This document shows, one piece after another, positions 1 through 50,836 of a stretch of 50,836 nucleotides of DNA. A program made the translations under genes and the position numbers. The stretch's first letter is position 1, and every line of letters starts with the position of its first letter. Location of the stretch: contig CALUWI010000016.1 of assembly GCA_944324465.1 (NCBI GenBank), positions 1 to 50,836 on the forward strand. Reading direction: 5' to 3'. Origin of the DNA: an uncultured Mucispirillum sp. Lineage in GTDB: Bacteria; Chrysiogenota; Deferribacteres; Deferribacterales; Mucispirillaceae. Under the pieces are notes generated by a model. That model searched no databases and was not told the DNA's origin. It saw nothing but the letters and a program-made list of their open reading frames with translations.

Positions 1-177
1 AAAATATTATTTTATTTAAAGAGATTTAACAACCACTTTTTTTATATCATTTTTCGCAATCGTTTTTAGAATTTACCATAATATATTTTTTAAGAAAAAA
101 TCCTGCAGCATTTTAATTGTATTTTGTTTAAGCAAAATGATTCATTAATAAAATATGTCTAAAAATATATAAAACAC

Positions 178-206
178 TTGAAAAATTTTATACTAACATA
201 TATAAA
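178..206 (+). promoter_or_regulatory. Candidate sigma-70 promoter for glyS
   Basis: TTGAAA at 178-183 and TATAAA at 201-206 are separated by 17 bases, in an otherwise featureless AT-rich stretch. It would give a leader of about 110 bases before glyS. A weak 6-bp hairpin (261-266 with 279-284) lies in that leader. I see no gene in positions 1-318, and no glyQ. Confidence 0.4.
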
Positions 207-324
207 TAAAGGTTAGAATATACTATAAAAATGAGATTAATTTACTCTTTTTTATACTAAAACAGTAGGTTTTATATAACTGTTACAATATATATTAAAA
301 TAATTATCTAAAGAGGATTTGTTT

Positions 325-2394
325 ATGCCTTCATATTTACTAGAAATCGGCTGTGAAGAAATACCAGCAGCATTTATTCCATCATCTGCAAAATATCTGC
401 TTGATGAATGGACAAAAAGGCTTTCAGCTTTAAATTTACCATTTTCATCAATAGAATCTGGCGGAACGCCACGCAGACTGTATGTAAATATAGAAGGTCT
501 GCCTGTTTCACAGGTTGATAAAACAGAAATTATTATGGGGCCGCCTGCAAATATTGCATTTAATAGTGACGGTTCATTAACAGAAGCTGCTAAAAAATTT
601 GCAGCATCTAAAGGAATAGATGAAAGCACATTAAAAAAAGTAACTACTCAAAAAGGTGATTATCTTCAAGGTGAGAAAAAAACAGGCGGTGAAAAAACTG
701 CTGATTTGCTTCTTAAAACTGCACCTGAAATTATCAAAAGCATACCTTTCCCAAAATCTATGAAATGGGGTAATAATGATTTTAGATTTGTTCGTCCTAT
801 TCACTGGTTTTTATCTGTTTTTGATGAAAAAGCACTTGTTTTTGAAACTGATGGTATTACTGCATCAAATGTTACTTATGGACACAGATTTTTAGCACCA
901 GATAAAATTGAAGTAAAAAATGCTGCAGAATATAAAGAAAAGTTAGAAAAAGCATATGTTTATGTAGATACTGCTGCAAGAAGGGAGATTATTCTTTCCC
1001 AAATTAAAGAAATAGAAGCAAAAGAAAATATTACAGTTGAAATTGATGAAGGGCTTTTAAATACAGTATCTGATTTAGTAGAATATCCTTATGCTGTTCT
1101 TGGCTCTTTTGAAGATTCATTTTTAACACTTCCAGAAGAAGTGCTTATTACTTCTATGAAGATACATCAAAAATATTTCCCTGTTAGAAATAGTGATGGC
1201 AGACTGATTAATAAATTTGTTGGTATTGCAAATATTAAATCACCTAATGGTGACGGCACAATCAGGCAGGGTTATGAAAGAGTGCTTAGAGCAAGACTTA
1301 ATGACGCATTATTCTTCTTTAATAACGATAAAAAAGTAAAATTAGAAGAAAGAGCAGAGCAGCTTAAAAAAGTTGTATATCAGGAAAAACTTGGCACAAG
1401 CTATGAAAAAATGGAAAGGTTTAAAGCTATTGCTGGGTATTTAGCAGAAAAATTATGCAGTGATAAAAAAGAAAGTGTAGAAAAAACTGCATATCTTTGC
1501 AAAGCTGACCTTTTAAGTGAAATGGTTTATGAATTTCCAGAACTGCAGGGTGTAATGGGTTATTATTATGCTAAAAATGAAGGTTTAGATGATGATATTG
1601 CCCGCGGTATTATGGAACATTATCTGCCTAAATTTGCAGGGGATGTTTTACCAGAAACAGAGGAAGGCAGGCTTACTTCTATTGCTGATAAAATAGATAC
1701 TATCGCAGGTGTTTTTGCTGCCGGTATGAAACCAACAGGTAATTTAGACCCTTATGGCTTAAGAAGAAATGCAATAGGTATAATATCTATTATTGAGCAG
1801 GCAGGATACAGAATAGAATTAAAAGATATAATAAATATTACTTTTGATAAATTAAGCTCACGCCTTTCTTTTGATAAAGATGCAGTTATGAAAGAAGTAT
1901 TATCTTTCATTAACCTTAGATACAGACAAATGCTTGTATCAAAAGATATTGTAGCAGCAGATGTTTTTGATGCAGTATGTGATAAATCAAGTGATATATT
2001 AAAAACATTAAATCTGTCAAAAGTTTTAACAAATGCCAGAGGAACAGATGGTTTCCAAACTATTGCTCAGGCATTTAAACGAATTAATAACATATTAAAG
2101 AAAAATAACTGGGAAAAAGAAGAGTTTTCTGATGAGCTTCTGCAGACTGAGGAAGAAAAAGTTCTTGGCAGCCTTATCAGAAATCAGAATATGCAGGCTC
2201 TTTTAGATGATGAAAAAAATTATGCTGTGCTTGATGAACTTATGAAATTTGCTCCTGCTGTAGATAACTTCTTTGAAAAAGTTATGGTTATGGCAGAAGA
2301 TATAAAAGTTAGAGAAAACAGGCTTGGTTTAATAGCATGCCTTAGAAAAGTATTTTTAATTATTGGTGATTTAGGAGCGATAGCCGCTAAATAA
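325..2394 (+). CDS. glyS: Glycyl-tRNA synthetase beta subunit
   Basis: Beta chain of the bacterial alpha2beta2 glycyl-tRNA synthetase, which charges tRNA-Gly in the cytoplasm together with GlyQ. The protein begins MPSYLLEIGCEEIPAAF, the family's usual N terminus, and carries the HRF and KYFPV segments typical of GlyS. Its 689 residues match the normal family length. An in-frame TTG at 319 would lie only 2 bases from the Shine-Dalgarno AAGAGG (311-316), so ATG at 325, with 8 bases of spacing, is the better start. The alpha subunit gene glyQ is often directly upstream, but the 318 bases before glyS hold no gene, so glyQ must be elsewhere or beyond the window edge. The next gene, a histidine kinase, starts 34 bases downstream with its own Shine-Dalgarno. 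Confidence 0.95.
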   Translation: MPSYLLEIGCEEIPAAFIPSSAKYLLDEWTKRLSALNLPFSSIESGGTPRRLYVNIEGLPVSQVDKTEIIMGPPANIAFNSDGSLTEAAKKFAASKGIDESTLKKVTTQKGDYLQGEKKTGGEKTADLLLKTAPEIIKSIPFPKSMKWGNNDFRFVRPIHWFLSVFDEKALVFETDGITASNVTYGHRFLAPDKIEVKNAAEYKEKLEKAYVYVDTAARREIILSQIKEIEAKENITVEIDEGLLNTVSDLVEYPYAVLGSFEDSFLTLPEEVLITSMKIHQKYFPVRNSDGRLINKFVGIANIKSPNGDGTIRQGYERVLRARLNDALFFFNNDKKVKLEERAEQLKKVVYQEKLGTSYEKMERFKAIAGYLAEKLCSDKKESVEKTAYLCKADLLSEMVYEFPELQGVMGYYYAKNEGLDDDIARGIMEHYLPKFAGDVLPETEEGRLTSIADKIDTIAGVFAAGMKPTGNLDPYGLRRNAIGIISIIEQAGYRIELKDIINITFDKLSSRLSFDKDAVMKEVLSFINLRYRQMLVSKDIVAADVFDAVCDKSSDILKTLNLSKVLTNARGTDGFQTIAQAFKRINNILKKNNWEKEEFSDELLQTEEEKVLGSLIRNQNMQALLDDEKNYAVLDELMKFAPAVDNFFEKVMVMAEDIKVRENRLGLIACLRKVFLIIGDLGAIAAK

Positions 2395-2428
2395 TTAAGT
2401 TTTAGCCTTAAAATATTTGAGGTGAAGT

Positions 2429-3886
2429 ATGAAACTGATAGAAATTATTAACAAACGCTGTAATTGTAAAGTAACACAGGTAATAGTAAAAAGCCCTATG
2501 GGTGAAAGAATTGCATATAGGGATATTCCTGTTGATAATTTTAAGGAATACAGTATTTATCTCCACACAGGCAATGTGGATTTGGAGATAATGTATTCTG
2601 CAGATAAAGAGTTATCAGAAGAAGCTGTCAGTTTGCTTACAGATTTAATTGATGTTTATGTGGAAAACAGAGCCACATGGGAAATTGCAGAAAATGTTTC
2701 AAAAAGTCCAGATATATATGCAGGCAGAGCTACTCTTGATGAGATGGTGAAAGTTACAACAAATGCATTAGTATATTCAGGACTTTTTGATAAAGCTGCA
2801 GTTATGTTTTTTAATGAAAAACTTATGGAGCTGCGTGGTATATATATGACAAGTATACCACCATATACAGAAGAGCAGGTAAAAGTATTTAGAAATAAGC
2901 GTGTGCCTGTTAAAAAATCTATTATTAAGCAGCTGCAGGAATATAATAAGCATCCAGATGATATTGAAAGACATTTAGAGCTGGAAGATAAAATTTTCCG
3001 TTCTATAGATAATGTGCAGTTAACTAATCCGCTTATTATTGCACCAATGATGACTGGTAATAAAATATATGGTATATTAATAACATATTCTAACAATAAA
3101 TATACCAACACACATATTTTTACTACCCGTTCAACTGCACGGCTTTTAAATACTATGATGATGGCTGTTATATCTAACCAGAAATATGAATATACAACAT
3201 CATTTTACAAAGAAATAGAATCTGAAATGCGTAGTAAACAAAGCCTTGTAACACTTGGCAACTATGTAGCTACTATTGCCCATGAAGTAAAAAATCCGCT
3301 TATTTCTATTGGCGGGTTTGCAAAACGGCTTATGAAAGCTGTTACAAATGAAGATTTAAAACGCATGGCAGGTATTATTGCAACAGAATCTATAAGGCTG
3401 GAGCATTTAACAGAAGATATTCTTTCTTTTTCAAGGAAACGGCCGCCTAAAAAAGAAAAAATACTGCTGAAAAACCTTTTCAGTGAAATAAGGCCGCTAT
3501 TTGAAACAAGAATGGCAGAGCATAATTTTAAGCTGAATATTGATATTCCTGATGATGCTTATATTTATGCAGATATAGACCAGATAAAACAGGTTATTGT
3601 AAACTTAATAGCTAATGCTATGAATGCGATGGAAAGCGATGGCACAGTTACTATCAGCTTTCAGGAAAAAGACGGCAAAACTAGTATTATGATTTCAGAT
3701 ACTGGTCCTGGCATACCTTTAGAAGTTATGCCTAATTTATTTAAGCCGTTTTTTACTACATCAAATTCTGGTACTGGCTTAGGGTTGCCAATAAGCAGAA
3801 AAATATTAAATAATCATAACGGCGATTTAACTGTATATAATAGCAAAAATGGTGCAGTTTTTACAGTTACACTGCCAGTGGAGTAG
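2429..3886 (+). CDS. Soluble sensor histidine kinase (GAF-like sensor, HisKA, HATPase)
   Basis: Cytoplasmic two-component sensor kinase of 485 residues without a membrane segment. Residues about 95-250 look like a GAF-type sensor domain. The dimerisation and phosphoacceptor box is IAHEVKNPL, with the phosphorylated histidine near residue 285. The ATP-binding domain has an N box (NLIANAMNAM), a G1 box (DTGPGIP) and a G2 box (GTGLGLP), so the protein should be an active kinase. GAGGTGA at 2419-2425 supports the ATG start. No response regulator is adjacent. Instead the gene is followed after 5 bases by a radical SAM gene and then a ferredoxin gene, which suggests one operon and perhaps redox or small-molecule sensing by the GAF domain. 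That last link is inference. Confidence 0.88.
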   Translation: MKLIEIINKRCNCKVTQVIVKSPMGERIAYRDIPVDNFKEYSIYLHTGNVDLEIMYSADKELSEEAVSLLTDLIDVYVENRATWEIAENVSKSPDIYAGRATLDEMVKVTTNALVYSGLFDKAAVMFFNEKLMELRGIYMTSIPPYTEEQVKVFRNKRVPVKKSIIKQLQEYNKHPDDIERHLELEDKIFRSIDNVQLTNPLIIAPMMTGNKIYGILITYSNNKYTNTHIFTTRSTARLLNTMMMAVISNQKYEYTTSFYKEIESEMRSKQSLVTLGNYVATIAHEVKNPLISIGGFAKRLMKAVTNEDLKRMAGIIATESIRLEHLTEDILSFSRKRPPKKEKILLKNLFSEIRPLFETRMAEHNFKLNIDIPDDAYIYADIDQIKQVIVNLIANAMNAMESDGTVTISFQEKDGKTSIMISDTGPGIPLEVMPNLFKPFFTTSNSGTGLGLPISRKILNNHNGDLTVYNSKNGAVFTVTLPVE

Positions 3887-3891
3887 GGAAA

Positions 3892-5220
3892 GTGGTATAC
3901 ACAATTACAAAGGAAAACATTGATACTTTAAAAAATGAGGGATTAAAAGCAGACGCAAAAAGATATATAGAGCAGTATGAAAACTTTTTAGAATATATCA
4001 AAGAAAGCGGTGCAGGAATATCTAAAGAAGATTATTCTAAAAAAGAACAGGAACTTTTAAAAAAATTAGAAGAAAAAGGTGCGCGTATATGCAATAGCGG
4101 TAAAAGTGTTGTAATTAATGCAATATCCCCTTCATGCGAACACTGCCATACAGGTATGGGCTCTGCAACTTATATTCTTACATTAAAATGCAACCGTGAC
4201 TGTTTTTTCTGCACTAACAAAAATCAGGCAGACTATGCAGCAGGTGTTAATAAAATCTATGATATTATATCAGAGTTTAAAACTCATTTAGGATATTATA
4301 AAAAAATGAAATCTGTTGGTATAACTGGCGGCGAGCCTTTATTATATCCAGATAAATGTGCAGAGTTTTTAAAAGAAGTTAAAAAAGCAGATAAAACAAT
4401 CCAAACAAGAATATATACAAATGGTGATTTAGTTACTGAAGAAATTCTGCAGTTATTAAAAGATGCAGGGCTTGATGAAATCCGTTTTGGTTTAAAACCA
4501 GATGAAAATGGCAAAGTAGACCAAAAAAGCCTTGATAATTTAGCATTAGCAGTAAAATACATTAAACGCACAATGGTAGAAATGCCTTTAATGCTTGGAA
4601 AAGTAAAAGAGATGGAAGAATTAATGATGACTCTTGATAAAATAGGCATATTTGGCATTAATGTATTAGAGTTCTTATATCCTTATGTACATCCAGATGA
4701 ATATAAAAATAAAGGCTATGAAGTATCAAAAAGACCATATAAAATACTTTACCCTTACACTTATGCAGGGGGTGTGCCTATTGCTGAAAGTAACATAGAA
4801 TGTTTAGAAGTAATGCTTTACTGCCTTGAACATAATGTAAAAATGGGTATGCACTACTGCAGCCTTGAAAATAAATTAACTGCACAGCTTTATCAAAGCA
4901 ATCACCCTATTAAAATGAGTGAAATAGAATATTTTTCTGAAAAAGATTTCTTCTTAAAAACAGCAAAAGGCTATGGCGAAGATGCTGCTAAAATTAAAGA
5001 AGTGCTGGATATTAATAAAGTAGACCACTACATGTATGATACATCAAATAAAGTAATAGAATTTTCACCAACATACATTACTTTATTAAAAGATTATGAT
5101 ATGGAGCTTGGGCTTACTTATTTAGCAGTAGATTTTGATGAAGAATATGGCAGAAAAGTATTAAGAGAATACCAGATAGATAAAGTAGAACCTAAAACTT
5201 TTGAATTATCTGATATTTAA
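3892..5220 (+). CDS. Radical SAM protein of unknown substrate
   Basis: Radical S-adenosylmethionine enzyme of 442 residues. C100, C104 and C107 (CNRDCFFC) form the CX3CX2C motif that binds the [4Fe-4S] cluster, and GITGGEPL (about 143-150) is the SAM-contacting GGE motif. An extra Cys pair (SCEHC, 82-85) just before the core and a Cys in MHYCS in the C-terminal half could bind a further cluster or metal. The N-terminal 70 residues are helical and charged. The start is GTG at 3892, just after the kinase stop. The family is not recognisable to me beyond radical SAM. The following ferredoxin-like gene (30 bases on) is a plausible electron donor, which is inferred only from adjacency. Confidence 0.82.
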   Translation: MVYTITKENIDTLKNEGLKADAKRYIEQYENFLEYIKESGAGISKEDYSKKEQELLKKLEEKGARICNSGKSVVINAISPSCEHCHTGMGSATYILTLKCNRDCFFCTNKNQADYAAGVNKIYDIISEFKTHLGYYKKMKSVGITGGEPLLYPDKCAEFLKEVKKADKTIQTRIYTNGDLVTEEILQLLKDAGLDEIRFGLKPDENGKVDQKSLDNLALAVKYIKRTMVEMPLMLGKVKEMEELMMTLDKIGIFGINVLEFLYPYVHPDEYKNKGYEVSKRPYKILYPYTYAGGVPIAESNIECLEVMLYCLEHNVKMGMHYCSLENKLTAQLYQSNHPIKMSEIEYFSEKDFFLKTAKGYGEDAAKIKEVLDINKVDHYMYDTSNKVIEFSPTYITLLKDYDMELGLTYLAVDFDEEYGRKVLREYQIDKVEPKTFELSDI

Positions 5221-5250
5221 TAAGATATTCAGCTATATTCAGGTGATATA

Positions 5251-6366
5251 TTGTTTAATAAAATAGATATTGCAAATATGGTGTTTGAAGGGGTTTCACG
5301 GTCTATTTCTGTGGCCCCTAAATTCTGCTCTAAAATAAAGCATAAAAGTTCACCATGCACTACATGCTACACTTTATGTCCTGCTGAAGCTATCACTGTA
5401 GGCGGACCTGGGGAAACTATTACAGTTGAATGGGATAAATGCACTGGCTGCGGTATATGTGTAAGCCAGTGTAATGCTCAGGTATTCAGGCTCAGACATG
5501 GCGGATACAGAAAATTTATTGATAACTTAAGCCGCAGTATTACTCCAAGGGGCGATTTAGTTATTACATGCAGTGATAATCCAGCATACAACAGGCAGAC
5601 AGCAGTAGTGGACTGTGCAGGTATATTTAATGTGGTAGATTTTATAGTCCTTTATCTTCATGGAGCTTCCCGCATAACTATAAAATACGGGCTTTGCATG
5701 GAATGTGATTCTAAAAACGGCAAAACTATTTTAGAGCAGGAAATCAAGCTGTTAGAACAGTTAAAAACTATATTTGAAGATTTAAATGATTTAGAAATAA
5801 TATATGAATCTGACAGTATTCGTTTAATATTTCCAAAACAGCTTCCAATACTGCAGCCAAAAGAGGAAGAAAAACCAAACCCAACAGTAAACAGGCGTGG
5901 AATGTTTGCTTTTTTTAAAAATACACTGCAGGAAAGCATTTTAAAAAGTGCTGATATGATTACTGTGGAAAATTTAGAAGATAGAACTAAAATAGATTTT
6001 ACTCATGAAGAAACAGCAAGAAGAAAAATCTTTTTAGACAGTATTATGTCTTTAGGTAGAATAACACGGTTGGAAGTTGAAACTAATAATCTGTTTAATA
6101 ATATAGTAATAGATGAATCATGTGTTTACTGCGGCATGTGTGCAAGATTTTGCAATACTGGTGCATTAAATATAAATGATGAAAGAACAGAAATTACATT
6201 TAACCCATCAAAATGTATATCATGCAGGCTTTGTGAAAGAGCTTGTTATCATAATAAACTGCACTATAAAGATACATTAAACTTAAAAACATTTTTCTAT
6301 AATAATGTACTTGCTTCAAGAAACAGCGAAAGGATAACAATATCAGATATGAAAATATTTGAGTAA
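5251..6366 (+). CDS. Multi-cluster 4Fe-4S ferredoxin-like protein
   Basis: Iron-sulfur protein of 371 residues with ferredoxin modules at both ends. The N-terminal module has CTTCYTLCP (C36, C39, C43) and CTGCGICVSQC (C64, C67, C70, C74). The C-terminal module has two full CX2CX2CX3C motifs (CVYCGMCARFC and CISCRLCERAC). Between them lies a central domain with its own cysteines (VITCSDN, VVDCAG, GLCMEC), reminiscent of redox-partner domains that bind a cluster or flavin. The start is TTG at 5251 after AGGTGA (5241-5246). The protein has no signal peptide, so it is a cytoplasmic electron carrier. Operon position after the radical SAM gene suggests it reduces that enzyme. The gene ends 1 base before the convergent M24 gene. 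Confidence 0.8.
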   Translation: MFNKIDIANMVFEGVSRSISVAPKFCSKIKHKSSPCTTCYTLCPAEAITVGGPGETITVEWDKCTGCGICVSQCNAQVFRLRHGGYRKFIDNLSRSITPRGDLVITCSDNPAYNRQTAVVDCAGIFNVVDFIVLYLHGASRITIKYGLCMECDSKNGKTILEQEIKLLEQLKTIFEDLNDLEIIYESDSIRLIFPKQLPILQPKEEEKPNPTVNRRGMFAFFKNTLQESILKSADMITVENLEDRTKIDFTHEETARRKIFLDSIMSLGRITRLEVETNNLFNNIVIDESCVYCGMCARFCNTGALNINDERTEITFNPSKCISCRLCERACYHNKLHYKDTLNLKTFFYNNVLASRNSERITISDMKIFE

Positions 6367-6367
6367 A

Positions 6368-7570
6368 TTATAAATATTTTCCTGCAACTACTACATCATC
6401 AGCATCGCCGTTAATAGATATGCAGCCTTCAGCAGTAATAATATAAGTATGCTGCATACCTGTTACACCGTAGCCTTCTAATGCTGAGAAAAAGCCTAAA
6501 TTTATTACCATATTCTCTACAAGGGGCTTATCATTGTTTTTTGAAATAACAGGAAATTCATCTATGGCAAGCCCTGTACCCCTGCCAAGATGGTTAAGAG
6601 TATTATCACCAAGTCCCATAAATGTGCCTTGAATTTCTGGATGAATATTATCCATTACTTCTTTATAAATTTCGCTTGGTTTTGCACCTGGTTTTAAAAG
6701 AGTAACTGCTAAATCTTTTAAGTTTTTGCAGTGCTCCTGCTGCCTGCGGATATAATCTATAAGGCTGTTAAAAGCATAGCAGTATGTACATACTGAATGA
6801 TAGCCGTTAATGCCAAAAACAGAAGGTATTGTTATTAAATCATTCTGCTTTAAAGTTATTTTACTGCTTCCAAAAAAAGGAGATGAAGCATATATCCCTG
6901 TAACACCTGCAGGAATATCGTATTTATAAATGTTTAATGAGCTTGCTCCAAAAGCCACATTTACTGTTTGAAACTCCATTCCAGGTCTTTCAAAGCGGAC
7001 TATACCTTGATGTCCTTTTTTTATAAACTCATTAAATATAAGCAGTGCAGCATCATGCTCTGAAATATCTTCTGTTAAAAGTTCAGGCACAGTATTTGCC
7101 ATAATATCTGCATGCACTGCTCCAGCCTCTTTTAATATATCAAGTTCATATTTACTTTTTACACTTCTTGCCATATTTAATGCTTTATCACATGAATATA
7201 TTTTGCCAAATTCAAACTGAGAGTTAAATTCTTCTAAAAGTTTGATTGTTACAAAACTTTTATCTATAAATGCAGGGAAAAAGGTATTAAGTGCAAGTTC
7301 ATTTTTAATATCCTGCCACTCTTTATATGCCATAACTTTGCAGTATCTTATTTCTTCTGCAGCCCTTTCTACACTTCTTTTTACAAAGTATATTGGTTCT
7401 TCATCTCTTTGTATAAAAAGTATGCCGTCCTGCATAGTGCCTGTAAAATAGTAAATGTTTACAGGGTTGAATATAAAAATATACCGCCATGCATCATCAG
7501 TCATATCCATAAAAGTAGTGAATTTTTTAAGTCTGTTAATAAGTTCTGCACCAGGCACTTTTGAATACAT
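6368..7570 (-). CDS. M24 (creatinase/prolidase fold) protein lacking the metal site
   Basis: A 400-residue protein with the two-domain layout of the Xaa-Pro peptidase/creatinase family: an N-terminal creatinase-like domain (about 1-135) and a C-terminal pita-bread domain. In true M24 peptidases five residues (Asp, Asp, His, Glu, Glu) hold two metals. By eye none is kept. The first Asp region reads IPSVFGINGYHS, the second Asp is replaced in SVCTY, the His region reads GRGTGLAIDE, and the two Glu regions read INLGFF and GMQHTY. It is therefore either a non-metal M24 enzyme, as creatinase is, or a non-catalytic relative. GAGAGG lies 5 bases before the ATG. It is convergent with the ferredoxin gene and has no other close neighbour. 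Confidence 0.75.
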   Translation of the reverse strand: MYSKVPGAELINRLKKFTTFMDMTDDAWRYIFIFNPVNIYYFTGTMQDGILFIQRDEEPIYFVKRSVERAAEEIRYCKVMAYKEWQDIKNELALNTFFPAFIDKSFVTIKLLEEFNSQFEFGKIYSCDKALNMARSVKSKYELDILKEAGAVHADIMANTVPELLTEDISEHDAALLIFNEFIKKGHQGIVRFERPGMEFQTVNVAFGASSLNIYKYDIPAGVTGIYASSPFFGSSKITLKQNDLITIPSVFGINGYHSVCTYCYAFNSLIDYIRRQQEHCKNLKDLAVTLLKPGAKPSEIYKEVMDNIHPEIQGTFMGLGDNTLNHLGRGTGLAIDEFPVISKNNDKPLVENMVINLGFFSALEGYGVTGMQHTYIITAEGCISINGDADDVVVAGKYL

Positions 7571-7899
7571 AAAAGCCTCTCAAATAAAATACTAAATAAG
7601 AATAACATAAGCATATATATTTTAAAAGTATTTTTCTAACTGGTTTATCTTTAACAATTATAAGTAAATCTGTTTCAATAATTATATATATACTTATAGG
7701 ATAAAATTTAAATAATTATACCCCGCAAATCTCATAAATCAAATTTTTGTTATTTCATTCCTTATGCTCCAAATTGCATAATCATATACAATTAAGTTAC
7801 AAAGATAATGAGATAATATGAGAACATATTTTAAAAAAGGGGATAAATTAACTGTAATCATTATTATAAAAAAATGCAATGCAGTTTTTATAAAAGTAG

Positions 7900-8087
7900 A
7901 AACAAAAACAGCAGGGTGTGCCGACCTGCTGTTTTTAATTGTGCAAAAATATGGGAGGATTGTAAGAACGGGAAATCTTACTATTTGAAAACGCTTATCA
8001 TTGATAAGCCTGAGTGCTAAAAAAATCCTAGCTGAAAACTCCTTATATACTAATTTATTTCGGCTTTTAGTATTTCCTTTCTGCCGA
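7900..8087 (-). ncRNA. Candidate structured small RNA
   Basis: No convincing gene fills 7571-8239. On the minus strand a TTGACT-17-TATTAA promoter is followed by about 190 bases with four hairpins: 8047-8053/8067-8073, 7994-8000/8004-8010, 7963-7968/7977-7982 and a 12-bp terminator (7905-7916/7926-7937) followed by a T-rich run. AGGA occurs three times in the 5' half, and a UCCUCCC stretch sits between the last two hairpins. The length resembles 6S RNA, but I cannot form the 6S closing stem. The 127-codon reading frame here is low-complexity and unsupported by a ribosome-binding site. Confidence 0.35.
7905..7937 (-). terminator. Rho-independent terminator (12-bp stem, could act both ways)
   Basis: AAAAACAGCAGG (7905-7916) pairs perfectly with CCTGCTGTTTTT (7926-7937) around a 9-base loop. 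T-rich runs follow on both strands, so it could end the minus-strand small RNA or a plus-strand transcript. Confidence 0.65.
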
Positions 8088-8093
8088 TGATTA

Positions 8094-8122
8094 TTAATAT
8101 CATTATTGATAATAAAAGTCAA
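8094..8122 (-). promoter_or_regulatory. Candidate promoter of the small RNA
   Basis: On the minus strand TTGACT (8122-8117) is 17 bases from TATTAA (8099-8094). Predicted transcription start is near 8087, giving a transcript that ends at the 7905-7937 terminator. Confidence 0.35.
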
Positions 8123-8239
8123 TAAAAAATTTTAAAAAAATGAAAAAAATTTCAATAAGTTTTAAATGATTGATAAAAAAGAATAAAATGGGTTAATATT
8201 TGTTGTGAGAATAATGATATGGATTAAAGATAAAGAAAA

Positions 8240-8266
8240 TCCTTATCAGTATTTAACTGATAAGGA
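8240..8266 (-). terminator. Terminator of the 8278-8964 lipoprotein gene
   Basis: TCCTTATCAG (8240-8249) pairs with CTGATAAGGA (8257-8266) over 10 bp. On the minus strand the stem is followed by TTTTCTTT. It lies 12 bases after the lipoprotein stop codon. Confidence 0.8.
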
Positions 8267-8277
8267 TATAAGTTTGA

Positions 8278-8964
8278 TTATTTGGCTGTCCATTTATACT
8301 GCTTTAATGCACCAAGGTTTTTAAGTTCATTAACAACAGTGCTGTCTAAATATTTTTTTGCAAATGGGTCAATTATGTCTTTACTTGGAAAATATTTTTG
8401 TATTTCTTCTGCTGTAAGAAAAGCAAATAAAAGATATCCTTCAGACGGCATAACTGGGTCGTTCCATTCATCAAATGATATATAGTAAGTTTTCATTTCT
8501 TCAGAATTCATAAATCCATTTGTACTTGTTATATTAAGAACAGTATTTGATGGATATCTACAAAATGTAAGGTCAGCTGTATCATAGTAAGCTAGATTAT
8601 ATTGGCTGGCAAAAAATGTTTGATATTTTACACCCTTAACAATTCCAAAACCATATTCCGTAACATCAGTTTCACCACCTTCTAATCCTAAAGCCTGGCT
8701 GATTAATACAGGATATATTGGTTCAGAAACATCTGTTCTTGGGTTTCTCACATCAATGCTATAAATTTTTTGATACTCTTTAGTAAATTCATATACTGTA
8801 GTTTCATCTACAGGAATATTTTCTGCTGGCAGACCCCCTGGATTACTACTTCCACCACCAGTACCTGTATTATCATTTGTTCCTGTATTTTTTGAGTCAT
8901 CAGCACAGCCTGATATTACAGCAAGAAATGCTACTAATAAAATTAATAATAAAGATTTTTTCAT
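8278..8964 (-). CDS. Lipoprotein of unknown function, family with NPRT and GALKQYKWT motifs
   Basis: Secreted lipoprotein of 228 residues. The signal peptide ends in the lipobox VISGC (lipidated Cys at residue 20), followed by a flexible Asn/Gly/Thr/Ser linker. I do not recognise the mature domain, but it is clearly related to the lipoprotein at 37629-38189. They share NPRT followed by YP(V/I)L(I/L)S, an FLT-x2-E-x3-YF segment, and a C-terminal motif GAL(K/R)QYKWT. GGAG precedes the ATG with normal spacing. It is monocistronic, with its own terminator and a promoter containing a C9 run, so expression is probably phase-variable. Surface or periplasmic location is inferred from the lipobox. Confidence 0.85.
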   Translation of the reverse strand: MKKSLLLILLVAFLAVISGCADDSKNTGTNDNTGTGGGSSNPGGLPAENIPVDETTVYEFTKEYQKIYSIDVRNPRTDVSEPIYPVLISQALGLEGGETDVTEYGFGIVKGVKYQTFFASQYNLAYYDTADLTFCRYPSNTVLNITSTNGFMNSEEMKTYYISFDEWNDPVMPSEGYLLFAFLTAEEIQKYFPSKDIIDPFAKKYLDSTVVNELKNLGALKQYKWTAK

Positions 8965-8996
8965 AAAATATCTCCTTTTTCATAATTTGTGTCCCC

Positions 8997-9023
8997 ATCA
9001 TATCATGGGGGGGGGAATGTCAA
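8997..9023 (-). promoter_or_regulatory. Promoter with a poly-C spacer, candidate phase-variable switch
   Basis: On the minus strand TTGACA (9023-9018) is followed by TT, nine C, ATGA and then TATGAT (9002-8997). The -35/-10 spacing is therefore 15 bases. Two more C would give the optimal 17. The leader to the lipoprotein ATG is about 26 bases. Confidence 0.7.
9007..9015. repeat. Homopolymer G9/C9 tract between -35 and -10
   Basis: Nine consecutive G on the plus strand, exceptional in this AT-rich window; the only comparable run is at 38250-38257, in the same promoter position. Such tracts are prone to slipped-strand length change. Confidence 0.9.
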
Positions 9024-9056
9024 GTGTTTTTTAAAAAAAGAGAATAATATTTTATT

Positions 9057-9974
9057 TTACTGGTTATCTTTTTTTGCCATAGGGTGAGATTCATCATACA
9101 CTTTTAAAAGTGATGCTAAATCGCTGTGGGTATATTTTTGTGTAGTGGCAAGTGATTCATGGCCTAAAAGCTCTTGAATAGAGCGTAAATCTGCACCGCC
9201 TTCAAGCAGGTGGGTTGCAAAAGTATGCCTAAAAGAGTGGGGCGAATAATCTAGTGGAAGCCCTGCTTTTTTAAGATATGTTTCTACTACTCTTCTCACT
9301 GTTCTATCTGTCATACGAGTGCCAAGCCTGTTTATAATTAATGCATCGCTGTCTACTATCCTGTTATCTGCAACAATGTCATACATTACTTTATAATAAT
9401 CTCTAATAAGAGTAATAAGCTCTGGAGCAAGGGGTACAATCCTTTCTTTTTTGCCTTTACCGCGAACAAGTATACGCATACCGTTTAAGTCAACTGCACT
9501 TCTGTCAAGTCCTACAAGTTCAGATACACGAACCCCTGTACCATATAAAAGCTCTAATATTAATGCGTCCCGCATACCCATAGGTGTAGTTTTATCTGGC
9601 AAATCTAAAAGTGTAAAAATATCATCTACATTAAAAACAGTAGGCAGATATTTTTCTTTTTTAGGGAATTTAAGCATACGGGCAGGGTTTTCTTCTATAA
9701 AGCCCCGTCTGTATAAAAATTTAAAAAATGACTTAATCGTAGATATTTTTCTTTCAATGCTGGATTTAGAAAGCTCTCTGTCATAAAGAGTAGTGATAAA
9801 ACCGCGAAGTGTAAAAAAATCAAGGGATTTTACATCATCAGGTATTTTTTCATCATGAGCATAAATAGAAAGCTCGCTTAAATCTTTTGCATAAGCTGTA
9901 ACAGAGTGTTCACTGTATTCTCTTTCTACACGGACAAAATTTATAAATTCTTCTATTGCGTTATCAATTTCCAT
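9057..9974 (-). CDS. xerC: Tyrosine recombinase XerC
   Basis: Site-specific tyrosine recombinase of 305 residues that, with XerD, resolves chromosome dimers at dif before division. The N-terminal SAM-like core-binding domain (about 1-95) is followed by the catalytic domain with the R-K-H-R-H-Y set: Arg in GTGVRVSEL, Lys in RGKGKKERIVP, HSFRH, LGH and the nucleophilic Tyr in TTQKYTH. It is the last gene of dprA-topA-trmFO-xerC and overlaps the end of trmFO by 11 bases, so it is translationally coupled. That conserved order, shared with Bacillus among others, supports XerC rather than XerD. No hslVU follows, unlike in Bacillus. Confidence 0.92.
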   Translation of the reverse strand: MEIDNAIEEFINFVRVEREYSEHSVTAYAKDLSELSIYAHDEKIPDDVKSLDFFTLRGFITTLYDRELSKSSIERKISTIKSFFKFLYRRGFIEENPARMLKFPKKEKYLPTVFNVDDIFTLLDLPDKTTPMGMRDALILELLYGTGVRVSELVGLDRSAVDLNGMRILVRGKGKKERIVPLAPELITLIRDYYKVMYDIVADNRIVDSDALIINRLGTRMTDRTVRRVVETYLKKAGLPLDYSPHSFRHTFATHLLEGGADLRSIQELLGHESLATTQKYTHSDLASLLKVYDESHPMAKKDNQ

Positions 9975-11298
9975 AATTTTCTTTATAAAATAATTCTGCC
10001 TTTTGGTATGCTTTCTCTACCTGCATTTGTTTTTTCAGTTTTTTATCCCGTACTTTCTTTTCAAGTGGTGGAAGCATTCCAAGATGAAAATTTGAAGGAA
10101 CATATTTTTTACCGTTAGAAAATTCAGATATTCCAGAAATATATTCTGATAAGCAGCCTAAGGCAGTGCCTGCTGGGAAATCTAAAAATGGTTTATTTTC
10201 TATTAATCTTGAAATCTGCAGTGATGCTACCAAGCCTCCTGCAATAGATTCATTATAACCTTCAAGACCTGTAATCTGGCCTGCAATAAATAAGTTTTTA
10301 TTACTGTTAAAATTAAAGTATCTTGAAATATGCTTAGGACTTTCTATATATGTGTTTCTATGTACTGAGCCAAATCTTAAAAATTCTGCATTTTTTAAAG
10401 CTGGTATTTTTCTAAATATTTCTTTTTGAGCTCCTATTGTCATTTTTGTTTGAAAGCCTACCATATTAAATGCAGTGCCTTCTTTATTTTCCTTTCTAAG
10501 TTGTATTACAGCATAAGGGCGGATATTTGTTTCAGGATTTTCAAGTCCCACAGGTTTCATAGGTCCAAAAGTTAAAGTCTGCCTGCCTCTTTCTGCCATA
10601 ACTTCTACAGGCATACAGCCTTCAAAATATGATATTTTTTCAAAATCATGAAAAGCTGTTTTTGGAGCAGCCATTATATCATCATAAAATGTATTATATT
10701 CTTCTTCAGTTAAAGGAATATTAAAATAATCATCGCCGCCTTTGCCGTATCTGCCCAGAAAATATCCTTTTTCCATATCAATAGTATCTGCATCTATTAT
10801 AGGGCTTATAGCATCAGCAAAGTATAGTGCTCCGCCGCAGTATTCTTTTATGTTTTCAGCTAAAGTGTCACTTGTAAGCGGTCCTGTAGCTATCAGAAAT
10901 GGAATATCTGTATTTATAGGAAGCTCTGTTATTTCTTTATTTGTAACAGTAATATTTTTATGACTATTTACAGCATCAGTAATAATATTAGAAAATAAAA
11001 CCCTGTCAACAGCTAAAGCACCACCTGCAGGCACGCTGCATTTTAAAGCTGTCTTCATAAGAAAAGAGTTATAAAGCATCATTTCTTTTTTTAAAAGCCC
11101 GCTTCCTGTTGTAATATCTAATGATTTTAAACTGTTAGAGCATACAAGCTCTGCAAACTTATCTGTTTCGTGTGCTGGAGTAGTTTTTAAAGGCCTCATT
11201 TCTATAAGGTTTACTTTATATCCCTTTTCAGCAAGCTGATAAGCTGCTTCACTGCCAGCAAGCCCAGCCCCTGCAATTATAACATCATATTCTGCCAC
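9964..11298 (-). CDS. trmFO: Methylenetetrahydrofolate-tRNA-(uracil-5-)-methyltransferase TrmFO
   Basis: FAD- and folate-dependent enzyme that makes ribothymidine at position 54 of the tRNA T loop. The 444 residues begin with the dinucleotide-binding motif VIIAGAGLAGSEAA and the family signature IEMRPLKTTPAH, then LVCSNSLKS. The C-terminal FIAGQITGLEGYNES segment is also diagnostic. Length is normal. It sits 16 bases after topA and overlaps xerC, in the classic topA-trmFO-xerC order. It should be a cytosolic flavoprotein. Confidence 0.95.
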   Translation of the reverse strand: MAEYDVIIAGAGLAGSEAAYQLAEKGYKVNLIEMRPLKTTPAHETDKFAELVCSNSLKSLDITTGSGLLKKEMMLYNSFLMKTALKCSVPAGGALAVDRVLFSNIITDAVNSHKNITVTNKEITELPINTDIPFLIATGPLTSDTLAENIKEYCGGALYFADAISPIIDADTIDMEKGYFLGRYGKGGDDYFNIPLTEEEYNTFYDDIMAAPKTAFHDFEKISYFEGCMPVEVMAERGRQTLTFGPMKPVGLENPETNIRPYAVIQLRKENKEGTAFNMVGFQTKMTIGAQKEIFRKIPALKNAEFLRFGSVHRNTYIESPKHISRYFNFNSNKNLFIAGQITGLEGYNESIAGGLVASLQISRLIENKPFLDFPAGTALGCLSEYISGISEFSNGKKYVPSNFHLGMLPPLEKKVRDKKLKKQMQVEKAYQKAELFYKENYGN

Positions 11299-11314
11299 AA
11301 ATTATCCTTTTATA

Positions 11315-13657
11315 TTAACTTTCTTTTTTCTTAATAGGTTTAGTATTCTTACATTCTGGATAACCAGAGCATGCAAGAAAAGCACCGCGGAAACTTCTTT
11401 TTACAACCATAGGTTTACCACATTTTTCGCAAACTTCGCCACTTTCATTTGGAGTGTTTGGCTTAATACCTATAGTGCCGTTATCTTTCATTTCAATATT
11501 AGCAGTAAATTTACATTCTGGATATCCTGAGCAGGCTGCAAACATACCATTTTTACCAGCTTTTAAAGTAAGCGGTTTAGAACATTCCGGACATTTTTCA
11601 TCTAAAACCTGTCCTGCTTCTAATATTTTTATATTACCGTCAGGAGTTCTTAAAAAGTTTTTAATATTTTTACATTCTGGATATCCAGGGCATGCTATAA
11701 CTTCGCCAAAGCGTGTCTTTTTAAATACAAGTTCTTCACCGCATTTTTCGCATTTTATACCAGTGCCTTCAAACTGTTTATCTTCAACAAGCTCTATTTC
11801 GCCTTTTTCATTTCTTTTAAAGTTAGAAGTAAACTTACACTCTGGATATGCAGAGCATGCAAGGAATGCACCATTTTTACCCATTTTTATAACAAGTTCA
11901 CTTGTACATATTGGGCATTTTTTATTAGTTTCTAAATTAGCAGATATTTTGCCGGTAGATGCGGCTTTTAATTCCTTATCAAAATTTTTATAAAAGTTTG
12001 ATAATACATCATGCCAGTTTTCTGTGCCGTCTTCTATTAAGTCTAAGTCTTTTTCCATACTTGCAGTAAATTTTACTTCAAATATTTTTGGAAAATTTTC
12101 TATTAATATTTTATTTACAATTCTTCCAAGCTCTGTTGGGTGGAATTTTTTCTCCTGCAGTTCTGTATACTGCCTTTCTACAATAGTAGAGATAATGGCA
12201 GCATAAGTTGACGGTCTGCCTATTCCCTGCTGCTCTAATGTTTTCACAAGAGTAGCTTCTGTATATCGCGGCGGGCTTTGTGTAAAATGCTGTTTCTTTT
12301 CTGTTTTATCCCTTAATGCAGGAGTGTTTTCTGATATTTTAAAAGAGATAGTAGTTTCATCATCTTCTTCGTTTTTAGTATCTTCTTCTTTACTTTCAAG
12401 ATAAAGTTTAGTAAAGCCTGCAAAAGCAAGAGTTTTAGCAGATGCTTTAAATTCATAATCTTTGCCAGTTAAGCGGACTACAGTCTGGTTAAATATGGCT
12501 TCTGCCATCTGGCTTGCAACAAACCTTTCCCATATAAGTTTATATAGTCTGTACTGGTCATTAGTTAAATATTTTTTTACATCAGCTGGTGTTCTTAAGA
12601 CTGATGTTGGCCGTATAGCTTCGTGAGCATCCTGTACATTATTTGATTTTTTTGCAGCTTTTTTAGTTTTAGCTATATAATCTTTGCCGTAATTTTTTTC
12701 AATATATTCTTTTGCCTGGCTTTCAGCTTCTGGAGAAATACGGGTAGAGTCTGTTCTCATATAAGTAATAAGACCAACAGGGCCTTCTGCCAGCTCCACA
12801 CCTTCATACAAGCTCTGTGCAACAGACATTGCTTTTTTTGCAGTAAAGCCTAATTTTCTAATAGCTTCCTGCTGCATTCTGGAAGTTATAAAAGGTTCTG
12901 CTGGGTTTTGCTTAACTGCCTTTTCTTCTACACCTGATACAATAAAATCTAAAGGCATATCAGCAAGTATTTTTTCAGCATCTTTTTCTGTCTTAATATC
13001 TGCTTTTTTACCTTTTATTTTATCAAGTTTAGCTTTTAATACACCTTTATCGTTTGTATCTTTATTTTCTATATTAAAATCTGCACTGATACTCCAGGAT
13101 TCAACTGGTACAAATTTTTCAATTTCTTCTTCTCTTTCGCATATTAACCTTAATGCAACAGACTGTACGCGTCCTGCAGAAAGACCATATCTAAGTGGTT
13201 TCCATAAAAGCGGACTTACCATATAGCCTACAAGCCTGTCTAATATTCTGCGAGACTGCTGAGCATTTACTCTGTTTATATTAATATCACCAGGGTTATT
13301 TATGCCGTCTAATATGCCTTTTTTAGTGATTTCATTAAAAAGCACTCGTTTTACAGGCTTATTTTTATCAATCTGGCTTGCAATATGCCATGCAATAGCT
13401 TCTCCCTCTCTATCAGGGTCGGGTGCAAGAAATACTTTATCTGCTTTTTTTGCATTTGTTTTAAGGGAAGAAATAACTTTTTCTTTACCTTCTATAACAA
13501 TATATTTAGGTTCAAAGTTATGTTCAATATCTACACCTAATTCATTAGGCGGCAGGTCAATAATATGACCAACACTGGCGATTACTTTGTAATCAGAGCC
13601 AAGATATTTTTCAATAGTTTTAGCTTTTGCAGGTGATTCAACAATTACCAGGTTCAT
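11315..13657 (-). CDS. topA: DNA topoisomerase I
   Basis: Type IA topoisomerase that relaxes negative supercoils. The toprim domain begins NLVIVESPAKAKTI and holds the acidic metal site in PDPDREGEAIAWH. The active-site Tyr lies in LITYMRTDSTRIS. Four C-terminal zinc-ribbon modules follow, of the type CPICTSEL, CEKCGEEL, CPECSKPL and CEKCGKPM, each paired with a YPECK/YPECKF half. With about 780 residues it has normal length. An ATG at 13669 directly follows the dprA stop, but ATG at 13657 gives the usual N terminus (MNLVIVESP); I prefer that one. It is in operon with dprA upstream and trmFO downstream. Confidence 0.95.
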   Translation of the reverse strand: MNLVIVESPAKAKTIEKYLGSDYKVIASVGHIIDLPPNELGVDIEHNFEPKYIVIEGKEKVISSLKTNAKKADKVFLAPDPDREGEAIAWHIASQIDKNKPVKRVLFNEITKKGILDGINNPGDININRVNAQQSRRILDRLVGYMVSPLLWKPLRYGLSAGRVQSVALRLICEREEEIEKFVPVESWSISADFNIENKDTNDKGVLKAKLDKIKGKKADIKTEKDAEKILADMPLDFIVSGVEEKAVKQNPAEPFITSRMQQEAIRKLGFTAKKAMSVAQSLYEGVELAEGPVGLITYMRTDSTRISPEAESQAKEYIEKNYGKDYIAKTKKAAKKSNNVQDAHEAIRPTSVLRTPADVKKYLTNDQYRLYKLIWERFVASQMAEAIFNQTVVRLTGKDYEFKASAKTLAFAGFTKLYLESKEEDTKNEEDDETTISFKISENTPALRDKTEKKQHFTQSPPRYTEATLVKTLEQQGIGRPSTYAAIISTIVERQYTELQEKKFHPTELGRIVNKILIENFPKIFEVKFTASMEKDLDLIEDGTENWHDVLSNFYKNFDKELKAASTGKISANLETNKKCPICTSELVIKMGKNGAFLACSAYPECKFTSNFKRNEKGEIELVEDKQFEGTGIKCEKCGEELVFKKTRFGEVIACPGYPECKNIKNFLRTPDGNIKILEAGQVLDEKCPECSKPLTLKAGKNGMFAACSGYPECKFTANIEMKDNGTIGIKPNTPNESGEVCEKCGKPMVVKRSFRGAFLACSGYPECKNTKPIKKKES

Positions 13658-13669
13658 AATGTTACCCAT

Positions 13670-14761
13670 TTATATTATTTTAATTATATATTTTTCATCT
13701 TGTGCTTTTTCTATTATGCCGTCAAGTTCAAGGCAGGCTATGGCGCTCATAGCTGAAACAACATCAATATTTAGTTTTAAACATATATTATTTAATGATA
13801 AAGGCTCAATAGATAAAGCGTCATATATCTTCTGCCCTGTTTCATCTTCAATTTCAAGAGATTTTATGCTGTTCTCAACAATTTCACTATTATTTTCATT
13901 TAACTTAATTTTTAAGTCATATTGTAAATCAGAAATTATGTCAAGAGATGATTCTAAAAATTTTGCTCCCTGCCTTAAAAGAGAGTTTGTGGCACTGTTT
14001 CTGCCGCCGGGAAATGCAGGCACTGCAAAAATCTCTCTGTTTTGTTCTAATGCAAAACGGCATGTTATTAATGAGCCGCTTTTATATCCTGCTTCAATAA
14101 CAGCAATAGCTTTTGAAAGTCCTGATATTATTCTGTTTCTTCTAGGGAAATTCTGTGGCAGTGGTGCTTCATCAAGAGTAAATTCACTCATCAGGCAGCC
14201 ACCTTTTTCAAGGATTTTATCAATATATTTAGTATGAGCTGCAGGGTATATATTTGCAAGTCCGCTGCCTAATACACAGGCTGTTGCTCCATTTTCAACT
14301 GCTCCCTTATGGGAAGCAATATCAATACCGTAAGCAAAGCCGCTGACAACAGTTATGCCTACTTCCGCTAATTCTTTTGACAGTTTATATGCAAAGTTTT
14401 CAGCCATTTTTGAGCAGCTTCTTGAACCTACTATACCAACACATATATTATTTAAACATTCACTGTTTCCAAGTACATAAAGCAGTGCAGGTGGTGCATA
14501 TACTTCTTTCAGCATTTTAGGGTATCTTTCATCTTCTAAAGTAATAATAGATATACCTGCATTTTCTGCACGCCTGATTTGGCTTTCAACAGCCTGCTCG
14601 CTGAAAGATTTTGTAATAATTCTATCAACTACAGCACTTTGAATATTTGAGCCGTAAAAGAAATCTGCCTTTTCCTGAAATATGCCTGATATTGTTCCGC
14701 GTTTTTCCATAATTAAAGATATAATAGTATCACTTAAACCTTTAATATGCTTTAACGCCAT
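13670..14761 (-). CDS. dprA: DNA processing protein DprA
   Basis: Rossmann-fold protein that loads RecA on incoming single-stranded DNA during natural transformation. Diagnostic segments are VGIVGSRSCSKMA, VVSGFAYGIDIASHKGA, LGSGLANIYP, NFPRRNRIISGLS and GSLITCRFALEQNREIFAVPAFP. The C-terminal 60 residues form a winged-helix (DprA_WH-like) domain. The open frame extends upstream to 14920, but those extra 53 residues are hydrophobic and not part of the family, and no Shine-Dalgarno is seen there. I therefore start at the ATG at 14759-14761 (MALKHIKGLSD), though no strong ribosome-binding site supports it either. It is the first gene of the dprA-topA-trmFO-xerC operon and is divergent from the methyltransferase gene. 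Confidence 0.9.
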   Translation of the reverse strand: MALKHIKGLSDTIISLIMEKRGTISGIFQEKADFFYGSNIQSAVVDRIITKSFSEQAVESQIRRAENAGISIITLEDERYPKMLKEVYAPPALLYVLGNSECLNNICVGIVGSRSCSKMAENFAYKLSKELAEVGITVVSGFAYGIDIASHKGAVENGATACVLGSGLANIYPAAHTKYIDKILEKGGCLMSEFTLDEAPLPQNFPRRNRIISGLSKAIAVIEAGYKSGSLITCRFALEQNREIFAVPAFPGGRNSATNSLLRQGAKFLESSLDIISDLQYDLKIKLNENNSEIVENSIKSLEIEDETGQKIYDALSIEPLSLNNICLKLNIDVVSAMSAIACLELDGIIEKAQDEKYIIKII

Positions 14762-14938
14762 ATATTCATAAATGGTATCTATAATAAGCTCCCTGAAAAT
14801 AATAACAAATGAAAGAATATAATATAGGATATAAAATGTCAAATGAATAAATTTCGTTTTGCAGTCATTAATATTTAAGTCAATATCTATTTTTAATTCA
14901 CTTAACTTTTTCCCTTGCATAAATTTTATTAATTTAAT

Positions 14939-16309
14939 ATGGTGTATGCTATGGAAAATAATTGGTTAGAGCGTTTCAGGGCGGAATATAAGCCTTTATT
15001 AAAAGATAAGTATGATGAATTTGAATATGGTCTTTCATGTCCAAAATCACGCCATATTCGTATGCAGTCATCAAGAAATGTTGATTATTTAACAGAACTT
15101 AATGATATATGCACTTTAGAAAAGTTAGAAGAATATAGTAATGTATATAAGACATTAGAAAATGCTGATAAGATAGTAGAAAGTATTTCTTTTCAGACTG
15201 GCGGTGTATATATTATGAATCCTTCATCTATTGCACCAGTTGAAATATTAATGTCTTACATGGGTGAAAACCCTGTTATGCTTGATGTTTCTTCTGCTCC
15301 CGGCGGAAAAACCTGTGCTTTATCTGATATGAGTAACAGGAAAGGCGTAATAGTAGCTAATGAAATATCAGCAAGCCGTTTAAAATCACTTCATTTTAAT
15401 CTGGAAAAATATGGTGCTTATAATGTAAAGACTGTTTCTATGGACGGAAGGCTTTTACCTAATATTTTTGAAAATTCTTTTGACGGTATCTTACTTGATG
15501 CCCCATGTTCTAATGAAAATAAAATTTTCCGTAATAAGACTGTGCAGGCAGAGTGGAATAAAAAGCTTGTAGAAAGAATGGCAGATTTACAGCGTCAGTT
15601 AATAAAATCAGCCTTTTTATGCTTAAAAGAAGGTGGAGTATTAGTATATTCTACCTGTACATTAAGTTTAGAAGAAAATGAATATGTTATAAAGTATCTG
15701 CTTGATGAATTTGATAATGCAGAGCTACTGCCTGCTGGTAAGAATTATGGAAAAGGCTTATCAGGAATAAGCCATATAGATGAAAATGTTGCACGGATTA
15801 TGCCAGATACTGATAAAATAGACGGCTTTTTTGCTGCTGCAGTTCGTAAAAAGGGCACATTTACACCTTATAATTTTATAAACTCTAAATTAAAGGAAAA
15901 GGAAAAAGATTTCTTTAAAAAATATTATCCATCCTTTTCTCATTCTCATATCTCAATCAGCGAATATGACAGACGGGGATATATAGAAACAGCCCCAGAA
16001 ATATTTAAAAAAGTCAGGTTTAAAAGGCGGGGTTTAAATCTTTATAAAGATACTGGTAAACTTTTTGAGCCATCATGTCAGAGTGTATGGCAGTGGGGTT
16101 CATTTACAGAAGATAATATGAGATATAATATTTCTGCAGGTTGGGCAGAAAATTTTTTGAAAGGGTTTGACATATCCTGTAATGATAACTATAATAACGA
16201 ACTTTTATTTTTTAATAATATCCCTGTTGGCTATGCTAAAAAAGTAGACAGCATGTTAAAAAATAAATTAGACAGATATTTTTTATATGGGAAAAATATA
16301 GAATGGTGA
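14939..16309 (+). CDS. NOL1/NOP2/Sun-family RNA (cytosine-5)-methyltransferase, RsmF/RsmB-like
   Basis: SAM-dependent m5C RNA methyltransferase of about 456 residues. It has the SAM-binding loop DVSSAPGGKT, the catalytic-release Cys in LLDAPCS and the nucleophilic Cys in YSTCTLS. The C-terminal 170 residues, after the Rossmann domain, resemble the extra domain of RsmF (YebU), so 16S rRNA C1407 methylation is the best guess. There is no NusB-like N-terminal domain, which argues against RsmB. The start may be ATG 14939 or ATG 14951; no strong Shine-Dalgarno is visible. It leads a run of genes that continues with the cell-shape peptidases. Confidence 0.82.
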   Translation: MVYAMENNWLERFRAEYKPLLKDKYDEFEYGLSCPKSRHIRMQSSRNVDYLTELNDICTLEKLEEYSNVYKTLENADKIVESISFQTGGVYIMNPSSIAPVEILMSYMGENPVMLDVSSAPGGKTCALSDMSNRKGVIVANEISASRLKSLHFNLEKYGAYNVKTVSMDGRLLPNIFENSFDGILLDAPCSNENKIFRNKTVQAEWNKKLVERMADLQRQLIKSAFLCLKEGGVLVYSTCTLSLEENEYVIKYLLDEFDNAELLPAGKNYGKGLSGISHIDENVARIMPDTDKIDGFFAAAVRKKGTFTPYNFINSKLKEKEKDFFKKYYPSFSHSHISISEYDRRGYIETAPEIFKKVRFKRRGLNLYKDTGKLFEPSCQSVWQWGSFTEDNMRYNISAGWAENFLKGFDISCNDNYNNELLFFNNIPVGYAKKVDSMLKNKLDRYFLYGKNIEW

Positions 16310-16316
16310 AAAAATA

Positions 16317-17675
16317 ATGAAAGTATTATGCAGTATATTATGTGCATTAGTATTATCTTTTGGTATCAGCTATGCTTATGAAGAAATACCTGATGATGCA
16401 AAAAGTCAGACAGAAGATGTATCTCAGCAGATGATAGCATCTCAAGCACCTGAAGCAAAAAGCAGGCTTGGCAAAAATACTATAGTAAACTTATCTTCTG
16501 ACAGCGCAGAATTAATCCATGTTGTGCTGGTGGATAAATCTCTTAAAAGGCTTTATATTGCGGTTCTTAATAATGACGGTATGGAAGTGATTAAAGAGTT
16601 TCCTATTCTTACAGGCAGAGTGGACGGCAATAAGGTAAAACAGGGGGATGAAAAAACTCCAGAGGGTGTGTATTATGTTGTATCATACTCATCTGGTGAT
16701 GAGCTTGTAAAAAGATACGGCGACTATGCATTAATATATGGTGCTGGCTCATTCCCTTTAAATTATCCTAATATAGTTGACAAAATAGAGAAAAAAACAG
16801 GCGGTGGTATATGGCTGCATGGTGTTAAGCCTGATTTAGATAAAACTTATACTCAAGGCTGTGTTGCTATGAATAACACTAACTTTGGTTTATTATATGA
16901 TAATGTGTCGATTACTACACCAGTTATTATTGCAGAAAAATTAGTTTATTCTGATGAAAAAGATTATAATACAGTAAGAAATCAGCAGCTTGAAGTATTA
17001 AAATCTTTTATTACTGCATGGCAGGATAACGATAAAGAAACTTTTAAAAGCATAGTGCACAGCAAATTTAAAACTTACGGCGGTGCAGATTATAAAAGAT
17101 ATACTAATAATAAAGTAAACTTAATGGATATATACCCAGATAAAGTTATCCGCAACGATAATACAAAAGTATTTATGAAAGATGATAATTATACTGTATT
17201 TGATACAAATCAGTATTATTGTGCTGCAAACCTTTCTACATATACTAATAAAAAATATTACTTTATAAAAGAAGATGGCAGATTAAAATTAATCAGTGAA
17301 GAAACAACTTCTAAAGGTGTGGCTAATGCACCAGAGCTTGATAATGATATAAAATTATTTGTAGAAAACTGGGCTGCATCATGGAAAGCTCAGGATATAG
17401 AAAAATATATGGCTAATTATGATGTAAGATTTAAAGCCGGCAGAGAAAACTATAACCAGTGGAAAGCGAAAAAATCGGCACTTTTTGCAAAAGGTGAGCC
17501 GATAACACTTAATATATCAAATATTAAATGGTCTTATGCAAATGGTGAATATAAAGTAGAGTTTATGCAGGAATATTCATCTGGTAATGTAGAAGATAAA
17601 GGCACAAAAATATTAACTCTTTCAGGCTGTCCGTCATTTTTTAAAATCAAGTCTGAAATATGGAGAGGGATTTGA
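16317..17675 (+). CDS. L,D-transpeptidase-fold peptidoglycan carboxypeptidase, Csd6/Pgp2-like
   Basis: Exported protein of 452 residues with a signal peptide (about 1-20, ending SYA). A YkuD-type catalytic domain holds the conserved His168 (WLHG) and the nucleophilic Cys182 (QGCVAM). The C-terminal part looks like NTF2-like domains (two WxxxD helical starts near 230 and 350). This catalytic-domain-plus-NTF2 layout is that of Helicobacter Csd6 and Campylobacter Pgp2, which trim tetrapeptide stems to tripeptides and determine helical shape. The neighbour downstream, overlapping at the stop codon, is Csd4/Pgp1-like, which strengthens the call. GGTGA lies 7 bases before the ATG. A conventional L,D-transpeptidase is the alternative. 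Confidence 0.8.
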   Translation: MKVLCSILCALVLSFGISYAYEEIPDDAKSQTEDVSQQMIASQAPEAKSRLGKNTIVNLSSDSAELIHVVLVDKSLKRLYIAVLNNDGMEVIKEFPILTGRVDGNKVKQGDEKTPEGVYYVVSYSSGDELVKRYGDYALIYGAGSFPLNYPNIVDKIEKKTGGGIWLHGVKPDLDKTYTQGCVAMNNTNFGLLYDNVSITTPVIIAEKLVYSDEKDYNTVRNQQLEVLKSFITAWQDNDKETFKSIVHSKFKTYGGADYKRYTNNKVNLMDIYPDKVIRNDNTKVFMKDDNYTVFDTNQYYCAANLSTYTNKKYYFIKEDGRLKLISEETTSKGVANAPELDNDIKLFVENWAASWKAQDIEKYMANYDVRFKAGRENYNQWKAKKSALFAKGEPITLNISNIKWSYANGEYKVEFMQEYSSGNVEDKGTKILTLSGCPSFFKIKSEIWRGI

Positions 17676-19216
17676 GAGTATTAATTTATAGTTTAGTAAT
17701 GTTATTTTCTGTTACAGGCAGTTTATATGCAGATGTAAAACGACCAGATACAGTAAGAGAAGTTTTTTTTACAGGAACAAACCACGAACTTGAAGTGTAT
17801 AAAATATACGGCAGGCAGGACGGCCCTACTATGTTGATTATAGGCGGTATTCAGGGGGACGAGCCTGGCGGCTTTTTATCTGCTGATTCTTATGCAGATA
17901 TAAAACTGGAAAAAGGCAACTTAATAGTTATACCACGCACAAATTTTTACTCTATTATGCTTTATAACAGGGAAGTAAAAGGTGTGGATATGAACAGGCT
18001 TTTTGATAAAACACCAAATGACTGGCAGGGTGATATTGTTAATAAAATAAAAGAATATATGAAAGAATCTGATATATTTTTAAACCTGCATGACGGCTGG
18101 GGTTTTCATTATCCAGAGCATATAAGCTGGCACAAAAGCCCAGACAGGTTTGGTTATTCTGTAATTGTAGATGAAGAAGAATTTACATGCAGTAATGGTA
18201 AAACATTAAAACTTGGGGAAATGGCAAGAAAAGCAATGGATGCTGCTAATGCAAAAATCCCTGATGCTGACCCTAAAAAACATTATTTTAATACAGAAAC
18301 AAGCAAAAGTTCCAGCCGTTTTAAAAGTATGAGAAAATCTGCTACATGGTATGCAGTATCTGACTTATGTATCCCTGCTTTTGGTATAGAAGGCTCTAAG
18401 AATATGAAGCTTGATAAAAATGTACTTTATCATAACTATGTAATAAATGAGTTTATGAAAAACATAGGTATAGAAATAGAATATCCTAATACTCATACTT
18501 ATGAGCCTGAATTTACTGGTGCAGTTATAAAAGTCCATAATGATGAGCTTTTTATCCGCAGCGGCAAAGTATTAGAAGTAGAAAAAGGCAGCACTATAAA
18601 AGTAACAGAAATATTTGCAAACCATAAGCGTGGTAAAACATGCGATATAGTAAATTTTGGCAACTTAAATGATATAAATAAAGACTATAAGGTAGAAAAA
18701 GACAGCAAAATAATTTTCCGTAAAGATAATATAGTTATGGGAAGTATTACTATTAAAGCAGTAGAGCCTGTTCGTCAAGTGGCAGCTGTAGAAGATAAAG
18801 AACATAAAGAAATAGAAATACCTGTAAAAGAGCAGGAAAAGGTAAAATTAAGCAGTGAAGAAAGCAAAATAAGTTTAGAGCCTAATATAAAATATTTTCA
18901 CTTAACTATTGATAATAAAGATGTATATATAAAAAACGGCGATAAAATACATATAAAAGACGGCTCAAAAGTAGTGTTTGTAAAACTTTTAAGCTCAAAA
19001 GTGCAGGATTATAATGTGGCAATAAATTTTAAAGGCTGGTTTCCTGCTGATAAGTCTGCAAATATTGGCGATGACAGAGGCTATGAAATAATATTTCCAC
19101 CTGCAAATATTTTAAAAAAATATTCTGTAGGCTCAAAAGGCAAACTTTATCCAGTAGTAGCTTACGATACAGTAAAAAAACAGGATATTGCAAAAATTTT
19201 AGTAGAGCTTGACTAA
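17672..19216 (+). CDS. Zinc D,L-carboxypeptidase, Csd4/Pgp1-like cell-shape peptidase
   Basis: Exported M14-type zinc carboxypeptidase of about 514 residues, beginning with a signal peptide ending GSLYA. The zinc motif reads GGIQGDEPGG, so the first ligand is Gln instead of the usual His (QxxE), with the third ligand His in NLHDGWGFH. This Gln substitution is characteristic of Helicobacter Csd4, and Campylobacter Pgp1 is the orthologue; both cleave tripeptides to dipeptides and are needed for helical shape. The C-terminal half is a beta-rich, Lys/Glu-rich region. The start is probably TTG at 17672, after GGAGAGG and overlapping the upstream stop as TTGA; ATG at 17660 is possible. It follows its expected partner gene and precedes thiE. 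Confidence 0.82.
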   Translation: MRVLIYSLVMLFSVTGSLYADVKRPDTVREVFFTGTNHELEVYKIYGRQDGPTMLIIGGIQGDEPGGFLSADSYADIKLEKGNLIVIPRTNFYSIMLYNREVKGVDMNRLFDKTPNDWQGDIVNKIKEYMKESDIFLNLHDGWGFHYPEHISWHKSPDRFGYSVIVDEEEFTCSNGKTLKLGEMARKAMDAANAKIPDADPKKHYFNTETSKSSSRFKSMRKSATWYAVSDLCIPAFGIEGSKNMKLDKNVLYHNYVINEFMKNIGIEIEYPNTHTYEPEFTGAVIKVHNDELFIRSGKVLEVEKGSTIKVTEIFANHKRGKTCDIVNFGNLNDINKDYKVEKDSKIIFRKDNIVMGSITIKAVEPVRQVAAVEDKEHKEIEIPVKEQEKVKLSSEESKISLEPNIKYFHLTIDNKDVYIKNGDKIHIKDGSKVVFVKLLSSKVQDYNVAINFKGWFPADKSANIGDDRGYEIIFPPANILKKYSVGSKGKLYPVVAYDTVKKQDIAKILVELD

Positions 19217-19842
19217 TGGAGTTATCAGAAAAACTTAAACTTTACTTAGTATTAGAAACAGATTATCTGCAGCTGCCTTTAAGTGATTTTTTAGAAAATG
19301 TTATTAAAGGCGGTGTATTAACTATCCAGCTTCGCAATAAATCACACAATTTAGAAGAAAAGCTGAAATATGCTTATATTATAAGAGAAATTACTGCAAA
19401 ATATAATGCTTTATTTATAATGAATGACAGCATAGATATGGCAGTTCAGGCTTATGCAGACGGTGTGCATATTGGTATAAGTGACGGCGATGCTGCATTA
19501 ATCAGGCAGAATTATAAAAATATTATTATTGGTTATTCCTGCAATAATATGGAAGATGCAGAAACTGCAAATAAGTATGCAGATTATGCAGGCATTGGGC
19601 CATATACTGAAACTTATACTAAAAAAGACCACAGGCAGATTTTAGGAACAGAAGGTATATATAAAATAAATAAAGCATTAAATATACCTGCTGTTGCAAT
19701 AGGCGGCATAAATGCAGATAATGCATTAGATGCACTAAAAGCAGGCACAAAAGGACTTGCTGTGTCATCATTTTTATGTAAATCAAAAACACCTTATGAT
19801 GATGCAAAAAGGCTTTTGGATATTATCAATGAAAGAGTTTGA
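19216..19842 (+). CDS. thiE: Thiamine-phosphate synthase
   Basis: TIM-barrel enzyme that joins the thiazole and HMP-pyrophosphate moieties into thiamine phosphate. Diagnostic segments are IQLRNKS (phosphate and substrate contact), FIMNDSIDMA, DGVHIGISDGD, YAGIGPYTETYTKKD and AIGGINADNA. Its 208 residues match the normal length. Its ATG overlaps the stop of the upstream peptidase gene by 1 base, and its own end overlaps thiL by 14 bases, so thiE and thiL are coupled. Residue match to the family is good throughout. Confidence 0.92.
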   Translation: MELSEKLKLYLVLETDYLQLPLSDFLENVIKGGVLTIQLRNKSHNLEEKLKYAYIIREITAKYNALFIMNDSIDMAVQAYADGVHIGISDGDAALIRQNYKNIIIGYSCNNMEDAETANKYADYAGIGPYTETYTKKDHRQILGTEGIYKINKALNIPAVAIGGINADNALDALKAGTKGLAVSSFLCKSKTPYDDAKRLLDIINERV

Positions 19843-20752
19843 GTTTATTTCATATCTTGAAAAAAGTATAGTTAATAAAAACAAATATATCGGCGATGAT
19901 GCAGCCTTGATTTATGACAGGCTGCTTATTTCTAAAGATATGTTGTCAGAAAATGTTCATTTTTTATCATCTACCCCCTTAAAATATGTAATCCATAAAC
20001 TTTTTACATGTAATATAAGCGATATTTCTTCAATGGGAGCTGTTGCAAAATATGTGCTTTTAGGACTTGCTTTAAAGGATAAGTCATATTTAGAGCAAAT
20101 TTTACCTTTAATAGAAGAAGAATGTAAGTTTTATAATGTAGAGCTTATAGGCGGCGATACTACATCATCAGAAAGGAATGTTTTTTCCTTAACGGTTATT
20201 GGAGAAAGGGGAGCAAATACAGTTTATAGAAGTGGTGCAGAAAGTGGAGATATAATATTTATTTCCCGCCCATTAGGCAGATGCAGAATATCTTTAGAAA
20301 AGGAATTGAATAAGTATTCATTTAATATAGATAAATATTATCACTATCAAGTTAATGCTGAAAATAAGCTGGGAGAATATCTTGGCTGTACCAGCGGCAT
20401 TACATCAATGACAGATATAAGTGATGGTTTAGGGGTTGATTTAAATAATATTGCATTATCATCAAATAAGAAAGCTGTGATAGAATATGACAGGCTTGAT
20501 TTATCATATTTAGATGAGTACGGCGTAGATAATTTTGAATATTTTGTTTCTTCAGGCGAAGAATTTGCACTGCTTTTTACAGTAAAAAGTTCGCTTTCAT
20601 TAAAAATACAAAAAGACATTTTAGATAAATTAGGTATAAAAATAATACCTGTTGGCAGAATAGAAGAAGGCAGCGGCATTTTTGTAGAAAAAAATGGACA
20701 TATGCAAAAGATAGCAAAGGGAGGATACGAGCATTTTAATAAAAAATGCTGA
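19829..20752 (+). CDS. thiL: Thiamine-monophosphate kinase
   Basis: ATP-dependent kinase that converts thiamine phosphate to thiamine pyrophosphate, the step after ThiE. The protein starts MKEFEF and has the PurM/ThiL-fold signatures IGDDAALI, NISDISSMGA, LIGGDTTSS and TDISDGLGVDL. Its 307 residues match the family. The open frame extends upstream to 19757 inside thiE, but the ATG at 19829 gives the normal N terminus. No thiC or thiG is in the window, so the rest of the pathway is elsewhere or is replaced by uptake. Confidence 0.92.
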   Translation: MKEFEFISYLEKSIVNKNKYIGDDAALIYDRLLISKDMLSENVHFLSSTPLKYVIHKLFTCNISDISSMGAVAKYVLLGLALKDKSYLEQILPLIEEECKFYNVELIGGDTTSSERNVFSLTVIGERGANTVYRSGAESGDIIFISRPLGRCRISLEKELNKYSFNIDKYYHYQVNAENKLGEYLGCTSGITSMTDISDGLGVDLNNIALSSNKKAVIEYDRLDLSYLDEYGVDNFEYFVSSGEEFALLFTVKSSLSLKIQKDILDKLGIKIIPVGRIEEGSGIFVEKNGHMQKIAKGGYEHFNKKC

Positions 20753-20840
20753 TATTTAGCATAAATCAGTATAAAACTATTGCTTTTATATATTATATCT
20801 ATTACTATAAAGTGTTAGACTATAATATTTTTGAGGTCTT

Positions 20841-22382
20841 ATGACTATTCGTATTGCTGGAGAGCAGGATAAACATAAGCTGGATTTTGCAGCCCGTAAT
20901 ATATACACGCTGCCAAATGATGAATTTAGAGTGCTGCCCTCATCACTTAAAGATGGCGATTATATTTTAGAAGTTAAAACTATCAGGCTTATTGAGCCTA
21001 TTATTAGAGTTTTAGTAAGTGATGATATGCTCAGTGCAAGAATATCTTTCTATCCAGGCATAAATACAGATAAAACAACAAAATATCAGGATGTAGTTCT
21101 TCACTTAACCGAAAAAAATAAAATCAGCCCCGGATATATTAATGATAAAGCATTAAAAGAAGCGATAGACCTTTTAAATGAAGGTTATATTGTTGAAAAT
21201 GTATTGGTATGTCAGGGTACTCCACCAGTTCAGGGAAAAGATGCTAATATAGAATTTCTTTTTGAAAAACCTAATATAAAACCTAAACTTTTACCTAATG
21301 GTAAAGTAGATTATAAAGAGTTTACTAAATTTATCCTTGTGGAAAAAGACCAGCTTATAATAAAACGCACTCCGCCTGATAAAGGTAAAGACGGCAGAGA
21401 TATTTCTGGTAATGTAATAAAAGCCAGTGAGGGTGTAGATAAAAGCATAGAAGTGGTTGAAGGTGTATACTCTAATCTTGAAAAAACAGAATACCGTTCA
21501 AAATATAACGGCCATATAATATTAAGTGGCAATACAATAAGTGTGCTGCCTATGCTCCAAATTAATGGTGATGTGGATATGCGTATAGGCAATTTAAGGT
21601 TTGAAGGCACTATTCAGGTTACAGGCAATGTGCAGTCTGGCTTTATTATTGAGGGAGATGATATTATAGTAGAAGGCATTGTTGAAAATGCAGAGTTAAA
21701 AGCACGCAATAATATTGTTATTAAAAGGGGTGTTAAGGGTGTTATTAATAAAGGCTCTATTAAGGCAGGCGGCAATATTTCAGTAGGGTACTGTGAAAAT
21801 GCAAATATTTCAGCAGGCGGCGAATTAAGTATTGATAAATACTGCTTTAATTCAGATATAGAAGCGGCACAGATGAGTGCAGTTGGTAAAGATGCCATTA
21901 TAAGTGGCGGAGATTTAAGAATATTTTCTAAACTGACTGTTGCAAATTTAGGCTCAAAAAATTCTGGTAAAATGAATGTTAATCTTGGTTATTCACCGCT
22001 TCTGCAAAATAAAGCAGAAAAGGTAAAGGTTGAAATTAACCAGTTAAGTGAGTCTTTAGAAAAAATAAATGATGTGTTATCAAAATTAAATATTCAAGAC
22101 CCTAAAATACAAAATAATCCAAAAGTGAAAATTCTGCTTGATAGTTCAGATGCCTTTAAACGCAGACTGCCGTTACTTGAAAAAAAATATAATGAATTAA
22201 TGCGTAAATCTGTATGTGATACACCTAAAATCATAGTTGAGAATGTTATATATCCAGGTGTTGAGTTGAAGATGTTAAATATTTCAAGAAAAATAAAATC
22301 AGAAATGAGCCGTGTAGAATTTACATATAATGAGCTGTCTAGAGAAATAATCAATAAACCTATACAAAATAAGGAAGTATAG
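20841..22382 (+). CDS. FapA family (DUF342) protein
   Basis: Cytoplasmic 513-residue protein of the FapA/DUF342 family. The central region (about 170-400) is a beta-helix rich in Gly and Asn, with recurrent segments such as INGDV, VTGNV, IIVEGIVENA, IKAGGNISV and SAGGELSI. A coiled-coil hairpin follows (about 400-500). In Vibrio vulnificus FapA links glucose-PTS signalling to flagellar assembly; most other members are uncharacterised. GAGGT (20832-20836) precedes the ATG. It is followed by the ExeA-like ATPase 34 bases on, which suggests a joint role at the cell envelope or pole, but this is inference. Confidence 0.8.
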   Translation: MTIRIAGEQDKHKLDFAARNIYTLPNDEFRVLPSSLKDGDYILEVKTIRLIEPIIRVLVSDDMLSARISFYPGINTDKTTKYQDVVLHLTEKNKISPGYINDKALKEAIDLLNEGYIVENVLVCQGTPPVQGKDANIEFLFEKPNIKPKLLPNGKVDYKEFTKFILVEKDQLIIKRTPPDKGKDGRDISGNVIKASEGVDKSIEVVEGVYSNLEKTEYRSKYNGHIILSGNTISVLPMLQINGDVDMRIGNLRFEGTIQVTGNVQSGFIIEGDDIIVEGIVENAELKARNNIVIKRGVKGVINKGSIKAGGNISVGYCENANISAGGELSIDKYCFNSDIEAAQMSAVGKDAIISGGDLRIFSKLTVANLGSKNSGKMNVNLGYSPLLQNKAEKVKVEINQLSESLEKINDVLSKLNIQDPKIQNNPKVKILLDSSDAFKRRLPLLEKKYNELMRKSVCDTPKIIVENVIYPGVELKMLNISRKIKSEMSRVEFTYNELSREIINKPIQNKEV

Positions 22383-22416
22383 TATATATAAAATAGATAG
22401 AGGCATACAAGACAAT

Positions 22417-23904
22417 ATGAAAACATTTACAGAATTTTTTGGCTTTTATCAGGATCCTTTTAAAAGGACACCTGATGTAGACTTTTATTATCCAACTCAA
22501 ATGCACATAGATGCATTAGATACTCTGCAGTATTTAATACACTCTAATGAGCCCTTTGCAGTATTAACTGGAGAGCCTGGCACAGGGAAAACTATCACTA
22601 TTAAAAAATTTATAAATGAGCTGCCTGCAAATATTGTTTCTGCATATATATTATTTCCAAACCTTACTCCAGAAGAACTTTTTATGGCTATACTGGAAGA
22701 TTTTAATATACATGTAGATAAATCACTTACAAAAAATGCACTTTTTGCAAAACTTCGTGATTTTTTAATAGAGATAGGTTCAGAGGGCAAAAAAGCTGTT
22801 ATTATTATAGATGAGGCACAAAATCTGCCAAATGAAACATTAGAAGAACTGCGTCTTTTATCTAATTTAGAAACAGAAAAAGATAAACTGTTAAAGATAA
22901 TATTAGCTGGTCAGCCAGAGCTTGATGAAAAATTAAATGAAGAAAGTTTAAGGCAGTTAAAACAGCGTGTAACTTTATATGTAAAACTTGATAATATAAA
23001 ACAGGAAGATATAAAAAACTATATATATTCTCATCTTGAAAAAGCGGGCAAAAGTTATGTTAAAATCCACAGTGGAGTAGTTAAGCGTATTGCAAAAATA
23101 ACAAAAGGCAATCCAAGACTTATTAATACTCTTATGGAAAGGACAATTATTGCTGCATTTTTAGATAATTCTCATACTATTACAGAAAACCACTTAATAA
23201 GTGCATTATCAAGTGTAAATAATGTAATGGCAACAGCTCATAAAAGAAAGAGCGGAAAGGCAAAACCATTTGTTATTACAGCAGTTATTGCATGTCTTGC
23301 AGTATTAGTGGGCTTTTTAGGTGCAGATAAAATATTTAGTTTAATAAATAAAGAGCCTGCTGCACAGGTTGCATCAAATACTTATACTCAGCAGGTAGAA
23401 ACTCCAGTTCAGGCACCTGTTCAGGTTGAGCAGCAGGAAGCACCAGCAGAAAATTATACTGATAATACAGCAGAAGTGGTAGAAAATAACACTGATACTG
23501 AGCCGTATAACCCAGATACTGTAAATAATACTGAGCAGAATATGGCAGATAATATGAATATGGACCAGCAGGCTGATACAATGCAGACTGCTCAAACTGA
23601 GCCATATATACCTGAAACTCCAGTAGAAGAACCAGCAGTAAATGATATACCACAGGTTACTGAACAGCCTGTAATAGAAGAACCTGCTCCAGTTGTTAAT
23701 AAGCCAAAGGATGTATATATATTAGCTAACTCTTTAAATGTTCGTGCAATTCCAAGCCTTGAATCTACACGAGTTGCAGCTGCAAAAGTCGGCCAGAAAT
23801 ATGAATATGTTTCTGAAAATGAAGACTGGGTGCAGATACGACTTTCAGCTACTCTTACAGGCTGGGTATTTAAACAGTATGTAAGCATATCAGAACGACC
23901 ATAA
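22417..23904 (+). CDS. ExeA/MshM-like AAA ATPase with membrane anchor and C-terminal SH3 domain
   Basis: A 495-residue fusion. Residues 1-270 are an AAA ATPase of the ExeA/GspA type, with FYxDPF near the start, Walker A GEPGTGKT (52-59), Walker B VIIIDEAQNL and the sensor segment GNPRLIN. One membrane helix follows (about 287-305). A Pro/Gln/Glu/Asn-rich linker (about 315-430) comes next, then a bacterial SH3 domain with LNVRAIPSLES and WVFKQYV. ExeA-type proteins use ATP to help insert a secretin through peptidoglycan, and the SH3 domain would bind the cell wall. No secretin or type II secretion gene is in the window. The low-complexity linker accounts for the long reading frames on the other strand. 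Confidence 0.82.
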   Translation: MKTFTEFFGFYQDPFKRTPDVDFYYPTQMHIDALDTLQYLIHSNEPFAVLTGEPGTGKTITIKKFINELPANIVSAYILFPNLTPEELFMAILEDFNIHVDKSLTKNALFAKLRDFLIEIGSEGKKAVIIIDEAQNLPNETLEELRLLSNLETEKDKLLKIILAGQPELDEKLNEESLRQLKQRVTLYVKLDNIKQEDIKNYIYSHLEKAGKSYVKIHSGVVKRIAKITKGNPRLINTLMERTIIAAFLDNSHTITENHLISALSSVNNVMATAHKRKSGKAKPFVITAVIACLAVLVGFLGADKIFSLINKEPAAQVASNTYTQQVETPVQAPVQVEQQEAPAENYTDNTAEVVENNTDTEPYNPDTVNNTEQNMADNMNMDQQADTMQTAQTEPYIPETPVEEPAVNDIPQVTEQPVIEEPAPVVNKPKDVYILANSLNVRAIPSLESTRVAAAKVGQKYEYVSENEDWVQIRLSATLTGWVFKQYVSISERP

Positions 23905-23914
23905 GGAAAAAGCA

Positions 23915-25261
23915 ATGAATATTGTTATAGTGGGTGCTGGTGAAGTAGGCACCCATATTGCCTCTCAGCTTGTAGCAGAGCAAAAAGATGTAGTAATTAT
24001 TGAAAAAGACCCAGAATGTGCAGCACGAGCATCTAATATGCTTGACTGTCTTGTTGTAACAGGGGAAGGCTCAAATGTTGATGTATTAAGGCAGGCTGGG
24101 GCAGAAAATGCTGATATTTTTATTGCTGCTACAAGTGTAGATGAAGTTAATATGATATCCTGCTTTGTGGCAGGCAGTGCATTTAATACCCCTATTAAAA
24201 TTGCCCGTGTTAGAAATGTAGACTATATGCGGGGAGGACTTTTAAAAAATTCATCAATCGGTATAGATTATCTTGTAAATCCAGAGATTGAAGCCGCTTT
24301 TGATATAGTGCAGACAGTAGTACATGGAGCATCAAGCGGTATATTTGCATTTCAAGGCACTAATGCACAGCTGCGAGATTTTTTAGTAAAAGATGACAGT
24401 ATCTTTAACGGTGTATTAGTAAAAGACATCCGCTCTCTTATTGACCAGAATTTTATTATTGCAGGTGTTTTGCGTAATGAAATGCTGCATATCCCAAAAG
24501 GTGATTTCCAGATTTTAACAGGGGACCATATATATATTGTTGCTCTCGGCAAATCTTTTAATAAAATATTAACTCGTGCTGGTATGACTGTTGATAAGCT
24601 GAAAAGAATAGTGCTTGTAGGCGGCGGCTTAATAGGCAAGCATATTGCAGGTATGCTTATAGAAGACGGCAAAGATGTTCGTATTATTGAAAAAGATTAC
24701 GAAAGATGCAAAGAGCTTTCAGCCCTTTATCCAGAAGCTACAGTTATTAATGGCAATATTTCAGACCAGGATGTTTTTGAAGAAGAAAATATTGCATATA
24801 CTGATGCCATAATCACTACAACTCAAAGTGAAGAATTAAATATTCTTGCAGGGGTTTATGCAAAAAGCAAAGGGGTAAAAAGGGCGGTAGCATTAATTGA
24901 CAAGCTGAACTATACTACTCTTGCCACAAACTTAGGCATAGATTCCTGTATCAGTGCAAAGCTCAGTTCTGTTGATGCTATTTTAAAATTTATCCGTAAA
25001 GGTAATATTAAAAATGTATATACAATATTTGAAGGGCAGGCAGAAGCTATTGAATTTATAGTAGGCGGCAGCAACCAGAATATTGTAGGCAAAAAAATAA
25101 TGGATTTAAAACTTCCTGCAGGCTGTCTGATTATTACAGTACAGCGTCATAGAAAAACAATTATTCCAACAGGCTCATTTGTAATAGAAGAAGGGGACAG
25201 CCTTATAACATTTGTAGCTCATGATGAAATAAGCAGGCTTGAGGAGCTGTTTAATAAATGA
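23915..25261 (+). CDS. trkA: Trk potassium uptake regulator TrkA
   Basis: Cytoplasmic NAD-binding gating subunit of the Trk K+ transporter, 448 residues, with two RCK domains. The first Rossmann motif is VIVGAGEVGTHIA at the N terminus and the second is VLVGGGLIGKHIA near residue 231. Each is followed by a TrkA_C domain; the last ends in the expected GDSLITF strand. It overlaps trkH by four bases (ATGA), so both subunits are translated together. AAGGA precedes the ATG. Confidence 0.94.
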   Translation: MNIVIVGAGEVGTHIASQLVAEQKDVVIIEKDPECAARASNMLDCLVVTGEGSNVDVLRQAGAENADIFIAATSVDEVNMISCFVAGSAFNTPIKIARVRNVDYMRGGLLKNSSIGIDYLVNPEIEAAFDIVQTVVHGASSGIFAFQGTNAQLRDFLVKDDSIFNGVLVKDIRSLIDQNFIIAGVLRNEMLHIPKGDFQILTGDHIYIVALGKSFNKILTRAGMTVDKLKRIVLVGGGLIGKHIAGMLIEDGKDVRIIEKDYERCKELSALYPEATVINGNISDQDVFEEENIAYTDAIITTTQSEELNILAGVYAKSKGVKRAVALIDKLNYTTLATNLGIDSCISAKLSSVDAILKFIRKGNIKNVYTIFEGQAEAIEFIVGGSNQNIVGKKIMDLKLPAGCLIITVQRHRKTIIPTGSFVIEEGDSLITFVAHDEISRLEELFNK

Positions 25262-26748
25262 TACACCAGTTAAGGTTAATATTACGGCCTATTGTTTTTA
25301 TTAACTTAATACTTTCATGTTTTATGGCTTTTTGCGGATTTTATGCATTTATGTACAATGAAAATAATGAAGCTGTATCTTTTTTAAAAACAATGGCAGT
25401 AATTATTTTATTATCTGCTGTGTTTGCATTTTTTTCAAAAAGCAGGGATAAAAAAACAATTACAATAAGAAGCGGTTTTGTGCTTGTTGTATTTATCTGG
25501 GTTTTTACTTGTATTGTAGGTGCACTGCCTTATTATGTATCTGGTGCACTTCCTAATATATATGATGCGATTTTTGAATCTGTTTCAGGCTTTACAACCG
25601 TAGGTGCATCTATATTATCAGATATAGAAAGTCTGCCAAAATCAATACTTTTATGGCGTGCTATTTCTCACTGGATAGGCGGCGGTGGTATTATTGTATT
25701 ATCTGTTGCCATACTGCCGCTTTTAGGTATTGGCGGCACTCATCTTATGCAGGTGGAAACAACAGGTGTTACAAAAGAAAAGCTGACACCAAGAATTACT
25801 CAGACTGCAAAATTTATATGGATTTTATACCTTTCATTAAATATTATAGGTATAGTTTTACTTTCTTATGGTGGTATGAACCTGCTTGATGCTTTTACTC
25901 ATGCATCTAGTGCTATTGCAACAGGCGGGTTTTCTAATAAAAATAATTCAGTTGCATATTTTTCTTCTGCATATATTGACTGGGTTTTAATAGTTTTTAT
26001 GTATATAGGCTCCCTTAACTTTTTAGTGTTAATAAAAACTTTCCGCGGTAATTTTAAAAGCATAATACATGATTCAGAAATAAAGCTGTTTACATTAATT
26101 ATTATTTTAATATCTGCATTAGTTTCATTACTTTTATATTTTCAGCCAAATGGGTTTATTGGAATGGACGGCAAAACTTATACATCATTATTAGATGCTG
26201 TAAGATTTGGCACATTTCAAGTAGTATCCGTTATCAGCACAACAGGGTTTGCAACGGCAGATTATAACTTATGGCCGGCTTCAGCACAGATTTTAATATT
26301 TGTATTATTTTTTATTGGCGGCTCATCTGGTTCTACAAGCGGCGGTATAAAAGTTGTCCGCCATATTATTATGTTTAAACAGGCTGTTATCAATATAAAA
26401 TCACTTATCCACCCAAAAGGTGTTTTTACAATGCGACTAAACGGAAGTCCTGTATCTAATAAAGTAGTAATTACCGTTATGGGCTTTATTGTAATTTATA
26501 TGACTACTGTATTTGTTGGTTCTTTTATTGTAGCATTAAGCGGTGTAGTTACTCCATTTGAAGCGTTTAGTGCTATGCTTGGCTGCCTTGGTACTGTAGG
26601 ACCTGGTTTTGGAGCGGTAGGCCCTGCAAATAACTATGGATTTCTGCCTGATTTTGCAAAATTAACTCTTTCTATATCAATGCTTATAGGGCGTTTAGAA
26701 TTATTTACAGTATTTATTCTTTTCAGCCCGTGGTTTTGGAAAAAATGA
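25258..26748 (+). CDS. trkH: Trk potassium transporter membrane subunit TrkH
   Basis: Inner-membrane K+ channel-like subunit of 496 residues, with about ten hydrophobic helices. Selectivity-filter segments of the four pore loops are visible, among them SGFTTVGAS, IATGGFS, STTGFATAD and LGTVGPGFG. The SSGSTSGGIKVVR segment is also characteristic. Together with TrkA it takes up potassium. The start overlaps trkA at ATGA and its own stop overlaps hypF the same way, so trkA-trkH-hypF is one transcript. Confidence 0.94.
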   Translation: MIHQLRLILRPIVFINLILSCFMAFCGFYAFMYNENNEAVSFLKTMAVIILLSAVFAFFSKSRDKKTITIRSGFVLVVFIWVFTCIVGALPYYVSGALPNIYDAIFESVSGFTTVGASILSDIESLPKSILLWRAISHWIGGGGIIVLSVAILPLLGIGGTHLMQVETTGVTKEKLTPRITQTAKFIWILYLSLNIIGIVLLSYGGMNLLDAFTHASSAIATGGFSNKNNSVAYFSSAYIDWVLIVFMYIGSLNFLVLIKTFRGNFKSIIHDSEIKLFTLIIILISALVSLLLYFQPNGFIGMDGKTYTSLLDAVRFGTFQVVSVISTTGFATADYNLWPASAQILIFVLFFIGGSSGSTSGGIKVVRHIIMFKQAVINIKSLIHPKGVFTMRLNGSPVSNKVVITVMGFIVIYMTTVFVGSFIVALSGVVTPFEAFSAMLGCLGTVGPGFGAVGPANNYGFLPDFAKLTLSISMLIGRLELFTVFILFSPWFWKK

Positions 26749-29012
26749 TTACTAGACAGATAACAATACAAGGAATTGTACAAGGTGTAGGTTTTAGACC
26801 TTTTATAAAAAATTTAGCAGATAGTATGCATATAAAAGGCTCTGTTATTAATACCAGCAGGGGTGTTATTATTAAAGCTAACCTGTGGGATGAAGAACTT
26901 GAAAAATTTATAAAAAAAATAAAAGAAAATGCACCAGCCTTATCTCATATAGTAAGTATTGATATAAAAGATATAGAGCATATAGATTATAATAATTTTA
27001 CTATAGAACACTCTAAAGATTTAGGGGGCATTACTCTTATACCGCCTGATATGGCAATATGTGATGAATGTAGAAGTGAAATATTAGATATAGGCGAAAG
27101 AAGATTTTTTTATCCATTTACAAACTGCACAAACTGCGGTCCTAGATATTCTATAATTGAAAAACTGCCTTATGACAGATGCAGCACCACTATGAAAGAT
27201 TTTAAAATGTGTAATGAGTGCTATGATGAATATACAGATACAAGCGACAGAAGATACCATGCTCAGCCTATAGCATGCACAGAGTGTGGTCCAAAAGTTA
27301 CACTTAATTTTAAAGGCAGAATTATTGAAAATCAGGAAGAAGCCTTTAAAAAAACAGCAGATTATATTGATAATGGCGGCATAGTGGCAGTTAAAGGATT
27401 AGGCGGCTATCATTTAATATGCAGTGCAGAGCAGGACAGTGCAGTATTAAAATTAAGAGAGCTTAAAAAACGAAGTACTAAACCTTTTGCAGTAATGGCA
27501 GAAAATATTCAGACTATTAAAAGATATGCAGTTGTCCCAAAAATAGTGGAAGATACTCTTATGCGGCCTGAATGTCCTATAGTTATTTTTGAATGGTTCA
27601 GGCGTCCTTTTTCTGACTATGTTTCCCCTGATTCTAATAAAATAGGTATAATGACAGCATACACTCCACTTCATGTTGTATTATTTCAGTATATGAAAAC
27701 AAAGTTTATAATAGCAACAAGCGGTAACCATAAAGATGAGCCTATTGCTAAAAATCAGGAAGAAGCAGAAAAAAACTTAAGTGAATTTACTGATGTTTTT
27801 CTGCATCATAACAGAGAAATTTTCCAGAGAGTAGATGACAGCGTATGTGCACTTGCTGATTACGGCTATATTCTTTTCAGACGGGCAAGAGGTTATGCTC
27901 CATACCCTGTTGCATTAAAAAGTGATAATCAGGAAGAAATATTTGCAGCTGGCGCAAACCTTAAAAGTTCTCTGCTTTTTTATAAATCAGGATTTGCATT
28001 TTTAAGCCAGTATATTGGCGATTTAGATAATATAGAAACAGAGCAGATGTATGAAGAAGTACATAATAATATGAAATCACTTTTTAATATTAACCCTGTT
28101 ACTGCAGTAGTTGATTACCACAGCCAGTACCGCTCCACACTTTTTGCAGAAAATAAATATAAAAATATATATAAAGTGCAGCATCATACAGCACATTTTG
28201 CATCATGTCTTGCAGAAAACTCATATTATGATAATGCCATAGGCATAGTAATGGACGGCTTTGGCTTAGGTGCAGATAATAAAGCCTGGGGCGGAGAAAT
28301 ATTTATTAAGGAAAGTAATCAAGTTACAAGATATGCCCATATAGAAAACTATATTCAGCCGGGGCTTGATTCTGCAGCTAAAAACCCAGTGAGAATGGTA
28401 ATATCTTACCTTTATACTGAAAACCTGCTGGATAAAGTAAAGGATAAGTTTATTTTAGAAGGATATACAACAGAGCAGGAAATATCTCTTATAAAAATGG
28501 CGGTGGATAATAAACTGAACTCTGTAGAAACAAGTGCAGCAGGCAGACTTTTTGAAAGTGCAGGCTCGCTGGCTTTACTTAAACGCTCAAATGAATATGA
28601 AGGCGAACTTGCCATTCTTTTTGAGAATGCAGCATTTAAAGAATGTAATGAAAGTTATAATTTTATATATGAAGATAATAAAATAAAACTTTCAAAAGTA
28701 TTTAATGAAATGGTAGATGATATATTAAATAATCAGGATATAAAAATTATATCATCTAAATTTCATAACGGATTTGCAAAAGTTATATATAATATTTGTA
28801 TAGATATAAGGGATAAATTTGGCATTTCAACTGCTGCATTATCTGGCGGTGTTATGCAGAATATCTTTTTAAGCAGTAAAATATATAATATGCTGACATC
28901 CTGCGGCTTTAAAGTGCTTACCCATAAAAAAGTGCCTGCAAATGATGCAGGGATTGCATTAGGTCAGTTATACTGTTATCTAAATAATATTACATTAAAA
29001 AGTGAAGCATAA
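26745..29012 (+). CDS. hypF: [NiFe]-hydrogenase maturation carbamoyltransferase HypF
   Basis: Makes the thiocarbamoyl precursor of the CN ligands of [NiFe]-hydrogenase, with HypE. Domain order is complete: acylphosphatase (GIVQGVGFRPFI), two zinc-finger motifs (CDECRSEI with CTNCGPRY, and CNECYDEY with CTECGPKV), YrdC-like (residues about 200-380), and a Kae1-like C-terminal domain with HHTAHFAS, VMDGFGLG and ALSGGVMQN. Its 755 residues match the family. I start at ATG 26745, which overlaps the trkH stop as ATGA, rather than at 26730. No other hyp or hydrogenase gene is in the window. It implies that a [NiFe]-hydrogenase exists elsewhere in the genome. Confidence 0.94.
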   Translation: MITRQITIQGIVQGVGFRPFIKNLADSMHIKGSVINTSRGVIIKANLWDEELEKFIKKIKENAPALSHIVSIDIKDIEHIDYNNFTIEHSKDLGGITLIPPDMAICDECRSEILDIGERRFFYPFTNCTNCGPRYSIIEKLPYDRCSTTMKDFKMCNECYDEYTDTSDRRYHAQPIACTECGPKVTLNFKGRIIENQEEAFKKTADYIDNGGIVAVKGLGGYHLICSAEQDSAVLKLRELKKRSTKPFAVMAENIQTIKRYAVVPKIVEDTLMRPECPIVIFEWFRRPFSDYVSPDSNKIGIMTAYTPLHVVLFQYMKTKFIIATSGNHKDEPIAKNQEEAEKNLSEFTDVFLHHNREIFQRVDDSVCALADYGYILFRRARGYAPYPVALKSDNQEEIFAAGANLKSSLLFYKSGFAFLSQYIGDLDNIETEQMYEEVHNNMKSLFNINPVTAVVDYHSQYRSTLFAENKYKNIYKVQHHTAHFASCLAENSYYDNAIGIVMDGFGLGADNKAWGGEIFIKESNQVTRYAHIENYIQPGLDSAAKNPVRMVISYLYTENLLDKVKDKFILEGYTTEQEISLIKMAVDNKLNSVETSAAGRLFESAGSLALLKRSNEYEGELAILFENAAFKECNESYNFIYEDNKIKLSKVFNEMVDDILNNQDIKIISSKFHNGFAKVIYNICIDIRDKFGISTAALSGGVMQNIFLSSKIYNMLTSCGFKVLTHKKVPANDAGIALGQLYCYLNNITLKSEA

Positions 29013-29131
29013 TTTTATTTAAACTTTATTAGTATTATTTTCAGCTTCTTTATCAGAAAATCACTGCATATATATTAATATTTTCATCTTAAGTAAATAT
29101 ATTTAAGTAATCATACATACTTAATTTTTTT

Positions 29132-29167
29132 AAAACAGTTCATAAATATGTTATAAAAAACTGTTTT
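29132..29167 (+). terminator. Possible terminator after hypF
   Basis: AAAACAGTT (29132-29140) pairs with AACTGTTTT (29159-29167), followed by TGTT. The loop is long (18 bases) and the stem AT-rich, so it may be weak. Confidence 0.45.
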
Positions 29168-29674
29168 TGTTCAAAAATATTTATGTGTATTTACATATAT
29201 ATTATGAAAAGTAAATAATATATTGATATATAATGTAAAACTATCTATTTTAAAACACATATTTTATATATAAATGATGAACAAAATATAATTTTATTAT
29301 TTATCAATAATTTATGCTGTAAAATATACAGAAAAAAGAGTGATTTCTAATTTTGTGTATAATTATAAATGAGTATTTTGGTATGATTATGAAAATTGTG
29401 CTTGCAACTTATTAATAAATAAGGTATAAAAACATTAAGAGTTACATTATTAGACCTGCTGATAAGGGACTGATATTTTTAAAAATTCTTAAAATTTCTC
29501 TATTATATTAAATATATTTCTATGATATTTTCTTACTCAGTATGACATATTTGCAGTATTTATGATTAGTTAAGGGTGGTACAAGCTGATTATATAAGTA
29601 ATGACCTTAAAATTTAATTATATAATAAATTCTATTTTATTTAACTTTACATTTTTATTTTTTTACTAAACTAC

Positions 29675-29702
29675 TTGTTAAATTTTTCCGATATGGTATA
29701 AT
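29675..29702 (+). promoter_or_regulatory. Promoter with extended -10 for the DUF4340 gene
   Basis: TTGTTA (29675-29680), 16 bases, then TATAAT (29697-29702), preceded by TGG as an extended -10. Transcription would start about 15 bases before the Shine-Dalgarno at 29715-29720. Confidence 0.6.
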
Positions 29703-29725
29703 ATCACAAAATTAAGGAGGATATT

Positions 29726-30589
29726 ATGCTGTGGGCTAATGTTGGAATTATTGTTTTAGTTTTAATTTTAGCAAGTATATATTTTCTCCCATACAGAAGG
29801 CTTAAAGGAAAAGTTTTTAAAAAACTTTTACCAGACCCGTCAGGTATTACTGCCATGGAATACAAAACATCGGCATACAGCCTGCAGTTAGAAAAACGGA
29901 GCGGCGTATGGTATGTAATAGATTCTGACTGGGAAGCGGATAAATCAAAAGTTACAAAACTTTTAAACAGACTGCGTGATTTAAATGTGGATGAAAGAGT
30001 TACAGGCTCGCAGGACGATCCAGAATTCAGCATAGGCAGTAATGGGTACTTAATATTAGATTATGCAGGCAAAATTACTACTATCGCTATAGGAAACAGG
30101 GTAGAGCATGATGAAGATTATGTTTACATTACAAAATCTGGGGACCCTGATATATTAGTTGTTCATTCTGGTGCATTAAGTCTGCTGCCAAAAGATGTTA
30201 CAAGTTTTTCTGATACTGTTATTTTTGAAGCATACTATCCACAGATAAAAAGTATGGAAGCGAGCTTAGGTAACGATTATTTTACACTGCACCGCACAGA
30301 CGATGGCTGGATGATGGATGGTAAAACTCTTATAAAAGAAGAAAAAGCACAGCAGTTTATAGAAACACTTCTTGCAGCAGAGGCCTTAGGCTTTGTAGAA
30401 GATGATAGTATAAAACTGCCACAAAGACCTACAGCCACTATTACAATGAAAGTAAACAGGCGTGGTGTTACCAGGTATTTTTTTGCAATACCAAGCCTGC
30501 AGGATAAATTTTTAATGCCATTAAAGGGCAGAATTTTATATGTAGAAAAAGATGTGGTAAAACAAATTTTTGCTTTTACTGGCAGATAA
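29726..30589 (+). CDS. DUF4340 family membrane-anchored protein
   Basis: A 287-residue protein with one N-terminal membrane helix (about 5-22) and a periplasmic domain made of repeated beta-alpha units, as in the DUF4340 family (YSLQLEKRSGVWYV, then YFTLHRTDDGWMMDG). Family members often neighbour GldG-type ABC transporter genes; here it stands alone between its own promoter and a terminator. AAGGAGG gives a strong ribosome-binding site. Function is unknown. Confidence 0.72.
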   Translation: MLWANVGIIVLVLILASIYFLPYRRLKGKVFKKLLPDPSGITAMEYKTSAYSLQLEKRSGVWYVIDSDWEADKSKVTKLLNRLRDLNVDERVTGSQDDPEFSIGSNGYLILDYAGKITTIAIGNRVEHDEDYVYITKSGDPDILVVHSGALSLLPKDVTSFSDTVIFEAYYPQIKSMEASLGNDYFTLHRTDDGWMMDGKTLIKEEKAQQFIETLLAAEALGFVEDDSIKLPQRPTATITMKVNRRGVTRYFFAIPSLQDKFLMPLKGRILYVEKDVVKQIFAFTGR

Positions 30590-30610
30590 ACATATTTTAT
30601 TTCATAAATC

Positions 30611-30644
30611 AGCCTTGCAGCATACAAAAATTATCTGCAGGGCT
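30611..30644 (+). terminator. Terminator after the DUF4340 gene
   Basis: AGCCTTGCAG (30611-30620) pairs with CTGCAGGGCT (30635-30644) over 10 bp with one GU pair, followed by TTTTT. Confidence 0.85.
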
Positions 30645-30825
30645 TTTTTATATACTTTTTTCAGCAAAATAATATTATAACTATTTTCTTAAATATCAAT
30701 AAGTTATATCCCATATTCAAAAAAAAGACCTGGTAAATATTAATAACTCTTTATTTTCTTGTAAAATGTTATTATAATCATTTCATATTTTTTATAATAC
30801 TACTTATATGTATTTGGAGGATAAA

Positions 30826-31821
30826 TTGAATAATAAAGTAGCGGTAATAGGCGGCGGCAGTTTTGGAACAGCTTTAGCAACACTTGCTGCATCAGATGGC
30901 AGAGAAGTAGTAATGTATGTTAGAGAAGATGAGATAATAAAAGCTATAAATGAAGCTCATGTAAACCCAGTATTTTTACCTGATTTATTACTTCCTAAAA
31001 ATGTATCAGCAAAACCAATGGATGATATAGAAAACTGTGATGCAGAATATATTATATGGTCAGTACCTTCTCAGTTTACAAGAAGTATGGCTAAAACTTA
31101 TGCAAAAAGCCTGACAGGTAAAAATATTCTGCTTGCTACAAAAGGTGTAGAAATTTCAACAGGTCAGCTTATGCTTTCAGTTATATCTAGCGAAGTTGTG
31201 GCAAAATATTCTGTACTTTCTGGGCCTTCTTTTGCAAAAGAACTTGCACAAAGAAAGCCTACTTCAGTATCTATTGCATCATATTCTGCATCTTTAGCTA
31301 AATGGTGGCAGGAAACTTTATCATGCGAATATTTTAGAGTTTATACTACTGATGATATGATAGGTCTTGAAGTTGGCGGTGCAGTTAAAAATGTAATAGC
31401 TATTGCAACAGGCTTAAGCGATGGTATGGGGCTTGATAATAATGCAAGAGCAGCATTAATTACAAGAGGACTGGCAGAAATTACACGCTTTGGTCTTGCT
31501 TACGGTGCTAAAAGAGAAACTTTTGTAGGACTTTCCGGGCTTGGTGATTTAGTATTAACATGCACTGGGGAACAGTCAAGAAATTACAGTGTTGGTAAAC
31601 TTTTAGCACAAGGTAAAGATATTGATGAAATAACCCACTCTATGAAAATGGTGGCAGAAGGTGTGCCTACTGCAAAAGCTGTATATTTAGCAGCACAGGA
31701 AAGGGGTGTGCAGATGCCAATATGTACAGAAGTGTATAAAATAATATATGAAAGAAAAAATCCTAAAGATTCTGTAAAAGATTTAATGACAAGACCATTA
31801 ACTGTGGAAATGCCATATTAA
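30826..31821 (+). CDS. gpsA: Glycerol-3-phosphate dehydrogenase [NAD(P)+]
   Basis: Reduces dihydroxyacetone phosphate to sn-glycerol-3-phosphate for phospholipid synthesis. The N terminus NKVAVIGGGSFGTALA is the nucleotide-binding GxGxxG motif, SVPSQFTR and LSGPSFAKEL are typical, and GAVKNVIAIATG holds the catalytic Lys. An ATG at 30808 is in frame, but GGAGG (30816-30820) lies between it and TTG at 30826, 5 bases before that TTG. The TTG is therefore the true start (331 residues). It is followed by ilvE after 33 bases. Confidence 0.93.
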   Translation: MNNKVAVIGGGSFGTALATLAASDGREVVMYVREDEIIKAINEAHVNPVFLPDLLLPKNVSAKPMDDIENCDAEYIIWSVPSQFTRSMAKTYAKSLTGKNILLATKGVEISTGQLMLSVISSEVVAKYSVLSGPSFAKELAQRKPTSVSIASYSASLAKWWQETLSCEYFRVYTTDDMIGLEVGGAVKNVIAIATGLSDGMGLDNNARAALITRGLAEITRFGLAYGAKRETFVGLSGLGDLVLTCTGEQSRNYSVGKLLAQGKDIDEITHSMKMVAEGVPTAKAVYLAAQERGVQMPICTEVYKIIYERKNPKDSVKDLMTRPLTVEMPY

Positions 31822-31854
31822 GATAATTAATAATAAAGACAAAAGGAGAAAACT

Positions 31855-32781
31855 ATGTCAGCTGTAAGTAATGATAGTAAAATTTGGATGAATGGGAAAT
31901 TAGTAGCAAAAGATGATGCAAAAGTATCTGTATTAACTCACACACTTCACTATGGTGTAGGTGTGTTTGAAGGTATCCGCTGCTACAAAACAGAAAATGG
32001 TTCAGCAGTATTCCGCTTAAAAGAGCATATGCAAAGACTTCTTGATTCTGCACGCATTTTTATGATTGACCCAGGATATTCTCTTGATGATTTATGCAAA
32101 GCAACAGTTGAAACAGTTAAAGCAAATAACTTAGAAGAATGTTATATCCGCCCAATTATTTATCTTGGCGATGGGGGGCTCGGTATTAAAATAGATGAAA
32201 AATACCCTGTTGAAACAGCTATTGCTGCTTGGAACTGGGGTGCTTATCTTGGCGAAGAAGGACTTGCAAAAGGTATTAAAGTATGCACTTCTTCTTTTAA
32301 CAGATTCCATGTAAACTCAACTGCTACACGCTCTAAAACATGCGGTAACTATGTTGCAAGTGTTTTAGCAAAAAGAGAAGCAATAATCAGCGGATATGAT
32401 GAAGCATTATTTTTAGATACAGAAGGTTATGTGGCAGAAGGCAGTGGCGAAAATGTATTTGTTGTTAAAAATGGCAGACTTATTACTACTCCAATGACTT
32501 CTATTTTAAGAGGTATTACAAGAGATTCTATTATTACTCTTGCCCGCGATTTAGGCTATGAAGTAGTAGAGCAAAGATTTACTAAAGATGATTTCTACCT
32601 GGCAGATGAAGCATTTTTCACAGGTACAGCAGCAGAAGTTACACCTATCAGCCAGCTTGATGGCAGAAAAATAGGCACTGGTGTTAGAGGGGAAATCACT
32701 GGTAAATTGCAATCTGCATTCTTTGACATAGTTAAAGGCAAAAATAAAAAATATACTGACTGGTTATATCCTGTAAAATAA
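31855..32781 (+). CDS. ilvE: Branched-chain amino acid aminotransferase
   Basis: PLP-dependent class IV aminotransferase (308 residues) for the last step of Leu, Ile and Val synthesis. HYGVGVFEGIRCY is the family signature, the PLP Lys lies in SKTCGNYV, and EGSGENVFVV and TSILRGITRDSI are conserved. AAGGAG precedes the ATG. polA follows after 3 bases. Confidence 0.92.
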   Translation: MSAVSNDSKIWMNGKLVAKDDAKVSVLTHTLHYGVGVFEGIRCYKTENGSAVFRLKEHMQRLLDSARIFMIDPGYSLDDLCKATVETVKANNLEECYIRPIIYLGDGGLGIKIDEKYPVETAIAAWNWGAYLGEEGLAKGIKVCTSSFNRFHVNSTATRSKTCGNYVASVLAKREAIISGYDEALFLDTEGYVAEGSGENVFVVKNGRLITTPMTSILRGITRDSIITLARDLGYEVVEQRFTKDDFYLADEAFFTGTAAEVTPISQLDGRKIGTGVRGEITGKLQSAFFDIVKGKNKKYTDWLYPVK

Positions 32782-32784
32782 TAT

Positions 32785-35181
32785 ATGGCAGAAAATTTTA
32801 ATAAAGATAGAGTTACCGTTTTAATAGACGGTAACTCTGTAATATACAGAGCTTTTTATAATGTTCCCCCATTAACAGCTAACGGTGTGCCAACAGGTGT
32901 TATTCATGTATTTTTATCTGTTTTAGAAAAGTTAAGAAAAAATCCTGAAATTTCAGATATTATTATTATATTTGATGCAAAAGGCAAAAACCGCCGTCAT
33001 GAAATGTTTGAAAGCTATAAGGCTACAAGGCAGGCAATGCCTGAAGATTTAATTACTCAGTTAAATATATTAAAAGAAATGCTTCCCTATACTGGATATC
33101 CTATATACTGCATTGAAGGATATGAAGCTGATGATGTTATAAATACATTATCTCAGACTATTAATAACAGAGTATGGATAGTCACTAAAGATAAAGATTT
33201 ACATCAGCTTGTAAATGATAAAGTGCAGATATATGATTATCAAAAAGATGAAGTAATAGATAGAGAAAAGGTTTATGAAAAATTTGGCTTATATCCTGAA
33301 TCTATTCCAGATATGCTTGCATTAATGGGAGATACCAGTGATAATATTCCAGGTATTGCTGGTATTGGACCAAAAACGGCTAAAACTCTGCTTGATGAAT
33401 ATAAAAACTTAGATAATATTTTTGAAAATGCTGAAAATTTAAAAGGCAAAACAAAAGAAAAAATTATACAGGGAAAAGATAGTGCATACCTTAGCCGTGA
33501 ACTTGTAAAACTTTTCTTTATTGAGGATATGAAACCATCTCATATAGAAAGAGATGAAGAAAAACTTAAATATTACTATGAACTTTACCAGTTAAAGCAG
33601 CAGCTTGCATCATTAAATACTGCAGTACAGGAAACAGCATCTGCAGCATTAGAATATAAGCCTGTAAATAATGCAGTGATTATGGCTTACTTAAATGATA
33701 AAATATATGCAGTAGATGAAACATCATATTATGAATACTCTGAAAGTGAGCCTGTATATTATTACGATATAAAATCCCTTATTAAAAAAGGCATAAATAT
33801 TCCAGAAAATGCATTTGATATTCTGCTGGCTGATTATCTTATGGACCCTGATGCTGGCGGTATCAGACAGTTAAAAGATGAAAGTGAAGGGGAATTTTTC
33901 AGCAAACTCTATAAAAAAAGCAAAGATTTATATGATAAATTAAAAGAAAATGCTCTTGATAAACTTTATTATGAAATGGAGCTGCCAGTTGCACGCATTT
34001 TAGCTGAAATGGAGCAGACTGGTATTATGATTAATGAAAAAAATATTAAATCAGTTGCAGAAAAATTAAAAACCTTTATAGATTTAGAATATAATAAAAT
34101 AAAAGATATGGCAGGCTCTGAATTAAACCCTAACTCTCCAAAACAGTTATCTGCATATCTTTATGATAAATTAGGCTTAAAAGGTGCTAAAAAGAATAAA
34201 AGCGGCTATTCTACAGATGAAGACACTTTAAAAGATTTAAGAATAAGTTATCCAGAATATGACAGCCTGATTTCATCAATATTAAAATACAGAGAAATAA
34301 ACAAGCTCTATTCTACATATACTCTTAACATGCTGGAATATGCAAAAGAGGGCAGAATACATACAGAATTTAAGCAGACAGGTACAGCAACAGGCAGGCT
34401 TTCTTCAAGCAACCCTAATATGCAGAATATACCGCAGAAAGGTGAATATGCTGAAATCTTAAGAAGTTCATTTGTTGCAAAAACTGGTTATAAGCTGGTA
34501 TCTCTTGACTATTCTCAGATAGAATTAAGAATACTTGCTCATTTATCAGAAGATGAAAATTTAATAAAAGCATTTAATGAAAACCAAGATATTCATACAA
34601 TGACAGCTTTAAATATATTTCATTTATCATCTGCTGATGAAGTAACCCACGATATAAGGCGTATAGCAAAAGCTGTAAACTTTGGCATACTTTATGGGCT
34701 TTCTTCCTTTGGACTTTCAAGAGATACAAAAGTAACAAGAAAAGAAGCTCAAAGTTTTATTGAAGGATATTTCGCTCTTTATCCAAAAGTAAAAATATTT
34801 ATAGATGAAATAATTAAGCAGACAAGAGAAAAAGGTTACTGCAGCACTATTTTAGGCAGGAAAAGAAATATCCATGATATAATGAGCCGTAATGCAAATA
34901 TCCGCACTCGTGCTGAAAGAATGGCTGTAAATGCTCCAATACAAGGCAGTGCAGCAGATATAATAAAACTTGCAATGATTAAGTGTGATAAATATATTAA
35001 AGAAAACAGTATAGATGCAAAATGTATTCTGCAAATCCATGATGAACTGATTTTTGAAGTAAATGAAAATATTGTATCAGAATTTACTGATATTATGAAA
35101 AATATTATGGAAAGTGCAGTATCCTTATCAGTTCCGCTTTTAGTAAATGCAGAAACTGGTGATAACTGGGGACAGTTATAA
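32785..35181 (+). CDS. polA: DNA polymerase I, proofreading domain degenerate
   Basis: Repair polymerase of 798 residues. The 5'-3' exonuclease domain (1-280) keeps LIDGNS, YEADDVI, TKDKDLHQL and GDTSDNIPGI. The polymerase domain keeps motif A (SLDYSQIELR), motif B (RRIAKAVNFGILYG) and motif C (QIHDELIFEV). The middle 3'-5' exonuclease region (about 290-400) is short. The Asp-x-Glu of Exo I is absent and the Exo III Tyr-Asp motif cannot be found, so proofreading is probably lost, as in Bacillus and Thermus PolA. No clear Shine-Dalgarno precedes the ATG 3 bases after ilvE, so translation may depend on coupling. Confidence 0.94.
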   Translation: MAENFNKDRVTVLIDGNSVIYRAFYNVPPLTANGVPTGVIHVFLSVLEKLRKNPEISDIIIIFDAKGKNRRHEMFESYKATRQAMPEDLITQLNILKEMLPYTGYPIYCIEGYEADDVINTLSQTINNRVWIVTKDKDLHQLVNDKVQIYDYQKDEVIDREKVYEKFGLYPESIPDMLALMGDTSDNIPGIAGIGPKTAKTLLDEYKNLDNIFENAENLKGKTKEKIIQGKDSAYLSRELVKLFFIEDMKPSHIERDEEKLKYYYELYQLKQQLASLNTAVQETASAALEYKPVNNAVIMAYLNDKIYAVDETSYYEYSESEPVYYYDIKSLIKKGINIPENAFDILLADYLMDPDAGGIRQLKDESEGEFFSKLYKKSKDLYDKLKENALDKLYYEMELPVARILAEMEQTGIMINEKNIKSVAEKLKTFIDLEYNKIKDMAGSELNPNSPKQLSAYLYDKLGLKGAKKNKSGYSTDEDTLKDLRISYPEYDSLISSILKYREINKLYSTYTLNMLEYAKEGRIHTEFKQTGTATGRLSSSNPNMQNIPQKGEYAEILRSSFVAKTGYKLVSLDYSQIELRILAHLSEDENLIKAFNENQDIHTMTALNIFHLSSADEVTHDIRRIAKAVNFGILYGLSSFGLSRDTKVTRKEAQSFIEGYFALYPKVKIFIDEIIKQTREKGYCSTILGRKRNIHDIMSRNANIRTRAERMAVNAPIQGSAADIIKLAMIKCDKYIKENSIDAKCILQIHDELIFEVNENIVSEFTDIMKNIMESAVSLSVPLLVNAETGDNWGQL

Positions 35182-35200
35182 AATTATTTGGGAGCATTAA

Positions 35201-36277
35201 ATGTCAAACATCAGCAACCTGTTAAAAGAAAATTATGACCTTAAAAATGAGCTTGAAAGTATGGTTATGCGTGTGAAAGAAAACGAGGCTAAGCATAACG
35301 GTTTTAAAGTTGTTCAATTTTCTATGCTTTTAAGTGATAATTTAGATGAAATAGACAATAAACCTATGCACTATATTGAAGAAATCTTTGATATTGAAAG
35401 AGCAGTTCTTTTTATTAAAAAAGATTCTATGGCTGTGGCTCAGAATTATGCAAATAAAGGTGTAAGAGTGCGTTTAGTTGACAGCGATGCTTTTTCATAT
35501 ACATTTTTAGGCACAGATACCCGTTCTGGTACAGATAAGTCTGTTATCCATAAAGATTTTCAGCTTATGCCTTCAGATGTAAACTACTCTTATGTGCTTG
35601 CACCAATTACTGATAACGGCAGAATAGTTGCTGCTCTTGGGTTTTATTCACAGGATAAAAACAGATTTTCCAGTGAATATAATTTTGATTTTGTAGAGGA
35701 ATTTGCATTAATTGCATCTATTGCTCTTAAAAAGCTGGATAATGCTTTTTTACTGGAAATGCAGGCAAATACTGACTATTTAACTGGTCTGCCTAATAAG
35801 TTTATATTTGACTTAACAGGCAAATCAAGTTTTGAAGAATTTAAGAAAAACGGCAGAAACTTTACTTTTATTATGTTTGATTTAAATAACTATAAATATA
35901 TTAATGATAAGTTTGGTCATTTAGCAGGGGATGAGATATTAAAAATGATATCCTATGCTATGCGGAGCCAGACAGGCGATTATGATATACTTGGCAGATT
36001 TGGCGGTGATGAGTTTTATCTTTTTACTGAAATCACTGATAAAAATGCACTGCATGATTATATAGTAAAAATGCAGAATGCTGTTGAAGAAATAGTTTTT
36101 GAAGAAGATGAAAATATGATATTTGGTTTCAGCGGCGGTGTTGTTACAGCAAACGAAAGAGATTTTACAAGTTTTGAAGATATTGTCCGCCTTGCAGATA
36201 CAAGGCTTTATGAGGCAAAAACTCATACTAAAAAAGAAAATGGTGTATCTATAGATTGTGTTATTGTGGGGATATAG
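35201..36277 (+). CDS. GAF-GGDEF diguanylate cyclase
   Basis: Cytoplasmic 358-residue protein with an N-terminal GAF-like sensor (about 45-180) and a C-terminal GGDEF domain. The active-site motif is intact (GRFGGDEF), and DYLTGLPN and FDLNNYKYINDKFGH are as in active cyclases, so it should make cyclic di-GMP. The inhibitory I-site, RxxD five residues before GGDEF, reads GDYD, so product inhibition is likely absent. GGGAG precedes the ATG. hisD starts 1 base after its stop codon. Confidence 0.88.
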   Translation: MSNISNLLKENYDLKNELESMVMRVKENEAKHNGFKVVQFSMLLSDNLDEIDNKPMHYIEEIFDIERAVLFIKKDSMAVAQNYANKGVRVRLVDSDAFSYTFLGTDTRSGTDKSVIHKDFQLMPSDVNYSYVLAPITDNGRIVAALGFYSQDKNRFSSEYNFDFVEEFALIASIALKKLDNAFLLEMQANTDYLTGLPNKFIFDLTGKSSFEEFKKNGRNFTFIMFDLNNYKYINDKFGHLAGDEILKMISYAMRSQTGDYDILGRFGGDEFYLFTEITDKNALHDYIVKMQNAVEEIVFEEDENMIFGFSGGVVTANERDFTSFEDIVRLADTRLYEAKTHTKKENGVSIDCVIVGI

Positions 36278-36278
36278 T

Positions 36279-37547
36279 ATGATAATAAATAAGAATGATA
36301 AAAAATTAGAAGAAATTAAAAACCGTGGAGCAGTTATGGAGGGTGATTACCTGCAGATTGCTTCTGATATTATATCAAATGTGCGAAAAAATGGCGATAA
36401 GGCATTATTTGAATATACTAAAAAGTTTGATAATTTTGATATTGATAAGGATAATATTAAAGTCAGCAGGCAGGAAATAGAAGAAGCCTATAATAATACT
36501 GATAAAAAGTTAATAGAGAGTATAAAAAAGGCTCATAACAATATACTTGCTTTTCATAAACTGCAGATGGAAAAAACATGGCTTATTGAAACAGAAAATG
36601 GTGCAATGCTGGGGCAGAAAATCACACCACTTGACAGCGCTGGTATATATGTACCGGGTGGAAAGGCTGCATATTTTTCTTCTGTTTTAATGAACGCTTT
36701 GCCTGCTGTTGCTGCAGGAGTAAAACATATATCTATGGCAAGCCCTGCAGTAAATGGGAAAATAAACAGTGCTGTTTTAGTTGCTGCAGATATTTGCGGT
36801 ATTAAAGATATTTATAAAATAGGCGGTGCTCAGGCAATAGCTGCCCTAGCTTATGGCACAGAAAGTGTAAAAAAGGTAGATAAAATTACAGGACCTGGTA
36901 ATATTTATGTGGCAATGGCTAAAAAGCTGGTTTTTGGTGCTGTTGATATTGATATGATAGCAGGGCCTAGCGAAATATTAATTATAGCTGGCGATAATGC
37001 GGAAGCAAAATATGTGGCTTCTGATATGCTTGCACAATGCGAGCATGATGAGCTTGCTTCTGCTGTTACAATAGTATGGAATAAAGAGCTGGCTGAAAAA
37101 ATAGAAAAAGAAGTATATGCACAGCTTGAAAAACTTCCTAAAAAACATATTGCAGAAGTATCAGTAAAAAAACATTCTGCTATTGTGCTTGTAGATAATT
37201 TAGATGAGGCCTGCGAAATAGCAAATAATATTGCACCTGAGCATTTAGAATTATATATTGATGATGCTTTAAGCCATATAGGCAAAATACGCCATGCTGG
37301 AGCGATTTTTGTTGGTGGTAATTCCCCAGAAGCAGCAGGTGATTATTTTGCAGGTCCTAACCATGTACTTCCAACTGGGGGCAGTGCAAAATTTTTCTCA
37401 CCACTTGGCACTTATGATTTTTTTAAGCGTTCAAGCATTATTTATTATAATAAAGCAGCTTTACAGGCAGGAAGTGATGATATTATCACAATGGCAGAAA
37501 ACGAAAACCTGCAGGGACATGCAAACAGTATAAAATTCAGAGTTTAA
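36279..37547 (+). CDS. hisD: Histidinol dehydrogenase
   Basis: Zn-dependent, NAD-linked enzyme for the last two steps of histidine synthesis. Conserved segments are GIYVPGGKAAY, VKKVDKITGPGN, MIAGPSEILI, LAQCEHDELA, NIAPEHLEL and AGDYFAGPNHVLPT. I start at ATG 36279, with GGGGA upstream, rather than at 36258 inside the preceding gene; this gives 422 residues. It stands outside any his operon in this window and ends at a bidirectional terminator. Confidence 0.94.
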   Translation: MIINKNDKKLEEIKNRGAVMEGDYLQIASDIISNVRKNGDKALFEYTKKFDNFDIDKDNIKVSRQEIEEAYNNTDKKLIESIKKAHNNILAFHKLQMEKTWLIETENGAMLGQKITPLDSAGIYVPGGKAAYFSSVLMNALPAVAAGVKHISMASPAVNGKINSAVLVAADICGIKDIYKIGGAQAIAALAYGTESVKKVDKITGPGNIYVAMAKKLVFGAVDIDMIAGPSEILIIAGDNAEAKYVASDMLAQCEHDELASAVTIVWNKELAEKIEKEVYAQLEKLPKKHIAEVSVKKHSAIVLVDNLDEACEIANNIAPEHLELYIDDALSHIGKIRHAGAIFVGGNSPEAAGDYFAGPNHVLPTGGSAKFFSPLGTYDFFKRSSIIYYNKAALQAGSDDIITMAENENLQGHANSIKFRV

Positions 37548-37589
37548 AATATTTATAAGAATATCATAACTGATTTTAAATTATTTAAA

Positions 37590-37609
37590 GAGCCAGTAAA
37601 AACTGGCTC
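37590..37609. terminator. Bidirectional terminator between hisD and a lipoprotein gene
   Basis: GAGCCAGT (37590-37597) pairs with ACTGGCTC (37602-37609) around AAAA. T-rich stretches are weak on both sides, but its position between convergent genes fits. Confidence 0.65.
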
Positions 37610-37628
37610 ATATTATGCTGCTGTTGAA

Positions 37629-38189
37629 TTAATTAGCAGATTTAGTCCATTTATACTGTCTTAACGCACCTAATTCATTTAACTGATTAATAACTGTTTG
37701 GTCAATAGCTTCTATATTGCCAAAATACTGTTCTTCTTCATCTCGTGTTAAAAATACAATAAGTATAGTGCCGTCATTTGGAATAGTTTTTCCTGTAATT
37801 GCTAAATGATATCTCCCACTCCCACTATTAGTCATAGATGCAGCACTGCTTAAATCATAATTATTGTTGCCGATAGTAAGGTCTCCATTTAATGTTTCAG
37901 CATTAGAATCAGATGTTAATGTTGCTGTAAAAGAAGGGTGGATACCCATAGATGTGCTTAACAGTATCGGATAGTATTGACCTGATGCTGTTCTTGGATT
38001 TGTAAGATTTATATAACCCCATGCATATGTATCGCGAGTAGCTTCTACAGTTGTTATATTTTCATCTGTTTCTATATTGCTTAAATCATATGATGGCACG
38101 CTGGAACCGCCATCATTATTGTTATCAGCACAACCTGCAAGTGCTGCAACAATTAAAGCCATAAAAAATGGCATTAAAAATTTCTTCAT
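37629..38189 (-). CDS. Lipoprotein, paralogue of the 8278-8964 gene
   Basis: Lipoprotein of 186 residues. The signal peptide ends in the lipobox ALAGC (Cys at 20), followed by an Asn/Asp/Gly linker. The mature part shares with the 8278-8964 protein NPRT plus YPILLS, FLTRDEEEQYF, and the C-terminal GALRQYKWT; the middle diverges. I recognise no known domain. CGGAG precedes the ATG. Its promoter carries a C8 run between -35 and -10, so expression may vary by slippage. It is separate from the cyclophilin-like lipoprotein gene upstream, which has its own terminator. Confidence 0.83.
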   Translation of the reverse strand: MKKFLMPFFMALIVAALAGCADNNNDGGSSVPSYDLSNIETDENITTVEATRDTYAWGYINLTNPRTASGQYYPILLSTSMGIHPSFTATLTSDSNAETLNGDLTIGNNNYDLSSAASMTNSGSGRYHLAITGKTIPNDGTILIVFLTRDEEEQYFGNIEAIDQTVINQLNELGALRQYKWTKSAN

Positions 38190-38239
38190 AATAAACTCCG
38201 TTAATAAAATTTAGAAGCTTCTTTTTTGTGCACGTACCT

Positions 38240-38265
38240 ATTTTAGCATGGGGGGGGAATGTCAA
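38240..38265 (-). promoter_or_regulatory. Promoter with a poly-C spacer, candidate phase-variable switch
   Basis: On the minus strand TTGACA (38265-38260), TT, eight C, ATGC, then TAAAAT (38245-38240). Spacing is 14 bases; three more C would give 17. The layout is the same as at 8997-9023. The rest of 38190-38524 holds only this promoter and the 38465-38494 terminator. Confidence 0.7.
38250..38257. repeat. Homopolymer G8/C8 tract between -35 and -10
   Basis: Eight consecutive G on the plus strand, in the same promoter position as the G9 tract at 9007-9015. Confidence 0.9.
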
Positions 38266-38464
38266 GTTTTTTTTTAAAAAAATTATTATTAAATTTATAA
38301 ATCTTATAAGCTGCTGCTTAATGTGCTGTAAATGTTTATAGATTTTATAATCATTTTCCATATTATACTTATGAAACATTCAGTAAAAACAAAAGAGCAG
38401 TGCGTTCTGAAAAAATAAAAAATCTTATAGAAAAATATCTAAAATAAAATATTGGCATATATAA

Positions 38465-38494
38465 AAACCCCATTTGCAAAAGCATCTGGGGTTT
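38465..38494 (-). terminator. Terminator after the cyclophilin-like lipoprotein gene
   Basis: AAACCCCA (38465-38472) pairs with TGGGGTTT (38487-38494), with a small inner stem. On the minus strand a T-rich run follows. Confidence 0.8.
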
Positions 38495-38524
38495 ATTTTT
38501 AAATAAATCTGTATAAATAAAATA

Positions 38525-38962
38525 CTATTTTTTAAAGCTCACACTAACAGAGCCTTTTCCTAAAGCTGCTGCTAAATTATCAGTATTTTCCATATATCCT
38601 ATTTTTGTATAACTGTATGGTGTATTAAAACTTTCATAAAATACTACTATGCAGTTACTGCCGTAAAGCATAATATCGCCTTTTTTTATACTGCCAACTC
38701 TTTCAGAATTTACTGGCAGAGTGGCAGATAAATTATAATATTTTTCATTGCCGTTTAAATCACTCATATTTAAAGTTAAAGGCATCATATTTATAAAAGC
38801 ATTTGCAGTTTCATTATTATAAAAAACCGCATTAAATTCTTTGCCATTTATAGTTATTATTACATTTGTATTTTCCATTTGGTTATTATTTCCTGCATTA
38901 TCATCTGCACAGGCACTGCTTGAAAGAAGCACCATAAATAAAAATATTATTAACTTTTTCAT
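38525..38962 (-). CDS. Secreted cyclophilin-like domain protein, probable lipoprotein
   Basis: A 145-residue exported protein. The signal peptide ends in SSSAC, which may be a weak lipobox, or in ACA as a signal peptidase I site. The rest resembles the bacterial cyclophilin-like fold (VIITINGKEF, then LNMSDLNGNEKYYNLS, KKGDIMLYGSNCIVVFY and the terminal GSVSVSF), best known from small secreted proteins of unknown role. It starts 28 bases after the zinc-ribbon gene and is the last gene of the HIT-lapA-lapB-mutS run. Confidence 0.72.
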   Translation of the reverse strand: MKKLIIFLFMVLLSSSACADDNAGNNNQMENTNVIITINGKEFNAVFYNNETANAFINMMPLTLNMSDLNGNEKYYNLSATLPVNSERVGSIKKGDIMLYGSNCIVVFYESFNTPYSYTKIGYMENTDNLAAALGKGSVSVSFKK

Positions 38963-38990
38963 TTATTTTCCTGCAGAATTATATTATTTA

Positions 38991-39299
38991 TTAATCAAAA
39001 TCAAAAATATCACTTAAAAAACTTCTTTTTTTATGTTTTCCGTAATGTCCGTGCTGGCTGTGATATTTATAGTCATCATCATAATGTTTTTTACTTTCAT
39101 AATATTTTTCTTCTCTGTATTCTTTTTGTGGTGCAGGCTCTCTGTATGTTTCCTGCTGAGAAGCCATATTACGCTCTATTATTTTATCAAGCTCACCTCT
39201 ATCAAGCCACACGCCGCGGCATTCTGGGCAGTAGTCAATCTCTATACCACTTCTTTCACTCATTACTAAATCTTTGTCTTTACATACTGGGCATTTCAT
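38991..39299 (-). CDS. TFIIB-type zinc-ribbon protein
   Basis: Small protein of 102 residues. The N-terminal 45 residues are a zinc ribbon, with CPVC and CPECRGVWLDRGELDKII, typical of the zf-TFIIB family. The rest is Tyr/His/Lys-rich, low-complexity and ends in SDIFDFD. AGGAGG precedes the ATG. Its role is unknown. It lies between mutS and a secreted protein gene in the same transcript. Confidence 0.82.
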   Translation of the reverse strand: MKCPVCKDKDLVMSERSGIEIDYCPECRGVWLDRGELDKIIERNMASQQETYREPAPQKEYREEKYYESKKHYDDDYKYHSQHGHYGKHKKRSFLSDIFDFD

Positions 39300-39314
39300 A
39301 AAAATATCCTCCTT

Positions 39315-41858
39315 TTATTGATATGCTTTTTTCTTTAAATCAGATAAAATCTGCATAGCCTGTATAGGTGTAATATTATCTACATCCATAGATTTAAGCT
39401 CATCTATTACAGGGTGAGAATCATCAAAAACAAGTATAGGCTGCACAAATCTTTGTTTATGCTTAGGCTGCTCTTTTTCCTGCATAAGTGCAATATCTTC
39501 ATGGTTTTCTAAATCAGAAAGCACTTCGTTTGCTCTTTTTATTACACTTTCAGGAAGCCCTGCCATTTTACCTACATATATACCATAGCTTTTATCAGCT
39601 GTGCCTTTTATAACTTTTCTTAAAAATATTACTTCATTATTCCATTCTTCTACACTTACAGTATAGTTTTGAGCACCTTGACCTTTTTCGCCTATTTCTG
39701 TAAGTTCAAAATAATGGGTAGCAAATAATGTTTTTGCACCAATATTATTTAGTATATGCTCAGCCACTGCCCAGGCAATAGAAATACCATCAAAAGTAGA
39801 TGTGCCCCTGCCTATTTCATCAAGTATAATAAGAGAATTTTTTGTAGCATTTTTTAAAATATTGGCAGTCTCTACCATTTCCACCATAAAAGTAGATTCC
39901 CCGCGGGATAGGTTATCACTTGCTCCAACACGGGTAAAAATCCTGTCAAGCAGTGGTATTTCTGCCATATCTGCAGGCACAAAACAGCCACAGTGAGCCA
40001 TAACAGCAATTAATGCACTGGAGCGAAGATATGTACTTTTACCGCTCATATTAGGTCCAGTTATAATTAAAAGCCTGTTTTCATCATTATCTAAATAAAA
40101 ATCGTTTGGTACAAAAGCCTCTTTGCTTTTATTTTCTACAACAGGGTGTCTGCCTTCTTTTATATTTATTATACCATTTTCTACTATTTTTGGACGGCTG
40201 TAGTTATTTTTTATACTTATATTTGCAAAAGCAGCAATCGTATCAATTTCTGCAATCAGCTTTGCAAGCTGCCTTAAATCTTCAGTTTTGCTTGAAGCAT
40301 ATTTTCTTATATCCTGAAATAAAGAATATTCAATATCTGCCAGTTTTTCTTCTGCATTTAATATTTTATTTTCAAGTTCTCTTAATTCTTCTGTAATAAA
40401 ACGCTCGCTGTTTGCAAGAGTCTGTTTTCTTTCAAAATATGATGGCATTTTTGCAGCATTTATTCTTGAAACTTCAAAATAATATCCAAATACTTTATTA
40501 TAGCCAATTTTCAGCTGACTTATGCCTGTTGCTTTTCTTTCTCTTTCTTCTATTTCTGATATTAATGACTTGCCGTTATGCTTAATATCCCTAAGTTCAT
40601 CTACATGGCTGTTATAGCCGCTTTTTATAATACCACCATCTTTAATAGCTGCAGGCGGCTCATCGTTTATTGATTTTTCAATTAAAAAATACAGTTCTTC
40701 CTGAGCATCAAGTTTATATTTTGCAAAAATATCAGGCACAGACTGAAGCATAGCATCAAGCTCTGGAATATTTTTAATAGATAATTTAAGCCATATTAAA
40801 TCTTTTGGCGTTGCTCTGCCTGAAATAAGCCTTGATGTAATACGCTCTATATCAAATATATTAGATAAAAGACCGTTAATTGTACTTAAAAATGACGGGT
40901 TGTTTACAAAATATTCTACTATATCTTGCCTTGTATTAATTTGTGCTGTATTTCTTAAAGGCCTTGTAATAGTATTTTTTAAAAACCTTGCACCCATTGG
41001 TGTTGATGTCTGGTTAAGAATATAAAATAAAGTATTATCCCTGCCTGCAGTAGAATTTGTAAGCTCTAATGTAGAAGCAGCAACACTGTCTATTATTAAA
41101 TAATCATCATCATTTAATGTAACAGGCAGCATAAGTTTTGTAGTAAGTATTAAATCATCAAGATAATCAAGTATCATAGCAAGTGCCCAGATATAGCCTT
41201 TATCTTCAATGAATAATGCTTTTTCACTGGTAACAGCATAATGGGCAAGTACTCTGTTTAATGCTGTATTATAATGCTTTCCTGCATTTCTAATAGTTAC
41301 AGGTATATTATTTATATCTACATCAATATTTGCAATAATTTCCTTTGCTTCCATTGAATAAGTATTTTCTTCTAATGTATCAACAGGTATAGTTTTTAAA
41401 TAAGTTTCGCCGGTAGTAACATCAACTGCTGCCATATATACTTTATCAAGCTCAGCATAAAGGCTTATTAAAAAGTTATTATCAAAAGTAACAACAGCTT
41501 CATCTTCTAATGCTGTAGCAGGGGTAACAACTCTAGTTACACCTCTTTTAACAACACCTTTTACCATTTTAGGGTCTTCTAACTGCTCACATATTGCTAC
41601 CTTTTTACCTGCCTTTAAAAGTTTCACAAGGTATGGCATATAAGAATGGTAAGGGATACCGCATAAAGGTATCTGGTTTTCTGATGATTTATTACGGCTT
41701 GTAAGAGCAATACCTAATATTTTTGAAGCCGTAAGAGCATCATCACCAAACATTTCATAAAAATCACCCATACGGAAAAAAAGAATAGAATCTGGATACT
41801 GCTCTTTTATATCATAAAACTGCGCCATTGCCGGCGTAACATTTTTTGGTCTTTCCAT
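39315..41858 (-). CDS. mutS: DNA mismatch repair protein MutS
   Basis: Mismatch-recognition ATPase of 847 residues. The mismatch-binding FFRMGDFYE segment with the Phe-x-Glu wedge is present near residue 30. The ATPase domain has Walker A (GPNMSGKST, about residue 600), the Walker B segment LIILDEIGRGTSTFDG and the ATHYFELTE motif. The C-terminal region, after a helix-turn-helix, ends with the usual short dimer helix. It follows lapB by 17 bases. Mismatch repair state matters here because it influences slippage at homopolymer tracts such as those at 9007 and 38250. Confidence 0.96.
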   Translation of the reverse strand: MERPKNVTPAMAQFYDIKEQYPDSILFFRMGDFYEMFGDDALTASKILGIALTSRNKSSENQIPLCGIPYHSYMPYLVKLLKAGKKVAICEQLEDPKMVKGVVKRGVTRVVTPATALEDEAVVTFDNNFLISLYAELDKVYMAAVDVTTGETYLKTIPVDTLEENTYSMEAKEIIANIDVDINNIPVTIRNAGKHYNTALNRVLAHYAVTSEKALFIEDKGYIWALAMILDYLDDLILTTKLMLPVTLNDDDYLIIDSVAASTLELTNSTAGRDNTLFYILNQTSTPMGARFLKNTITRPLRNTAQINTRQDIVEYFVNNPSFLSTINGLLSNIFDIERITSRLISGRATPKDLIWLKLSIKNIPELDAMLQSVPDIFAKYKLDAQEELYFLIEKSINDEPPAAIKDGGIIKSGYNSHVDELRDIKHNGKSLISEIEERERKATGISQLKIGYNKVFGYYFEVSRINAAKMPSYFERKQTLANSERFITEELRELENKILNAEEKLADIEYSLFQDIRKYASSKTEDLRQLAKLIAEIDTIAAFANISIKNNYSRPKIVENGIINIKEGRHPVVENKSKEAFVPNDFYLDNDENRLLIITGPNMSGKSTYLRSSALIAVMAHCGCFVPADMAEIPLLDRIFTRVGASDNLSRGESTFMVEMVETANILKNATKNSLIILDEIGRGTSTFDGISIAWAVAEHILNNIGAKTLFATHYFELTEIGEKGQGAQNYTVSVEEWNNEVIFLRKVIKGTADKSYGIYVGKMAGLPESVIKRANEVLSDLENHEDIALMQEKEQPKHKQRFVQPILVFDDSHPVIDELKSMDVDNITPIQAMQILSDLKKKAYQ

Positions 41859-41875
41859 TTCTGCCTTAATTACTG

Positions 41876-42976
41876 TTATTTTGGATAGATACTGTCATAA
41901 GCACTGCATTTTGGACAGTCATCTTTATACTGGTTTGTTTCAAAGCCGCAGTTTCTGCATTTAAAAGAATATACATCTTTTACTATATGGCCAATAAACT
42001 TATTATTAAATTTTTCAGCATATATTTTTGCTGCTATAATCTTTGCATCAGGCTGCTCAATATATGATTCTAAAATAGTTTTAGCATTTTCTTTTTCATC
42101 ATTGTATTCATATTTTTCTGCCAAAGCTATATGAATAAATGGGTTTATTGCACCAAGAGAAGCCTGTTTTCTTAAAAGGGCAGTAAGCTCGCCTTCTTTT
42201 CCTGCTGCAATATATGCTTTTTCTACATTTTTAATATCATTCATATCTCTAAGCAGCCCTTCTTCTATAACCTGCTGAAACTCATCAACTGCTTTCTGCA
42301 CTTTATCTGTTTTTAAGAATAATATCCCTTTAATAATTCTAGCAGGGCGGCACTGTTTATTTTCTTCTAAAGCTGATTTAATATGCTTAAAAGAAGCCTG
42401 TGGGTTTGCAGCATTAACAGCTTTTTCAACCATACATTTTTCAAAAAAACCTGGCAGATATTTACCTGTTATTTTGTTATATTTTATATGGTACTGCAAA
42501 GCATTATCATAGCTTTGAGAAAAAAGGGCACTTTTTGCCATAGTTACAATATTATCAGGGTTATTCATTACCTGATGTTCATTTTGTAAAAGGGATACAG
42601 CTTTTGCATACTGACCTGCAAGCATATAGTCTTCTGCTAATTCGCCAATTAAAGCATTTCTAAAATCTTTATCAAGCTCACTGTTGCCAAGCATCATTTC
42701 ATGAATTTGGGCAGCACGGGTAAAATCGCCTTTTCTTCTAAATAAAAAACCAAGAATTAAGTAAATTTCAGGATTTGCACCGCCTTTAAATGCTATATCT
42801 TTCAGCTTTTCTATAGCTGTATTATCATCGCCATTAAAAAAGGCAGCAAGAGCATTTACAACAGAAATATTTGTTTTTTTAGGCTTTCTTACAGTATTTC
42901 TTCTTGTTAAGAAAAATATAAATACTACTGCTATTACTAAAGCTAGTGATATGCTTGCAATTTCTGTGTAGCTCAT
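41876..42976 (-). CDS. lapB: LapB (YciM)-like TPR protein with a C-terminal zinc ribbon
   Basis: Inner-membrane-anchored protein of 366 residues: one N-terminal helix (about 5-24), TPR repeats through most of the length, and a C-terminal rubredoxin-like metal site made of CRNCG and CPKCSAYD. This is the LapB layout; LapB promotes FtsH-dependent turnover of LpxC and so limits lipopolysaccharide synthesis. lapA directly upstream (4-base gap) supports the call. AAGGT precedes the ATG. Confidence 0.85.
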   Translation of the reverse strand: MSYTEIASISLALVIAVVFIFFLTRRNTVRKPKKTNISVVNALAAFFNGDDNTAIEKLKDIAFKGGANPEIYLILGFLFRRKGDFTRAAQIHEMMLGNSELDKDFRNALIGELAEDYMLAGQYAKAVSLLQNEHQVMNNPDNIVTMAKSALFSQSYDNALQYHIKYNKITGKYLPGFFEKCMVEKAVNAANPQASFKHIKSALEENKQCRPARIIKGILFLKTDKVQKAVDEFQQVIEEGLLRDMNDIKNVEKAYIAAGKEGELTALLRKQASLGAINPFIHIALAEKYEYNDEKENAKTILESYIEQPDAKIIAAKIYAEKFNNKFIGHIVKDVYSFKCRNCGFETNQYKDDCPKCSAYDSIYPK

Positions 42977-42980
42977 AATA

Positions 42981-43373
42981 TTACCTTAATGCATCTTTTA
43001 TATCATTCTGAGTAGTTTCTGCAGGTGTTTCTGTATTACTTACTTCTTCTACTGCGGCTGCAGTTTCCTGTTTTACAGGCTCTCCAGCAATAGTTAATTT
43101 CTGCAGTCTTTCTATTTCCTGCTGGTTTGCTTTGATTTCTTTATTAAGTTTTTTAATTCTGCTTTTTAATGCTAAACTTTCGCCCCATACAGCTAATGCA
43201 CCAATAACTATACCTACAAAAAGAGTAATAATTACAAGCAGAAAAAGTGGAATATTATATGTAGCAATATTCATAAATGGCTTAAATGTAACAGTTTCCA
43301 CATTACTTACAGAAAAGATTATAAGATAGCCAATAAATACTGCCTGTATAATTAATTTAAATATTCTTATCAT
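42981..43373 (-). CDS. lapA: LapA-domain membrane protein
   Basis: A 130-residue protein with two membrane helices (about 5-25 and 43-65) followed by a coiled coil and a Glu/Thr-rich tail, which is the LapA (DUF1049) layout. The N terminus FKLIIQAVFIGYLIIFSVSN and the second helix ending VWGESLALKSRI match the family. It overlaps the upstream HIT gene by 17 bases and precedes lapB, as in many Gram-negative genomes. Confidence 0.82.
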   Translation of the reverse strand: MIRIFKLIIQAVFIGYLIIFSVSNVETVTFKPFMNIATYNIPLFLLVIITLFVGIVIGALAVWGESLALKSRIKKLNKEIKANQQEIERLQKLTIAGEPVKQETAAAVEEVSNTETPAETTQNDIKDALR

Positions 43374-43863
43374 TTTTAAGCTCCTCCTGCAAAGCAGTGT
43401 ATAGTTTTTTATATGTTGCTTCTAAATGTTCAGACAGGACTCTTGTTTCTCCTATAACAGGCATAAAATTAGTATCCCCTGTCCATCTTGGTACAATATG
43501 CATATGCAGATGGTCTGCAATACCTGCACCGCCCGGCCTGCCTACATTCATACCAATATTAAAGCCTTCTGGATTAAGGGTGTTTTTCATAACTTTTGTC
43601 ATAAGACGGGTAAATTTCATCATTTCAAGAGATTCTTCATCTGTTAATGTGGTAACATCAGAAGTATGTCTGTAAGGAATAACCATCACATGACCATTAT
43701 TATAAGGAAAAAGATTCATTATAATAAAGCAGTGAAAGCCTCTATGTAATATTAAAACTTCTTCATCTTTTGTGCTTTTAGGTGCATTGCAGAATACACA
43801 GCCTATATCTTTATGCTCACCTGTAATATAAGCCATTCGCCATGTGGCCCATAATCTATCCAT
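43357..43863 (-). CDS. HIT-family hydrolase, Ap4A phosphorylase-like
   Basis: Histidine-triad protein of 168 residues with the catalytic HLHMHIV motif, GCVFC near the N terminus, and NLFPYNNGHVMVIPYRH. The WATWR start is typical of the Ap4A-adenylyltransferase-type HIT proteins. It likely hydrolyses or phosphorolyses dinucleoside or AMP-linked compounds in the cytoplasm. It begins the HIT-lapA-lapB-mutS transcript. Confidence 0.88.
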   Translation of the reverse strand: MDRLWATWRMAYITGEHKDIGCVFCNAPKSTKDEEVLILHRGFHCFIIMNLFPYNNGHVMVIPYRHTSDVTTLTDEESLEMMKFTRLMTKVMKNTLNPEGFNIGMNVGRPGGAGIADHLHMHIVPRWTGDTNFMPVIGETRVLSEHLEATYKKLYTALQEELKNDKNI

Positions 43864-43927
43864 AAATACTCCAGTATATAATTTAATAGTTTATATTACA
43901 GGTTAAATTACATTCTTGCAAGTTTTT

Positions 43928-45052
43928 TTATTTAAAACCTTTTGATAAAAATGCTATTACAAGAATAGATGCAGCTATTAAAGTAAAAGCTGTTGTTAAG
44001 TTTGTCATTTCTGATACAAAACCCATAACAGAGGGCCCAAATAATGTGCCAAAATAACCAATAGTGGCAACGGCAGAAACGGCTATACTTAAAGGCATAT
44101 TCCCTTTATATCTGCCTGAAGCTGATATTGTAACAGGCACCATATTTGCAAGACCAGCACCAGCTAATGTAAAGCCAAGAAATGATGCCCAGTGGTAAGG
44201 AATATAAAGCATAATTAATATACCTGCTACAGCAGTTAAGCTGCTTGCAAAAAGAATATTTTTTATGGAAAATTTATCGGCTATCTTATCTCCAAGAAGT
44301 CTGAATATCCCCATAGTTATATAAAAAAGAGAAAATGAATATCCTGCATACTGTGGCTCTATTTTTCTGACTTCCTGCATAAATAATGCACTCCAGTCAA
44401 GTATTACACCTTCTGCCACAAATGCTATAAAGCATATCATACCTAATATAAAAAGTATCCGTGTAGGCTTTATAAAAAGTTTCTGTGGTACTTCGCCGCC
44501 GTAATTTAAAAGGGCAGGGATACTAAATACAAGCAGCAGAAAAATAAGCCCTGTGATAATATATACAGCTGTTATATGTGTAAAATGTTTTAAAAGATAT
44601 GTTACTATTAAAATACCAAAAAATACTCCAAAGCTGTACATGCTGTGAAAACCTGCCATTAAATGCTTTTTCATACCTTCTTCTACTAATGCACCCTGTA
44701 TATTTAATGTAACATCAAGCATACCAAGCCCTACACCAAATAAAAACATAAATACAGCCATTATAAATATACTTCCAGATACTGAAAGCACTAAAAGGCA
44801 TATAATTATTAATGATGTAGATAAAATAACAGTTTTTCTGCAGCCTATTTTTGCAGCAGTAAGCCCTGTAAAAAACATACTGATTACTGCCCCAAAAGCA
44901 ATCTGCAAAAGTAAAAGCCCCAGCTCTGCTTTATCTATAAGCAGCCTGTCTTTTACAAAAGGTACAAGCATTGCCCACATACCAAAGGCAAAGCCTAGTA
45001 TAATATATCCTGTATATGTGCTTATTCTGTGGCGTAAAGATATGTTATTCAT
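43928..45052 (-). CDS. MFS transporter, fucose-permease-like (second copy)
   Basis: Twelve-helix major facilitator protein of 374 residues. The helix 2-3 loop has the family's GCRKTV pattern, and HSMYSFGVF and GLGMLDVTLNIQG match the paralogue at 45517-46671 (HSMYSGGSF and GVGIADVTANIQA). Substrate unknown; sugar or drug efflux are both possible. Its start overlaps the MarR gene by 8 bases, so they are coupled. Confidence 0.83.
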   Translation of the reverse strand: MNNISLRHRISTYTGYIILGFAFGMWAMLVPFVKDRLLIDKAELGLLLLQIAFGAVISMFFTGLTAAKIGCRKTVILSTSLIIICLLVLSVSGSIFIMAVFMFLFGVGLGMLDVTLNIQGALVEEGMKKHLMAGFHSMYSFGVFFGILIVTYLLKHFTHITAVYIITGLIFLLLVFSIPALLNYGGEVPQKLFIKPTRILFILGMICFIAFVAEGVILDWSALFMQEVRKIEPQYAGYSFSLFYITMGIFRLLGDKIADKFSIKNILFASSLTAVAGILIMLYIPYHWASFLGFTLAGAGLANMVPVTISASGRYKGNMPLSIAVSAVATIGYFGTLFGPSVMGFVSEMTNLTTAFTLIAASILVIAFLSKGFK

Positions 45053-45491
45053 AATCTTTTCCTAATAAAGTTTCTTCAGTTATATCTATAATCTTTTTAT
45101 ATGTATTAAGCATTGTATCTATTTCATTTTTATTTAAATGCTTTAATATTTCTTTTTCTGTCATTTTAAATGCTGCCTGTATGGTTTGTACTATTTTTTT
45201 ACCGCTTTCTGTAAGTGATATGTTTATTTTACGCCTGTCTTTTGCCGAATGAGTGCGTAAAATGTAGCCTTTTTTTTCAAGTTTATCAAGCATGGATGTG
45301 ATGCTCTGCTTTGGTATAAGCAGTTCTTCTGAAAGTTTTGTAGGCTCACTTTTTCCATTACTTTCTTCAATAGATAAAAGCAGGTGAGCATCCATATATA
45401 ATATGTTGTATTTTTTACACCACTTTGTAAAAATAATATTTTCCATTTTTACAAGCTGATAATGGTCTGTAATAAAGCTGTTGTTTTCCAT
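45045..45491 (-). CDS. MarR-family transcriptional regulator
   Basis: A 148-residue winged-helix protein. Recognition helix LLIPKQSITSMLDKLEKKGYI and wing RTHSAKDRRKINISLT are typical of MarR. The N-terminal 40 residues form the dimer helix. It lies between two paralogous transporter genes on the same strand, so it probably represses both. A palindrome upstream of the first transporter (46712-46731) is a candidate operator. Inducing ligand unknown. Confidence 0.88.
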   Translation of the reverse strand: MENNSFITDHYQLVKMENIIFTKWCKKYNILYMDAHLLLSIEESNGKSEPTKLSEELLIPKQSITSMLDKLEKKGYILRTHSAKDRRKINISLTESGKKIVQTIQAAFKMTEKEILKHLNKNEIDTMLNTYKKIIDITEETLLGKDYE

Positions 45492-45516
45492 TTTACACCT
45501 GTGATTGATTTATATA

Positions 45517-46671
45517 TTATTTCCTGTTTAGTTTCAAGGAAAAAGCACCTGCAAGTATAAGCAGCACACATACAAAAATAAAAGCAGTAATCAAGTTTGT
45601 AAGGTGAGAAATATAGCCAATAACAGCAGGTCCCATCAGAGAGCCTGTATAACCTATTGTAGTAACTATGGCTATAGCAGCATTTAATGAGATTTTACCT
45701 TTTACATAAGGTATTGCAGATACTGCCATAGGTATAATATTTGCAGCACCAAATCCAATAACAGCAAATCCAGTATATAGTATAATCTTATTATTAAATA
45801 TAAGGATACAGGCAATACCAAAAACAGCTGTTACAGCACTTACTGCAATAATTTTACCAGTATCAAACTTGTTTGCAAAATAATCACCTAAAAGCCTGCC
45901 AATAGTAACAGATGCAAAAAATATAGAAAATCCATAACCAGATATTTCCTTTGGAAAGTCTTTATAGTCAATTAAAAGTATAGCTGCCCAGTCAAGCATA
46001 GAACCTTCTGTCATATATGCTGCAAAACAAATAAAACCTGCAATTATTAAAAGCAGCGGCGGCATTGTAAATTTTTTATCCTGCTTTACTGTGTTTTCCA
46101 TTGAGCCGGAAGCTGCAAAGCCACGAAAAGATATAATCAGAAATATAAAAAGTATTATAAGCATTATATTTATAACAGTATTAATATTAAAACTTTTAGT
46201 TAAAAAAAATGATGCAGTTATACCGCATATAAAACTGCCACCTGAATACATGCTGTGAAAACCTGACATGAGCTTTTTATTAAAAGCCCGCTCCATATAA
46301 ACTGCCTGTATGTTGGCTGTAACATCTGCTATTCCTACACCTGCACCTAAAATAAATACTGCAGCAGTTAATGATAATGTGCCAGGCATGATATTTATAA
46401 AATAAAGTGAAAAAATCATAACAATTACAGAAAAAATAAATGTGCGTCTGCAGCCAAATCGGGAAACAAGTTTATCTGTTATCATCATTGCAGCTAATGC
46501 ACCAATGCTTAAAAACATTAGTATAGAGCCTAACTTTAAGTCATTAATATTAAGCCTTAGCTTAATAAAAGGTATGCTTAATGCCCATAATGCAACAGAA
46601 GAACCAACTATGAAAAAACCAATATAAGTAGATATTCTGTGATAAAGCCCTGCAGAAATATTGTTTTCCAT
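45517..46671 (-). CDS. MFS transporter, fucose-permease-like (first copy)
   Basis: Twelve-helix MFS protein of 384 residues, clearly paralogous to the 43928-45052 protein: both begin with a short MENN or MNN, then HRISTY, and both have a HSMYS segment and the SMLDWAAILL / VILDWSALFM pair. It is the first gene of the MFS-MarR-MFS transcript, with 25 bases between its stop and the MarR start. AGGTGG precedes its ATG. Confidence 0.83.
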   Translation of the reverse strand: MENNISAGLYHRISTYIGFFIVGSSVALWALSIPFIKLRLNINDLKLGSILMFLSIGALAAMMITDKLVSRFGCRRTFIFSVIVMIFSLYFINIMPGTLSLTAAVFILGAGVGIADVTANIQAVYMERAFNKKLMSGFHSMYSGGSFICGITASFFLTKSFNINTVINIMLIILFIFLIISFRGFAASGSMENTVKQDKKFTMPPLLLIIAGFICFAAYMTEGSMLDWAAILLIDYKDFPKEISGYGFSIFFASVTIGRLLGDYFANKFDTGKIIAVSAVTAVFGIACILIFNNKIILYTGFAVIGFGAANIIPMAVSAIPYVKGKISLNAAIAIVTTIGYTGSLMGPAVIGYISHLTNLITAFIFVCVLLILAGAFSLKLNRK

Positions 46672-46711
46672 ATACCACCTGATATTATAATTTTAGATTA
46701 TCTATTATCGG

Positions 46712-46731
46712 ATTATCTGTATAGAGATAAT
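46712..46731. promoter_or_regulatory. Candidate MarR operator
   Basis: ATTATCT and AGATAAT form a 20-base palindrome with a 6-base spacer, 41 bases before the first MFS gene start. A further ATTATCT at 46698-46704 lies alongside. Size and position suit a MarR dimer. Confidence 0.4.
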
Positions 46732-46762
46732 GTATAAAAATATTAAAGTCAAGCAAAAATTA

Positions 46763-46791
46763 TTGACAAAGTATTATTAATAAATTATATA
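46763..46791 (+). promoter_or_regulatory. Promoter of tRNA-Arg
   Basis: TTGACA (46763-46768), 17 bases, then TATATA (46786-46791), 9 bases before the tRNA. Confidence 0.7.
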
Positions 46792-46800
46792 GAATACACT

Positions 46801-46874
46801 GCCTCTGTAGCTCAGTTGGATAGAGCGACGGATTCCTAATCCGCAGGTCACAGGTTCAATTCCTGTCAGGGGCA
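46801..46874 (+). tRNA. tRNA-Arg(CCT)
   Basis: Complete cloverleaf of 74 bases. Acceptor GCCTCTG pairs with CAGGGGC (one GT pair); the D arm is GCTC...GAGC, and the T arm holds GGTTCAATTCC. The anticodon loop is TTCCTAA, so the anticodon is CCT, which reads AGG. The 3' CCA is not encoded. Its own promoter and terminator flank it. Confidence 0.95.
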
Positions 46875-46880
46875 CTTATT

Positions 46881-46904
46881 AAAGCCTTGAATATTCAAGG
46901 CTTT
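46881..46904 (+). terminator. Terminator after tRNA-Arg
   Basis: AAAGCCTTGAAT followed by ATTCAAGGCTTT is a perfect 12-bp inverted repeat (effective stem about 11 bp) followed by a T run. Confidence 0.85.
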
Positions 46905-47048
46905 TTCTGTTTTTATCATCACATAGTAAAATAATCTGTATCCCATTAGTATCCAGCCTAATAATAATCTACTGCTGTTAATTTTTATTATCTTGCTATT
47001 TACAGTTTTTCATATATAATTCTTATATTAGTATATAAGGAGGATAAT

Positions 47049-47459
47049 ATGAGCGACAAAAAAGAAATTTTAGCAGGAATTATTGACAGGAAGTTTGAAT
47101 CAAGGCTTGAAATGGTTTTACTTAAAAAAGGCATAGAGCCTGCAATATTAGATGAAGTGATAGAAGAAAGCATTTTTGATGATGATGAAGAATATTTTTA
47201 TGTTTTTGCAATCAATCACAATGCAGAAAATCACCCTGTGCATATAATTGCCTATGAAATAGAAGAAGGCAAAGTAAAAAGCCATGTATGCTGCAAAAAA
47301 ATAAAAGAAGATAAACTTACAGTTATTGATTATGCTTTTTCATTAAAAGAAGCAAGAAAGATAGCTGCAGCACTGCAGGATAAAAAAATATTTGACGATG
47401 TAAAAGTTGATTTCTGCGGTTCATGTGTTGGCAAATTATACGGCGATATTGATGATTAA
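47049..47459 (+). CDS. Small acidic protein of unknown function
   Basis: A 136-residue soluble protein, rich in Glu, Asp and Lys, without signal peptide or membrane helix. It contains two notable Cys pairs, HVCCKK and the C-terminal DFCGSCVGKLYGDI. I recognise no family. AGGAGGA at 47038-47044 is a very strong ribosome-binding site, and a terminator follows at once, so it is monocistronic. It lies between tRNA-Arg and the flagellin regulatory region. Confidence 0.75.
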   Translation: MSDKKEILAGIIDRKFESRLEMVLLKKGIEPAILDEVIEESIFDDDEEYFYVFAINHNAENHPVHIIAYEIEEGKVKSHVCCKKIKEDKLTVIDYAFSLKEARKIAAALQDKKIFDDVKVDFCGSCVGKLYGDIDD

Positions 47460-47469
47460 TTAGATTAAG

Positions 47470-47489
47470 GGCAGATTTTACAGTCTGCC
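47470..47489 (+). terminator. Terminator after the small acidic protein gene
   Basis: GGCAGA (47470-47475) pairs with TCTGCC (47484-47489), followed by seven or more T. Confidence 0.85.
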
Positions 47490-47657
47490 TTTTTTTATTT
47501 TAGTAATATAATATATTGACAGTAAAAGTAAAATATTTTTTTTAATAAAAATATAAAAAAATACTAAAGTCTTATAATTTTGCTCCGATAACTATTACAC
47601 AAGGGACAGAGAAAAGAAAAACCCCAAAGAAAAAAATGATAAGTTTAAAAAAAATGC

Positions 47658-47685
47658 TAAAGTAAATTTAAAGCTTATCCGATAA
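47658..47685 (+). promoter_or_regulatory. Candidate sigma-28 (FliA) promoter
   Basis: TAAA (47658-47661), 16 bases, then TCCGATAA (47678-47685), a 7 of 8 match to the flagellar -10 consensus GCCGATAA. It lies about 545 bases before flagellin with two terminators between, so it would mainly make a short RNA. CTTATC-C-GATAAG here is also a palindrome, so a protein-binding site is an alternative. Confidence 0.4.
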
Positions 47686-47804
47686 GTAAAATGTGAGAGA
47701 GGTTAGGAAACAAGAGCTTACTTAAAACAAGGAGCAGTTCCTAATACACATTTAAAAATTTAATAAGATATATAAAGTGGAAAATATATATCTTAAATAT
47801 TATA

Positions 47805-47825
47805 AGGTATCAAAATAGTTGAGCC
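47805..47825 (+). repeat. Terminator-linked repeat, copy 1
   Basis: AGGTATCAA, ATA and TTGAGCC in a 21-base block, 19 of 21 identical to 47928-47948. Each copy leads straight into a hairpin terminator and follows an AT-rich hairpin of 10-12 bp. Confidence 0.7.
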
Positions 47826-47848
47826 CATAAGGAAATATCCTTGTGGGC
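47823..47848 (+). terminator. Terminator 1 upstream of flagellin
   Basis: GCCCATAAGG pairs with CCTTGTGGGC over 10 bp (one GT pair) around AAATAT, followed by seven T. Confidence 0.85.
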
Positions 47849-47927
47849 TTTTTTTGTTGTCTTATTAAAAAATCAAAATTTAGTATATTAAAAATAAGTG
47901 TATATATTTTTAATATTACAGCTAAAC

Positions 47928-47948
47928 AGGTATCAAGATAATTGAGCC
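47928..47948 (+). repeat. Terminator-linked repeat, copy 2
   Basis: Second copy of the block at 47805-47825, with two substitutions. It is preceded by a 12-bp hairpin (47885-47896/47905-47916) and followed by a terminator. Confidence 0.7.
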
Positions 47949-47969
47949 GGTAAGGGTATCCTTATCGGC
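47946..47969 (+). terminator. Terminator 2 upstream of flagellin
   Basis: GCCGGTAAGG pairs with CCTTATCGGC over 10 bp around GTAT, followed by T-rich sequence. From here to the flagellin leader (47976-48181) I find no gene and no convincing promoter. Confidence 0.85.
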
Positions 47970-48181
47970 TTTTTTTGTTTCTGTAAGGCTTTATGCAAGG
48001 ACGAATAATTCTGGTTATATTTTACTAATATCATTGCGTAAAAAGGAAGTGGAGAGCCTGCAATCTTATTATAAAATTCATAACCGCAAAAAACACTAAC
48101 TTTTTAAAATGATGCAAAATTTTGACAATAGAATTGCATCTAAAAAAAGAAAAAACAAAATTAAAGGCACAAAACACTTAT

Positions 48182-48211
48182 CTATAAATTATTTGGAGAG
48201 ATAATTTATAG
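48182..48211 (+). promoter_or_regulatory. Flagellin leader hairpin with GGA in the loop (candidate CsrA site)
   Basis: CTATAAATTAT (48182-48192) pairs perfectly with ATAATTTATAG (48201-48211). The 8-base loop TTGGAGAG presents a GGA. The Shine-Dalgarno GGAGGA (48219-48224) is a second GGA site 22 bases later. This two-site layout is what CsrA uses to repress flagellin translation in Bacillus subtilis. Confidence 0.6.
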
Positions 48212-48229
48212 TAAAACTGGAGGAAAATT

Positions 48230-50515
48230 ATGGCACTTTCAATCGTTAACAACCCAACAGCAATCGGCGCACAAGGCGGCGTAAACAGCGTAAACAGCAA
48301 ACTTGCAAAAACAATAAAATCTTTATCAACTGGTTTAAGAATAAATACTGCAGCAGATGATGCATCAGGCTTAGCAGTATCTGAAAAATTAAGAGCACAA
48401 ATTTCTGGTTTAAATAAAGCAGCAACAAACGCTCAAGATGCAATATCTATGTTACAGACAGCAGAGGGAGCTATGGGCTCAATGACATCTATGGTACAGC
48501 GTATAAGAGAACTTGCAGTTCAAGCAGGTGACCCAGCTTATACTACAAATGACCGTGCAATGTTACAGCTTGAAGTAGACCAGTTAAAAGAAGAAATAGA
48601 TAGAGTATCATCATCAACAGAGTTCAACACTAAAAAACTTTTAAATGGTGATGCAGCAGCTTTATGGTCAGCTTCTACAGATGATATTGAAGCAGTAATT
48701 AAAGGTGCAGCAGTAGAAGGCAACTATAAATTATCTTATGATGTAGACCCTGGTAAAAACTCAGTATATAAATCAAACATTATGCGAGTTGGCGAAGGTC
48801 AAATGTCTTATGATATTTCAGAAAACGGCACAAGCATAACAAAATTTGATAATATCACAGGTATGATGCGTGAATCTGATATACAAATAAAAGTTAAAGG
48901 TTCAGCAGCAACAACAGCAGAAGCAGTTCTTGGTGGTGGAACAGGTGGTTTTGCAGGCATGAATGTGGCAGATTTTGCTGGAGCAAGTGCAGCAATAACA
49001 GGAAATAACTCATATTCTATAGAAATAGAAGCAGTAGGCTCAAGAAGTGGTAATAATTCTGCACAGATAAAATTCCGTGTAATGAATACAAAAACTGGTG
49101 AAATCAGTGAATGGATTAATGCAACAGTTAATGCAACAGGTGGTATTGTAGCAGGTACATCTTCAGCATCATTTAAAGGACTTGTAGGTATTGCAAACAG
49201 TGTAATGGTAGGCAGTGGTGCAACAACATTTGCTGGAGCTACTTGGGAAGCAGGGGATAAAATGCTTATCAATGTGGCAGGTGCAAGAGATGAAGCATCA
49301 GGTGGAGCATCTATACAAATAGGTTCAACTGGTTCTACTTTACATATTACTACAAGTGCAACAAGTGAAGATAAACAGCTTACTCATACAATACATACAG
49401 CACAAATGGATAAAGCAGGTAATGTATATTACGGTCAAATGGATGTAACTCTTGAAAGAGGTAAAGTAGTAACGGGTATAGGTACAATAGATATTCTTGG
49501 AGCTGGTGATGTAGCAAGTAAATATACAAAACTTTCACAGCTTGCACAGTTTACAAACTCTGATGGCAGAATGATTTTAGATAATACTCAAGAGATAAGC
49601 ATATATGCAGGCAGTGGTAAAACTGCAAAAGTAACACTTGAAGGCAGCGATACAATAGCAGACTTAGAAAGTAAATTAACTTCTGCTTTAATTGACCAGC
49701 TTGATATGGGTGCAGACAGCACAAATACTTCTGCTACAACAGTTAATAATAACTTAGTAAAATTTGTAGAAACTCCAACAGGTGGCGACCATGCAGTAGA
49801 AGGAACATTTGTAATCCAAAGTGCAGTGCTTGGTGATGAATCTAACTTAACATTTGTAGGTGATGAGGCAGTATTATCAGCATTAGGTATTACTCAAATT
49901 CAGGAAGCTGCAGACTCTGCATTAAATGTAAGAGTAACAGATGCCCACACAGGTGAGTTTATTGGAGAAGATATTGTTACAGATAACAGATTAAGAAATG
50001 TAATAGAAGGTGTAGATGTAATTATCAACCCAGAATCAGCAGCAGATGTAAACTTTGTAAATGGTAAAATGGTATTTACTGATAAACTTGGAGCAGAAGA
50101 GGCATTCCTGCACATTAAAGATAATGCAACAAAAGCTGCAGTTGGTGCAAATGAAGGACAAGTAATTGATATATCTATAGGCAGATTAGATACAGTAGGT
50201 ATGGGAATTGATGGAATAAATGTAGCAACATTTAATGATGCACAAAAAGCTATCACAAAATTAGATATGGCACTTGAACAAATATCTAAAGCAAGAGCTA
50301 CAGCTGGTGCACAAATGAACAGGTTAGAATACACAATTACTAACTTAAATACAACAAGAGAAAATATGGTATCAGCAGAAAGCCGTATAAGAGATTTAGA
50401 TATGGCTCAAGCATCAAGCGACTTAGCTGCACAACAAGTATTATTGCAGTCTGCAACAGCAATGCTTGCTCAAGCTAACCAAATACCAAGCTACGCAGCA
50501 CAATTATTACAATAA
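48230..50515 (+). CDS. Flagellin, long variant
   Basis: Filament protein of 761 residues, much longer than common flagellins (about 270-500). The conserved D0/D1 ends are complete: N-terminal about 1-140 (SLSTGLRINTAADDASGLAVSEKL, split here as SLSTGLRINTA and ADDASGLAVSEKL) and C-terminal about 90 residues (LNTTRENMVSAESRIRDLD, ending IPSYAAQLLQ). The TLR5-contact helix region MVQRIRELAVQAG is kept, so the protein is probably visible to host TLR5. The middle 500 residues are a variable Ala/Gly/Thr-rich, surface-exposed domain. CTGGAGGA gives the ribosome-binding site. The leader carries a GGA hairpin, and the 3' region carries three hairpin loops complementary to the leader, so translation is probably RNA-controlled. 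Confidence 0.95.
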   Translation: MALSIVNNPTAIGAQGGVNSVNSKLAKTIKSLSTGLRINTAADDASGLAVSEKLRAQISGLNKAATNAQDAISMLQTAEGAMGSMTSMVQRIRELAVQAGDPAYTTNDRAMLQLEVDQLKEEIDRVSSSTEFNTKKLLNGDAAALWSASTDDIEAVIKGAAVEGNYKLSYDVDPGKNSVYKSNIMRVGEGQMSYDISENGTSITKFDNITGMMRESDIQIKVKGSAATTAEAVLGGGTGGFAGMNVADFAGASAAITGNNSYSIEIEAVGSRSGNNSAQIKFRVMNTKTGEISEWINATVNATGGIVAGTSSASFKGLVGIANSVMVGSGATTFAGATWEAGDKMLINVAGARDEASGGASIQIGSTGSTLHITTSATSEDKQLTHTIHTAQMDKAGNVYYGQMDVTLERGKVVTGIGTIDILGAGDVASKYTKLSQLAQFTNSDGRMILDNTQEISIYAGSGKTAKVTLEGSDTIADLESKLTSALIDQLDMGADSTNTSATTVNNNLVKFVETPTGGDHAVEGTFVIQSAVLGDESNLTFVGDEAVLSALGITQIQEAADSALNVRVTDAHTGEFIGEDIVTDNRLRNVIEGVDVIINPESAADVNFVNGKMVFTDKLGAEEAFLHIKDNATKAAVGANEGQVIDISIGRLDTVGMGIDGINVATFNDAQKAITKLDMALEQISKARATAGAQMNRLEYTITNLNTTRENMVSAESRIRDLDMAQASSDLAAQQVLLQSATAMLAQANQIPSYAAQLLQ

Positions 50516-50522
50516 TCATAAA

Positions 50523-50547
50523 ACTCCCCCTTATTAAAAGGGGGAGT
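50523..50547 (+). terminator. Hairpin just after flagellin, weak as a terminator
   Basis: ACTCCCCCTT pairs with AAGGGGGAGT over 10 bp around ATTAA. No T run follows on the plus strand (ATAAAAAAC), so read-through into the 50.6-50.7 kb region is likely. Confidence 0.5.
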
Positions 50548-50598
50548 ATAAAAAACTTTGGCTTTTGCAAAGTAGTTTGAAAAAAATATTTTACAAAA

Positions 50599-50708
50599 TC
50601 CAAAGATATACAAAGCATCTCTCCACAGCTTTGTATATTCCACAAAAAAAGTGTAGTGCCAATACACAAAAAAGGGGTTTAGGTCCTCCAGCCTAAACCT
50701 TTTTTTTA
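50599..50708 (+). ncRNA. Candidate three-loop regulatory RNA in the flagellin 3' UTR
   Basis: Three hairpins in a row. Hairpin 1: ATATACAAAGC (50606-50616) with GCTTTGTATAT (50628-50638), loop ATCTCTCCACA. Hairpin 2: GTGTA (50651-50655) with TACAC (50663-50667), loop GTGCCAA. Hairpin 3: GGTTTAGG (50676-50683) with CCTAAACC (50692-50699), loop TCCTCCAG, then eight T. Each loop is perfectly complementary to the flagellin translation-start region: 50617-50625 to 48194-48202 (9 bases), 50655-50661 to 48231-48237 (7), 50684-50691 to 48217-48224 (8). A weak promoter (TTGCAA 50565-50570, 16 bases, TATTTT 50587-50592) could make it as a separate RNA of about 110 bases; otherwise it is the end of the flagellin mRNA. 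Confidence 0.6.
50676..50708 (+). terminator. Strong terminator closing the flagellin 3' UTR RNA
   Basis: GGTTTAGG pairs with CCTAAACC, extended by GT and AT pairs outward, followed by a run of T to 50707. This is probably the true end of the flagellin transcript. Confidence 0.85.
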
Positions 50709-50836
50709 TGGATAAGTATATAAAAATATTTCTGTATTTAAGGTATTCTTATATAGGTTGAGCCTGTGAAAAAAAGTCTGTAAATAGTGCAAACTTAAGT
50801 TTTCTATGATATACTAAAAAAATATGAAAGGAGCTT
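50709..50836 (+). promoter_or_regulatory. Leader of a gene starting beyond the window
   Basis: A TATACT at 50810-50815 could be a -10 box, and AAAGGAG at 50827-50833 is a Shine-Dalgarno, so a coding region should start within about 10 bases after the window end. AAGGTAT and TTGAGCC near 50740-50765 faintly resemble the terminator-linked repeat at 47805 but lack the hairpin. Confidence 0.4.

Follow-up and report, generated by a model that had tools for sequence, protein, structure and literature searches.

Downstream of a flagellin gene in an uncultured Mucispirillum lie three consecutive hairpins with loops complementary to the region where translation of the same gene begins, and the question raised by this locus is whether a flagellin mRNA could control its own translation through its 3' end. 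The whole stretch of 50,836 nucleotides (hereafter the window) was analysed together with genomes of the same genus and phylum. Our results favor a negative feedback in which the 3' untranslated region, or an RNA cut from it, would pair with the flagellin leader.

Structure, strand and distribution of the flagellin 3' end

The gene and the hairpins that follow it are arranged as follows.

48230..50515, + strand: flagellin gene, 761 aa, whose mRNA hosts the element (Pfam Flagellin_N 4e-38, Flagellin_C 1e-20)
50523..50547, + strand: hairpin HA, immediately 3' of the stop codon, ACTCCCCCTT...AAGGGGGAGT, with a stem that is invariant in seven species
50556..50605, + strand: long hairpin HB, predicted in 7/7 species
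50606..50638, + strand: hairpin H1; its loop at 50617-50627, AUCUCUCCACA, is antisense to the loops of leader hairpins L1 and L2
50651..50667, + strand: hairpin H2; its loop at 50656-50662, GUGCCAA, is antisense to the start codon region
50669..50706, + strand: hairpin H3 with a U-tract; its loop at 50685-50690, CCUCCA, has a U-G closing pair and is antisense to the Shine-Dalgarno sequence (SD)

Orthologs of this flagellin in three other genomes of the genus (G006, G008 and G001) are 81-90% identical. On its 5' side lies an ORF of 136 aa (47049-47459) that has no Pfam match; the ORF is syntenic with the flagellin in G000, G008, G009, G001 and G007 and degenerate in G006. Farther away, at 43928-46671, a small ORF resembling a MarR-type regulator sits between two related transporter-like ORFs, all three being putative assignments made by appearance. 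An Rfam search of the window at the gathering score returned a single match, to a tRNA, and none to the 3' element.

From the stop codon onward the RNA is predicted to fold into the five hairpins HA, HB, H1, H2 and H3 in all seven species that carry the element. The H1-H3 region has a minimum free energy (MFE) of -40.6 kcal/mol (z -6.7), and an equal fold was obtained in 0/200 shuffles. Covariation supports the same region, with four pairs and nine cells changed on both sides and a score that none of 500 shuffles and no slid version reached. Three of these pairs belong to the stem of H1 (GU to UA, AU to GC and AU to GC), which encloses the invariant core CUCUCCAC, and one pair belongs to H3, while stem and loop of H2 are both invariant across the seven species. 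The loops are markedly better conserved than their surroundings, since only 2/24 loop columns vary, versus 32/59 of the other unpaired columns. In HB the outer arms are unchanged and the inner part covaries through double changes from UA to CG; HA has no U-tract on the + strand. The invariant arms of HA and HB (50523-50605) are unaccounted for by complementarity to the leader, apart from a short UCCAAA/UUUGGA match between the 3' arm of HB and L2, and these hairpins are possibly processing or stabilising elements. These comparisons should be interpreted with some caution, since the seven species fall into about two clades and are therefore not independent.

The strand can be read from the stems themselves. 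In 20 stem cells a G-U pair of the + strand would turn into A-C if the minus strand were the RNA, versus about one in the reverse case, and this excess identifies the + strand as the functional RNA. Moreover, conservation runs unbroken from the stop codon and ends just past the U-tract of H3, which is the pattern expected of a 3'UTR that closes at an intrinsic terminator; H3 is probably that terminator. A search for a promoter-like site within the 3'UTR found none, so that a free RNA would require processing. Together with the terminator-like H3, this negative result suggests that the 3' RNA is cotranscribed with the flagellin mRNA.

The distribution of the element was followed with a three-loop pattern and a covariance model of H1-H3 in 51 genomes of the phylum, comprising 10 members of the genus and 41 others. 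A single strong copy per genome is present in 7/10 Mucispirillum genomes, each time 3' of the orthologous flagellin. True copies score 111-122 bits and the weak remainder outside the genus 26-36 bits; the remaining 41 genomes gave no convincing copy with either pattern or model. The element-bearing genomes also have the leader signature, except for G004, in which the contig starts inside the gene; the leader comparisons below thus cover six species. Paralogous flagellins in Mucispirillum genomes have neither the leader sites nor the 3' element. In the assemblies of G002, G003 and G005 no ortholog was found of either this flagellin or the 136-aa gene on its 5' side, and gene and element are either missing jointly or located in assembly gaps. 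Contigs end within flagellin N-terminal regions in G000 (C8:129760-130134, the end of L031) and G009 (C48, the end of L047), and flagellin copies are consequently probably under-counted in these draft assemblies. Across 84,980 genomes the strict three-loop pattern gave 43 matches, among them five in Mucispirillum; a rough estimate puts the number expected by chance at about 27.

Complementarity between the 3' loops and the flagellin leader

The leader contains the following sites.

48032..48065, + strand: leader hairpin L1, in the -184 region, loop AAGUGGAGAG, the leader segment best conserved across six species
48166..48170, + strand: GGCAC, a possible second site for loop 2, suggestive only
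48183..48210, + strand: leader hairpin L2, loop UUGGAGAG, containing the loop 1 target 48194-48202
48217..48224, + strand: SD CTGGAGGA, target of loop 3, with an 8-nt match in 6/6 species
48231..48237, + strand: start codon region TGGCACT, target of loop 2, invariant in 6/6 species (paralogs have ATGGCT)

The preliminary description of this DNA had reported three loops perfectly antisense to the ribosome-binding region, and all three matches proved to be exact and to lie in predicted hairpin loops. The loop 1 match ATCTCTCCA (50617-50625, 9 nt) is the exact reverse complement of 48194-48202 and lies wholly inside the 11-nt loop. Loop 2 contributes AGTGCCA (50655-50661, 7 nt), the exact reverse complement of 48231-48237; as RNA, AGUGCCA consists of the 7-nt loop GUGCCAA less its last base, plus one base of the closing pair. 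The loop 3 match TCCTCCAG (50684-50691, 8 nt) is the exact reverse complement of 48217-48224, and UCCUCCAG corresponds to the 6-nt loop with its U-G closing pair.

That such matches would hardly arise by chance had also been claimed, and the claim is well supported. In dinucleotide shuffles of the 60-nt target, the chance per loop was 5.7e-4, 9.9e-3 and 2.3e-3 for loops 1, 2 and 3, two loops matched in 4/300,000 shuffles and all three in 0/300,000; word frequencies over about 240 kb of the same genome (stretches of about 190 kb in total plus the window) gave similar odds. Among 162 sampled gene starts the flagellin start ranks first with 24 matched nucleotides, ahead of a next best of 20 that comes mostly from one loop, and there are not many equally good matches elsewhere in this sample. 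When the loops in each gene's own 3' flank were compared with that gene's own start, the flagellin again came first (24), and the next value (20) was a low-complexity match, TTATTATTA. Flagellins of other genera, counted at correctly oriented loci only, had no strong matches to loops of their own (sums 3-15). On the strength of the shuffles, gene starts and own-3'-flank controls we reject a chance origin. Inverted duplication is an unlikely origin because the matches are confined to the loops and the stems do not match.

An unbiased scan for conserved complementarity gave the same picture. Fourteen complementary 6-mers are kept at the same alignment positions in 6/6 testable species, versus 1 and 1 in the control searches, and most of the 14 connect loops 1-3 with L1, L2, the SD or the start. 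The 3'UTR thus carries complementarity to its own translation initiation region that is conserved and exceeds chance. The comparison of relatives for compensatory changes, by which the pairing was to be checked, found none between loops and targets across the six testable species, because both partners are invariant. The targets, namely the SD, codons 1-3 and the GGA loops, would stay conserved regardless of any pairing with the loops.

Loop 1 adds complexity to this picture. The preliminary description placed its partner at 48194-48202, in the loop of L2. The match is exact, but the target TGGAGAGAT is only partly loop, as its final AU lies in the stem and the MFE structure pairs still more of it; moreover, a better, more conserved and more accessible site in L1 had been overlooked. 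The L1 target GUGGAGAG (48049-48056) is the exact complement of the invariant core of loop 1 in every species compared, and a variable pair in the outer stem of L1 stays pairable (AU/GU/UA/UG). The stem of L2 also covaries (two pairs changed on both sides) around an invariant loop. In clade A (G000, G006, G008 and G009) loop 1 matches L2 over 9-10 nt and L1 over 8, and in clade B (G001 and G007) it matches L2 over 7 nt and L1 over 9. Drift of the loops in relatives had been named as an observation that would count against pairing; the loops are nearly invariant, although in one clade the match of loop 1 to 48194 shrinks from 9 to 7 nt without a change in the leader. In clade B the possible second site of loop 2 is extended to the complete UGGCACU and lies at a slightly different position.

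Predicted net pairing energies rank the contacts in a similar manner. Loop 1 with L1 gives about -12.3 kcal/mol in 6/6 species, and with L2 -6 to -7 kcal/mol, the opening of L2 costing about 3-6.5 kcal/mol; loop 3 with the SD gives -8.8 to -9.6 kcal/mol and loop 2 with the start region -4.6 to -5.9 kcal/mol. By predicted energy, conservation and accessibility, L1 would be the best partner of loop 1. A terminator upstream of L1 ends at about 47971, and L1 is able to act only if it lies inside the transcript.

A proposed feedback and its alternatives

We hypothesize that the flagellin 3'UTR, or an RNA cut from it, pairs with its own leader at the SD, the start codon and the GGA loops and thereby exerts negative feedback, and we assign this reading a probability of roughly 0.7. 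According to this hypothesis the flagellin mRNA would end with five hairpins that make up a structured 3'UTR, and the final three would expose single-stranded loops. Loop 3 would pair with the SD, loop 2 with the start codon and the second codon, and loop 1 would dock on the GGA loops of both leader hairpins, L1 (48049) and L2 (48194). Action could be in trans, by an RNA cleaved from the 3' end, or in cis, within the intact mRNA; in both cases pairing would exclude ribosomes and limit flagellin synthesis as the mRNA accumulates. Transcription, processing, actual pairing, CsrA binding and net repression are steps that we infer. Loops 2 and 3 are in a compatible antiparallel order for joint binding of start and SD; loop 1 is not, as the preliminary description had rightly cautioned, and being non-collinear it may bind independently or to a different molecule. 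The earlier suggestion of a 3'UTR RNA contacting the flagellin start is borne out computationally as regards its structure, its + strand, its conservation in seven species, its one-to-one association with the flagellin, its exact and conserved complementarity and its specificity among the sampled starts, while the contact itself stays a prediction.

The setting in which such a feedback would operate is that of CsrA and FliW. All 10 genomes of the genus encode csrA, and in both neighbourhoods inspected a FliW gene (Pfam E 7e-38) adjoins it. A hairpin with GGA in its loop together with a GGAGG-type SD occurs in the Mucispirillum flagellin leaders examined and in the leaders of other genera that are shown in the right orientation (loci L006-L030 for other genera; L031, L034, L042, L044 and L050 for paralogs). 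Flagellin leaders across the order have the GGA-loop hairpin 5' of the GGAGG SD in a form resembling the CsrA consensus, e.g. AACACGGATGTT and CAAGGATGA. The equivalent arrangement in the Campylobacter flaA leader, a GGA hairpin plus the SD, was shown to bind CsrA (PMC4894983). The Mucispirillum leader thus displays the sequence features of a CsrA-repressed flagellin leader, with GGA in a loop, GGA in the SD, and csrA and fliW in the genome, and it looks to be under CsrA control. L2 is probably a CsrA site, as paralogs and flagellins of other genera have GGA hairpins at the equivalent position, and L1, about 180 nt 5' of the flagellin start, is a probable extra site of this type. The 3' loops are antisense to the GGA sites of the leader as well as to the SD and the start codon. 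Since the same GGA sites resemble CsrA sites, the 3' RNA would compete with CsrA or replace it in the CsrA-FliW-flagellin circuit. We tentatively extend the hypothesis, at somewhat less than even odds, to an RNA arm of this switch, in which a three-loop kissing 3' end would act against CsrA and ribosomes and make flagellin translation self-limiting without detectable Hfq. Hfq was detected in 0/10 genomes of the genus by a search that did detect controls such as E. coli and B. subtilis, and its absence is compatible with a self-structured RNA.

The same GGA sites also allow an opposite sign of regulation, in which loop 1 (and loop 3) would evict CsrA and so activate or time flagellin translation. 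In the leader, loop 1 is directed at GGA hairpin loops only, with L1 giving the strongest predicted pairing; CsrA and FliW are both encoded, and flagellin leaders generally carry GGA hairpins. However, the start codon and the SD are themselves the targets of loops 2 and 3, so that a ribosome block would be expected regardless of CsrA, and CsrA binding enters this argument only by inference. We regard such an anti-repressor as unlikely.

Small RNAs with C-rich loops that bind SD sequences are a known kind, and a C-rich motif was also noted in the study of icaR (PMC3868564). The element could accordingly act mainly in trans on other mRNAs, with its own leader as one target among several. Loop 1 matches, over its full 11 nt, the SD region of a gene for a YggT-like membrane protein (TGTGGAGAGAT, L115:7930-7945, at G000 C5:62931), and this match is kept in G000, G003, G006 and G008. 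Yet G003, in which element and flagellin were not found, retains that SD, and clade B lacks it, which leaves the YggT-like gene unsupported as a trans target of loop 1. In addition, no other sampled gene start strongly matches more than one loop, and loop 2 is specific to this flagellin start. A mainly trans-acting role is therefore improbable.

A simpler explanation would be a plain terminator with an mRNA-stabilising 3'UTR, its complementarity being due to chance and to common SD/anti-SD words. H3 is indeed a good terminator and UCCUCC an ordinary anti-SD word. This account is very improbable given that all three matches never recurred in the shuffles, that the loops are more conserved than other unpaired positions, that conserved complementary 6-mers far outnumber those of the controls (14 vs 1 and 1), and that H2 is invariant though it is no terminator. 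Finally, a functional minus strand acting as a sponge of the CsrB/RsmZ type, on which H1 and H3 would give the GGA loops UGUGGAGAGAU and CUGGAGGA and which has terminator-like sequences too, is hardly credible, as those loops exist on the minus strand only, the 20 G-U cells of the + strand would become A-C mismatches there (about one vice versa), the H2 minus loop UUGGCAC is invariant yet lacks GGA, and conservation stops at the + strand U-tract.

Relation to known systems and significance

Only a small number of bacterial 3'UTRs regulate their own message, and the well-studied cases considered here rely on one main seed, frequently together with Hfq. In RNAIII of Staphylococcus aureus several C-rich hairpin loops contact the SDs and leader hairpins of targets through loop-loop interactions; RNAIII, however, is a separate gene that acts on other genes, whereas the flagellin element is bound to its host mRNA. 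The predicted pairing of a 3'UTR with its own SD has a likeness in icaR of S. aureus, whose 3'UTR contains a motif that binds the mRNA's own SD and keeps ribosomes from loading, the choice between cis and trans being open (PMC3868564). There a single UCCCCUG motif lies in a long 3'UTR, whereas the flagellin element has three conserved loops directed at the SD, the start codon and the GGA hairpins. OppZ and CarZ of Vibrio cholerae are autoregulatory sRNAs derived from 3'UTRs, OppZ requiring RNase E maturation and Hfq (PMC7398697). They share with our proposal a negative feedback in which the regulated mRNA supplies the acting RNA from its 3' end, but Mucispirillum is without detectable Hfq and its element would make multi-loop contacts. 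FliX of E. coli derives from the fliC 3'UTR, base-pairs with the flagellin mRNA it comes from and reduces flagellin (PMC10578931), and is similar insofar as a flagellin 3'UTR RNA is here predicted to have its own flagellin mRNA as partner; its site, however, is within the fliC coding sequence, whereas the predicted Mucispirillum sites are the SD, the start codon and the leader hairpins. By analogy with icaR, OppZ and FliX, the flagellin element would follow the same principle with a new architecture and in a new lineage, and we claim neither descent nor homology.

The CsrA-FliW control of flaA and hag is matched in the GGA of leader hairpin loops and SD and in the fliW-csrA pair (PMC4894983, PMC6529632). 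Mucispirillum would add to that circuit a 3'UTR RNA antisense to the GGA sites, which is undescribed there in the literature searched. The main text of the paper on the M. schaedleri genome and metatranscriptome contains nothing on flagellin (PMC5285517). The earlier statement that no flagellin regulator of this form had been described thus holds for the multi-loop architecture in the literature searched, but FliX (PMC10578931) and icaR (PMC3868564) are precedents for its principle.

In conclusion, this flagellin mRNA holds in its 3' end a full antisense set, directed at the ribosome site, the start codon and CsrA-like hairpins, which has stayed the same throughout a genus in which Hfq is not detectable. 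Should the set function as predicted, a post-transcriptional switch that is among the best studied in motility would gain a feedback arm made of RNA. The element also lends itself to clean tests of whether bacterial 3'UTRs act in cis or in trans, and it does so in gut bacteria, a setting in which flagellin is relevant to host immunity.
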